A stretch of 64,000 nucleotides of DNA, from the NCBI GenBank assembly GCA_026874595.1, contig CM049322.1, positions 38,907,340 through 38,971,339 of the forward strand, read 5' to 3'. A program made the position numbers and the translations under genes. Of the stretch, positions 1 through 64,000 are shown piece by piece (within the stretch, counting starts at the first letter, position 1; each line of letters opens with the position of its first letter). The notes beneath the pieces were generated by a model. That model was not told where the DNA came from and searched no databases. It saw only the letters and a program-made list of their open reading frames with translations. The DNA is from Sipunculus nudus (taxonomy: Eukaryota > Annelida > Sipuncula > Golfingiida > Sipunculidae).

Positions 1-1509
1 GAAAAATTAATCATGTTTAACATTTTTTTTTAACTTTATGGTATAGTTAAATACAATGCACTTATGCGGACCCTAGATGTACCAATACATAACAAAAAAA
101 TTATACAAAGATATATACGTACAGCTAAGAATATAAAAAAGAGGTATGAAAGTTTTGACAAGTTTGGCAAAATAAGGACCGGACTACGCGGTAATACACA
201 AATGCCAATCATACAATTTGTTTATACTTCCGGGCTGTTCACTACTTCATTTACAATAAGAAAGTTTATTGGGTATCACTTTAGCATAATAAGCTCGACT
301 TGGGCGATATATCTATTTCATGCAGAATAATTGTATTTTTAATTTCAGACAGATACGAGAATAAACAAAACACTTTTTATACCTGATTAAAGTACATGTT
401 ATATTTTATTTTTTCTAAGAATTATAAACATTATTAGACAGCTTTCACGCCCGGAAAAGCTTTAACTCATGAAAGCTAAAATCTATTTCTTTTAAAAAGC
501 ATATAACATAATTTTATAAAATTTCCTTTTTTTTTTTACCTTATTTAAGTATATACTATATTTTGTCATTTAATACTGTAAAGGATAAGCATTACTTGGC
601 AGTATAGAAATGTCTGATACATTTCAAATATCGACATAATCTGCTACTTCATATTTATCTGATAACCTCAAAGTCAAGTTATTAATATTTACTTTTCTGG
701 CGAACTTAATTGTTGGGACCATTCAGCATCTATCGCCAATAGTAACTTCAGCTGTAGTGGGACCGCGTTAACAGCAAAATACATTTATTTTTTTTGTTGC
801 ACAACATTCTAGTACAGGATAATTATTGAAGTGAATGTTACCTGTATTGCTGGAACACATTTGATCAAAAACATCAAATAAATGAAAATTGTAAAATTGT
901 TTTAGATGAGTCGAAAATCTGTTTTAGTTATTAACAGCACCAGCTGTTTTGATCAGCTGAAATAGTTGGACTTGTGACCCTTTGTTGAAGGATTTGTTAC
1001 AGTTTTGATTTAAACTCTATCGAAATACATGTTGAAGTTCTTTTTTTACATGTATAAGTTTGAAAGTTCCAAAATGTTATGGGTGCATTTCAATGAAATT
1101 CAGAACACAAGTAACCTAATTATTAAGATACTTTCTTGATTCACACAATATCCAACGAGAAATTCAACATGCAACATACCAGAGTCAGCAATCTATTTAG
1201 TTCTTTTAAATCAATTTAATGAAATTTCATTCAATATTTAAAAAACAATTATAACTCAATAAATGAAATCTAATTATCGTTTGATGGACATAAAAACAAA
1301 AAGACTTTAGTCCAAATAAAATTTGAAATCTTTATTTTGAGCGATTTATACAACCCATGCCCAAAAGCAATTGCATGAACATAAAAACAGCACAATTTAC
1401 ACTTGTGCCTTTTTGTTTAAACGAAACTGATTAAAATAAAAACTAAAACACCTGAAATAAGGAAATATACAATGTGGGAAAAAGCGATTTAAAAAGATTA
1501 AGACCTTAC
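1..1509 (-). other. Intron of GPCR gene 0 (partial)
   Basis: Minus-strand intron running off the left edge, the counterpart of 22414-23912. A plus-strand open frame at 64-330 recurs in all four units but does not look coding (see rejected items). Nothing else is recognised. Confidence 0.5.
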
Positions 1510-1532
1510 CTACTCAATGTAGACGAATCCAT
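1510..1532 (-). CDS. GPCR gene 0, predicted exon 1 (gene cut by left edge)
   Basis: These 23 nt have the same sequence as the first exons at 23913-23935, 39171-39193 and 61550-61572: ATG plus six codons (M-D-S-S-T-L-S) and two bases of an eighth, followed on the minus strand by a GTAAGG splice donor. By analogy with the three complete genes, its 7TM exon should lie about 1.67 kb to the left, outside the window. Its presence says that at least one more receptor copy precedes A1. The assignment rests on phase and position; no transcript evidence is available. Confidence 0.55.
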
Positions 1533-1599
1533 GATATATCAGTCAGGTCACCGGAGTAGACGCTCTTAGTGCTTGTCTGTTTATGGTTGTGAATCGGTC

Positions 1600-1607
1600 A
1601 TATATAT
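1600..1607 (-). promoter_or_regulatory. TATA-like box upstream of GPCR gene 0 exon 1
   Basis: An ATATATAT run between GGGG and GACC on the minus strand, about 70 nt before the predicted ATG. This spacing allows transcription to start about 40-45 nt before the ATG. It is conserved in all four units. TATA-like runs are common in AT-rich DNA, so this is tentative. Confidence 0.35.
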
Positions 1608-2455
1608 CCCCTTAACTTTATTCATCAATCAATGCTATCATTTACATACCTGGCAAAGCACTCCAATCACCATACGAAAACGGAGCTCTTAGCAACATAC
1701 TATATGGTCCAGTAATGAATATGAACATTTAAACAGAAACATCTGGTGCACTATTGATCAAATATAATGATGTTCAGGTCCGGTAGGCGGAGGACTGTAA
1801 AGCCCCACCCATTTCCACAAAACGCACTGGATCTTCTAAATTCAGTATTGTTGACATAAATGTATTGGAGGGCTTAGTTTATAAACATCCAAACATGTTT
1901 GATCAACCTTGTTTCAAGGCAAATTACATGCACATGAAATTTTTTAGTATGAACTTAATGAAATGAGTAACATCTCGAAAACAAGCATTTGTTCAATGTA
2001 AAAAGAACGGTAGCAATGATGTAATGGAAAAAGATAAACTGATTATCTAACTAAAATACATTTACACTAACACGTTGCTAATATAATGGTGTTCATATGC
2101 GATTGGGAAGCGAAATGGATATAGGACCGAGTTGAATTATGATCTGTTTTCAGCCGTATTTCTACATATGCAGCACTACCTAGATTTAGGTCAATGTGTA
2201 AACGAAAAAGTTTTGAAATCCTTTAATTGATATTAATAATTTAAATTATTTTCACAGGTTAAAGAAGGCAAATTTCAATGCATTTAGGTGTAAATTTTGA
2301 TGGTTTGAATGTACCGCGTACAGTGTGATCACGTCACGTCGCGTGTTTTTGTTGTGTCAGTTGCACTGTAATTTCAGTAATAGTAAAACCTAAATAAACC
2401 ATTTAAACTATACTTGTGAGAAATGACTATTGTGAGACAGAAAGAACTGTTTTAA
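1608..2455. other. Receptor upstream flank, no gene seen
   Basis: AT-rich upstream flank of gene 0, shared with B1, A2 and B2 at low divergence. No exon, RNA gene or mobile element was recognised. Enhancers could be here but nothing specific is visible. Confidence 0.4.
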
Positions 2456-2975
2456 CTGTTGGGGTAATTCGGTTCACCATCTGGATCTAGGAATTTTTGA
2501 AAGGAAAAGTCTGTTCTCTCTGATTAAAAAGTACTTTTTTTCCATGGAATCTTAACTATCGACCGAGCAGCCAAAGCTTCAATAAACGCGCTTTTGAACA
2601 CACGTCAGTGTTAACAATAAAAGATAATTTAAATGCAATCCTTTTTATGATAATATATGTGCGTGTGTGTGTATGTATGCACCACCGCCTTAAGGTCGCC
2701 AGTGTACTCGGCGGACCTAGTATCAGTACACTTTTCATTACCATGAGGGGCACCCTTCATAATAAAATCTAAAGTCGATTTAATATATATATACCAAACG
2801 CATCGCCCCCACGTTATTGTGTGCCTTTATCATTCGGCATTCTCATATTGGAAACTGATTTCTTTGGCCGCTCTACAGTAAATAGGTCTCATTCTGTTTC
2901 TCTTCTTATTTGTGTCAATCACCACAAACTTCTGAAGCGATTCAAAGACTTCACCTTAATTTCTTATAAATCACA
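2456..2975 (-). repeat. Diverged internal repeat, copy X1 (decayed coding-like block)
   Basis: This block is an old duplicate of the one at 3890-4480 and of the one at 30930-31290 in B1. Shared landmarks are CTATCGACCG, GCACCACCGCCT, the TATCAGTAC stretch and GCCTTTATCATT. Read on the minus strand, roughly 2957-2830 is open and ends in stop after the string ...FQYENAE. It aligns loosely with the better preserved frame at 31035-31289 (V-x-E-S near the start, Y-E-N near the end). The start is also similar to the tail of the dispersed repeat at 3740-4020. Function unknown. Confidence 0.5.
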
Positions 2976-3039
2976 TTGACCCTTATCTGTCTTATTATTC
3001 TCAAAAGTTTGATTTGAATTCGAATCTTTTCTTTTATAC

Positions 3040-3400
3040 AGCGCCAATCCCTGGAAAACATTTCGACTTTGGACCTACATCAGGATGGATCAGAGTACCC
3101 ATTTTTTTGCAGCCTGTAAGAAGTTGTCACACCATTTACCAACATGGTACAGGGGACAAGTTTGACCCTAAGCCATGAGCCAGAATCCTTTGGCATTTCC
3201 CAATGGCTGGCTGTTGAAGTCATGAAAGCGACTGCAAATCAACGTCTATAATAATATTCATGAGCACTATAACGCCATCAATATTTTTTTATGTGTACAA
3301 GAAATAACAGTCATGATGTGTTTGTCCACTCGAATACAATTGGTGTTACTTATAAAACAACATTTAAAAAAGTACCTTTAGTACTACGCCTAAGTTGTCC
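3040..3400 (+). pseudogene. Uncharacterised coding-like stretch, frameshifted in A
   Basis: The B counterpart (25555-25791 and 63192-63428) has a 78-codon plus-strand frame containing E-S-F-G-I-S-Q-W-L-A-V-E-V-M-K-A-T. In A1 and A2 an extra base near 3236 (GACTGCAAATC against GACCGAAATC) breaks it. A second open stretch just upstream (3042-3177) contains H-F-D-F-G-P-T-S-G-W-I. I do not recognise the protein. It may be an old exon relic or chance. Confidence 0.2.
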
Positions 3401-3739
3401 CGTTCTCTTAAATCTAAGAATGTGGGTGCTTCTCTCGTTTAAATAGATTGAGGTTCAACTATTTTAGTATGTTTCGTATTTCTTTTGACTAAATTACACA
3501 AATTACCATGGTACTTCACTTGGCAGTATCAAAATCCTGTGAGTAATATCACCATAAGGACATTACTTCATGTTTTACGTCCGTAAACTTCCCCATAATT
3601 AGTACATTACATAACAGTTTTTCTTCTCATTTAAAGCCCCAGAGACCATTAAACATTTACATATTTTCAGGAACAAAATATCCAGTAATATATATCAACA
3701 ATACATATAAAAAAATATACATCAACAATATACAACAAA

Positions 3740-4020
3740 TTCCAGCTTGCTTGGTACTTCATAGCCCCAGCCAAGCGGGATAAAGTTTTTGTTTGCGATG
3801 GTTTGTTTGTTTGTTTGTTTTTCTGACAGTTAGCAACATTACGCAGAACGGATATTGATGAAATTTGCAGGATAGCTCGTCATTGAAACAAGGAACAGAT
3901 AATTACATTTTGGGGGAGATCCGGATCAATATCTGGATCGTAAATTTTTAGAAAGAAAAACGCTGCATGTCCTACAATGCCATATGGCTTAGGTCTGCGC
4001 TATCCGTGTGCAAATTTCTA
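3740..4020 (+). repeat. Dispersed repeat of a type common in bivalve genomes
   Basis: A recognisable string of landmarks: AGCTTGCTTGGTACTTCATA, a GTTT microsatellite near 3806, GATATTGATGAAATTTGCAG, TTTTGGGGGAGATCCGGATC, and GGTCTGCGCTATCCGTGTGC near the end. From memory this resembles a very abundant non-coding interspersed repeat in bivalves. It is absent from the older C copy at 30890-30960, where the flanks lie close together, suggesting insertion into the A/B ancestor. Confidence 0.55.
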
Positions 4021-4870
4021 GATACCGGTAAATCATATTCCCGTGTGATCTTAGATTAACTATCGACCGAAGTGCCACACATTTAATTAAAGCACCGGTT
4101 ACATAGACGTCTGTGATAACACTTTTGATCATCATATGTATATATATGCACCACCGCCTGTTGGTCTCAGCTGTACTTGGCAGACCTCGTATCAGTACTC
4201 TTTCCATTGCCATCAAAGAGATCCTTAATAATAACACCTAAAGAGGTAATGGTAATCGATTTCATACACATATGAGGCACATTGCCCTCGGGTTATCGTG
4301 AGCTTAATACATTTGCCTTTATCATTTGCAGATGTAATTTCCTCTACTACTTTTTATTAAGCAAAACACTTCCTTCCTCTTTTTCGTACATGTATCAGTC
4401 ACCAAAAACTTCTTAGCCTACAAAGTTCTTCAGACCTGATACGATTACCTCACACGTCACCTGATCCGCTAGTTTATTTCCGAACAGGAAATTAAAAAGT
4501 CACCGTTGACTGGCAAGTTACCCCCCCCCCCCCCTTTGCTGTCATATCCTTCACCAATGGATAATTCAAGCAAACTTAATTGAAAAAGAACAGTTAGTTC
4601 ATCTTACTTTATTCCCCGAATAAGCCAAGTTTCAAAGTTTTGTTGTTGATTTTATATGAGCCAATTATAAAGTTGCATGCTTTTACTAGGCGGTATCCGT
4701 GACTGCAAAAAATACAGAAACATATACATTTCTAACTTTAAACTTTGGCATACTCCACGTGTGCACTTTTATATGAATCTAAAATGACTGCTTGAATGAT
4801 TTAAATTCAGGTTGTTTGGCCAGAGGTGCTAAAGATGTCCACACAGCATTACAAATGGGTACCGGATAAA
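4021..4870 (-). repeat. Diverged internal repeat, copy X2
   Basis: Second copy of the block described at 2456-2975, continuing further. It aligns with 30930-31640 in B1 through GATTACCTCACACGTCACC, the poly-C tract at 4507-4520, CAAGCAAACTTAA and CACTAGGC-like landmarks. On the minus strand around 4490-4400 a degenerate frame reads F-L-F-G-N-K-L-A-D-Q, then C-E-V-I-V-S-G-L-K-N-F-V before a stop, matching the intact frame in B1. It is a decayed relative of that frame. Confidence 0.5.
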
Positions 4871-6028
4871 GTGGCAACTGCGTATGGTGGGCCCTAGCGA
4901 CCTTAACGTCGTGTGTGGGCGCTGAAGCGTCCCCAGGGATCTACCGCCAGGAATTAAATTGTAAGGTCTTTGGAGCCAGTTAAAACCTGTTTTTTTTTTT
5001 TTTTAAACTTACCGCTGATGTCTCTTTCTGTTAAAGGTCAGTAATTTTGTGTAAACGCTTGTCCAAAGGAATAAGGTATAGTATTTCTGTACTGCACATA
5101 TTAATTTAAGAAATATATTAACACATTCGCTGCCAATGACGTGTTTACCCGTCGTTTATTATGATTTCCCCAGTGCCAAGCACGTGCATACACGTCATTT
5201 ATTTATAAGCCTTTTTCAGCAGGAATTCTCATAAATTAAACAATAAATTCTCTGCAGATAAGTAGTAGACCATTTATAAAATAGTCTCGCAGTATGAAAA
5301 TGAATTATTTGTTATTCAACAGTGTGCTGCATCATTCTAAAGCAGGAAAGATGTGAAGATGGTGACAAAATCCACGGCTCCGGTCCATTGCCATGAAATA
5401 ACTTTACGACGCACTTCAGTTTGAAGTCGATTCCTTGTAAGAATACTACTTTGAATCAAACGAAAAGGAGGATCGTAAAAATATGCAGCTAGTTTTTTTA
5501 TTAGAGCACGTTTTGGCCACTTATTTACGACAGACCCAGTTGGGAGACCGACGTGTGATAGATCGCACCTTAGGTGTGAACTCAAGATAGCGAGGCGTAA
5601 GGTCGTTCAGGTGTATTGCCCCGCGAGGACAGGGTATTGCGCAATCAACAACAGAGGGCGCGTGCCACATGATTGACACACAGACCGGCAGTGTAATCAG
5701 AACGCGGCTGCAAATGATTCTTTCGGCTTATTTCTTGTTCCTTATTTATTTAAATATAGATATATGCATATATTTGTAACTTCACAAACAAATGCTCGTA
5801 AATTGCAAAACTGAAATAATCTCTGTGTTTCGTGTGACTGTGACAATGACGAGATCGTCAAGGCTCAAGCATGTCGGTATTATAAAGTCTATGACTATGT
5901 TTGAAAATTACATGTGAAATGTAAAATTATATATATATTTTTTTATAATTATATTGATCGGTAGAATCGCTGTGTTCATTATGAAGGTGTAAAAAATGTA
6001 TGTTTGAGCACTAAAACTACATGTTTGT

Positions 6029-6122
6029 AAAAAAAAAAAAAATACACCGCACAGGTTCGAACTCACGCGGTCAGCCGTATTATGCTTGCAAATTACCTGT
6101 TCTAACCACTGCGCCATTCTAG
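6029..6122 (-). repeat. tRNA-like SINE head or tRNA pseudogene
   Basis: On the minus strand an A-box-like TGGCGCAGTGG (6116-6106) is followed by a B-box-like GAGTTCGAACC (6064-6054), then a run of 14 T (6042-6029) that would end Pol III transcription. The T-arm does not pair well when read as a tRNA, so a functional tRNA is unlikely. The A2 copy is at about 43688-43781. Confidence 0.4.
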
Positions 6123-6158
6123 ATGTATTATTAAAATTTGTGTTTATCATAATATGAC

Positions 6159-7117
6159 CATGACCGTGACCATGTCCGTTACACCGCTCAGGCAATAACT
6201 AGGGTTTCTACGCCGCAGTTTTGCCTCTTCGGGTACCCCCCCCCCCCCTTTGCACTGAGGTCGCCAGAACTGACACGCCAGCCAGCCAGGTCCGGCCCGC
6301 CCTCGCTGACCGACCACCACCGGGGAATCCCCCAAGTAAACCCGGGAGCCTGAGCCTAGCAACCAGCCAGTAATATCCGAGCGTCACCGGCCTACCCCTG
6401 GACTACCGTGAGTCCTGCCCTGAGCCTTGTCCCTTTCGACCAGGTACGGTGTTCGTTCGGTCTGGGCCTTTTCCGGAGCCTTTCCTGGTTCTCGTGCCAT
6501 CATGCTTGAGCCTTGTCTCTGCTGGTCCTGACCGGACCCCCGGTTTTTACGTCTCGGAGCCTTGTCCCTGATCCTTTCGGGATCCCCTCAACTTTTATCC
6601 ACCAAACGGCTGGCTCTTTAGGGCCTGGTTCCATACTGTCGGCAACGGGCTGGCCTACTCTTCTATCGAAAAACAGTATGGGATCTTTTACGTGCCCATC
6701 CCCTTCTGGACACGGGACCGCCATTTTACGTCCTCATCCGATGGACGGCCCGTATTTTGCTTTTGCAGTCGGGCGCTGCAGAGCCCGGAGCCTTTCTACC
6801 CCTCCCCCACTTTTTCTAGTGGGGTGATGATACTGGGGTTCCGTTTGCCACTGATTTTTTGCCAATCGAGCCACATTTTGAGGTCTTTATAGAACTTCTC
6901 TTGCTTCACCTTTTCGACATAGCCTTTGCTCAACCTTAGAATGTGGTCTTTCACATATTCTATTTCTGCCTTCTCGTGAAGCACATATACTCGGGTTCGA
7001 GGCGGGAGTCTCATGGCCGTCCTTAAGGCTCTGTTTTGAAGCCGTTGAAGTGTCTTAATGTGGTGCTCTTTGGCTGAGATCAGGGCTATGCAGCCGTACA
7101 TCATAACCGGTCATATG
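6159..7117 (-). mobile_element. 5'-truncated non-LTR retrotransposon (LINE), C-terminal RT end
   Basis: The insertion is bracketed by a perfect 12-bp target-site duplication, TCATAATATGAC, at 6147-6158 and 7118-7129. On the minus strand 7104-6796 codes the C-terminal end of a LINE reverse transcriptase ORF: I-S-A-K-E-H-H-I-K-T-L-Q-R-L-Q-N-R-A-L-R, then a region with Y-V-L-H-E-K. This pattern lies downstream of the catalytic core in Jockey/I/CR1-type elements. A GC-rich 3' UTR (6795-6180) ends in a short hexamer tail, GGTCAT-like. The catalytic core and endonuclease are missing, so the copy is inactive. Confidence 0.8.
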
Positions 7118-7817
7118 TCATAATATGACATATGTATATAGGCTTATATTTATCAGTGCCCCTCAGTCATTTGAATCTTTCCGATTGAGCATTCACGCCA
7201 ACATACACATTATTTTTAGTTCATCATTTACAATGAATATAGATCTTTATTTGAATCAGTTGTTAGCTTTATGCTGGCGTCAACGTAGACGCTATGAGAC
7301 CTGTCCACCGGAGCCATGCCCTGCCTACTTTCGCGGTCATTTGGCTCAGTGCCCAACTTCACACTTCCCCCCGAGTTTTATTGCCCCTGTGTTATTCGAA
7401 GTCACACCTTCTTATCAGGTAATAAGCACCTAGTCTTGGTACCACTGCAGCTCTCGGGGCTCCTGGGGTCCCTGTGTATGGCCCTAGCACTGGGGGTGAA
7501 CATGGGCTTAACAGTGAATGTGTTAAATGATTGATATATTGTCCATTCTAAGTATTTAAAAAATAGTCAAATCAATTGATTTTTTACCATAACCAGAAAT
7601 ATCTACGTAAGGAACAGGATTCAATAGGACACTTTCTTTGTTATATGTTGACTGTCCATCCACCAGACAAAATGAAGACACATGGACAGCAATGACGCCA
7701 GTGCCCTACTAATTTAACCTTTGTCGAAAAATATGTCGCTGTTACTATCATTACAACATTAAGGTTTAAATCCCAGTGAGACAAGTAACTCCGTGATGAT
7801 AGAAATGTTGGTTTTAA

Positions 7818-8012
7818 TCACGAGGGTTTGACCGCGTCAAAAGAGTGTGCGAATGTTCTGTGTAGCGTTAAGAATTCTGGACAGTCCATGTATATTAGCG
7901 ACTCATCCAAACATTTTTGCGCATATTTCGCGATGCTCGATTTACGCTCGTAAATATATCGCAATCTTATATTGCGAACGACGTAAAAATCTCGGCAATG
8001 CTTCTTTTGCAA
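7818..8012 (-). other. Unrecognised 64-codon open frame
   Basis: Minus-strand frame ending S-F-D-A-V-K-P-S, just right of the candidate piggyBac-like element, identical in A2 (45483-45677). The nucleotide sequence around its 3' end (7765-7900) is similar to B1 31722-31870, where the frame is broken. It may be an old exon; no domain was recognised. Confidence 0.2.
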
Positions 8013-8530
8013 AGGTTTTGTGAACTGCCCTTACGTCGTGAGTAGGTCGTGCTCATCTGAGGCGAATTTTAGACAAATCACGAGCAAAGCACAATATGAG
8101 ATGATGGGAACGCTCGCCAAAAAAAAATCAAACTTTTTTTATATTCCTACTGAACCAGAACCGAATAGTGAGGATGATTGACGACGCATCCATGCAACTC
8201 CCGCGCATGTATGGCGAGCTTTTGGGACTAAAAATACGAATGTTTAACCTTGCCAGTTGCATCTTTCGTGAAACAAAAACTTTATTGTTCTGAGAAGTAT
8301 CGACTGTTACCTGCTTAACGGTAGACCTGTTTGCTTTAATATTTCCTGTTTTTAATGTCATATCACTGCTGTGTATCATTTATATGGCTCAATATAAAAT
8401 GATGATTAGTACTTCCTTTCATGAGTCTATTGATTATTTACAATGTATGTAAAGAATACATTCAGGTTTGCAGCTAGGATTCACGGACTGAATGGGGTGG
8501 GGTGGGGAGTCATATCTGTCGGCTTGAGCG

Positions 8531-8549
8531 TATATATATATATATAAAA

Positions 8550-8630
<81 letters not shown>
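8531..8630. repeat. TA microsatellite
   Basis: About 100 bp of TA dinucleotides with one AAAT interruption near 8547. The A2 copy (46196-46258) is about 38 bp shorter and the B1 copy (28550-28616) is uninterrupted. This accounts for the largest single length difference between A1 and A2. Confidence 0.95.
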
Positions 8631-8633
<3 letters not shown>

Positions 8634-8639
8634 TCCACA

Positions 8640-10640
8640 ATACCTGCAGAAGAAAGTGTAATGAAACAATAATTTAAGCATGACTAACATTTTCATGATT
8701 TTAACATTTTTGTTGTCATATAATGTTTATTCATTATACCTACAGCTTAAAAACAAGTGTCTTAATCAGTTTGGTTTCTTGGATTTTCTCCCTTTTGGTA
8801 CTTTCTATTAAATGTTAACTTGTTTCATTTATTTATTGACAAATGCACCACTATCACCGGAGGTGCTACGAAGCACAGCTTTTATCAATACACCTTGGAT
8901 TAATACCCACAACCCTAACTAATTTTATTTTTCCTCACATAAAAATACAACTTAAGGCTACTACTCTACATAAAATATTTCAAAGTTTGCCAACACACAC
9001 AAAAGACCAGTAAGTGTATATAGCTAATAAATCGATTTGTTCCCTACCGAACAGACCATAAGACTTTCCAATAAATGTATATAAAAATACACAAACTATT
9101 GTGTTTGTTTTTTCAATATATGGTATCTGCCAATATTTCGTTCTTAAACCGTCGGCTTGCTATTGTACATGATTGTGCATCAGTTGTTTATTGCGCAATT
9201 TAAAATCAAGAATTTTCAAGCTGAAAGTTGTTGTTTCCTCTTTGTTTCTTCTCTTATATTTCTCCTGCACACTCAAGATATGATCAATGGTCTGGTTATG
9301 ATAAACATACACACACGGACTGCGTTTAATCACATACAAATATTCACACTCAGAACCACAGGTGAATAAGAAAGTTGATATTTTAAGCTAACATTTCACA
9401 AGGAAGATCTCCTAATACGGAATATTCATATGGGAGGGGGAGGTCAAGTAAGACTGAGGTCATATAAGAGATCAAAGGGTCGAAATGAAGAAAGCTGTTT
9501 CATATAAACTACTTAAGATTTGAAGTATGTACATGGTGTGAATGAATAAGGATAGCTTAACCATTTCTTTACAATTTCTAGTTTAAACTGTCATTAAGGC
9601 CCGACCCAACTTAAAAAAATCGCTTTATCAAAACAAGGAGTTTTTTTTATTTTCTCCAGTTGTACTAAATTATATGTGACGTAGCACATTACGTGTGTGA
9701 TTTTGAAAAAATGTTCTCAATGACAAGTATTTATTAAATCATGATATAGATGTCTATATGATGACACGTCATACTATGAGGAACAAGGCACTGTAATTTG
9801 TTTAATATATGCTGTTATCCCCTTGGTGCTGCTCATGAATGTAAGATCTAAATTCACATTGCTACATTTTTTCTTTATGGCAATAGTTTCATAAATGAAT
9901 ACAAATTACATCAGGAAAATATCAAAAAGAGATGATGTATTTTGACCAAAAGGAAGTATTATTTTATCCGTAAGTTCAGTGATCTTTATAGGCGGTCCCG
10001 CTTAGCCAGGTTGATGCGATTCACCATGGTTCTGTTTCATTGTAGCACAGACGGGTCCTTTGGTTCAAGCCGCCCTATTAGGTAATGGGGCTCTGTCATT
10101 CATGAGGAGAGCGCGTATATATTATATATACATATATATTTATATATACATGAAAAAAAAATATTTGAAATTGTAAAATATGTAAAACTATGCATGATGT
10201 AAATGCATGGAATAAAAACCATAAAGAAAATGTGCGGTGGCACTAATACCTGCAAAGACGGAAGACACCTTAAATTGGCTTCTTTGATCATATGCTAAAG
10301 GGCTTTTTAACGGTAAAGAACAATTAAATAAAAATATATACGATTTTAATATGGAGGGGGAAATAACATTTCGAATGTGCAAAATTAGGTCTTGTGGAAA
10401 TATCCATGATTCAATAAGTCCATCTGAAATTATTGACCTCTGATTATCAGTGTTGTCAGCACCTTTATTTTGGAAGTAATATAAACTTCTTCCGGCACAA
10501 AATAGCTAGAGTTTGTTAATAATTACCCACAGTATGTTATAAATCCAATAAATCTTTCAAGTAGGGAAACTGGATAGCTGGCTTTATCTTCTCGAAAAAA
10601 TGTTCACCATTTGTTTTGTTTTGTATGTAGGGGTTAATAT
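8640..10640. other. AT-rich DNA, no gene seen
   Basis: Positions 8812-10272 are absent from B1, where 28797 joins directly to the equivalent of 10273. Open frames here are short and low in complexity. A tRNA B-box-like GGTTCAAGCC near 10060 lacks a convincing partner. Nothing else is recognised. Confidence 0.4.
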
Positions 10641-11743
10641 CAAGTGTCAATATTGATGTGTGTTTTTTCTTTGGATTCGAGAATTCGTGGATTACTATGA
10701 GCTACGAAAACCGCGAGAATAAAAATCCCAACTTATATTTCTGAATCTACGGTATATATATATATATATTACATTAATACAAGACCAGTTGATTGCAGAG
10801 TACGCCTAGGCGTAAAATCATTTTTATGTTTGCCAACAATATGATGACTCATCCGCGGAATTGATGGAAAATGACAATGAGGCTATTTATAGGGATTAGT
10901 TCTCGACGGTAAGCGAATACGGTGCTAATGATCTATCTGCTTACCAGTCAGGTTACATATAGGCTAACTTTAGTGTTTATATTTTACATATTGGTTACTG
11001 ATAATATTTCTTTCAAACCTGTTTGCTCTACTCCTGCATATGAGCGTATATGGTTCTTTTCCTGCTCAACGTCAAATTAAAGAATTTTAAGGCTTTAAAT
11101 CATTGCTATTTCTTTGTTTCTTCTAATAGTTTCTTCCGCTTACGCAAGATCGGACCAGTGGTTTTGTCTGGATAAACATGGGCATGGGCTGTGTTTACTC
11201 TCTTGGAACCATAACACGGATGAACATGTGAAAAGGAAATAGTGAATCCTCGAAAACCTTTGCTGCAAAGTCTCTTTATTCAGTCAAAATAAACTACTAG
11301 CTTGATATTATTTAGGTATAATTGAACATAGTTATGTAACTTTGTAGACGAATCAGATGTAATAAAGTATCGGATTGTTCTTCCTGTGTTTGTCGGTGTT
11401 TTGTTTGCTACAATGCAAACTCGGCAAGGTATTAATAAGGCTCTCAATGTTTCAATTACATGGAAACTCATTATAACAGCGCACAAGGAATACATATATT
11501 TTTGACGCAGTGGCTCCATATAATATTCCCTTTACATCGACATCTGTTTAACCACTGCCTTATTTAGGACATTTGTCTAGTTTCATCACCAGGCGCTGAT
11601 AAATGAACAATAATTGTAATCAGACTAAGAAGTAGAAGTTATATAGTAGTAGCTGCTGCAGTAAGAATTGATTTCAAATTGGTTATTTGTAAGTATTATA
11701 ACTAGATGTATCATAGTTATAATCATTGCATTTATTTTGTTCA

Positions 11744-11783
<40 letters not shown>

Positions 11784-12466
11784 TTATATTTATCATTCTT
11801 TAGAATAGTATTACCCAGAAATTGTTCAAGATCCCAATTTCAAATTTTGTATGTTTAATTTATTTTTGAGTCCTAATAAACTGGTTTGTAACATTTTGCA
11901 ACTTTTATATTTACCTGAGTGAATTCAGTAGAGCGCAATTGCCAGCATTTTCTGTTTGGTAGCATTGCCTCAATCACTCCAACAAAGGGTTTAAATAAAG
12001 GTTCATGTACCGTATTACGTTTCGTATCATGAGGGAAGAGTCGCAATACGTCTCATATCGGGAAGTGACACATGAATCTATCTCCGGCTGAATGAACCTT
12101 CATGGATATGTCCAATCAGTTTTACAGATATTATAACATGTGCATGATACTAGACCGTTAATTTCACTCCTGCTTTCTTTATGTCAACATTGATTATGTA
12201 TCCAAGACTATAGTGGACTACTATTTGAACAGTTCTGCAATAGCAATATAAGGAAATATCAAGGCAAAACTGAATAATTGTTTTACTGGATTCGGTTGCA
12301 AAAAGTATTTTTCCTTTTTTAAATTTATCCTTTCGAGTCAAACTAAGTTGGACTTTTTCAGCTGGCTTGAGGAAAACTAAAATATTGGGATGAAGCAGAA
12401 ATAAATGATGTTAAAAACGCTTGTTTGACACCTTTTTGTATAAAACTTTTCCATTGGTATTATATA

Positions 12467-12510
<44 letters not shown>

Positions 12511-12718
12511 GATGTTTAAAGGGACTGATGCAATGGCACCAGGCAGCAATAAAAGGATCGCGGACCAAGGGCTCCTTGACCCCACAGAAGGTTCTATAAA
12601 AATTTGATCAGCATTTCTGTATAACAATTATTTTATACGAACTAGTGGAAATGGTGTTTATATCTTCAGGCCAAGATTTGGACACTTTATTGTCAGCGTT
12701 TGTTTTACTTTCTCCGTC
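10641..12718. other. A-specific AT-rich DNA, no gene seen
   Basis: Start of the A-specific middle section. It contains a TA run at 10752-10769, an ATT microsatellite at about 11745-11783, and a TA run at about 12466-12507. The minus-strand frame 11280-11519 (79 codons) shows no recognisable domain. Identical in A2 apart from microsatellites. Confidence 0.4.
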
Positions 12719-12931
12719 TCACCGGCAAATATACGGTAGACGACAGACGTGACATATCCAGATTTTGATACCAGCAAGTTTTTCTGCGTTGCTTAATTTT
12801 TCCCCCATGTTGTAATCCAGGTCATTATTTTGTACCTCAAGATGGATGAATTTATGACAGTCTGGTCTTCCGTTCACCACTGGCCAGAACTTTTTGTGAT
12901 GTGAGCAAACAAGTTCTGTTTGCCAGTGTTG
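12719..12931 (-). other. Cys/His-rich 70-codon open frame without ATG
   Basis: Minus-strand frame bounded by TAA at 12934-12932 and TGA at 12721-12719. It reads like real protein, with C-S-H-H-K-K-F-W-P, then N-G-R-P-D-C-H-K-F, and C-H-V-C near the end. It could be an exon piece or a fragment of a transposable element protein. It lies 20 bp beyond the stop of the Death-domain-like frame at 12951-13256. No family was assigned. Confidence 0.25.
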
Positions 12932-12950
12932 TTACAGGTGTGCTAGACTT

Positions 12951-13256
12951 TCACTGTGCAAATTTATGGACAGCGACGCTGGTCAAAGGTGTTCGAGCAA
13001 ACTCTAACAGCTCCAGTGTTTGAATCCGACGGATTGCTCTGATTTCATCCAACAGGTCAGGAGAAGTGTCATCATCATTGTCTTTGCCATCATTATTATA
13101 CGTTACGATTCTCTGTCCAGATTCAGTATTGCGGTTTAACCTCCATTCTTGCAGTGTTTTCAGCGGGAAGTTTGTGAGGATGACGTCGTCAAGTTCTTGT
13201 ATTGTGTATCCACAGAGCAAGGTAAACCATACATCCCACCCGACAACTTGAGCCAT
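12951..13256 (-). pseudogene. Possible Death-domain-like exon or exon relic
   Basis: A 101-codon minus-strand frame. Its pattern, G-W-D-V-W-F-T-L-L then G-Y-T-I-Q-E-L-D-D-V-I, a tryptophan at L-Q-E-W-R, and D-L-L-D-E-I-R-A-I-R-R-I-Q, follows the helix spacing of Death domains (W..L...LG....I..I....L..W....LL..L..I.R). An insert of about 25 polar residues separates the last helices. A second frame at 13408-13160 overlaps it, suggesting a frameshift. A diverged, stop-containing relative lies at 29870-30000 in B1. The fold assignment is my inference from pattern alone; this could equally be a dead fragment. Confidence 0.3.
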
Positions 13257-13869
13257 GATAATGCTAGAGCGTTTAAATGTTGAAGCAGATGGAGATGTCT
13301 CTCATCACGTGATTTCAATGTTAGTTTGTTCAATATTCCCCCGTTTATGGACAGATATTTAACATAAACTAGGACAGTATATTTGTCTGTGATCTCTAGA
13401 TCTATCACTTCAGGTAGGACTAGGTCACAATCTGCGTGTTCCTATAGATAACTCAGATGTAACGATGTTTGCACCTTGGCCATGTCCCCTTTCCTCTTTA
13501 TGTAGTTCCATATGTTAATTATAATAATAATAATATATTATTCATATGGCGCCAATTCTCCGATGATCGGACTCACAGCGCAATTCACACAGACACACAT
13601 ACCAACATACAATTCCATGGAAATTTACTCCCTGTGCTTGACCTAAGAAAAAAAATATGCATATTAATTACCATAAAGATGCCAAAAGAGATACGTTGTT
13701 AAATTATTTCTAAATGATACAATAGTTGGAGATTTTCTAAGTGATATGGGATGTGAATATCAAACTCTTGGGGCTAATAAACGGAAGGAACGTTCATCGA
13801 GTTTGTTTCATATTACACTTTTGTACTTTAAGAAAATTTCCACCAAAGGCCGATAGGTTATTATTTTTC

Positions 13870-14025
13870 CAGGCAAATATGATGGAAGTGAGATATCGAA
13901 ACGGCGACATCGCGATAAACATAGAACAGCAATTTTGTATTGTGTGCGGTACTTCACAGGAAGCCAATGGAGCTTTTAAAGCAGCGGCGTGACGTGGTCG
14001 GTTCTACAATGTTCTTCCGTTCTAA
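13870..14025 (-). mobile_element. Second LINE remnant (RT C-terminal HWLPV motif)
   Basis: Minus-strand translation gives T-D-H-V-T-P-L-L, one stop, then K-L-H-W-L-P-V-K-Y-R-T-Q-Y-K-I-A-V-L-C. The D-H-x-T-P-L-L ... L-H-W-L-P-V pattern is a hallmark of the region after the RT core in CR1/L2/Rex1-type LINEs. The in-frame stop and short extent mark it as dead. It belongs to a different family from the LINE at 6159-7117. A2 copy: 51499-51654. Confidence 0.7.
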
Positions 14026-14039
14026 AGCATGACTAAATG

Positions 14040-15200
14040 CAATTATCCTAGCGGACTCCTCGGGGGGAAACATAAAATGGAAGTGTAGTTTCTTTTACAC
14101 ATCATTATGCATAAAGGCAAAAACCATCAAGGAATACGGTTTTCAAAAAATAATCCTCTACTTGCAGTGAGGGACTAAAGCAGGTTTGACCTGACATTTG
14201 AACCAGTTACTGTCTCACTTGTATGATCAGTAAATGTCAACAACATATGACATTCGATCTCTTAGCACCCGTGTTCACATGAAATAATAGTTAATCCCTA
14301 TTTATGCAGGTCACCCTTTTGCATCATGTTCAAAAGACCTAAAATACATCACCGTCCATTTTCCCTATTTAACAATTCTGGAAATAGTGGTGTTACGTGA
14401 TCTATCCAAGGAAGCACGTGCATCCGTTTTTGTTTATATATCCGCATCATGGATATTACACCAAAAAGAGATCGACAGGTTTATCAAGGTATAGAATATG
14501 TTCACGGACAAATACCTTTTGTTGGTTATATATGGAATGGACGTGGACGAAGAATACTCTCTGTTTCCTCCAATTAATTTAATTTTTGTAAGTTACACTT
14601 CTCAGGCGAAATGGCTTGATTTCTGTTTGAAAGGGTGCAGTGGCGAATGGCATAAAAGCACGAGAAACGTGTATGAGACGTGCTTTAGACGTACGTGTGG
14701 CCGCTCGACGTCCTTGTGCAACGACCCGCAAACCCACACAAAGAATACAACTTAATGATATTACTCAGGTCTCCTGCACTCACTGAAGCCTTTCGGCCTG
14801 GTATTCTACTCAGATGCAGGTGTTCTTCGACTAGACAACGAGGAGCACCAATGAGGCTTAGATATTAAAGACCCAGACTACCGGAGATACGAAGGTCTGG
14901 AGGAACCACTTGAGCTTAAATGTCTGATTAGGAACAAATACGAAACACGGTTCTGGCGTACTTCTCTAATATTTAGATAATCCTTTGTACTCAATATTCT
15001 CTCAAACCGCGTTGCGTCAGACACTGTGTTTTACCTCATTTAAAGGTGATTGTTCCCCCAGTGAAGTCGGTGATATATCAGTTAGTTACCAGTTAGTTTT
15101 TTATACGTTTAGATGGTCAAATTCAAATAGGTAACAATACCGAAAAATAACCCTGGCCACGAACATTTTTATTGCTAATATTTTCATATTTTGAAATAAA
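14040..15200. other. A-specific DNA with short unrecognised frames
   Basis: Plus-strand frames at 14449-14577 (42 codons from ATG) and 14498-14755 (85 codons, Cys-rich end) look somewhat protein-like but match nothing I recognise. No promoter or splice context was seen. Confidence 0.3.
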
Positions 15201-15213
15201 GATAAATACGTTG

Positions 15214-15261
<48 letters not shown>

Positions 15262-15267
15262 ATATAT

Positions 15268-15432
15268 GTACAAATACACAGAGGGGTTGGGGATCTGTCA
15301 TGGCCAAGTGGGCTAAGGCAGCCGCACCGGAAATCGGAAGATCGTGGGTTCGTATCCCACTGGCAGTGAACCACTTTTCTGAGTATACCCTTTCCATCTA
15401 TAAAACAATGAACCAGCATGGCTATTCATACA
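15268..15432 (+). repeat. tRNA-derived SINE, copy 1
   Basis: The tRNA-like head has an A box TGGCCAAGTGG (15301-15311) and a B box GGTTCGTATCC (15347-15357), resembling tRNA-Leu/Ser genes. A tail ends GGCTATTCATACATC and is followed by a TA run. It starts GTACAAATACACAGAGG, as in copy 2. The B box has one change from the consensus GGTTCGANTCC. A TA microsatellite (15217-15258) precedes it. A2 copy: 52901-53066. Confidence 0.75.
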
Positions 15433-15532
15433 TCTATATATATATAATATATGCCGTACACCAAATAAAGCCATAAGTTCTCACTGCTGCATGCAAAAGT
15501 TGCCGTGCCGACACGTGTAGTAGGTGAGACTA

Positions 15533-15575
15533 TGACGTCACTACCATGACGTCACTTCGCTGGTTCCTATAAAAG
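15533..15575 (+). promoter_or_regulatory. Paired CRE palindromes plus TATA box upstream of SINE copy 2
   Basis: TGACGTCA occurs at 15533-15540 and again at 15547-15554, 14 bp apart, followed by TATAAAAG at 15568-15575. This spacing resembles a compact promoter or the upstream element of a tRNA-like Pol III gene. It is identical in A2 (53166-53208). Activity is not known. Confidence 0.45.
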
Positions 15576-15576
15576 T

Positions 15577-15742
15577 GTACAAATACACAGAGGGGTTGGG
15601 GATCTGTCATGGCCAAGTGGACTAAGGCAGCTGCACCGGAAATCGAAAGATCGTGGGTTCGATTCCCACTGGTAGTGAACCACTTTTCTGTGTATACCCT
15701 TTCCATCTATAAAACAATGAACCAGCATGGCTATTCATACAT

Positions 15743-15743
<1 letters not shown>
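15577..15743 (+). repeat. tRNA-derived SINE, copy 2
   Basis: Same element as copy 1, in the same orientation 309 bp downstream, differing at only a few sites. Its A box is at 15610-15620 and its B box, GGTTCGATTCC at 15656-15666, is a perfect consensus. The tail runs into TA (15744-15780) and AG (15781-15809) microsatellites. Immediately upstream lie two CRE palindromes and a TATAAAAG box. A2 copy: 53210-53377. Confidence 0.75.
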
Positions 15744-15808
<65 letters not shown>

Positions 15809-15809
15809 G

Positions 15810-17604
15810 TGGAAGATAAATCAGTATTGTCATATATAATCCTATCACCTTAGTAAGGACTCCTTTTTTTATTTATATTTGTTCTTTTAGCAAGCGTAAT
15901 TTGGAGCGAAAATAGGGCGTAGAACAGGTGCGACACTGAATGAGCTAGTGATACTGCTGAAAGGATTTAACCCGATTTTCTTATAAGAACGGTTGTCGTG
16001 CCTTTTTTCTAGGGTCGCCCCTAATTGTATCATGACATAAAGAAACGGGTAAATAGAGAGTATGACTCAGCTTACTTGAAATCATCATTGACAACTCGGC
16101 TTGTGTTCACTCATGGTTAATTCACTTCTGTAAATACGTAAAATTACAATGGTTATATAAAATAGACATCTTAACAAAACGTTTTATCCAAACCGACGAG
16201 CAGAACACTCGTGAAAATACAAACACAGGTCCTGTGACTCCATTGCTTTGTTTATTCAGGTCAAACAACTGTGGCCGAGTATTGGAAATTCCAAATTGTA
16301 GCACCATCTCTCAGCGGATAGTAAAACTAAAATAAATCGGATTATGGGGGTTGACATACCTAGATGCATAAAAAATCACAAAAAAATTAAATTAAATAGC
16401 ATCAGGTAATAGGTCACACTATGCAAGTTTAATTACTTTTTAAATTTAAAATAAACTTAAATACAAAGTGAAAATTGGCTTTTAATTTCTTAGAGAGCAG
16501 GCAAACAAGCGTGTTCAGGGTTAGTTCCATTTGTTGTGACCTGCAGGCTGGATAGAAAATGCAGGATAGAGCAGGGCTAATTAGGCAGGAACTTGGGTGG
16601 GGTACTCTCTGTGACTAATTGGCTGACGTGTTAGCAAATGAGAGCTTGGTTTAGTGGTGGTAGTGGATTGGGCTGTTCCACACAATAACGTGTGAACATA
16701 TTAGCAAAGCATGTAGACTATGTACTAAAATTTGAAAAAAAAGACCACACTAAAATATGATATGTATATATATATATATATATAAACAAACAATAAATGA
16801 TTTTAATCAGAGTTTATGTTTACCATATAATTATTTAAGTGCATAAATGATTTATTTTTATATACATTTCATAAGAAAATTTAGAAATAAACATACGGTG
16901 AATAGATTATCCCTACAATATTATCAGAATTTTAAAAACAAATATTGAAAACAATATATATGGATAAGATATTATCGTTTGAAGTTAATAACACGTTTGT
17001 TAAAATTAATTAATTACTAGATTTGGATTTAATTACATATGTATCATAACCGTTGATAAAATACAATATTAAATACACAATTTTCTTTATAAAAACTACC
17101 ATAATTTTATTAAACATATTGGAAATCTATGATATGGATTAACATAGCCAATTAAAAAGGTAATGAATTTCAAAATCAAAATTTCTGAAAAAGACATATG
17201 TAATATTCACAAAAAAATGATACTGTGTTATTTATTAAAACTATACAATTGTCTAGGGCAGTCCAGTTTCTTTATATGAATCGGGCGCAACCAGTTACTC
17301 TTGTTATTATACACCACCGACCACTCTGCAAGAAAAAAATGAAAGACCTGTTATTATTATTATCATAAAATGGTTGAACAATTACCCATATCTTGATTAA
17401 TAGATTAATGATGTGACGGGAAAATTAATTGTCAAAGATTATATATATATATTTTTTTACTTCCTAGCAATTGAATTATTGATTTATCCACAGTTTATGT
17501 CATCCTGATTCATAAGCTGTGGATGTTAAAAACATCCAAAGGTTTCTTAACTGAGAGAGGGAGCTTTTCCGTATTACTGTCTGCTCGGCCATAACACCAA
17601 GAAT
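15810..17604. other. AT-rich DNA, no gene seen
   Basis: Very AT-rich, with short TA runs at about 16762-16784 and 17442-17450 and a poly-C tract at 17606-17619. The frame 16122-16307 on the minus strand shows no domain. Nothing supported. Confidence 0.4.
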
Positions 17605-17619
17605 CCCCCCCCCCCCCCC

Positions 17620-19690
17620 GATCCGTTACACATTCGCCTACGAGTGAGGCAAGGCCTTCTTATTAAACTACGGAAATCAGCTTGGGCTAAGTCGACCAAG
17701 AAAAAAACCGACGGTTCATCGGCTGATAATCAAACTTACGATCTGTGCTCTGTTGAGTTTTTTTGCACTGCCTGGCCGACAGAAACCGGTCAAATGCAAA
17801 ATTTAACATACAACATGAACCTAAAAAAATTATATTACTACGAGAAATACATTTGAACTATGATAATTTGCAAATTTAAGATAAAATAGATCCGCATTTT
17901 CACCATAAACGTATCGACATGTGCAAAACGACTGAATGTTAGGACTTTCCAGTTAATATCTGAATTCTGAAGAAATTTACATATTATAAATGAGAACCTC
18001 ACCCTATGAAGTCTGACTACGTTATACAAAGTCATTAAAGAGAACAATAGTTGAAGAAAAAGAAAACCCTCATTTTTTGTGAAGGTGCCTCTAAATTTTC
18101 TCTTGACTTTAAAAATTCTTTCAGTGTGGGAAGTGGAAACCCTCTACCATATCCTCTCCTTTTACCTGTAATTCACTTTCATTATAAACATGGTTAAAGA
18201 TATTACAGTAGATCGCCGTTTTTCCGAAAGCGTAGAGGGACGTGCTTTTCTTTCGGAAATATTACTAAACAAAAAAATAAGTCAGAGATCAAGCGTCAAC
18301 TCGTACGACAGTTAATGATCAATTTAACGCCATTTTACTGAGAGGAAACCATGTTTATTTTCCACCTACGTAATTGACAGAAAAAAAATTGGTTCAATGC
18401 GTTTGATTGTTCAAAATGAGTCTTTTTTGTTTTCAGATACGTGCGTGACCTTCCTCGCACAGATTCACCGGATTGAAGGGTCAAATGACATTGCCATTGG
18501 TAAAGCTTGGTTAGTTTCTTAAACTGCCTAAAGGGGTAACAAAGTGGCACACGCAAACGAGTGAAATGCAAGAGAATGAAAGTTTTTGAACGGTAATAGA
18601 AGCTAGTTATAATTTACAGATCTAACGTAGGTTAAAACTCATTGAATACCTTGACCGACGTCGCATATTTTACTTCCTGACTCCGTTTTATAAGAATGTT
18701 CTCTCACTTGTTTAAATCTGGATGATGGCTGGTTTGTCACCACGGTCGTGCCCCTCAAGGATTATCAGCTTTACATCAAAGCGTAACGCCGTCGGTTTTC
18801 TCTTCTTTGACTGTATATCACTGATAACTGACAGCAAGACGATCGTGTTTGAGTTGTGTTATTCTTGGCAGTGAAGTGAAATGAAGAATAAGCTGAATAG
18901 CAGCACGTTTAAAAAGATGACACCAATTGCTCTTAGGAAATGAACTGATCATTTGTATGGCCAGACCTGTTTTTTTTTTTGGCCTTCCACATAAACCTGT
19001 TCGAGCAAAAGCGTTGTAATACCTCACCAATATACATGCGAGTAAACTGCTCAGTTATTGGTTTGCCTTCCCAACGAATTTTACTTGCTTGAGTACAAAC
19101 GAGATATAGTTGATAACACACAAGTGCTTTCGGTGAAACTGCTCAGCCGCTTTCTGGGGGTATAGGGAACTCAGCGTTGCACGACTAGTTGTAGTTTTTA
19201 CACCTTTGCCCGGCGACAACATTGGCCCAGAACTAATTGTGTAAGGTAACCACTGGGCCTCAAACACCTGGTTGCAGGCCCTGTGGGTCGTGATTACGAA
19301 CAAATATCATTTGAGATATTTACATGCTTAAAAGAGATTTCATATATACGGATACATTTTCAGTTCCCGATTTTAATTTTAGGTTAAAACGAATTTTCGC
19401 AAACTCGGCATTTGGTAAAACGGCGCTCTATTTCAAACGCAGCCGAGTTTCAGAGTCCATGCCCAATGTTGTTATATTTATATAAGATAAATAATTTACC
19501 CTTCCTCTTTACATAATCGGTAAATAGTTCAGTTGACGGAATGTATAGGAATGTCGCATTGTCCTGCCCTCTGTCCATCCGTTCACGGGGTACAAAACCT
19601 AATCGCTGACCCAAGAAACTTCTAAGTGATCATCCGGGAAGTTATAATAAAAATCTGCTTGGAAACCTGCTGTTCGGTCACAACAGTGTT
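17620..19690. other. A-specific DNA, no gene seen
   Basis: Several 60-80 codon frames on the minus strand (17838-18047, 18335-18571, 18818-19030, 19055-19303) overlap one another and carry no motif I recognise. From about 17620 onward A1 and A2 appear identical. Confidence 0.35.
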
Positions 19691-19699
19691 TCTTATTGA

Positions 19700-20110
19700 T
19701 GAATCCATTTTAGATTGATAGATTGGATTGACATATCGGTTTGATTTTCGGGTCACGAGGTCAAAGGTCATGGTCACATGACCCGCTTCTTTAAAAGATT
19801 GTGATTGCATTTTAACAATTTTTTTCACCCCAATCCTTCCTTTTTACCTTTATAGCTGACATGTCTATAGGGAAAGAACCCTTTTTTGGTATTGGAATCA
19901 CAAGGTCAAACGTCAATGTCAGAGGATCCATTTGTTCCAGATGAAAACTCCAGTCTGGATTACCAAATTGGTTTCATACTTGACTTATATATAAAACATC
20001 GATAAAGAAAAAAATTCTTTTGATTTTGGAGTTTGAGGTCAAAGTTCAAGGTAACCGGGTTCACTTTCTTTTAAAGAGTGTTGATGCATTTAAAGCAAAA
20101 TTTATCATCA
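19700..20110 (+). repeat. Diverged short tandem-like repeats with AGGTCA half-sites
   Basis: Three related stretches of about 130-150 bp each carry a TTTTGATTTT- or GGTATTGGA-like lead followed by GAGGTCAAAGGTC, AAGGTCAAACGTC or GAGGTCAAAGTTC. The first (near 19755-19780) contains a direct repeat of AGGTCA spaced by one base (DR1). Such interspersed repeats are frequent in molluscs, so the half-sites may be passengers. A2 copy: about 57337-57747. Confidence 0.4.
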
Positions 20111-20744
20111 CATTATAATACATCAGATATAATTATCCAGTCATCACTCAGCCCACACTGGCATATTGAAGGCATTACTAACCTATCAGTGGTCTAATTA
20201 TGTCAATAAATAGTGGATGGATTTTGATGAAAATTTTGTCATTTCTCAGATTATTCGCCTACTATGTCAAGGGGGATGGTTACAGGACCCCCATTGTAAA
20301 AAAGGATCATACAAATATCCTTATAGCTCAGCTGAGCGTGGAGACCAATGGGTCCCGATAAATTCAACGCACAGGGATTTATTATGCCTTCTTTTGCAAA
20401 ACAAACACTGAAATCATATCATTTTATTGTGTATCACTTGTTTTATTAGCACGTATTTCACAATTATAGTACACATGTGTATGGTACTTTGTACAATCAC
20501 ATCTAAATCACGCATAACAATGAAATTCAAAGAAACAATCATGAGATGCTGTGTAAAAGGACAGCAGTCCGTAAAATTCTGACTTGAATTAATCATCATC
20601 ACAATTAAACCTTCGGTAATCTTCCAGGTAGTTTATAAATAATTGTTTTAATTCTGTGCACATATCAGTTAAACCCCTCTACAATTCATGTAAATTGTAC
20701 AATCAATGTTATTCCTCAAGCATTAAGCATTCGTATGTCTTCTA
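20111..20744. other. 3' flank of GPCR gene 1, no gene seen
   Basis: A-specific DNA between the AGGTCA repeats and the receptor. The stretch 20200-20345, with TGGATGGATTTTGATGAAAA, looks like part of another dispersed repeat. A tRNA A-box-like TAGCTCAGCTGAG near 20325 has no B box. Confidence 0.3.
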
Positions 20745-20750
20745 TTTATT
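20745..20750 (-). promoter_or_regulatory. Candidate polyadenylation signal of GPCR gene 1
   Basis: AATAAA on the minus strand, about 465 nt beyond the stop codon, is the nearest canonical hexamer I see downstream. The A2 copy is at 58382-58387. B-type genes lack this sequence because homology to A ends about 320 nt after their stop. Confidence 0.25.
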
Positions 20751-21214
20751 TTATACAACTTCAAGACCGATAGGAAATTTGTAAAGTGAAATATATATTC
20801 TAGTAGATAAGCCGACAAGCTTAGTATCCTATCTTTCAAACAAGTTTTTACCGTACTGGCCATTACAGTCATTTCAGTAACATATGATCAAGGAAATCTA
20901 TCGGCATTTCGTACAGAGTAAAAATGCATATACCAATAACGCAGAACTGCAGAAATATCACGTTTATATATGTTTACATAAGCAGTTAATTGCATTGACC
21001 TCTTATACTTTACATCAAGTAAACGTTCTATAAACAATTATGAATCGACAGAGTGACTCTGGCTTTATCAAAACATATATAAGGTGCACGGCGTAGGTAT
21101 ACACTTATCGTCTATATTCAGTTAAACATATTCAATGACTAATATTAAACTAAAAGTAACACGGTTCAAACGTTCATTTATGAAAATAAACAATCACATT
21201 GATAAAATAGAAAA

Positions 21215-22238
21215 TCAATTTGAAGAATGACCGTTACATTTCAGTCTTTGATAGAATTCCTCCCTGGTTTTGCGGTTTGTTAATAGGTATATGAACAACG
21301 GGCTTATATCATAAAATGACAATAACATTTCTAACACCATAAGTATCCCCCGAGACTGAATAAAATCTTGAAAAACTATACTAACAAATCGACCCACCGC
21401 CATGGGAACATGGCACAGAATAAACATAGTAGTAGTAACGAAGGATGTTAATCTAAATCGGGAAATGACGCTTTCCCAATCGTTATTACCTGACTGCCCC
21501 GGCCTTGCTTTTTTAGCTTTAACAAGATATGACATAATTGCAATGTTACAAGCTATCAAGATTGCCATACTTATAAAATAAATAGCGATAGTGATAACCG
21601 TACCTACACGTATAGCAAAGGGTGAACACTTCTCACTCTTGTAATCATTTAGTGTAAGAGGGACGGCACAGACAATTAGATTAAAAGTAACGATAAAAGC
21701 GGTAGAAATCGCAATCCTCTTATGTGACCAGAGTCTAGCTGCCGAAAATGGCAGAGCCATTCCTCCAAGTTGCATACATGCTATTGCCGAGATAAGAAAG
21801 TTGATGCAGTCATGGCAAAATGCAGTTGTAAACATAAACCAGGGGCAAATATGTCCTGGTTGGGTAAAAACATAGCCATAATGAATTAAAACCAGTTGGG
21901 CAGCGCTGCGTAAAATCAGACACACAGACAAAGCAATATAGTATATTGATACGGCTTTTGAGATCATGCTTGTTTTACATATCACTAATATGGCCAATAG
22001 GTTTAGGGGAAGCGAAGCCGACCTGAAGGTTGTTGTTACGATTTGTGAAACGTCCTCTATCTTTGTGCCATGGTCGCCAGGAAAGGTTGACGGTGGAACA
22101 TCAAAAGCGCCCCCTGTGCCTCCATGAGTAACAATATTGGTTTGTTTGGTTTGCGTATCATGCTCGATGGTCCTTGGATTTATTGTGAAACTTTCATTGA
22201 CACCAACATATGCCAAGGCATCACTGCTTAGAAGGCCA
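21215..22238 (-). CDS. GPCR gene 1, exon 2: class A (rhodopsin-like) 7TM receptor
   Basis: This exon encodes residues 8-348 of an atypical rhodopsin-like G-protein-coupled receptor of the plasma membrane; the ligand is unknown. Full-length numbering: a ~70-residue extracellular N-terminus with the sequon N22-E-S, seven hydrophobic helices starting near 68, 104, 138, 183, 217, 270 and 305, and helix 8 near 329-342. Conserved class A anchors are N87 (1.50), C139 (3.25) pairing with C212 in ECL2, P171 after TM3, F280, P286 (6.50) and P321 (7.50). The activation residues are replaced: L115 at 2.50, M163-Q164-L165 for DRY, H284 for the CWxP tryptophan, S320 for the NPxxY asparagine and I324 for its tyrosine. 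The frame is open upstream without any ATG to a stop at 22264-22262; a splice acceptor TTCCTCTTCAG ends at 22239. A start at the TTG at 22216 is unlikely. Confidence 0.88.
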
Positions 22239-23912
22239 CTGAAGAGGAATTTGTATTCATATTATACCTTTAACTAATATTAGAAAACAGTAATATGAAT
22301 ATGGTTTTGTTTTAATTGTTACATCATGAGGCTGTTCATCAACTTAACCATAGTAATATGTATTAATCCTTCTTCCTACGTCCAATCACTGGATACTGTG
22401 AGCAGAAAAATTAATCATGTTTAACATTTTTTTAAAACTTTATGGTAGAGTCAAATACAATGCACTTATGCGGACCCTAGATGTACAAATACATAACAAA
22501 AAAATTATACAAAGATATATACGTACAGCTAAGAATATAAAAAAGAGGTATGAAAGTTTTGACAAGTTTGGCAAAATAAGGACCGGACTACGCGGTAATA
22601 CACAAAAGCCAAACATACAATTTATTTATACTACCGGGCTGTTCACAACTTCATTTACAATAAGAAAGTTTATTGGGTATCACTTTAGCATAATAAGCTC
22701 GACTTGGGCGATATATCTATTTCATGCAGAATAATTGTATTTTTAATTTCAGACAGATACGAGAATAAACAAAACACTTTTTACACCTGATTAAAGTACA
22801 TGTTATATTTTGTTATTTTTTCTAAGAATTATAAAAATTATAAGACAGCTTTCATGCCCGGAAAAGCTTTAAATCATGAAAGGTAAATTTTATTTCTTTT
22901 AAAAAGCATATAACATAATTTTATAAAATTTCGTTTTTTTTACCTTATTTTAGTATATACTATATTTTGTCATTTAATACTGTAGAGGATAAGCATTACT
23001 TGGCAGTATAGAAATGTCTGATACATTTCAAATATCGACATAATCTGCTACTTTATATTTATCTGATATCCTCAAAGTCAAGTTATTAATATTTACTTTT
23101 CTGGCGGACTTTATTGTTGGGACTTTCAGCATCTATCGCCAATAGTAACTTCAGCTGTAGTGAAACCGCATTAACAGCAAAATACATTTATTTTTTTGTT
23201 GCACAACATTCTAGTACAGGATAATTATTGAAGTGAATGTTACCTGTATTGCTGGAACACATTTGATCAAAAACATCAAATAAATGAAAATTGTAAAATT
23301 GTTTTAGAGAGTCGAAAATCTGTTATAGTTATTAACAGCACCAGCTGTTTTGATCAGCTGAAATAGTTAGGACTTGTGACCCTTTGTTGAAGGATTAGTT
23401 ACACTTTTGATTTAAACTCTATCGAAATACATGTTGAAGTTCTTTTTTTTACATGTATAAGTTTGAAAGTTCCAAAATGTTATGGGTGCATTTCAATGAA
23501 ATTCAGAACACAAGTAACCTAATTATTAAGATACTTTCTTGATTCACACAATATCCAACTAGAAATTCAACATGCAACATACCAGAGTCAGCAATCTATT
23601 TAGTTCTTTTAAATCAATTCAATTAAATTTCATTCAATATTTAAAAAACAATTATAACTCAATGAATGAAATCTAATTATCGTTTGATGGACATAAAAAC
23701 AAAAAGACTTTAGTCCAAATAAAATTTGAAATCTTTATTTTGAGCGATTTATACAACCCATGCCCAAAAGCAATTGCATGAACATAAAAACAGCACAATT
23801 TACACTTGTGCCTTTTTGTTTAAACGAAACTGATTAAAATAAAAACTAAAACACCTGAAATAAGGAAATATACAATGTGGGAAAAAACGATTTAAAAAGA
23901 TTAAGACCTTAC
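22239..23912 (-). other. Predicted intron of GPCR gene 1
   Basis: 1674 nt, GTAAGG donor and TTCCTCTTCAG acceptor on the minus strand. The corresponding introns in genes 2 and 3 have the same length and splice sites. Over 640 bp examined by eye, the gene 2 intron differs at roughly 3% of sites. No other gene was seen inside. Confidence 0.55.
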
Positions 23913-23935
23913 CTACTCAATGTAGACGAATCCAT
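23913..23935 (-). CDS. GPCR gene 1, predicted exon 1
   Basis: ATG at 23935-23933 followed by six codons and two bases, then a GTAAGG donor at 23912-23907. Joined to exon 2 the two bases AG plus T make a serine codon, giving the N-terminus M-D-S-S-T-L-S-S-G-L-L and 348 residues in all (23 + 1024 nt including stop). This is the only nearby upstream ATG exon I found that supplies a start in the correct phase. It is identical in all four units while surrounding DNA varies. It would be missed by gene finders because it codes only seven whole codons. Confidence 0.6.
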
Positions 23936-24002
23936 GATATATCAGTCAGGTCACCGGAGTAGACGCTCTTAGTGCTTGTCTGTTTATGGTTGTGAATCGG
24001 TC

Positions 24003-24010
24003 ATATATAT
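24003..24010 (-). promoter_or_regulatory. TATA-like box of GPCR gene 1
   Basis: ATATATAT on the minus strand about 70 nt before the predicted ATG, in the same context (GGGG before, GACC after) as in the other units. Confidence 0.35.
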
Positions 24011-26363
24011 CCCCTTAACTTTATTCATCAATCAATGCTATCATTTACATATCTGGCAAAGACGCTCCAATCACCATACGAAAACGGACCTCTTAGCAAC
24101 ATACTATATGGTCCAGTAATGAATATGAACATTTAAACAGAAACATCTGGTGCACTATTGATCAAATAAAATGATTTTCAGGTCCGGTAGGCGGAGGACT
24201 GTAAAGCCCCACCCATTTCCACAAAACGCACTGGATCTTCTAAATTCAGTATTGTTGACATAAATGTATTGGAGGGCTTAGTTTATAAACATCCAAACAT
24301 GTTTGATCAACCTTGTTCCAAGGCAAATTACATGCACATGAAATTTTTTAGTATGAACTTAATGAAATGAGTAACATCTCGAAAACAAGCATTTGTTCAA
24401 TGTAAAAAGAACGGTAGCAATGATGTAATGGAAAAAGATAAACTGATTATCTAACTAAAATACATTTACACTAACACGTTGCTAATATAACGGTGTTCAT
24501 ATGCGATTGGGAAGCGAAATGGATATAGGACCGAGTTGAATTATGATCTGTTTTCAGCCGTATTTCTACATGTGCAGCACTACCTAGATTTAGGTCAATG
24601 TGTAAACGAAAAAGTTTTGAAATCCTTTAATTGATATTAATAATTTAAATTATTTTCACAGGTTAAAGAAGGCGAATTTCAATGCATTTAGGTGTAAATT
24701 TTGATGCTTTGAATGTACCGCGTACAGTGTGACCACGTCACGTCGCGTGTTTTTGTTGTGTCAGTTGCATTGTAATTTCAGTAATAGTAAAACCTAAATA
24801 AACCGTTTAAACTACACTTGTGAGAAATGACTAATGTGAGACAGAAAGAACTGTTTTAACATTTGGGGTAATCCGGTTCACCATCTGGATCTAGGAATTT
24901 TTGAAAGGAAAAAGTCTGTTCTCTCTGATTAAAAAATAACTTTTTTTCCATGGAATCTTAACTTAACTATCGACCGAGCAGCCAAAGCTTCAATAAACGC
25001 GCTTTTGAACACACGTCAGTGTTAACAATAAAAGATAATTTAAATGCAATCCTTTTTATGATAATATATGTGCGTGTGTGTGTATGTATGCACCACCGCC
25101 TTAAGGTCGCCAGTGTACTCGGCGGACCTTGTATCAGTACACTTTTCATTACCATGAGGGGCACCCTTCATAATAAAATCTAAAGTCGATTTAATATATA
25201 TATACCAAACGCATCGCCCCCACGTTATTGTGTGCCTTTATCATTCGGCATTCTCATATTGGGAACTGATTTCTTTGGCCGCTCTACAGTAAATAGGTCT
25301 CATTCTGTTTCTCTTCTTATTTGTGTTAATCACCACAAACTTCTGAAGCGATTCAAAGACTTCACCTTAATTTCTTATAAATCACATTGACCCTTATCTG
25401 TCTTATTATTCTCAAAAGTTTGATTTGAATTCGAATCTTTTCTTTTATACAGCGCCAATCCCTGGAAAACATTTCGACTTTGGACCTACATCAGGATGGA
25501 TCAGAGTACCCATTTTTTTGCAGCCTGTAAGAAGTTGTCACACCATTTACCAACATGGTACAGGGGACAAGTTTGACCCTAAGCCATGAGCCAGAATCCT
25601 TTGGCATTTCCCAATGGCTGGCTGTTGAAGTCATGAAAGCGACCGAAATCAACGTCTATAATAATATTCATGAGCACTATAACGTCATCAATATTTCTTT
25701 ATGTGTACAAGAAATAACAGTCATGATGTGTTTGTCCACTCGAATACAATTGGTGTTTCTTATAAAACAACATTTAAAAAAGTACCGTTAGTACTACGCC
25801 TAAGTTGTCCCGTTCTCTTAAATCTAAGAATGTGGGTGCTTCTCTCGTTTAAATAGATTGAGGTTCAACTATTTTAGTATGTTTCGTATTTCTTTTGACT
25901 AAATTACACAAATTACCATGGTACTTAACTTGGCAGTATCAAAATCCTGTGAGTAATATCACCATAAGGACATTACTTCATGTTTTACGTCCGAAAACTT
26001 CCCCATAATTAGTACAGTACATAACAGTTTTTCTTCTCATTTAAAGCCCCAGAGACCATTAAACATTTACATATTTTCAGGAACAAAATATCAACAATAC
26101 ATATAAAAGAATATACATCAACAATATACAACAAATTCCAGCTTGCTTGGTACTTCATAGCCCCAGCCAAGCGGGATAAAGTTTTTGTTTGCGATGGTTT
26201 GTTTGTTTGTTTGTTTTTCTGACAGTTAGCAACATTACGCAGAACGGATATTGATGAAATTTGCAGGATAGCTCGTCATTGAAACAAGGAACAAATAATT
26301 ACATTTTGGGGGAGATCCGGATCAATATCTGGATCGTGAATTTTTAGAAAGAAAAACGCTGCA
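24011..26363. other. B1 counterpart of A 1608-3966, upstream flank
   Basis: Contains the X1 block (about 24870-25395), the intact 78-codon plus-strand frame 25555-25791, and most of the dispersed repeat (about 26120-26416). The same stretch, 61648-64000, closes the window in B2. No gene is supported. Confidence 0.4.
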
Positions 26364-28142
26364 TGTCTTACAATGCCATATGGCTTAGGTCTGCGCTATC
26401 CGTGTGCAAATTTCTAGATACCGGTAAATCATATTCCCGTGTGATCTTAGATTAACTATCGACCGAAGTGCCACACATTTAATTAAAGCACCGGTTACAT
26501 AGACGTCTGTAATTACACTTTTGATCATCATATGTATATATATGCACCACCGCCTGTTGCTCTCAGCTGTACTTGGCAGACCTCGTATCAGTACTATTTC
26601 CATTGCTATCATAGAGATCCTTAATAATAACACCTAAAGAGGTAATGGTAATCGATTTCATACACATATGAGGCACATTGCCCTCGGGTTATCGTGAGCT
26701 TAATACATTTGCCTTTATCATTTGCAGATGCAATTTCCTCTACTACTTTTTATTAAGCAAAACACTTCCTTCCTCTTTTTCGTACATGTATCAGTCACCA
26801 AAAACTTCTTAGCCTACAAAGTTCTTCAGACCTGATACGATTACCTTACACGTCACCTGATCCGCTAGTTTATTTCCGAACAGGAAATTAAAAAGTCACC
26901 GTTGACTGGCAAGTTACCCCCCCCCCCCCTTTGCTGTCATATCCTTCACCAATGGATAATTCAAGCAAACTTAATTGAAAAAGAACAGTTAGTTCATCTT
27001 ACTTTATTCCCCGAATAAGCCAAGTTTCAAAGTTTTGTTGTTGATTTTATATGAGCCAATTATAAAGTTGCATGCTTTTACTAGGCGGTATCCGTGACTG
27101 CAAAAAATACAGACACATATACATTTCTAACTTTAAACTTTGGCATACTCCACGTGTGCACTTTTATATGAATCTAAAATGACTGTTTGAATGATTTAAA
27201 TTCAGGTTGTTTGGCCAGACGTGCTAAAGATGTCCACACAGCATTACAAATGCGTACCGGATAAAGTGCCAACTGCGTATGGTGGGCCCTAGCGACCTAA
27301 ACGTCGTGTGTGGGCGCTGAAGCGTCCCCAGGGAGCTACCGCCAGGAATTAAATTGTAAGGTCTTTGGAGTCAGTTAAAACCTGATTTTTTTTTAAACTT
27401 ACCGCTGATGTCTCTTTCTGTTAAAGGTCAGTAATTTTGTGTAAACGCTTGTCCAAAGGAATAAGGTATAGTCTTGCTGTACTGCACATATTAATTTAAG
27501 AAATATATTAACACATTCGCTGCCAATGACGTGTTTACCCGTCGTTTATTATGATTTCCCCAGTGCCAAGCACGTGCATACACGTCATTTATTTATAAGC
27601 CTTTTTCAGCAGGAATTCTCATAAATTAAACAATAAATTCTCTGCAGATAAGTAGTAGACCATTTATAAAACAGTCTCGCAGTATGAAAATGAATTATTT
27701 GTTATTCAACAGCGTGCTGCATCATTCTAAAGCAGGAAAGATGTGAAGATGGTGACAAAATCCACGGCTCCGGTCCATTGCCATGAAATAACTTTACGAC
27801 GCGCTTCAGTTTGAAGTCGATTCCTTGTAAGAATACTACTTTGAATCAAACGAAAAGGAGGATCGTAAAAATATGCAGCTAGTTTTATATTAGAGCACGT
27901 TTTGGCCACTTATTTACGACAGACCCAGTTGGGAGACCGACGTGTGATAGATCGCACCTTAGGTGTGAACTCAAGATAGCGAGGCGTAAGGTCGTTCAGG
28001 TGTATTGCCCCGCGAGGACAGGGTATTGCGCAATCAACAACAGAGGGCGCGTGCCACATGATTGACACACAGACCGGCAGTGTAATCAGAACGCGGCTGC
28101 AAATGATTCTTTCGGCTTATTTCTTGTTCCTTTTTTATTTAA
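26364..28142. other. B1 counterpart of A 3967-5756
   Basis: Holds the X2 block (26396-27245), a poly-C tract at about 26918-26929, and the left end of the candidate piggyBac-like element, TTAA at 27508-27511. The element is cut at 28142, where B1 joins DNA equivalent to A 8126; its right end and the LINE are missing. Confidence 0.55.
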
Positions 28143-28548
28143 ATAAATCAAACTTTTTTATATTCCTACTGAACCAGAAACGACTAATGAGGATGATTGA
28201 CGACGCATCCATGCAACTCCCGCGCATGTATGGCGAGCTTTTGGGACTAAAAATACGAATGTTTGTCCTTGCCAGTTGCATCTTTCGTGAAACAAAAACT
28301 TTATTGTTCTGAGAAGTATCGACTGTTACCTGCTTAACGGTAGACCTGTTTGCTTTAATATTTCCTGTTTTTAATGTCATATCACTGCTGTGGATCATTT
28401 ATATGGCTCAATATAAAATGATGATTAGTACTTCCTTTCATGAATCTATTGATTATTTACAATGTATGTAAAGAATACATTCAGGTTTGCAGCTAGGATT
28501 CACGGACTGAATGGGGTTGGAAGGGGAGTCATATCTGTCGGCTTGAGC

Positions 28549-28618
<70 letters not shown>

Positions 28619-29165
28619 TCCACAATACCTGCAGAAGAAAGTGAAATGAAACAATAATTTAAGCATGACTAACATTTTCATGATTTTAACATTTTTGTTG
28701 TCATATAATGTTTATTCATTATACCTACAGCTTAAAAACAAGTGTCTTAATTAGTTTAGTTTCTTGGATTTTCTCCTTTTTGTTCCTTTCTATTAATTGG
28801 CTTCTTTGATCATATGCTAAAGGGCTTTATAACGGTAAAGAACAATTAATAAAAATATGTACGATTTTAATATGGAGTGGGAAATTACATTTCGAATGTG
28901 CAAAATTGGGTCTTGTGGAAATATCCATGATTCAATAAGTCCATCTGAAATTATTGAGCTCTGATTGTCAGTGTTGTCAGCACCATTATTTAGGAAGTAA
29001 TATAAACTTCTTCCGGCACAAAATAGCTAGAGTTTGTTAATAATTACCCACAGTATGTTATAAATCCAATAAATCTTTCAAGTAGGGAAACTGGATAGCT
29101 GGCTTTATCTTCTCGAAAAAATGATCACCATTTGTTTTGTTTTGTATGTAAGGGTTAATAACAAG
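28143..29165. other. B1 DNA shared with A, two joined blocks, no gene
   Basis: 28143-28797 matches A 8126-8811 and includes the TA run 28550-28616. 28798-29165 matches A 10273-10640. The join at 28797/28798 lacks the 1.46 kb present in A and has a short TTAA-like microhomology. Confidence 0.6.
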
Positions 29166-30869
29166 TGTTATTTATTTTTTCTTCTAGTTTTTGTTGCATT
29201 AAATAAAATATAAGATTCAGTTGATACACTAATATATAAAGTATTTTTCATTGGAATGAATGAATGACTAACAATGGGTAAAAAATGAAACGATATATGT
29301 GAAAATAACGTATTGGCATGTAAAAAATAGGATTGACTCTTACACTATTCACATGTGCCGTACGGTGTATCTAATCGTTGCTGAAGTATTACGATTAACC
29401 CCCCCCCCCCCCGTCCTGTACCTTTACGAAAAGTCCAAACAGTACTATAAACTGAGGTTACCATGTGCATGATGATAATATTCAAATTCCTCTCTGACTT
29501 TGTTTTTTATTCTTTATACTGTAACCATGAAACCATGTGGAATACGATTTAATCGGATCTGTGGTAGCAATCGGAGATAATGCCAAATTATTTAGCAAAT
29601 AATTATTGTACAGACACTGGGGCCTAACACTGTCAGCTTCCTGGAGGGGAAAAACATGTTTTGCAGGTGTAGAGATGGTGCACATAAATCAAATATAATC
29701 TAATCCACTCTAAGAAAATATTGAATATAAATGTTTTCACTGATAATATACATTGTTTTAGGGATTGAAGCAAGAGAACGAATCAGCAAAAACACTACCA
29801 AAGACTTAGCGCCATGTCAGCCCGTAAAACAGCCAGCAGCTCAAGAAGAGGGTCATCTTTATAATCTTAACCATTATTATGACTTGTGATATCCTCTGTC
29901 CAAATTTAGGATTGCGGTTAAATCCCACACTTTAAGTTTACAGCGAGAACTTTGTGAGTATGACGTCAAGTTTCTGTCTTGTGTTACACTAAGCTACACG
30001 GAAATCATTCAACCCACTAAGGTTTAATCTTTTCTCATTAACTAAAATACATAGAACACATACAAACAATGCTTAGGGTTGTTTCTTTTTTTCGACATAA
30101 CATTCATAACAAAATATCCCCTAATCACAAGAATCACTCTTCTTAAACATGTTACTGAAATTTGTTCATCACGTCATAGACGTATTTACCACAAGGTTGA
30201 AATGAAAGACATAGTCAAAGCCATGTCAGGTTTAATAATCACTCTATCAGAGCATTGAATCTGAGATAAACCAGTTACAGTTTACTAGAAAATGCAAAAT
30301 ATCGATAACCATAACCACATGATACACTGTAGGAAGCAAATGTAGATGTTCAGAGGTATATCTACAAGAAATAAGGGTAACGTTCCTAAGGTCAAATTGA
30401 ATATTATCAACACGACAACAAGTCCTATTAAAGTGATTAGACAAAGGTTTTTTTTTGTTCTACATTTAGGAAAACATTAGAGTTTAACATAAGAAAGTGC
30501 AGAATTATTTTCACTTATATATCAGTAATATGTTCGGTTTCTCGCTCCATTTTAGCTGATCGATTTAAATAAAAAATGAGATAATTCATTTACCCATATC
30601 CATACACTTAATTCTAAAACTGTTTGCAGACTTACTTGGTAGAAAATACACTGGCAAGGACCTTGGTTTACATATATCCTTATGAAAAACACTTCAAAAA
30701 TTGACACAGATCCCCTTCAAAACTATCATGTGATTCCCTAATATATTTGGCTGAGCGTCAAGACTTGCGAATTTTTCTTCTTATTGAAAGCCTTTGAGAG
30801 GAAATAACACCCTTTTCCGAGATTGGAAATGTCCTGTAGTATATAAAAACATTATTACCAGGTACTCTT
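29166..30869 (-). pseudogene. B-specific DNA with decayed relative of the Death-domain-like exon
   Basis: Around 30000-29880 the minus strand reads L-D-V-I-L-T-K-F-S-L then stops, and N-R-N-P-K-F-G-Q-R-I, matching A 13190-13080 (L-D-D-V-I-L-T-N-F-P-L and N-R-N-T-E-S-G-Q-R-I). A further weak match, E-H-L-H-L-L, lies near 30340. Stops and shifts show it is dead. The rest, including the poly-C tract near 29400-29412, shows no gene. Confidence 0.4.
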
Positions 30870-31880
30870 CATGGGCTGTTATTAAAAAAGAACTCTAGCT
30901 TGCTTGGCACACTATAAGATATACTTCCATGGCTTCCTAAATTAATCATCGACCGTCTTGCCACGCCTCTCATCAAAAACTTTTTAAACACGCGCCTTTG
31001 ATTACCATCAAAGATACATGTAAATACGACACCTTTATTCGACAGACGTTTCAGTACCTTTTATCATAACCATCAAAGGCATATTTTCATACCAGAAACG
31101 TATATGTAAGTCATACATTTGGCTTGCCATATGAAGATATAATTTCTTAATCTTATTCGGCTTCTTTTCCATGCATATATCAGTCACTTCGAGCCTCTCA
31201 ACAAAGTCTCTGATACCCGATTCGATTACCTCACACGCTGCCTGATCCACTAATTCATTTCCGAACAGAAAATAGTACCCGTTGAATGGCTATTAATTTC
31301 TCACCCCCTGCTGATGTCATATCCGTCATCAAATTTGAGTTCAAGCAAACTTTATGTAAAAAGAACAGCTAGATCACCTAACATTTGTCGCTGTTGCTAT
31401 CATTACAACCCTGAATAATCTATGATTCAGTGTTCTGTCACCGATTTTATGATTTTGATTGCTGTCACTAGGCTGGAGCCTTGACTAAAAAATGTTACCG
31501 ACACATTTACCATTCTTCCCTTAAAATTAGGCATACACTATGTGAGCAAATTTATAAGAATCTAAATGACTGCTTAATTGAGTTAAAATTGAGTTGCTAA
31601 GCCAGGCTTGCTTTACATACCAAATCCGTGGAGGTGTCAAATTCAACCAAAGATCGCTACCACTATGCTTAAACCCCATTCTGTTTAAGGGGCGGCATTT
31701 TGTGTGATCTCATGTCCTAAGCAAAAAGCATAATCCCAGTGAGCCAAATAGCTCTGTGTTAATAGAAAGTTTGGTTTTGATCACACGAAGTTATGACAGC
31801 TTCAAATAGATATAGCCTTTAACAAAGGTGGTTGTGGTGAGTGCTTTGGACAGGGACATTTGACAGGCTACGTCCGATCA
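30870..31880 (-). repeat. Older diverged copy (C) of the shared receptor-flanking block
   Basis: Aligns with A 4000-5080 through TAGCTTGCTTGG, ATCGACCG, GATTACCTCACACG, CAAGCAAACTTTA, GTCACTAGGC and TTTTGTGTG landmarks, then with A 7765-7870 through AATCCCAGTGAG. It is much more diverged than A is from B. It lacks both the dispersed repeat and the piggyBac-like element found in A. Confidence 0.6.
31035..31289 (-). CDS. Uncharacterised 85-codon open frame (possible exon)
   Basis: A minus-strand frame open from after a TAG at 31292-31290 to its stop at 31035. It contains F-L-F-G-N-E-L-V-D-Q, C-E-V-I-E-S-G-I-R-D-F-V-E-R-L-E-V, a basic stretch M-E-K-K-P-N-K-I-K-K-L-Y, and Y-E-N-M-P-L-M-V-M. Degenerate versions with stops occur at about 4490-4400 and 2957-2830 in A and in the equivalent B positions, so a protein-coding ancestor is plausible. 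There is no in-frame ATG at the beginning, and no domain that I know. It may be an exon relic of a gene lost from the array. Confidence 0.3.
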   Translation of the reverse strand, partial: PFNGYYFLFGNELVDQAACEVIESGIRDFVERLEVTDICMEKKPNKIKKLYLHMASQMYDLHIRFWYENMPLMVMIKGTETSVE

Positions 31881-33293
31881 GTTCTCAGCAGAGTTCAGTT
31901 AATCAATTTTTCTCTGGCAAGCATTGATTCAAGAAAAAAACCCTAGCTATTTATAATAAGTCAAGGTAGTCATAATAAACCAAGAACCACACTCTGCAGT
32001 GCAACGGCAGAGCGACATAAAGAATGGCCGCCCGCTTATCGCTAAGTGGGCCCATGTACTTTTATGAGTAATGCTTTTTATGTGGTATCACTGATGCGGC
32101 TTAGATTTATGGCTGCAACTAAAATGATATTTAGTACTATCTGGTATTGGTCACGTATAATATACATGTTAGTTAGGGGCGTAGACAGGATTTACGGGAG
32201 GCGAACGGGGATGTCATACCAACTGGCCGTAGCTGGTATGGGTGGGTCGTAGCACAGTTTTCTAATACATATTGCATATTTATCCACATTCCTAACAAAT
32301 AGTACTGACTAAAAGATTACTAATCTATGCAAAATATTTAAAATTTAGCAAACTAGCACGCATGAAAAAGTGTCTTACAGATAGAAAATGTGCTTAGGAC
32401 GACAAGACTTTAATTCATTTTCAAAATACTTTGGCATATCCTTTGCATTTTCCAGGGTCAAGGATGAATCAGTGATTGGCATAATTGGTGACAAGGCATT
32501 TATTCAGCAAATAATGAGCTATTTCCATAGAAATTAGGGTGGTGGCCTAATTATTTCAAGTTCATGCAAATGTACAGGTGTCTCTTTCATTGTGCGCTCA
32601 AGCCCCGGGCGTCAATTGCTAAGGCGTGTAGATACACAGCGCTCGCTGTAATCCTTACTGGGTGAACCCAGGCGTGTAAAGACACAGCATTCGTGCTAAT
32701 CTCGAATTTTCTGGGCTGTTCGCGCTCTATGAGCGCGTGTCTTGTATTGTTCTTTGGGCGCGTGTGTATTATGTATTGTTGTGATCTTTGCATTGTTCGT
32801 GAAATAGAAGTTTCTAGGCTTTGGGTTGATACATGATTAAATTAGGGGCTGTGTTTTGAGCCCAGTGGAGGAGGGAGAAAAATTCCAGCGGACACGGAAG
32901 AGTGTGGGTCAGTTTGTGGACCTTTCCGATAATTGCAGAATTTATAGATCTTCTTCGAAATTTGTAACGGATTTTATACAGTCTTCAGTTTGCCTTTGGG
33001 ACGATTACCTGAACTTCACTTTTTGATTACAACAGATTGTTTTCGAGATTACGTTGAACATATTTTCTGAGAAGATTTACGTGAACTGTTCATCTGGATT
33101 ATATGTTGTAAAGGACATGTTGAGCTGTAACAGTGGTGGTATCCAGAAAAGCAGGATTCCGAACACTTTGGTTTTGTATACTTTATTTATTATACTTTTT
33201 GATTGTATTGATTTACTGTTATACTGTTGTTATACTGTGTAATTGTTTTGATTTAGTGTATTGTTTGTAATGTAGACATTTCACGCTGCCTAG
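31881..33293. other. B-specific DNA; right part may belong to a retroelement LTR or leader
   Basis: 31881-32580 holds nothing I recognise. 32580-33293 has a T-rich, TATA-containing character near 33175-33230 and could be the body of the LTR of the element that follows. With no second LTR to compare, this cannot be settled. Confidence 0.25.
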
Positions 33294-33526
33294 TGTTACG
33301 GAATATGATTTTTATTTATCTCCATGACAAAATTCACGCTCGTCACGACTACGTGATCTGTTGCTATAAGGTTCCGTAACATAAAATTGTGGGCTTGTTT
33401 GGGAGGCTTAATAGTTTTGAAAATTTATCAGGCCTTGACCGAGACACATTGTTTACATTATATTGTTTACAAGATTGATCTCAGTGTTTTTGTTTTTGTT
33501 GTTATTGCTTTAACATCTTAACATAG

Positions 33527-34440
33527 CAGATTTCAAACCTGATGCATTTGTTGAAGATCCCGACCTTGATCAACTTAAACAGTTGACAAAAGATCAGTTG
33601 TTGCGTTTTAGACAACACTTAGGGTATGTGTGAATAAAAGCTTTAAGAAAGCCTGATATGATTGCTAAAATCATGCAAGATCTAGTTAGCAAAGGTTTAA
33701 TTGAAGAGAGTGAAGTAGAAACATAAAAAAAGTGACAACCTTGCAGTTAGGATTAAAAAAGTTGACATGAGCTAGCATTAAAAGAAAGTGAAGAACATCA
33801 AAGAGAAAGACTAGAAAAAGAAATTGAAAGAGAAAGACTAGAAACAGAAAAAGAAATAGAGTGAAAACAACTGGAGTTAGAACGACTTAAACTAGAACAT
33901 GGTCTACTTGCTGCCTCAACTCACAGTTTCGATGTTACTAAACACATTAGACCTGTCCTACCTTTTCAAGAAAATGAGGTTGATATATATTTCTTACACT
34001 TTGAGAAGGTAGCTAAAAATTTACAATTGGCCTAAGGAAAATTGGATTATGCTATTACAAAGTGTATTGACTGGCACGGCCAGAGAAAGAAGGTTATGAC
34101 TTAGTTACGGAGGCTTACCGCCAGAAATTTAGATATTGGGAAAGCAAAACAACAGAACTATGTAGAATTTGCTAGGACAAAAGAGCAGTTGTTTAATCAT
34201 TGGTGTAGTTCTAAAAATGTAATGAAAGATAATGAAAATTTTCGCCAGTTGATTTTGCTTGATGAATTTAAGCTCTGCATTAACGCAGGTGTTAAAACCT
34301 TTCTTGATGAAAAAATTCCTGAAACACTTGACATTGCTGCTCAATTAGCTGATGATTATTCATTAACACATTACTACCAAATCAAACCAGTCATTCACAA
34401 ACAAGAATGTAAATCAGTATGGTCAAAAGAAGTTTAAGGT
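33527..34440 (+). pseudogene. Gag remnant of the Ty3/Gypsy element
   Basis: The N-terminal part reads D-F-K-P-D-A-F-V-E-D-P-D-L-D-Q-L then a stop after L-G-Y-V. A Glu/Arg-rich coiled-coil stretch (R-E-R-L-E-K-E-I-E-R-E-R-L) follows at about 33800-33890. Then comes F-Q-E-N-E-V-D-I-Y-F-L-H-F-E-K-V-A, a typical metazoan Gypsy capsid start. The frame 34189-34437 carries the later SCAN-like capsid part (L-L-D-E-F-K-L-C-I-N and I-P-E-T-L-D-I-A-A-Q-L-A-D-D-Y). At least one frameshift and several stops break it. Confidence 0.65.
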
Positions 34441-34859
34441 GCAGACACCCAATAATAGTAGTTCTGATAGATCAACAAAGTCCATTGCTACACCTCAGTC
34501 CATGTCCACTCTGTCTAAATCCAACAAAAACTGCTGGAAACTTGCAAATTAACCGAGGAGCAAACCACCTGGTTTTGATTCAAAATCTGTGCAAAGCACA
34601 GTACCAGAGCCAAGCTCTTTTCAAGTAAATAAGGGGTAAAACTCCTTTATTGACTCTAAAAAAACAGTACGATGCTACAGAGGCCAACGTGCCGTCTGAA
34701 TCAAAAGAAGAATCCGTAGCTTGCTGGGTAAAAACCTCATTTGATTCCTCCGAGAAATTTAATAAGGCTAGGTCCTCCTAGATGGAGTATCCTCAGAATT
34801 AAGCTAAGTCCTGTTATGACTCTTGTGAGAGTATTACAAATGAGGGCAGGTCCTCTTAT

Positions 34860-35160
34860 GACAAAACAGAAGTCTGTTCCGCTTCACAGTATACATTTAA
34901 AGTCAGATTTGATTTCTGGGAATATTACTGTGGGTATAAGAACAACTTTACCCTTTAAGGGAATTCAGTTGCTGCTAGGCAGTGATGTTGCAGGTGACAA
35001 AGTACAGCCTTTACCAATAGTGACAGAAAAGCTGTTACTTGATCAGGACACTGATCCTGAAAATCAGGAAATTCCTGGCTTGTATCATTCATGTGCTGTA
35101 ACTAGATCTATGGTCAAGAAAAAAACCCATATGAGGATAATTGTCCAGATTATAACACTC
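34860..35160 (+). pseudogene. Protease-like region of the Ty3/Gypsy element
   Basis: Contains G-N-I-T-V-G-I-R, then K-G-I-Q-L-L-L-G-S-D-V-A-G-D-K-V and, further on, S-C-A-V-T-R-S-M. This string is characteristic of the segment between gag and integrase in Gmr1-type elements. I do not see the catalytic D-S/T-G upstream in a good frame. The frame (34741-35161) ends at a stop, after which coding sequence continues in another frame. Confidence 0.6.
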
Positions 35161-35179
35161 TAGGAGTCACTAGTGACCT

Positions 35180-36115
35180 GTCTAACAACTCGCCCGTACA
35201 GGATGCAGCATTTTCAAGGTCGGAACTTATCACGGAACAGCATAAGGACCCTAATATATCATGTTTGTTTCCCGGGGCAGTTTCTAAAGATGAACTGTCA
35301 CAGAACCCAGTTTGTTTCTATGTTAAAAATGAAGTGCTTATGCGTAAATGGCGACCACCTGATGAGTGGGCCATCAAACATCAAATAGTTATGCCCAAAA
35401 GAAATTCTAAACATGGAACAGGAGGCTCCTTTATCTGGTCATTTAGGTATAAATAAAACTTTTCAGAAAGTTAGTACACGCTTATATTGGCCTAACCTCA
35501 GGACAGATGTTGTACAATATTGTAAATCATGCCACACATGCCAGGTGGTAGGCAAGCCCAATCAGAATCCTCCTAAAGCCAAACCTCGGCCTATTCCTGT
35601 TTCGAGGAACCATTTAGTGCCATTATTGTTGTTTGTGTTGGACCACTGCCCAAAACAAAATCTGGACATAAATATTTGCTGACAATAATTTGCGCATCTA
35701 CCAGGCAATACCATTGCGCAAAATTAATGCCATAAGAATTGTCAAGGCTCTGACCAAATTTTTAACCACTTTAGGATTACCAACATCCGTCAAGTCTGAC
35801 CAAAGTCTATTTTTATGTCTGGCTTTTTCCAGCAAGTTATGCTTAAGCCAGGTATAAAACAGTACAGCTCTTCGCAATACCATCCTGAAAGTCAGGGCGC
35901 CCTCGGGCGTTTTCACCAGACATTAAAAAAACATGATAAGGAGTTATTGCTATGACACCAAAAAAAAATTGGGATGAAGGAATCCACCTATTGCTGTTTG
36001 GTGTCAGAGAATCATTTCAAGAGTCCTTGGGTGACAGTCCCTTTGAACTAGCTTTAAACACTCAGTTCGCTGTCCATTAAAAATGCTTAAAGAAAAATCT
36101 TGTGTGAAAATCCTG
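35180..36115 (+). pseudogene. Integrase remnant of the Ty3/Gypsy element
   Basis: The zinc-binding region reads G-H-L-G-I-N-K-T ... C-K-S-C-H-T-C-Q-V-V-G-K-P-N-Q (about 35430-35560). The core follows in several frames: V-V-C-V-G-P-L-P-K-T-K-S-G (35630-35660), K-S-D-Q-S (about 35790) and Y-H-P-E-S-Q-G-A-L-G-R-F-H-Q (35880-35922), then W-D-E-G-I-H-L-L-L-F-G-V-R-E and S-P-F-E-L. Of the three catalytic acids, the first is Val and the last Gly; only the middle Asp remains. The protein is dead. Confidence 0.75.
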
Positions 36116-36120
36116 ATTCT

Positions 36121-36472
36121 CTTAGTTTTTTTTGCGGCATGTCTCAGACTTTTCGTAAAGAGTAAAAATGCATATACCAATGAAAAAAAGAGTAACGATA
36201 TGAACTGCAGAAATATCACGTTTATATATGTTTACATAAGCAGTTAATTGCATTGATCTCTTATACTTTACATCAAGTAAACGTTCTATAAACAATTATG
36301 AATCGACAGAGTGACTCTGGCTTTATCAAAACATATATAAGGTGCACGGCGTACGTATACACTTATCGTCTATATTCAGTTAAACATATTCAATGACTAA
36401 TATTAAACTAAAAGTAACACGGTACAAACGTTCATTCATGAAAATAAACAATCACATTGATAAAATAGAAAA
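36121..36472. other. 3' flank of GPCR gene 2
   Basis: Homology to the A-type 3' flank begins at about 36151 (A 20907). Left of this point the DNA belongs to the integrase remnant. No AATAAA was seen on the minus strand between 36130 and the stop codon. Confidence 0.5.
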
Positions 36473-37496
36473 TCAATTTGAAGAATGACCGTTACATTTC
36501 AGTCTTTGATAGAATTCCTCCCTGGTTTTGCGGTTTGTTAATAGGTATATGAACAACGGGCTTATATCATAAAATGACAATAACATTTCTAACACCATAA
36601 GTATCCCCCGAGACTGAATAAAATCTTGAAACACTATACTTACAAATCGACCCACCGCCATGGGAACATGGCACAGAATAAACATAGTAGTAGTAACGAA
36701 GGATGTTAATCTAAATCGGGAAATGACGCTTTCCCAATCGTTATTACCTGACTGCCCCGGCCTTGCTTTTTTAGCTTTAACAAGATATGACAGAATTGCA
36801 ATGTTACAAGCTATCAAGATTGCCATACTTATAAAATAAATAGCGATAGTGATAACCGTACCTACACGTATAGCAAAGGGTGAACACTTCTCACTCTTGT
36901 AATCATTTAGTGTAAGAGGGACGGCACAGACAATTAGATTAAAAGTAATGATAAAAGCGGTAGAAATCGCAATCCTCTTATGTGACCAGAGTCTAGCTGC
37001 CGAAAATGGCAGAGCCATTCCTCCAAGTTGCATACATGCTATTGCCGAGATAAGAAAGTTGATGCAGTCATGGCAAAATGCAGTTGTAAACATAAACCAG
37101 GGGCAAATATGTCCTGGTTGGGTAAAAACATAGCCATAATGAATTAAAACCAGTTGGGCAGCGCTGCGTAAAATCAGACACACAGACAAAGCAATATAGT
37201 ATATTGATACGGCTTTTGAGATCATGCTTGTTTTACATATCACTAATATGGCCAGTAGGTTTAGGGGAAGCGAAGCCGACCTGAAGGTTGTTGTTACGAT
37301 TTGTAAAACGTCCTCTATCTTTGTGCCATGTTCGCCAGGAAAGATTGACGGTGGAACATCAAAAGCGCCCCCTGTGCCTCCATGAGTAACATTATTGGTT
37401 TGTTTGGTTTGCGTATCATGCTCGATGGTCCTTGGATTTATTGTGAAACTTTCATTGACACCAACATATTCCAAGGCATCACTGCTTAGAAGGCCC
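36473..37496 (-). CDS. GPCR gene 2, exon 2: class A 7TM receptor, B-type paralogue
   Basis: Same receptor as gene 1, 348 residues with exon 1. Eleven nucleotide differences from gene 1 occur in this exon. Eight change the protein: S8R, A17E, I43N, T59I, D63E and S72L in the extracellular N-terminus, and the conservative V191I and M243L in TM4 and TM5. Three synonymous changes all lie in the 7TM part. The cysteine pair, prolines and the unusual residues at the DRY, CWxP and NPxxY positions are kept. The acceptor AG is preserved (CTTCAG then GGGCC). The gene ends next to a broken Ty3/Gypsy element, so its transcript end must differ from that of A-type genes. Confidence 0.88.
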
Positions 37497-39170
37497 CTGA
37501 AGAGGAATTTGTATTCATATTATACCTTTAACTAATATTAGAAAACAGTAATATGAATATGGTTTTGTTTTAAATGTTACATCATGAGGCTGTTCATCAA
37601 CTTAACCATAGTAATATGTATTAATCCTTCTTCCTACGTCCAATCACTGGATACTGTGAGCAGAAAAATTAATCATGTTTAACATTTTTTTTTAACTTTA
37701 TGGTATAGTCAAATACAATGCACTTATGCGGACCCTAGATGTACCAATACATAACAAAAAAATTATACAAAGATATATACGTACAGCTAAGAATATAAAA
37801 AAGAGGTATGAAAGTTTTGACAAGTTTGGCAAAATAAGGACCGGACTACGCGGTAATACACAAATGCCAATCATACAATTTGTTTATACTTCCGGGCTGT
37901 TCACTACTTCATTTACAATAAGAAAGTTTATTGGGTATCACTTTAGCATAATAAGCTCGACTTGGGCGATATATCTATTTCATGCAGAATAATTGTATTT
38001 TTAATTTCAGACAGATACGAGAATAAACAAAACACTTTTTATACCTGATTAAAGTACATGTTATATTTTATTTTTTCTAAGAATTATAAACATTATTAGA
38101 CAGCTTTCACGCCCGGAAAAGCTTTAACTCATGAAAGCTAAAATCTATTTCTTTTAAAAAGCATATAACATAATTTTATAAAATTTCCTTTTTTTTTTAC
38201 CTTATTTAAGTATATACTATATTTTGTCATTTAATACTGTAAAGGATAAGCATTACTTGGCAGTATAGAAATGTCTGAAACATTTCAAATATCGACATAA
38301 TCTGCTACTTCATATTTATCTGATAACCTCAAAGTCAAGTTATTAATATTTACTTTTCTGGCGAACTTAATTGTTGGGACCATTCAGCATCTATCGCCAA
38401 TAGTAACTTCAGCTGTAGTGGGACCGCGTTAACAGCAAAATACACTTATTTTTTTTGTTGCACAACATTCTAGTACAGGATAATTATTGAAGTGAATGTT
38501 ACCTGTATTGCTGGAACACATTTGATCAAAAACATCAAATAAATGAAAATTGTAAAATTGTTTTAGATGAGTCGAAAATCTGTTTTAGTTATTAACAGCA
38601 CCAGCTGTTTTGATCAGCTGAAATAGTTGGACTTGTGACCCTTTGTTGAAGGATTTGTTACAGTTTTGATTTAAACTCTATCGAAATACATGTTGAAGTT
38701 CTTTTTTTACATGTATAAGTTTGAAAGTTCCAAAATGTTATGGGTGCATTTCAATGAAATTCAGAACACAAGTAACCTAATTATTAAGATACTTTCTTGA
38801 TTCACACAATATCCAACGAGAAATTCAACATGCAACATACCAGAGTCAGCAATCTATTTAGTTCTTTTAAATCAATTTAATGAAATTTCATTCAATATTT
38901 AAAAAACAATTATAACTCAATAAATGAAATCTAATTATCGTTTGATGGACATAAAAACAAAAAGACTTTAGTCCAAATAAAATGTGAAATCTTTATTTTG
39001 AGCGATTTATACAACCCATGCCCAAAAGCAATTGCATGAACATAAAAACAGCACAATTTACACTTGTGCCTTTTTGTTTAAACGAAACTGATTAAAATAA
39101 AAACTAAAACACCTGAAATAAGGAAATATACAATGTGGGAAAAAGCGATTTAAAAAGATTAAGACCTTAC
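37497..39170 (-). other. Predicted intron of GPCR gene 2
   Basis: 1674 nt, same splice signals as gene 1. The unit B1/A2 boundary falls inside it. No gene seen. Confidence 0.55.
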
Positions 39171-39193
39171 CTACTCAATGTAGACGAATCCAT
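39171..39193 (-). CDS. GPCR gene 2, predicted exon 1
   Basis: ATG at 39193-39191, seven codons plus AG, GTAAGG donor at 39170-39165. Joined to exon 2 of gene 2, AG plus G makes an arginine codon, giving M-D-S-S-T-L-S-R-G-L-L. The exon is identical to the other three. Confidence 0.6.
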
Positions 39194-39260
39194 GATATAT
39201 CAGTCAGGTCACCGGAGTAGACGCTCTTAGTGCTTGTCTGTTTATGGTTGTGAATCGGTC

Positions 39261-39268
39261 ATATATAT
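39261..39268 (-). promoter_or_regulatory. TATA-like box of GPCR gene 2
   Basis: ATATATAT at the same distance from the predicted ATG as in the other units. Confidence 0.35.
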
Positions 39269-42200
39269 CCCCTTAACTTTATTCATCAATCAATGCTATC
39301 ATTTACATACCTGGCAAAGACGCTCCAATCACCATACGAAAACGGAGCTCTTAGCAACATACTATATGGTCCAGTAATGAATATGAACATTTAAACAGAA
39401 ACATCTGGTGCACTATTGATCAAATATAATGATGTTCAGGTCCGGTAGGCGGAGGACTGTAAAGCCCCACCCATTTCCACAAAACGCACTGGATCTTCTA
39501 AATTCAGTATTGTTGACATAAATGTATTGGAGGGCTTAGTTTATAAACATCCAAACATGTTTGATCAACCTTGTTTCAAGGCAAATTACATGCACATGAA
39601 ATTTTTTAGTATGAACTTAATGAAATGAGTAACATCTCGAAAACAAGCATTTGTTCAATGTAAAAAGAACGGTAGCAATGATGTAATGGAAAAAGATAAA
39701 CTGATTATCTAACTAAAATACATTTACACTAACACGTTGCTAATATAATGGTGTTCATATGCGATTGGGAAGCGAAATGGATATAGGACCGAGTTGAATT
39801 ATGATTTGTTTTCAGCCGTATTTCTACATATGCAGCACTACCTAGATTTAGGTCAATGTGTAAACGAAAAAGTTTTGAAATCCTTTAATTGATATTAATA
39901 ATTTAAATTATTTTCACAGGTTAAAGAAGGCGAATTTCAATGCATTTAGGTGTAAATTTTGATGGTTTGAATGTACCGCGTACAGTGTGATCACGTCACG
40001 TCGCGTGTTTTTGTTGTGTCAGTTGCACTGTAATTTCAGTAATAGTAAAACCTAAATAAACCATTTAAACTATACTTGTGAGAAATGACTATTGTGAGAC
40101 AGAAAGAACTGTTTTAACTGTTGGGGTAATTCGGTTCACCATCTGGATCTAGGAATTTTTGAAAGGAAAAAAGTCTGTTCTCTCTGATTAAAAATTACTT
40201 TTTTTCCATGGAATCTTAACTATCGACCGAGCAGCCAAAGCTTCAATAAACGCGCTTTTGAACACACGTCAGTGTTAACAATAAAAGATAATTTAAATGC
40301 AATCCTTTTTATGATAATATATGTGCGTGTGTGTGTATGTATGCACCACCGCCTTAAGGTCGCCAGTGTACTCGGCGGACCTAGTATCAGTACACTTTTC
40401 ATTACCATGAGGGGCACCCTTCATAATAAAATCTAAAGTCGATTTAATATATATATACCAAACGCATCGCCCCCACGTTATTGTGTGCCTTTATCATTCG
40501 GCATTCTCATATTGGAAACTGATTTCTTTGGCCGCTCTACAGTAAATAGGTCTCATTCTGTTTCTCTTCTTATTTGTGTCAATCACCACAAACTTCTGAA
40601 GCGATTCAAAGACTTCACCTTAATTTCTTATAAATCACATTGACCCTTATCTGTCTTATTATTCTCAAAAGTTTGATTTGAATTCGAATCTTTTCTTTTA
40701 TACAGCGCCAATCCCTGGAAAACATTTCGACTTTGGACCTACATCAGGATGGATCAGAGTACCCATTTTTTTGCAGCCTGTAAGAAGTTGTCACACCATT
40801 TACCAACATGGTACAGGGGACAAGTTTGACCCTAAGCCATGAGCCAGAATCCTTTGGCATTTCCCAATGGCTGGCTGTTGAAGTCATGAAAGCGACTGCA
40901 AATCAACGTCTATAATAATATTCATGAGCACTATAACGTCATCAATATTTTTTTATGTGTACAAGAAATAACAGTCATGATGTGTTTGTCCACTCGAATA
41001 CAATTGGTGTTACTTATAAAACAACATTTAAAAAAGTACCTTTAGTACTACGCCTAAGTTGTCCCGTTCTCTTAAATCTAAGAATGTGGGTGCTTCTCTC
41101 GTTTAAATAGATTGAGGTTCAACTATTTTAGTATGTTTCGTATTTCTTTTGACTAAATTACACAAATTACCATGGTACTTCACTTGGCAGTATCAAAATC
41201 CTGTGAGTAATATCACCATAAGGACATTACTTCATGTTTTACGTCCGTAAACTTCCCCATAATTAGTACATTACATAACAGTTTTTCTTCTCATTTAAAG
41301 CCCCAGAGACCATTAAACATTTACATATTTTCAGGAACAAAATATCCAGTAATATATATCAACAATACATATAAAAAAATATACATCAACAATATACAAC
41401 AAATTCCAGCTTGCTTGGTACTTCATAGCCCCAGCCAAGCGGGATAAAGTTTTTGTTTGCGATGGTTTGTTTGTTTGTTTGTTTTTCTGACAGTTAGCAA
41501 CATTACGCAGAACGGATATTGATGAAATTTGCAGGATAGCTCGTCATTGAAACAAGGAACAGATAATTACATTTTGGGGGAGATCCGGATCAATATCTGG
41601 ATCGTAAATTTTTAGAAAGAAAAACGCTGCATGTCCTACAATGCCATATGGCTTAGGTCTGCGCTATCCGTGTGCAAATTTCTAGATACCGGTAAATCAT
41701 ATTCCCGTGTGATCTTAGATTAACTATCGACCGAAGTGCCACACATTTAATTAAAGCACCGGTTACATAGACGTCTGTGATAACACTTTTGATCATCATA
41801 TGTATATATATGCACCACCGCCTGTTGGTCTCAGCTGTACTTGGCAGACCTCGTATCAGTACTCTTTCCATTGCCATCAAAGAGATCCTTAATAATAACA
41901 CCTAAAGAGGTAATGGTAATCGATTTCATACACATATGAGGCACATTGCCCTCGGGTTATCGTGAGCTTAATACATTTGCCTTTATCATTTGCAGATGTA
42001 ATTTCCTCTACTACTTTTTATTAAGCAAAACACTTCCTTCCTCTTTTTCGTACATGTATCAGTCACCAAAAACTTCTTAGCCTACAAAGTTCTTCAGACC
42101 TGATACGATTACCTCACACGTCACCTGATCCGCTAGTTTATTTCCGAACAGGAAATTAAAAAGTCACCGTTGACTGGCAAGTTACCCCCCCCCCCCCCTT

Positions 42201-42776
42201 TGCTGTCATATCCTTCACCAATGGATAATTCAAGCAAACTTAATTGAAAAAGAACAGTTAGTTCATCTTACTTTATTCCCCGAATAAGCCAAGTTTCAAA
42301 GTTTTGTTGTTGATTTTATATGAGCCAATTATAAAGTTGCATGCTTTTACTAGGCGGTATCCGTGACTGCAAAAAATACAGACACATATACATTTCTAAC
42401 TTTAAACTTTGGCATACTCCACGTGTGCACTTTTATATGAATCTAAAATGACTGCTTGAATGATTTAAATTCAGGTTGTTTGGCCAGAGGTGCTAAAGAT
42501 GTCTACACAGCATTACAAATGGGTACCGGATAAAGTGGCAACTGCGTATGGTGGGCCCTAGCGACCTTAACGTCGTGTGTGGGCGCTGAAGCGTCCCCAG
42601 GGATCTACCGCCAGGAATTAAATTGTAAGGTCTTTGGAGCCAGTTAAAACCTGTTTTTTTTTTAAACTTACCGCTGATGTCTCTTTCTGTTAAAGGTCAG
42701 TAATTTTGTATAAACGCTTGTCCAAAGGAATAAGGTATAGTATTTCTGTACTGCACATATTAATTTAAGAAATATA
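39269..42776. other. A2 counterpart of A1 1608-5117
   Basis: Contains the X1 block (about 40120-40640), the frameshifted coding-like stretch (about 40700-41065), the dispersed repeat (41404-41684) and the X2 block (41685-42530). No gene. Confidence 0.45.
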
Positions 42777-45191
42777 TTAACACATTCGCTGCCAATGACG
42801 TGTTTACCCGTCGTTTATTATGATTTCCCCAGTGCCAAGCACGTGCATACACGTCATTTATTTATAAGCCTTTTTCAGCAGGAATTCTCATAAATTAAAC
42901 AATAAATTCTCTGCAGATAAGTAGTAGACCATTTATAAAATAGTCTCGCAGTATGAAAATGAATTATTTGTTATTCAACAGTGTGCTGCATCATTCTAAA
43001 GCAGGAAAGATGTGAAGATGGTGACAAAATCCACGGCTCCGGTCCATTGCCATGAAATAACTTTACGACGCACTTCAGTTTGAAGTCGATTCCTTGTAAG
43101 AATACTACTTTGAATCAAACGAAAAGGAGGATCGTAAAAATATGCAGCTAGTTTTTTTATTAGAGCACGTTTTGGCCACTTATTTACGACAGACCCAGTT
43201 GGGAGACCGACGTGTGATAGATCGCACCTTAGGTGTGAACTCAAGATAGCGAGGCGTAAGGTCGTTCAGGTGTATTGCCCCGCGAGGACAGGGTATTGCG
43301 CAATCAACAACAGAGGGCGCGTGCCACATGATTGACACACAGACCGGCAGTGTAATCAGAACGCGGCTGCAAATGATTCTTTCGGCTTATTTCTTGTTCC
43401 TTATTTATTTAAATATAGATATATGCATATATTTGTAACTTCACAAACAAATGCTCGTAAATTGCAAAACTGAAATAATCTCTGTGTTTCGTGTGACTGT
43501 GACAATGACGAGATCGTCAAGGCTCAAGCATGTCGGTATTATAAAGTCTATGACTATGTTTGAAAATTACATGTGAAATGTAAAATTATATATATATTTT
43601 TTTATAATTATATTGATCGGTAGAATCGCTGTGTTCATTATGAAGGTGTAAAAAATGTATGTTTGAGCACTAAAACTACATGTTTGTAAAAAAAAAAAAA
43701 ATACACCGCACAGGTTCGAACTCACGCGGTCAGCCGTATTATGCTTGCAAATTACCTGTTCTAACCACTGCGCCATTCTAGATGTATTATTAAAATTTGT
43801 GTTTATCATAATATGACCATGACCATGACCATGTCCGTTACACCGCTCAGGCAATAACTAGGGTTTCTACGCCGCAGTTTTGCCTCTTCGGGTACACCCC
43901 CCCCCCCCCCCTCTTTGCACTGAGGTCGCCAGAACTGACACGCCTGCCAGCCAGGTCCGGCCCGCCCTCGCTGACCGACCACCACCGGGGAATCCCCCAA
44001 GTAAACCCGGGAGCCTGAGCCTAGCAACCAGCCAGTAATATCCGAGCGTCACCGGCCTACCCCTGGACTACCGTGAGTCCTGCCCTGAGCCTTTTCCCTT
44101 TCGACCAGGTACGGTGTTCGTTCGATCTGGGCCTTTTCCGGAGCCTTTCCTGGTTCTCGTGCCATCATGCTTGAGCCTTGTCTCTGCTGGTCCTGACCGG
44201 ACCCCCGGTTTTTACGTCTCGGAGCCTTGTCCCTGATCCTTTCGGGATCCCCTCAACTTTTATCCACCAAACGGCTGGCTCTTTAGGGCCTGGTTCCATA
44301 CTGTCGGCAACGGGCTGGCCTACTCTTCTATCGAAAAACAGTATGGGATCTTTTACGTGCCCATCCCCTTCTGGACACGGGACCGCCATTTTACGTCCTC
44401 ATCCGATGGACGGCCCGTATTTTGCTTTTGCAGTCGGGCGCTGCAGAGCCCGGAGCCTTTCTACCCCTCCCCCACTTTTTCTAGTGGGGTGATGATACTG
44501 GGGTTCCGTTTGCCACTGATTTTTTGCCAATCGAGCCACATTTTGAGGTCTTTATAGAACTTCTCTTGCTTCACCTTTTCGACATAGCCTTTGCTCAACC
44601 TTAGAATGTGGTCTTTCACATATTCTATTTCTGCCTTCTCGTGAAGCACATATACTCGGGTTCGAGGCGGGAGTCTCATGGCCGTCCTTAAGGCTCTGTT
44701 TTGAAGCCGTTGAAGTGTCTTAATGTGGTGCTCTTTGGCTGAGATCAGGGCTATGCAGCCGTACATCATAACCGGTCATATGTCATAATATGACATATGT
44801 ATATAGGCTTATATTTATCAGTGCCCCTCAGTCATTTGAATCTTTCCGATTGAGCATTCACGCCAACATACACATTATTTTTAGTTCATCATTTACAATG
44901 AATATAGATCTTTATTTGAATCAGTTGTTAGCTTTATGCTGGCGTCAACGTAGACGCTATGAGACCTGTCCACCGGAGCCATGCCCTGCCTACTTTCGCG
45001 GTCATTTGGCTCAGTGCCCAACTTCACACTTCCCCCCGAGTTTTATTGCCCCTGTGTTATTCGAAGTCACACCTTCTTATCAGGTAATAAACACCTAGTC
45101 TTGGTACCACTGCAGCTCTCGGGGCTCCTGGGGTCCCTGTGTATGGCCCTAGCACTGGGGGTGAACATGGGCTTAACAGTGAATGTGTTAA
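42777..45191. mobile_element. Candidate piggyBac-like element, A2 copy
   Basis: TTAA-bounded inverted ends at 42777 and 45191 as in A1. It carries the tRNA-like unit (about 43688-43781) and the LINE insertion. Confidence 0.45.
43818..44782 (-). mobile_element. 5'-truncated LINE, A2 copy
   Basis: Target-site duplication TCATAATATGAC at 43806-43817 and 44783-44794. RT C-terminal frame 44769-44461, identical in protein to A1. The 3' hexamer tail is CATGAC-CATGAC here but CATGAC-CGTGAC in A1, and the poly-C tract is longer. Confidence 0.8.
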
Positions 45192-46214
45192 ATGATTGAT
45201 ATATTGTCCATTCTAAGTATTTAAAAAATAGTCAAATCAATTGATTTTTTACCATAACCAGAAATATCTACGTAAGGAACAGGATTCAATAGGACACTTT
45301 CTTTGTTATATGTTGACTGTCCATCCACCAGACAAAATGAAGACACATGGACAGCAATGACGCCAGTGCCCTACTAATTTAACCTTTGTCGAAAAATATG
45401 TCGCTGTTACTATCATTACAACATTAAGGTTTAAATCCCAGTGAGACAAGTAACTCCGTGATGATAGAAATGTTGGTTTTAATCACGAGGGTTTGACCGC
45501 GTCAAAAGAGTGTGCGAATGTTCTGTGTAGCGTTAAGAATTCTGGACAGTCCATGTATATTAGCGACTCATCCAAACATTTTTGCGCATATTTCGCGATG
45601 CTCGATTTACGCTCGTAAATATATCGCAATCTTATATTGCGAACGACGTAAAAATCTCGGCAATGCTTCTTTTGCAAAGGTTTTGTGAACTGCCCTTACG
45701 TCGTGAGTAGGTCGTGCTCATCTGAGGCGAATTTTAGACAAATCACGAGCAAAGCACAATATGAGATGATGGGAACGCTCGCCAAAAAAAAATCAAACTT
45801 TTTTTATATTCCTACTGAACCAGAACCGAATAATGAGGATGATTGACGACGCATCCATGCAACTCCCGCGCATGTATGGCGAGCTTTTGGGACTAAAAAT
45901 ACGAATGTTTAACCTTGCCAGTTGCATCTTTCGTGAAACAAAAACTTTATTGTTCTGAGAAGTATCGACTGTTACCTGCTTAACGGTAGACCTGTTTGCT
46001 TTAATATTTCCTGTTTTTAATGTCATATCACTGCTGTGGATCATTTATATGGCTCAATATAAAATGATGATTAGTACTTCCTTTCATGAGTCTATTGATT
46101 ATTTACAATGTATGTAAAGAATACATTCAGGTTTGCAGCTAGGATTCACGGACTGAATGGGGTGGGGTGGGGAGTCATATCTGTCGGCTTGAGCGTATAT
46201 ATATATATATAAAA

Positions 46215-46260
<46 letters not shown>

Positions 46261-49200
46261 TCCACAATACCTGCAGAAGAAAGTGTAATGAAACAATAAT
46301 TTAAGCATGACTAACATTTTCATGATTTTAACATTTTTGTTGTCATATAATGTTTATTCATTATACCTACAGCTTAAAAACAAGTGTCTTAATCAGTTTG
46401 GTTTCTTGGATTTTCTCCCTTTTGGTACTTTCTATTAAATGTTAACTTGTTTCATTTATTTATTGACAAATGCACCACTATCACCGGAGGTGCTACGAAG
46501 CACAGCTTTTATCAATACACCTTGGATTAATACCCACAACCCTAACTAATTTTATTTTTCCTCACATAAAAATACAACTTAAGGCTACTACTCTACATAA
46601 AATATTTCAAAGTTTGCCAACACACACAAAAGACCAGTAAGTGTATATAGCTAATAAATCGATTTGTTCCCTACCGAACAGACCATAAGACTTTCCAATA
46701 AATGTATATAAAAATACACAAACTATTGTGTTTGTTTTTTCAATATATGGTATCTGCCAATATTTCGTTCTTAAACCGTCGGCTTGCTATTGTACATGAT
46801 TGTGCATCAGTTGTTTATTGCGCAATTTAAAATCAAGAATTTTCAAGCTGAAAGTTGTTGTTTCCTCTTTGTTTCTTCTCTTATATTTCTCCTGCACACT
46901 CAAGATATGATCAATGGTCTGGTTATGATAAACATACACACACGGACTGCGTTTAATCACATACAAATATTCACACTCAGAACCACAGGTGAATAAGAAA
47001 GTTGATATTTTAAGCTAACATTTCACAAGGAAGATCTCCTAATACGGAATATTCATATGGGAGGGGGAGGTCAAGTAAGACTGAGGTCATATAAGAGATC
47101 AAAGGGTCGAAATGAAGAAAGCTGTTTCATATAAACTACTTAAGATTTGAAGTATGTACATGGTGTGAATGAATAAGGATAGCTTAACCATTTCTTTACA
47201 ATTTCTAGTTTAAACTGTCATTAAGGCCCGACCCAACTTAAAAAAATCGCTTTATCAAAACAAGGAGTTTTTTTTATTTTCTCCAGTTGTACTAAATTAT
47301 ATGTGACGTAGCACATTACGTGTGTGATTTTGAAAAAATGTTCTCAATGACAAGTATTTATTAAATCATGATATAGATGTCTATATGATGACACGTCATA
47401 CTATGAGGAACAAGGCACTGTAATTTGTTTAATATATGCTGTTATCCCCTTGGTGCTGCTCATGAATGTAAGATCTAAATTCACATTGCTACATTTTTTC
47501 TTTATGGCAATAGTTTCATAAATGAATACAAATTACATCAGGAAAATATCAAAAAGAGATGATGTATTTTGACCAAAAGGAAGTATTATTTTATCCGTAA
47601 GTTCAGTGATCTTTATAGGCGGTCCCGCTTAGCCAGGTTGATGCGATTCACCATGGTTCTGTTTCATTGTAGCACAGACGGGTCCTTTGGTTCAAGCCGC
47701 CCTATTAGGTAATGGGGCTCTGTCATTCATGAGGAGAGCGCGTATATATTATATATACATATATATTTATATATACATGAAAAAAAAATATTTGAAATTG
47801 TAAAATATGTAAAACTATGCATGATGTAAATGCATGGAATAAAAACCATAAAGAAAATGTGCGGTGGCACTAATACCTGCAAAGACGGAAGACACCTTAA
47901 ATTGGCTTCTTTGATCATATGCTAAAGGGCTTTTTAACGGTAAAGAACAATTAAATAAAAATATATACGATTTTAATATGGAGGGGGAAATAACATTTCG
48001 AATGTGCAAAATTAGGTCTTGTGGAAATATCCATGATTCAATAAGTCCATCTGAAATTATTGACCTCTGATTATCAGTGTTGTCAGCACCTTTATTTTGG
48101 AAGTAATATAAACTTCTTCCGGCACAAAATAGCTAGAGTTTGTTAATAATTACCCACAGTATGTTATAAATCCAATAAATCTTTCAAGTAGGGAAACTGG
48201 ATAGCTGGCTTTATCTTCTCGAAAAAATGTTCACCATTTGTTTTGTTTTGTATGTAGGGGTTAATATCAAGTGTCAATATTGATGTGTGTTTTTTCTTTG
48301 GATTCGAGAATTCGTGGATTACTATGAGCTACGAAAACCGCGAGAATAAAAATCCCAACTTATATTTCTGAATCTACGGTATATATATATATATATTACA
48401 TTAATACAAGACCAGTTGATTGCAGAGTACGCCTAGGCGTAAAATCATTTTTATGTTTGCCAACAATATGATGACTCATCCGCGGAATTGATGGAAAATG
48501 ACAATGAGGCTATTTATAGGGATTAGTTCTCGACGGTAAGCGAATACGGTGCTAATGATCTATCTGCTTACCAGTCAGGTTACATATAGGCTAACTTTAG
48601 TGTTTATATTTTACATATTGGTTACTGATAATATTTCTTTCAAACCTGTTTGCTCTACTCCTGCATATGAGCGTATATGGTTCTTTTCCTGCTCAACGTC
48701 AAATTAAAGAATTTTAAGGCTTTAAATCATTGCTATTTCTTTGTTTCTTCTAATAGTTTCTTCCGCTTACGCAAGATCGGACCAGTGGTTTTGTCTGGAT
48801 AAACATGGGCATGGGCTGTGTTTACTCTCTTGGAACCATAACACGGATGAACATGTGAAAAGGAAATAGTGAATCCTCGAAAACCTTTGCTGCAAAGTCT
48901 CTTTATTCAGTCAAAATAAACTACTAGCTTGATATTATTTAGGTATAATTGAACATAGTTATGTAACTTTGTAGACGAATCAGATGTAATAAAGTATCGG
49001 ATTGTTCTTCCTGTGTTTGTCGGTGTTTTGTTTGCTACAATGCAAACTCGGCAAGGTATTAATAAGGCTCTCAATGTTTCAATTACATGGAAACTCATTA
49101 TAACAGCGCACAAGGAATACATATATTTTTGACGCAGTGGCTCCATATAATATTCCCTTTACATCGACATCTGTTTAACCACTGCCTTATTTAGGACATT

Positions 49201-49370
49201 TGTCTAGTTTCATCACCAGGCGCTGATAAATGAACAATAATTGTAATCAGACTAAGAAGTAGAAGTTATATAGTAGTAGCTGCTGCAGTAAGAATTGATT
49301 TCAAATTGGTTATTTGTAAGTATTATAACTAGATGTATCATAGTTATAATCATTGCATTTATTTTGTTCA

Positions 49371-49410
<40 letters not shown>

Positions 49411-50093
49411 TTATATTTATCATTCTTTAGAATAGTATTACCCAGAAATTGTTCAAGATCCCAATTTCAAATTTTGTATGTTTAATTTATTTTTGAGTCC
49501 TAATAAACTGGTTTGTAACATTTTGCAACTTTTATATTTACCTGAGTGAATTCAGTAGAGCGCAATTGCCAGCATTTTCTGTTTGGTAGCATTGCCTCAA
49601 TCACTCCAACAAAGGGTTTAAATAAAGGTTCATGTACCGTATTACGTTTCGTATCATGAGGGAAGAGTCGCAATACGTCTCATATCGGGAAGTGACACAT
49701 GAATCTATCTCCGGCTGAATGAACCTTCATGGATATGTCCAATCAGTTTTACAGATATTATAACATGTGCATGATACTAGACCGTTAATTTCACTCCTGC
49801 TTTCTTTATGTCAACATTGATTATGTATCCAAGACTATAGTGGACTACTATTTGAACAGTTCTGCAATAGCAATATAAGGAAATATCAAGGCAAAACTGA
49901 ATAATTGTTTTACTGGATTCGGTTGCAAAAAGTATTTTTCCTTTTTTAAATTTATCCTTTCGAGTCAAACTAAGTTGGACTTTTTCAGCTGGCTTGAGGA
50001 AAACTAAAATATTGGGATGAAGCAGAAATAAATGATGTTAAAAACGCTTGTTTGACACCTTTTTGTATAAAACTTTTCCATTGGTATTATATA

Positions 50094-50139
<46 letters not shown>

Positions 50140-50347
50140 GATGTTTAAAGGGACTGATGCAATGGCACCAGGCAGCAATAAAAGGATCGCGGACCAAGGG
50201 CTCCTTGACCCCACAGAAGGTTCTATAAAAATTTGATCAGCATTTCTGTATAACAATTATTTTATACGAACTAGTGGAAATGGTGTTTATATCTTCAGGC
50301 CAAGATTTGGACACTTTATTGTCAGCGTTTGTTTTACTTTCTCCGTC
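45192..50347. other. A2 counterpart of A1 7527-12718
   Basis: Same content as A1: unrecognised frame 45483-45677, TA run 46196-46258 (shorter than A1), ATT microsatellite about 49372-49410, TA run about 50093-50136. No gene. Confidence 0.4.
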
Positions 50348-50579
50348 TCACCGGCAAATATACGGTAGACGACAGACGTGACATATCCAGATTTTGATAC
50401 CAGCAAGTTTTTCTGCGTTGCTTAATTTTTCCCCCATGTTGTAATCCAGGTCATTATTTTGTACCTCAAGATGGATGAATTTATGACAGTCTGGTCTTCC
50501 GTTCACCACTGGCCAGAACTTTTTGTGATGTGAGCAAACAAGTTCTGTTTGCCAGTGTTGTTACAGGTGTGCTAGACTT

Positions 50580-50885
50580 TCACTGTGCAAATTTATGGAC
50601 AGCGACGCTGGTCAAAGGTGTTCGAGCAAACTCTAACAGCTCCAGTGTTTGAATCCGACGGATTGCTCTGATTTCATCCAACAGGTCAGGAGAAGTGTCA
50701 TCATCATTGTCTTTGCCATCATTATTATACGTTACGATTCTCTGTCCAGATTCAGTATTGCGGTTTAACCTCCATTCTTGCAGTGTTTTCAGCGGGAAGT
50801 TTGTGAGGATGACGTCGTCAAGTTCTTGTATTGTGTATCCACAGAGCAAGGTAAACCATACATCCCACCCGACAACTTGAGCCAT
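50580..50885 (-). pseudogene. Possible Death-domain-like exon relic, A2 copy
   Basis: Identical protein to 12951-13256; the adjoining Cys/His-rich frame is at 50348-50560. See the A1 entry for the reasoning and doubts. Confidence 0.3.
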
Positions 50886-51498
50886 GATAATGCTAGAGCG
50901 TTTAAATGTTGAAGCAGATGGAGATGTCTCTCATCACGTGATTTCAATGTTAGTTTGTTCAATATTCCCCCGTTTATGGACAGATATTTAACATAAACTA
51001 GGACAGTATATTTGTCTGTGATCTCTAGATCTATCACTTCAGGTAGGACTAGGTCACAATCTGCGTGTTCCTATAGATAACTCAGATGTAACGATGTTTG
51101 CACCTTGGCCATGTCCCCTTTCCTCTTTATGTAGTTCCATATGTTAATTATAATAATAATAATATATTATTCATATGGCGCCAATTCTCCGATGATCGGA
51201 CTCACAGCGCAATTCACACAGACACACATACCAACATACAATTCCATGGAAATTTACTCCCTGTGCTTGACCTAAGAAAAAAAATATGCATATTAATTAC
51301 CATAAAGATGCCAAAAGAGATACGTTGTTAAATTATTTCTAAATGATACAATAGTTGGAGATTTTCTAAGTGATATGGGATGTGAATATCAAACTCTTGG
51401 GGCTAATAAACGGAAGGAACGTTCATCGAGTTTGTTTCATATTACACTTTTGTACTTTAAGAAAATTTCCACCAAAGGCCGATAGGTTATTATTTTTC

Positions 51499-51654
51499 CA
51501 GGCAAATATGATGGAAGTGAGATATCGAAACGGCGACATCGCGATAAACATAGAACAGCAATTTTGTATTGTGTGCGGTACTTCACAGGAAGCCAATGGA
51601 GCTTTTAAAGCAGCGGCGTGACGTGGTCGGTTCTACAATGTTCTTCCGTTCTAA
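51499..51654 (-). mobile_element. HWLPV-type LINE remnant, A2 copy
   Basis: Same as 13870-14025, including the in-frame stop before K-L-H-W-L-P-V. Confidence 0.7.
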
Positions 51655-52842
51655 AGCATGACTAAATGCAATTATCCTAGCGGACTCCTCGGGGGGAAAC
51701 ATAAAATGGAAGTGTAGTTTCTTTTACACATCATTATGCATAAAGGCAAAAACCATCAAGGAATACGGTTTTCAAAAAATAATCCTCTACTTGCAGTGAG
51801 GGACTAAAGCAGGTTTGACCTGACATTTGAACCAGTTACTGTCTCACTTGTATGATCAGTAAATGTCAACAACATATGACATTCGATCTCTTAGCACCCG
51901 TGTTCACATGAAATAATAGTTAATCCCTATTTATGCAGGTCACCCTTTTGCATCATGTTCAAAAGACCTAAAATACATCACCGTCCATTTTCCCTATTTA
52001 ACAATTCTGGAAATAGTGGTGTTACGTGATCTATCCAAGGAAGCACGTGCATCCGTTTTTGTTTATATATCCGCATCATGGATATTACACCAAAAAGAGA
52101 TCGACAGGTTTATCAAGGTATAGAATATGTTCACGGACAAATACCTTTTGTTGGTTATATATGGAATGGACGTGGACGAAGAATACTCTCTGTTTCCTCC
52201 AATTAATTTAATTTTTGTAAGTTACACTTCTCAGGCGAAATGGCTTGATTTCTGTTTGAAAGGGTGCAGTGGCGAATGGCATAAAAGCACGAGAAACGTG
52301 TATGAGACGTGCTTTAGACGTACGTGTGGCCGCTCGACGTCCTTGTGCAACGACCCGCAAACCCACACAAAGAATACAACTTAATGATATTACTCAGGTC
52401 TCCTGCACTCACTGAAGCCTTTCGGCCTGGTATTCTACTCAGATGCAGGTGTTCTTCGACTAGACAACGAGGAGCACCAATGAGGCTTAGATATTAAAGA
52501 CCCAGACTACCGGAGATACGAAGGTCTGGAGGAACCACTTGAGCTTAAATGTCTGATTAGGAACAAATACGAAACACGGTTCTGGCGTACTTCTCTAATA
52601 TTTAGATAATCCTTTGTACTCAATATTCTCTCAAACCGCGTTGCGTCAGACACTGTGTTTTACCTCATTTAAAGGTGATTGTTCCCCCAGTGAAGTCGGT
52701 GATATATCAGTTAGTTACCAGTTAGTTTTTTATACGTTTAGATGGTCAAATTCAAATAGGTAACAATACCGAAAAATAACCCTGGCCACGAACATTTTTA
52801 TTGCTAATATTTTCATATTTTGAAATAAAGATAAATACGTTG

Positions 52843-52894
<52 letters not shown>

Positions 52895-52900
52895 ATATAT

Positions 52901-53066
52901 GTACAAATACACAGAGGGGTTGGGGATCTGTCATGGCCAAGTGGGCTAAGGCAGCCGCACCGGAAATCGGAAGATCGTGGGTTCGTATCCCACTGGCAGT
53001 GAACCACTTTTCTGAGTATACCCTTTCCATCTATAAAACAATGAACCAGCATGGCTATTCATACAT
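52901..53066 (+). repeat. tRNA-derived SINE copy 1, A2
   Basis: Counterpart of 15268-15432; preceded by a TA microsatellite a few bases longer than in A1. Confidence 0.75.
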
Positions 53067-53165
53067 CTATATATATATAATATATGCCGTACACCAAATA
53101 AAGCCATAAGTTCTCACTGCTGCATGCAAAAGTTGCCGTGCCGACACGTGTAGTAGGTGAGACTA

Positions 53166-53208
53166 TGACGTCACTACCATGACGTCACTTCGCTGGTTCC
53201 TATAAAAG
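53166..53208 (+). promoter_or_regulatory. Paired CRE plus TATA, A2 copy
   Basis: TGACGTCA at 53166-53173 and 53180-53187, TATAAAAG at 53201-53208. Confidence 0.45.
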
Positions 53209-53209
53209 T

Positions 53210-53375
53210 GTACAAATACACAGAGGGGTTGGGGATCTGTCATGGCCAAGTGGACTAAGGCAGCTGCACCGGAAATCGAAAGATCGTGGGTTCGATTCCC
53301 ACTGGTAGTGAACCACTTTTCTGTGTATACCCTTTCCATCTATAAAACAATGAACCAGCATGGCTATTCATACAT

Positions 53376-53377
<2 letters not shown>
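53210..53377 (+). repeat. tRNA-derived SINE copy 2, A2
   Basis: Counterpart of 15577-15743, with perfect consensus B box; followed by TA and AG microsatellites. Confidence 0.75.
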
Positions 53378-53445
<68 letters not shown>

Positions 53446-53449
53446 GGAA

Positions 53450-56400
53450 GATAAATCAGTATTGTCATATATAATCCTATCACCTTAGTAAGGACTCCTT
53501 TTTTTATTTATATTTGTTCTTTTAGCAAGCGTAATTTGGAGCGAAAATAGGGCGTAGAACAGGTGCGACACTGAATGAGCTAGTCATACTGCTGAAAGGA
53601 TTTAACCCGATTTTCTTATAAGAACGGTTGTCGTGCCTTTTTTCTAGGGTCGCCCCTAATTGTATCATGACATAAAGAAACGGGTAAATAGAGAGTATGA
53701 CTCAGCTTACTTGAAATCATCATTGACAACTCGGCTTGTGTTCACTCATGGTTAATTCACTTCTGTAAATACGTAAAATTACAATGGTTATATAAAATAG
53801 ACATCTTAACAAAACGTTTTATCCAAACCGACGAGCAGAACACTCGTGAAAATACAAACACAGGTCCTGTGACTCCATTGCTTTGTTTATTCAGGTCAAA
53901 CAACTGTGGCCGAGTATTGGAAATTCCAAATTGTAGCACCATCTCTCAGCGGATAGTAAAACTAAAATAAATCGGATTATGGGGGTTGACATACCTAGAT
54001 GCATAAAAAATCACAAAAAAATTAAATTAAATAGCATCAGGTAATAGGTCACACTATGCAAGTTTAATTACTTTTTAAATTTAAAATAAACTTAAATACA
54101 AAGTGAAAATTGGCTTTTAATTTCTTAGAGAGCAGGCAAACAAGCGTGTTCAGGGTTAGTTCCATTTGTTGTGACCTGCAGGCTGGATAGAAAATGCAGG
54201 ATAGAGCAGGGCTAATTAGGCAGGAACTTGGGTGGGGTACTCTCTGTGACTAATTGGCTGACGTGTTAGCAAATGAGAGCTTGGTTTAGTGGTGGTAGTG
54301 GATTGGGCTGTTCCACACAATAACGTGTGAACATATTAGCAAAGCATGTAGACTATGTACTAAAATTTGAAAAAAAAGACCACACTAAAATATGATATGT
54401 ATATATATATATATGTATAAACAAACAATAAATGATTTTAATCAGAGTTTATGTTTACCATATAATTATTTAAGTGCATAAATGATTTATTTTTATATAC
54501 ATTTCATAAGAAAATTTAGAAATAAACATACGGTGAATAGATTATCCCTACAATATTATCAGAATTTTAAAAACAAATATTGAAAACAATATATATGGAT
54601 AAGATATTATCGTTTGAAGTTAATAACACGTTTGTTAAAATTAATTAATTACTAGATTTGGATTTAATTACATATGTATCATAACCGTTGATAAAATACA
54701 ATATTAAATACACAATTTTCTTTATAAAAACTACCATAATTTTATTAAACATATTGGAAATCTATGATATGGATTAACATAGCCAATTAAAAAGGTAATG
54801 AATTTCAAAATCAAAATTTCTGAAAAAGACATATGTAATATTCACAAAAAAATGATACTGTGTTATTTATTAAAACTATACAATTGTCTAGGGCAGTCCA
54901 GTTTCTTTATATGAATCGGGCGCAACCAGTTACTCTTGTTATTATACACCACCGACCACTCTGCAAGAAAAAAATGAAAGACCTGTTATTATTATTATCA
55001 TAAAATGGTTGAACAATTACCCATATCTTGATTAATAGATTAATGATGTGACGGGAAAATTAATTGTCAAAGATTATATATATATATTTTTTTACTTCCT
55101 AGCAATTGAATTATTGATTTATCCACAGTTTATGTCATCCTGATTCATAAGCTGTGGATGTTAAAAACATCCAAAGGTTTCTTAACTGAGAGAGGGAGCT
55201 TTTCCGTATTACTGTCTGCTCGGCCATAACACCAAGAATCCCCCCCCCCCCCCCCCGATCCGTTACACATTCGCCTACGAGTGAGGCAAGGCCTTCTTAT
55301 TAAACTACGGAAATCAGCTTGGGCTAAGTCGACCAAGAAAAAAACCGACGGTTCATCGGCTGATAATCAAACTTACGATCTGTGCTCTGTTGAGTTTTTT
55401 TGCACTGCCTGGCCGACAGAAACCGGTCAAATGCAAAATTTAACATACAACATGAACCTAAAAAAATTATATTACTACGAGAAATACATTTGAACTATGA
55501 TAATTTGCAAATTTAAGATAAAATAGATCCGCATTTTCACCATAAACGTATCGACATGTGCAAAACGACTGAATGTTAGGACTTTCCAGTTAATATCTGA
55601 ATTCTGAAGAAATTTACATATTATAAATGAGAACCTCACCCTATGAAGTCTGACTACGTTATACAAAGTCATTAAAGAGAACAATAGTTGAAGAAAAAGA
55701 AAACCCTCATTTTTTGTGAAGGTGCCTCTAAATTTTCTCTTGACTTTAAAAATTCTTTCAGTGTGGGAAGTGGAAACCCTCTACCATATCCTCTCCTTTT
55801 ACCTGTAATTCACTTTCATTATAAACATGGTTAAAGATATTACAGTAGATCGCCGTTTTTCCGAAAGCGTAGAGGGACGTGCTTTTCTTTCGGAAATATT
55901 ACTAAACAAAAAAATAAGTCAGAGATCAAGCGTCAACTCGTACGACAGTTAATGATCAATTTAACGCCATTTTACTGAGAGGAAACCATGTTTATTTTCC
56001 ACCTACGTAATTGACAGAAAAAAAATTGGTTCAATGCGTTTGATTGTTCAAAATGAGTCTTTTTTGTTTTCAGATACGTGCGTGACCTTCCTCGCACAGA
56101 TTCACCGGATTGAAGGGTCAAATGACATTGCCATTGGTAAAGCTTGGTTAGTTTCTTAAACTGCCTAAAGGGGTAACAAAGTGGCACACGCAAACGAGTG
56201 AAATGCAAGAGAATGAAAGTTTTTGAACGGTAATAGAAGCTAGTTATAATTTACAGATCTAACGTAGGTTAAAACTCATTGAATACCTTGACCGACGTCG
56301 CATATTTTACTTCCTGACTCCGTTTTATAAGAATGTTCTCTCACTTGTTTAAATCTGGATGATGGCTGGTTTGTCACCACGGTCGTGCCCCTCAAGGATT

Positions 56401-58851
56401 ATCAGCTTTACATCAAAGCGTAACGCCGTCGGTTTTCTCTTCTTTGACTGTATATCACTGATAACTGACAGCAAGACGATCGTGTTTGAGTTGTGTTATT
56501 CTTGGCAGTGAAGTGAAATGAAGAATAAGCTGAATAGCAGCACGTTTAAAAAGATGACACCAATTGCTCTTAGGAAATGAACTGATCATTTGTATGGCCA
56601 GACCTGTTTTTTTTTTTGGCCTTCCACATAAACCTGTTCGAGCAAAAGCGTTGTAATACCTCACCAATATACATGCGAGTAAACTGCTCAGTTATTGGTT
56701 TGCCTTCCCAACGAATTTTACTTGCTTGAGTACAAACGAGATATAGTTGATAACACACAAGTGCTTTCGGTGAAACTGCTCAGCCGCTTTCTGGGGGTAT
56801 AGGGAACTCAGCGTTGCACGACTAGTTGTAGTTTTTACACCTTTGCCCGGCGACAACATTGGCCCAGAACTAATTGTGTAAGGTAACCACTGGGCCTCAA
56901 ACACCTGGTTGCAGGCCCTGTGGGTCGTGATTACGAACAAATATCATTTGAGATATTTACATGCTTAAAAGAGATTTCATATATACGGATACATTTTCAG
57001 TTCCCGATTTTAATTTTAGGTTAAAACGAATTTTCGCAAACTCGGCATTTGGTAAAACGGCGCTCTATTTCAAACGCAGCCGAGTTTCAGAGTCCATGCC
57101 CAATGTTGTTATATTTATATAAGATAAATAATTTACCCTTCCTCTTTACATAATCGGTAAATAGTTCAGTTGACGGAATGTATAGGAATGTCGCATTGTC
57201 CTGCCCTCTGTCCATCCGTTCACGGGGTACAAAACCTAATCGCTGACCCAAGAAACTTCTAAGTGATCATCCGGGAAGTTATAATAAAAATCTGCTTGGA
57301 AACCTGCTGTTCGGTCACAACAGTGTTTCTTATTGATGAATCCATTTTAGATTGATAGATTGGATTGACATATCGGTTTGATTTTCGGGTCACGAGGTCA
57401 AAGGTCATGGTCACATGACCCGCTTCTTTAAAAGATTGTGATTGCATTTTAACAATTTTTTTCACCCCAATCCTTCCTTTTTACCTTTATAGCTGACATG
57501 TCTATAGGGAAAGAACCCTTTTTTGGTATTGGAATCACAAGGTCAAACGTCAATGTCAGAGGATCCATTTGTTCCAGATGAAAACTCCAGTCTGGATTAC
57601 CAAATTGGTTTCATACTTGACTTATATATAAAACATCGATAAAGAAAAAAATTCTTTTGATTTTGGAGTTTGAGGTCAAAGTTCAAGGTAACCGGGTTCA
57701 CTTTCTTTTAAAGAGTGTTGATGCATTTAAAGCAAAATTTATCATCACATTATAATACATCAGATATAATTATCCAGTCATCACTCAGCCCACACTGGCA
57801 TATTGAAGGCATTACTAACCTATCAGTGGTCTAATTATGTCAATAAATAGTGGATGGATTTTGATGAAAATTTTGTCATTTCTCAGATTATTCGCCTACT
57901 ATGTCAAGGGGGATGGTTACAGGACCCCCATTGTAAAAAAGGATCATACAAATATCCTTATAGCTCAGCTGAGCGTGGAGACCAATGGGTCCCGATAAAT
58001 TCAACGCACAGGGATTTATTATGCCTTCTTTTGCAAAACAAACACTGAAATCATATCATTTTATTGTGTATCACTTGTTTTATTAGCACGTATTTCACAA
58101 TTATAGTACACATGTGTATGGTACTTTGTACAATCACATCTAAATCACGCATAACAATGAAATTCAAAGAAACAATCATGAGATGCTGTGTAAAAGGACA
58201 GCAGTCCGTAAAATTCTGACTTGAATTAATCATCATCACAATTAAACCTTCGGTAATCTTCCAGGTAGTTTATAAATAATTGTTTTAATTCTGTGCACAT
58301 ATCAGTTAAACCCCTCTACAATTCATGTAAATTGTACAATCAATGTTATTCCTCAAGCATTAAGCATTCGTATGTCTTCTATTTATTTTATACAACTTCA
58401 AGACCGATAGGAAATTTGTAAAGTGAAATATATATTCTAGTAGATAAGCCGACAAGCTTAGTATCCTATCTTTCAAACAAGTTTTTACCGTACTGGCCAT
58501 TACAGTCATTTCAGTAACATATGATCAAGGAAATCTATCGGCATTTCGTACAGAGTAAAAATGCATATACCAATAACGCAGAACTGCAGAAATATCACGT
58601 TTATATATGTTTACATAAGCAGTTAATTGCATTGACCTCTTATACTTTACATCAAGTAAACGTTCTATAAACAATTATGAATCGACAGAGTGACTCTGGC
58701 TTTATCAAAACATATATAAGGTGCACGGCGTAGGTATACACTTATCGTCTATATTCAGTTAAACATATTCAATGACTAATATTAAACTAAAAGTAACACG
58801 GTTCAAACGTTCATTTATGAAAATAAACAATCACATTGATAAAATAGAAAA
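53450..58851. other. A2 counterpart of A1 15815-21214
   Basis: AT-rich, no gene; AGGTCA repeats at about 57337-57747 and the candidate AATAAA at 58382-58387 (minus strand). Apparently identical to A1 from about 55257 onward. Confidence 0.4.
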
Positions 58852-59875
58852 TCAATTTGAAGAATGACCGTTACATTTCAGTCTTTGATAGAATTCCTCC
58901 CTGGTTTTGCGGTTTGTTAATAGGTATATGAACAACGGGCTTATATCATAAAATGACAATAACATTTCTAACACCATAAGTATCCCCCGAGACTGAATAA
59001 AATCTTGAAAAACTATACTAACAAATCGACCCACCGCCATGGGAACATGGCACAGAATAAACATAGTAGTAGTAACGAAGGATGTTAATCTAAATCGGGA
59101 AATGACGCTTTCCCAATCGTTATTACCTGACTGCCCCGGCCTTGCTTTTTTAGCTTTAACAAGATATGACATAATTGCAATGTTACAAGCTATCAAGATT
59201 GCCATACTTATAAAATAAATAGCGATAGTGATAACCGTACCTACACGTATAGCAAAGGGTGAACACTTCTCACTCTTGTAATCATTTAGTGTAAGAGGGA
59301 CGGCACAGACAATTAGATTAAAAGTAACGATAAAAGCGGTAGAAATCGCAATCCTCTTATGTGACCAGAGTCTAGCTGCCGAAAATGGCAGAGCCATTCC
59401 TCCAAGTTGCATACATGCTATTGCCGAGATAAGAAAGTTGATGCAGTCATGGCAAAATGCAGTTGTAAACATAAACCAGGGGCAAATATGTCCTGGTTGG
59501 GTAAAAACATAGCCATAATGAATTAAAACCAGTTGGGCAGCGCTGCGTAAAATCAGACACACAGACAAAGCAATATAGTATATTGATACGGCTTTTGAGA
59601 TCATGCTTGTTTTACATATCACTAATATGGCCAATAGGTTTAGGGGAAGCGAAGCCGACCTGAAGGTTGTTGTTACGATTTGTGAAACGTCCTCTATCTT
59701 TGTGCCATGGTCGCCAGGAAAGGTTGACGGTGGAACATCAAAAGCGCCCCCTGTGCCTCCATGAGTAACAATATTGGTTTGTTTGGTTTGCGTATCATGC
59801 TCGATGGTCCTTGGATTTATTGTGAAACTTTCATTGACACCAACATATGCCAAGGCATCACTGCTTAGAAGGCCA
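58852..59875 (-). CDS. GPCR gene 3, exon 2: class A 7TM receptor, A-type copy
   Basis: Protein identical to gene 1 over the exon, and I see no nucleotide difference. All statements on topology and unusual motifs for gene 1 apply. Together with identical flanks, this points to a very recent copy of gene 1, or to the same locus assembled twice. Confidence 0.88.
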
Positions 59876-61549
59876 CTGAAGAGGAATTTGTATTCATATT
59901 ATACCTTTAACTAATATTAGAAAACAGTAATATGAATATGGTTTTGTTTTAATTGTTACATCATGAGGCTGTTCATCAACTTAACCATAGTAATATGTAT
60001 TAATCCTTCTTCCTACGTCCAATCACTGGATACTGTGAGCAGAAAAATTAATCATGTTTAACATTTTTTTAAAACTTTATGGTAGAGTCAAATACAATGC
60101 ACTTATGCGGACCCTAGATGTACAAATACATAACAAAAAAATTATACAAAGATATATACGTACAGCTAAGAATATAAAAAAGAGGTATGAAAGTTTTGAC
60201 AAGTTTGGCAAAATAAGGACCGGACTACGCGGTAATACACAAAAGCCAAACATACAATTTATTTATACTACCGGGCTGTTCACAACTTCATTTACAATAA
60301 GAAAGTTTATTGGGTATCACTTTAGCATAATAAGCTCGACTTGGGCGATATATCTATTTCATGCAGAATAATTGTATTTTTAATTTCAGACAGATACGAG
60401 AATAAACAAAACACTTTTTACACCTGATTAAAGTACATGTTATATTTTGTTATTTTTTCTAAGAATTATAAAAATTATAAGACAGCTTTCATGCCCGGAA
60501 AAGCTTTAAATCATGAAAGGTAAATTTTATTTCTTTTAAAAAGCATATAACATAATTTTATAAAATTTCGTTTTTTTTACCTTATTTTAGTATATACTAT
60601 ATTTTGTCATTTAATACTGTAGAGGATAAGCATTACTTGGCAGTATAGAAATGTCTGATACATTTCAAATATCGACATAATCTGCTACTTTATATTTATC
60701 TGATATCCTCAAAGTCAAGTTATTAATATTTACTTTTCTGGCGGACTTTATTGTTGGGACTTTCAGCATCTATCGCCAATAGTAACTTCAGCTGTAGTGA
60801 AACCGCATTAACAGCAAAATACATTTATTTTTTTGTTGCACAACATTCTAGTACAGGATAATTATTGAAGTGAATGTTACCTGTATTGCTGGAACACATT
60901 TGATCAAAAACATCAAATAAATGAAAATTGTAAAATTGTTTTAGAGAGTCGAAAATCTGTTATAGTTATTAACAGCACCAGCTGTTTTGATCAGCTGAAA
61001 TAGTTAGGACTTGTGACCCTTTGTTGAAGGATTAGTTACACTTTTGATTTAAACTCTATCGAAATACATGTTGAAGTTCTTTTTTTTACATGTATAAGTT
61101 TGAAAGTTCCAAAATGTTATGGGTGCATTTCAATGAAATTCAGAACACAAGTAACCTAATTATTAAGATACTTTCTTGATTCACACAATATCCAACTAGA
61201 AATTCAACATGCAACATACCAGAGTCAGCAATCTATTTAGTTCTTTTAAATCAATTCAATTAAATTTCATTCAATATTTAAAAAACAATTATAACTCAAT
61301 GAATGAAATCTAATTATCGTTTGATGGACATAAAAACAAAAAGACTTTAGTCCAAATAAAATTTGAAATCTTTATTTTGAGCGATTTATACAACCCATGC
61401 CCAAAAGCAATTGCATGAACATAAAAACAGCACAATTTACACTTGTGCCTTTTTGTTTAAACGAAACTGATTAAAATAAAAACTAAAACACCTGAAATAA
61501 GGAAATATACAATGTGGGAAAAAACGATTTAAAAAGATTAAGACCTTAC
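59876..61549 (-). other. Predicted intron of GPCR gene 3
   Basis: 1674 nt, same as the intron of gene 1 as far as seen. Confidence 0.55.
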
Positions 61550-61572
61550 CTACTCAATGTAGACGAATCCAT
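61550..61572 (-). CDS. GPCR gene 3, predicted exon 1
   Basis: ATG at 61572-61570 and GTAAGG donor at 61549-61544; joins exon 2 in phase exactly as in gene 1. Confidence 0.6.
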
Positions 61573-61639
61573 GATATATCAGTCAGGTCACCGGAGTAGA
61601 CGCTCTTAGTGCTTGTCTGTTTATGGTTGTGAATCGGTC

Positions 61640-61647
61640 ATATATAT
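61640..61647 (-). promoter_or_regulatory. TATA-like box of GPCR gene 3
   Basis: ATATATAT at the conserved position before exon 1. Confidence 0.35.
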
Positions 61648-64000
61648 CCCCTTAACTTTATTCATCAATCAATGCTATCATTTACATATCTGGCAAAGAC
61701 GCTCCAATCACCATACGAAAACGGACCTCTTAGCAACATACTATATGGTCCAGTAATGAATATGAACATTTAAACAGAAACATCTGGTGCACTATTGATC
61801 AAATAAAATGATTTTCAGGTCCGGTAGGCGGAGGACTGTAAAGCCCCACCCATTTCCACAAAACGCACTGGATCTTCTAAATTCAGTATTGTTGACATAA
61901 ATGTATTGGAGGGCTTAGTTTATAAACATCCAAACATGTTTGATCAACCTTGTTCCAAGGCAAATTACATGCACATGAAATTTTTTAGTATGAACTTAAT
62001 GAAATGAGTAACATCTCGAAAACAAGCATTTGTTCAATGTAAAAAGAACGGTAGCAATGATGTAATGGAAAAAGATAAACTGATTATCTAACTAAAATAC
62101 ATTTACACTAACACGTTGCTAATATAACGGTGTTCATATGCGATTGGGAAGCGAAATGGATATAGGACCGAGTTGAATTATGATCTGTTTTCAGCCGTAT
62201 TTCTACATGTGCAGCACTACCTAGATTTAGGTCAATGTGTAAACGAAAAAGTTTTGAAATCCTTTAATTGATATTAATAATTTAAATTATTTTCACAGGT
62301 TAAAGAAGGCGAATTTCAATGCATTTAGGTGTAAATTTTGATGCTTTGAATGTACCGCGTACAGTGTGACCACGTCACGTCGCGTGTTTTTGTTGTGTCA
62401 GTTGCATTGTAATTTCAGTAATAGTAAAACCTAAATAAACCGTTTAAACTACACTTGTGAGAAATGACTAATGTGAGACAGAAAGAACTGTTTTAACATT
62501 TGGGGTAATCCGGTTCACCATCTGGATCTAGGAATTTTTGAAAGGAAAAAGTCTGTTCTCTCTGATTAAAAAATAACTTTTTTTCCATGGAATCTTAACT
62601 TAACTATCGACCGAGCAGCCAAAGCTTCAATAAACGCGCTTTTGAACACACGTCAGTGTTAACAATAAAAGATAATTTAAATGCAATCCTTTTTATGATA
62701 ATATATGTGCGTGTGTGTGTATGTATGCACCACCGCCTTAAGGTCGCCAGTGTACTCGGCGGACCTTGTATCAGTACACTTTTCATTACCATGAGGGGCA
62801 CCCTTCATAATAAAATCTAAAGTCGATTTAATATATATATACCAAACGCATCGCCCCCACGTTATTGTGTGCCTTTATCATTCGGCATTCTCATATTGGG
62901 AACTGATTTCTTTGGCCGCTCTACAGTAAATAGGTCTCATTCTGTTTCTCTTCTTATTTGTGTTAATCACCACAAACTTCTGAAGCGATTCAAAGACTTC
63001 ACCTTAATTTCTTATAAATCACATTGACCCTTATCTGTCTTATTATTCTCAAAAGTTTGATTTGAATTCGAATCTTTTCTTTTATACAGCGCCAATCCCT
63101 GGAAAACATTTCGACTTTGGACCTACATCAGGATGGATCAGAGTACCCATTTTTTTGCAGCCTGTAAGAAGTTGTCACACCATTTACCAACATGGTACAG
63201 GGGACAAGTTTGACCCTAAGCCATGAGCCAGAATCCTTTGGCATTTCCCAATGGCTGGCTGTTGAAGTCATGAAAGCGACCGAAATCAACGTCTATAATA
63301 ATATTCATGAGCACTATAACGTCATCAATATTTCTTTATGTGTACAAGAAATAACAGTCATGATGTGTTTGTCCACTCGAATACAATTGGTGTTTCTTAT
63401 AAAACAACATTTAAAAAAGTACCGTTAGTACTACGCCTAAGTTGTCCCGTTCTCTTAAATCTAAGAATGTGGGTGCTTCTCTCGTTTAAATAGATTGAGG
63501 TTCAACTATTTTAGTATGTTTCGTATTTCTTTTGACTAAATTACACAAATTACCATGGTACTTAACTTGGCAGTATCAAAATCCTGTGAGTAATATCACC
63601 ATAAGGACATTACTTCATGTTTTACGTCCGAAAACTTCCCCATAATTAGTACAGTACATAACAGTTTTTCTTCTCATTTAAAGCCCCAGAGACCATTAAA
63701 CATTTACATATTTTCAGGAACAAAATATCAACAATACATATAAAAGAATATACATCAACAATATACAACAAATTCCAGCTTGCTTGGTACTTCATAGCCC
63801 CAGCCAAGCGGGATAAAGTTTTTGTTTGCGATGGTTTGTTTGTTTGTTTGTTTTTCTGACAGTTAGCAACATTACGCAGAACGGATATTGATGAAATTTG
63901 CAGGATAGCTCGTCATTGAAACAAGGAACAAATAATTACATTTTGGGGGAGATCCGGATCAATATCTGGATCGTGAATTTTTAGAAAGAAAAACGCTGCA
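61648..64000. other. B2 upstream flank to window edge
   Basis: Same as B1 24011-26363: X1 block (about 62510-63030), 78-codon frame at 63192-63428, and most of the dispersed repeat from about 63757. No gene. Confidence 0.4.

Follow-up and report, generated by a model that had tools for sequence, protein, structure and literature searches.

Arginine 3.50, in the DRY motif, is regarded as the residue that couples class A G protein-coupled receptors (GPCRs) to G proteins. What, then, is a seven-helix gene of Sipunculus nudus in which this arginine and most other canonical activation residues have been replaced: a broken gene, a misread one, or a receptor with a different switch? The gene lies in the 64,000-nucleotide stretch of DNA analysed here, referred to as the window (C17:38907340-38971339 in the whole assembly). 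An original prediction had read it as a class A-like receptor with altered switches. According to our analysis, Gln 3.50 is shared by dozens of related genes, which suggests an alternative switch under maintenance rather than a broken gene.

The gene, called copy A, is encoded on the minus strand, where an open frame occupies positions 21215-22261 of the window. Translation from 22237 to 21215 yields 340 residues followed by a stop. As the frame runs on to 22261 with no methionine ahead of TM1, an upstream first exon is required, and the following gene model is proposed.

21215..22238, minus strand: exon 2 of copy A, comprising the ectodomain, TM1-TM7, helix 8 and the stop (open frame; acceptor AG just before 22238; 19.6 bits on a class A profile)
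22239..23912, minus strand: putative GT-AG intron of copy A (donor AG/GTAAGG and acceptor TTCAG/T, with matching phases)
23913..23935, minus strand: putative exon 1 of copy A, encoding MDSSTLS and bases 1 and 2 of a serine codon (top donor candidate)

The donor was scored against a donor consensus and the intron was modelled from genomic sequence alone. The scanned interval 22239-28145 offers five candidate donors that have an in-phase ATG; the best of them gives exon 1 at 23935-23913. The same exon 1 recurs identically at four places in the window, and the predicted spliced product has 348 residues, in agreement with the numbering used in the original prediction. Under a strict pattern, versions of exon 1 with an AG/GTAAG donor were found upstream of 5 of the 12 paralogues examined, reading MYLSTLS or MYLSTFS at L079, L083, L087 and L088 and MDSSTLS at L089. 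Clear DNA similarity to the exon 1 region is seen in 9 of the 12 upstream stretches and is absent from those of L078, L084 and L085. We infer a two-exon, 348-residue gene on the minus strand.

The residues of this protein were mapped by alignment to a small class A profile of seven sequences, namely six receptors and a consensus. All residues named in the original prediction (L115, C139, M163-Q164-L165, P171, H284, P286, S320, P321 and I324) stand exactly at those numbers in the 348-residue frame. The profile alignment upholds the assignment of L115 to D2.50, of M-Q-L to DRY and of H284 to W6.48, together with the fold markers that had been described as kept: N87 (1.50), C139 (3.25) with its extracellular loop 2 (ECL2) partner C212, P171 (3.57) and P286 (6.50). 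The altered switches map as follows.

21767..21775, minus strand: M163-Q164-L165 codons in place of DRY (3.49-3.51), by profile mapping
21917..21919, minus strand: L115 codon at 2.50, sodium-site aspartate lost, by profile mapping
21410..21412, minus strand: H284 codon at 6.48, toggle tryptophan lost, by profile mapping
21287..21301, minus strand: P321-L-F-I-Y325 codons at the NPxxY position (7.49-7.53), Y7.53 kept, by a register test and the ungapped match to the relative L071

Four further losses were added by the alignment: W4.50 is V191, P5.50 is S231, Y5.58 is N239 and S3.39 is I153. Like class A GPCRs in general (Pfam PF00001), the receptor has seven putative helices with N1.50, C3.25, P3.57, the ECL2 cysteine, F6.44, P6.50, Y7.53 and R8.51, and it also keeps P4.60, C6.47 and F8.54. 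It differs from them in that D2.50, R3.50, W4.50, P5.50, Y5.58, W6.48 and N7.49-P7.50 are all replaced, the arginine by Q164 and the N-P pair by P321-L322. In TM7 the mapping departs from the original prediction, which had placed P321 at 7.50 and I324 at 7.53 and counted the NPxxY tyrosine as lost. That register scores -2.2 bits over 7.49-8.55, against +8.0 bits with Y325 at 7.53. Moreover, ISPLFIYLLTNRKTREEF of the query aligns with no gap to CSNLGLYVLSSRRFRKEF of L071, a relative that keeps D2.50 and R3.50, so that P321 pairs with N7.49 of L071 and Y325 with its Y7.53. In this alignment N7.49 is replaced by proline and P7.50 by leucine, and Y7.53 and the helix-8 pattern are kept.

Such a list of losses raises the possibility that the canonical residues lie elsewhere or that the protein is not a GPCR. 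The query alone gave no match to Pfam 7tm_1 up to E 10, nor did its exon-2 reading at E <= 1; at the latter level 9 of 44 alignment members match. The Pfam models of nematode-type serpentine chemoreceptors, Srsx and Srw, gave no match for the query either. In a phmmer search of the query against the PDB, the best receptor was the prostacyclin receptor at E 3.2, below two unrelated matches, and the matches to a profile of the close subfamily were limited to a pair of 5-HT2C receptor constructs, at E 0.74 and 0.85. The predicted structures are poor (mean pLDDT 46.8 and 45.1 for two models), and no residue claim was therefore built on them; among the 50 Foldseek matches listed for a poor model, 49 are class A receptors, the best at E 9e-3 and none under 1e-3. 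On the small class A profile, the seven-helix part of the query scores 19.6 bits, a value reached by none of 4000 shuffles (best shuffle 12.5), and only 14 of the 56 family rows with a Met-Gln (MQ) type motif beat that best shuffle. The relatives provide the firm link. Searched with a profile of 30 MQ-family rows, the PDB yields 44 distinct sequences at E <= 0.01. Each is a class A receptor or a fusion of one, and the D2 receptor matches best (E 1.5e-9); a profile that takes in the three rows with R3.50 reaches E 8e-17. The profile search against GPCR families that had been suggested as a check thus finds class A for the family, but no Pfam 7tm_1 match for the query by itself. In a scan of ten relatives, L047 (motif MQM) passes Pfam 7tm_1 (36.8 against a cut-off of 30.5) and also Srsx (30.4 against 24.1), yet its 7tm_1 score is the higher one; L071, with R3.50, passes Srw and Srx, and again 7tm_1 scores higher. 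By homology, the query is a divergent class A-type GPCR, with the link firm through its relatives. A mis-alignment, for which the missing Pfam match and the poor model would speak, is extremely improbable: the register found with the small class A profile is also the one given by family profiles run against the PDB, which place MQ under the ER or DR of the ghrelin and D2 receptors, and re-alignment altered the earlier mapping in TM7 only.

The window contains further copies of the gene, listed here with their putative first exons.

36473..37496, minus strand: exon 2 of copy B, whose protein is 98% identical to copy A (open frame, sequence comparison)
39171..39193, minus strand: putative exon 1 of copy B (donor motif at 39172)
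58852..59875, minus strand: exon 2 of a second A-type copy, with the same coding sequence as copy A (sequence comparison)
61550..61572, minus strand: putative exon 1 of the second A-type copy (match to exon 1 of copy A)
1510..1532, minus strand: putative exon 1 belonging to another B-type copy, with its exon 2 outside the window on the left as L004 (match to exon 1 of copy A, and genome search)

The three window copies amount to two distinct sequences, the first and third being the same across the 348-codon frame. Copies A and B are separated by 8 nonsynonymous and 3 synonymous codon differences, and six of the nonsynonymous ones fall in the N-terminal part. The receptor copies sit inside repeat units of about 37.66 kb that form a tandem array. 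As assembled, the array holds seven copies with open frames. Three match A exactly, three are B-type and the last, at 97%, is reversed. Divergence between the repeats is uneven, with 3 SNPs and 6 indels in 17.8 kb and 19 mismatches in another 8.6 kb, which suggests gene conversion or mixed ages. The original prediction had argued that all copies share the altered motifs and that this is not the decay of a single gene. As near-identical copies in one repeat of about 37.66 kb, the window copies were rejected as independent evidence, and the argument in that form is weak; its conclusion is backed by relatives found across the genome. Between two of the receptor copies lie pieces that we read as Ty3/Gypsy-like (34105-35682, plus strand), where Pfam assigns SCAN to one frame (E 7e-7) and Integrase_H2C2, an integrase zinc-binding domain, to another (E 5e-18), and the two frames between them gave no Pfam match.

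A search of the 1.43-Gb genome of the same species with the query protein returned 115 matching rows on 13 contigs, with identities from 100% down to about 24%; one gene may give several rows. We fetched 77 loci, of which 65 have intact frames and 59 remain distinct after six exact duplicates were merged. Twelve broken or partial loci were left out (L020, L021, L028, L034, L035, L051, L054, L055, L061, L074, L076 and L077), and 38 of the 115 rows have no fetched locus of their own, though some fall within fetched stretches. Gln 3.50 is present in 56 of the 59 distinct intact relatives, preceded by Met 3.49 in 55 of them and by Ile in one (L027, IQ). The remaining three, among the most distant, carry R3.50: L071 and L072 with ERV and L073 with QRA. 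A wider census of 81 open reading frames, which includes window copies, duplicates and dropped rows, counts 74 with MQ followed by L, M or A, one IQL, two ERV, one QRA, one DRC (L074), one MPV (the broken L076) and one without the region. The disulfide cysteines equivalent to C139 and C212 are each present in 54 of the 56.

In order to keep the grouping independent of the motif, columns 3.49-3.51 were removed before the tree was built. The 56 rows with Gln 3.50 form one side of a branch with support 100/100, present in all 200 bootstrap trees examined; the tree program warned of long branches. The claim of a receptor branch with altered sodium site and G-protein switch is thereby borne out as a branch expanded in this genome. 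Because the relatives were picked for their resemblance to the query, the sample may contain too few cousins without MQ. The alignment offers no conserved stretch of sufficient length for finding relatives in viral contigs. Among the rows sampled in this genome, L071, L072 and L073 are the nearest relatives with R3.50; they keep D2.50, R3.50 and P5.50, all three of which are replaced in the query, and the loop 2 sequences of L071 and L072 are similar to those of the MQ receptors. L073 (C9:18.79 Mb) is itself a class A receptor near the MQ branch, with QRA for DRY and possibly a separate change at 3.49. A deep side branch within the subfamily of the query is formed by the near-identical pair L036 and L037 (C17:57.3-57.7 Mb), which share 36-39% identity with the query and have Glu at 7.45 and Gln at 6.48.

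Along the MQ branch the switch position is held firmly. Among the 56, Gln 3.50 ranks first in conservation, tied with three other positions, and Met 3.49 fifth of 260 positions. Codon 164 is CAA in 33 and CAG in 23 of them, and it changed at least nine times on the tree, always between these two codons and with no amino-acid change. The sodium-site and toggle positions behave less strictly. At 2.50 (L 24, N 17, H 9, F 3, Y 2, Q 1) the codon changed 15 times and the amino acid 8 times on the tree; at 6.48, with H 32, N 9, K 7, I 4, Q 2 and E 1 as the six commonest residues, the counts are 11 and 8. We therefore considered the idea that the query is a degenerating pseudogene whose motifs have drifted, and judge it very improbable. 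In-frame stops occur in 32 of the 115 genome rows by our count, so the family does lose genes; yet all seven array copies are open, the same motif recurs in intact relatives from 98% to about 24% identity, and every change at codon 164 is synonymous. Across the seven-helix part, dN/dS ranges from 0.12 to 0.93 in the 15 pairs examined, all below 1, and it reaches 2.03 in the N-terminal ectodomain of one pair. Many pairs lie at 0.4-0.8, a range also compatible with relaxed constraint. Together, these values suggest fast evolution under net constraint, accompanied by copy loss.

The loops that face the cytoplasm are less variable than those that face outwards. With region borders drawn by us, mean entropy over all 56 is 1.76 bits for cytoplasmic loops plus helix 8 and 2.45 bits for the extracellular loops (p = 1e-5). 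The close set of 23 gives 0.59 bits for cytoplasmic loops 1-3 plus helix 8 (54 positions) against 1.00 bits for the extracellular loops (41 positions; p = 1e-3). Of all regions, loop 2 varies least over the 56 (1.21 bits), and loop 3 (2.07 bits) and helix 8 (1.97 bits) are about as variable as the helices. This pattern fits receptors that would still dock an intracellular partner as their outer parts diversify. That partner might be arrestin or another protein, in which case the cytoplasmic face, chiefly loop 2, would be kept for G-protein-independent use and MQ would act as a lock or a contact. This reading, which we regard as distinctly unlikely, gains from conserved cytoplasmic residues that lie off the class A consensus: T328 (7.56) is found in 56 of 56, I266 in 53 and position 269 is F in 51 and Y in 5, the latter two at the inner end of TM6, where 6.xx numbers hang on gap placement. 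It is opposed by loop 2 itself, which retains P3.57 and a large hydrophobic residue at 34.51 (F, Y, L or M), each in 56 of 56, a pattern that contacts G-alpha in other class A receptors.

A second way to do without Arg 3.50 is that of a decoy or scavenger, which binds and internalises its ligand and does not activate a G protein, as do C5aR2 and the atypical chemokine receptors. Absence of a canonical DRY is a trait of such decoys, and all 56 MQ-family rows are without R3.50. According to passages of a review, C5L2 (C5aR2), with Leu at 3.50, is a known non-signalling C5a-binding protein, several receptors couple less well to G proteins once a neutral residue takes position 3.50, most such changes harm signalling, and in the viral receptor M33 a Gln at this very position put an end to constitutive signalling (PMC3414077). 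The same passages describe ORF74 of equine herpesvirus 2, a viral receptor with DTW, thus Thr at 3.50, which does signal (PMC3414077). C5L2 and ORF74 share a neutral 3.50 residue with the query, but they are single receptors, whereas the family described here has a single residue fixed at that position in 56 distinct genes. A decoy would not need a particular residue at 3.50, yet Gln is unchanged along the MQ branch, and the low variability of loop 2 also speaks against the decoy reading. We consider a decoy family unlikely, though far from negligible.

Among molluscan receptors, the candidate chemoreceptors AcCRa-c of Aplysia resemble the query as expanded rhodopsin-like receptors of similar length for which close orthologues elsewhere were not identified, as stated in parts of the original description (PMC2700072). 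They differ in the highly conserved arginine of an ERC motif at the end of TM3, where the query has MQL, and in being largely intronless, as opposed to the putative two-exon gene here; by the stated motif, the query is therefore not of the AcCR family (PMC2700072). The same parts state that receptors without this arginine fail to activate G proteins (PMC2700072). By description, the BgCR genes of Biomphalaria glabrata, which encode candidate chemosensory receptors, are alike in being clustered genes of the seven-helix, GPCR-like type, one of them expressed in tentacles, according to passages of their report (PMC5440852). A family with MQ at 3.49-3.50 was not found described in the open-licence literature searched, which includes passages of PMC2700072, PMC3414077, PMC5440852, PMC10075465, PMC10638732, PMC6408891 and PMC10795318.

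The reading towards which we lean, by a modest degree, is that the query is functional and belongs to a large receptor family that derives from class A and evolves fast, in which DRY has become Met-Gln followed by Leu, Met or Ala, and which putatively still signals. Lost as well are the toggle tryptophan, the sodium-site aspartate, W4.50, P5.50 and the N-P pair of NPxxY. Class A homology, a single MQ branch in the sampled set, cytoplasmic loops that vary less than extracellular ones and a Gln 3.50 that no intact member of that branch has lost in spite of synonymous changes are its firm parts, as are gene birth and death in the receptor family. Under the preferred reading, ligand binding in the variable outer half would move TM6 in the usual way. 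Gln 3.50, together with the common Asn 5.58 (42 of 56), the usual Tyr or Phe 7.53 and the invariant Thr 7.56, would then form hydrogen bonds that replace the role of Arg 3.50, and a G protein or another partner would still dock on the conserved loop 2. The M33 result with Gln 3.50 and the Aplysia statement on the arginine, both cases of lost signalling in excerpts of the respective papers, count against this reading (PMC3414077, PMC2700072). So do the missing Pfam match of the query, the weak PDB scores of the close subfamily, the small share of MQ-family rows (14 of 56) above the best shuffle, the poor models, the variability of loop 3 and helix 8, the dN/dS values of 0.4-0.8 and of 2.03 in one ectodomain pair, the sampling by similarity and the MPV motif in the broken L076. 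A more specific proposal, which we put forward tentatively and hold to be possible rather than probable, is a one-time replacement of the arginine motif by Met-Gln under strict selection, with a putative relay of Gln 3.50, Asn 5.58, Tyr/Phe 7.53 and Thr 7.56 that works without the sodium site or the tryptophan toggle.

On this reading the family duplicates in tandem, with MQ putatively standing in for DR in receptors that probably still signal. A chemosensory role is a probable candidate, which the expansion, turnover and diversity of the family fit. Domain annotation of single sequences can miss such genes, as the query, with no Pfam 7tm_1 match, illustrates. At least 56 distinct intact genes with Gln 3.50 and only synonymous changes at its codon constitute a natural experiment: either another relay can replace Arg 3.50, or a large family gave up G-protein coupling and yet keeps its loop 2 tightly conserved. 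If the proposed relay is true, it would be a second natural solution to GPCR activation.
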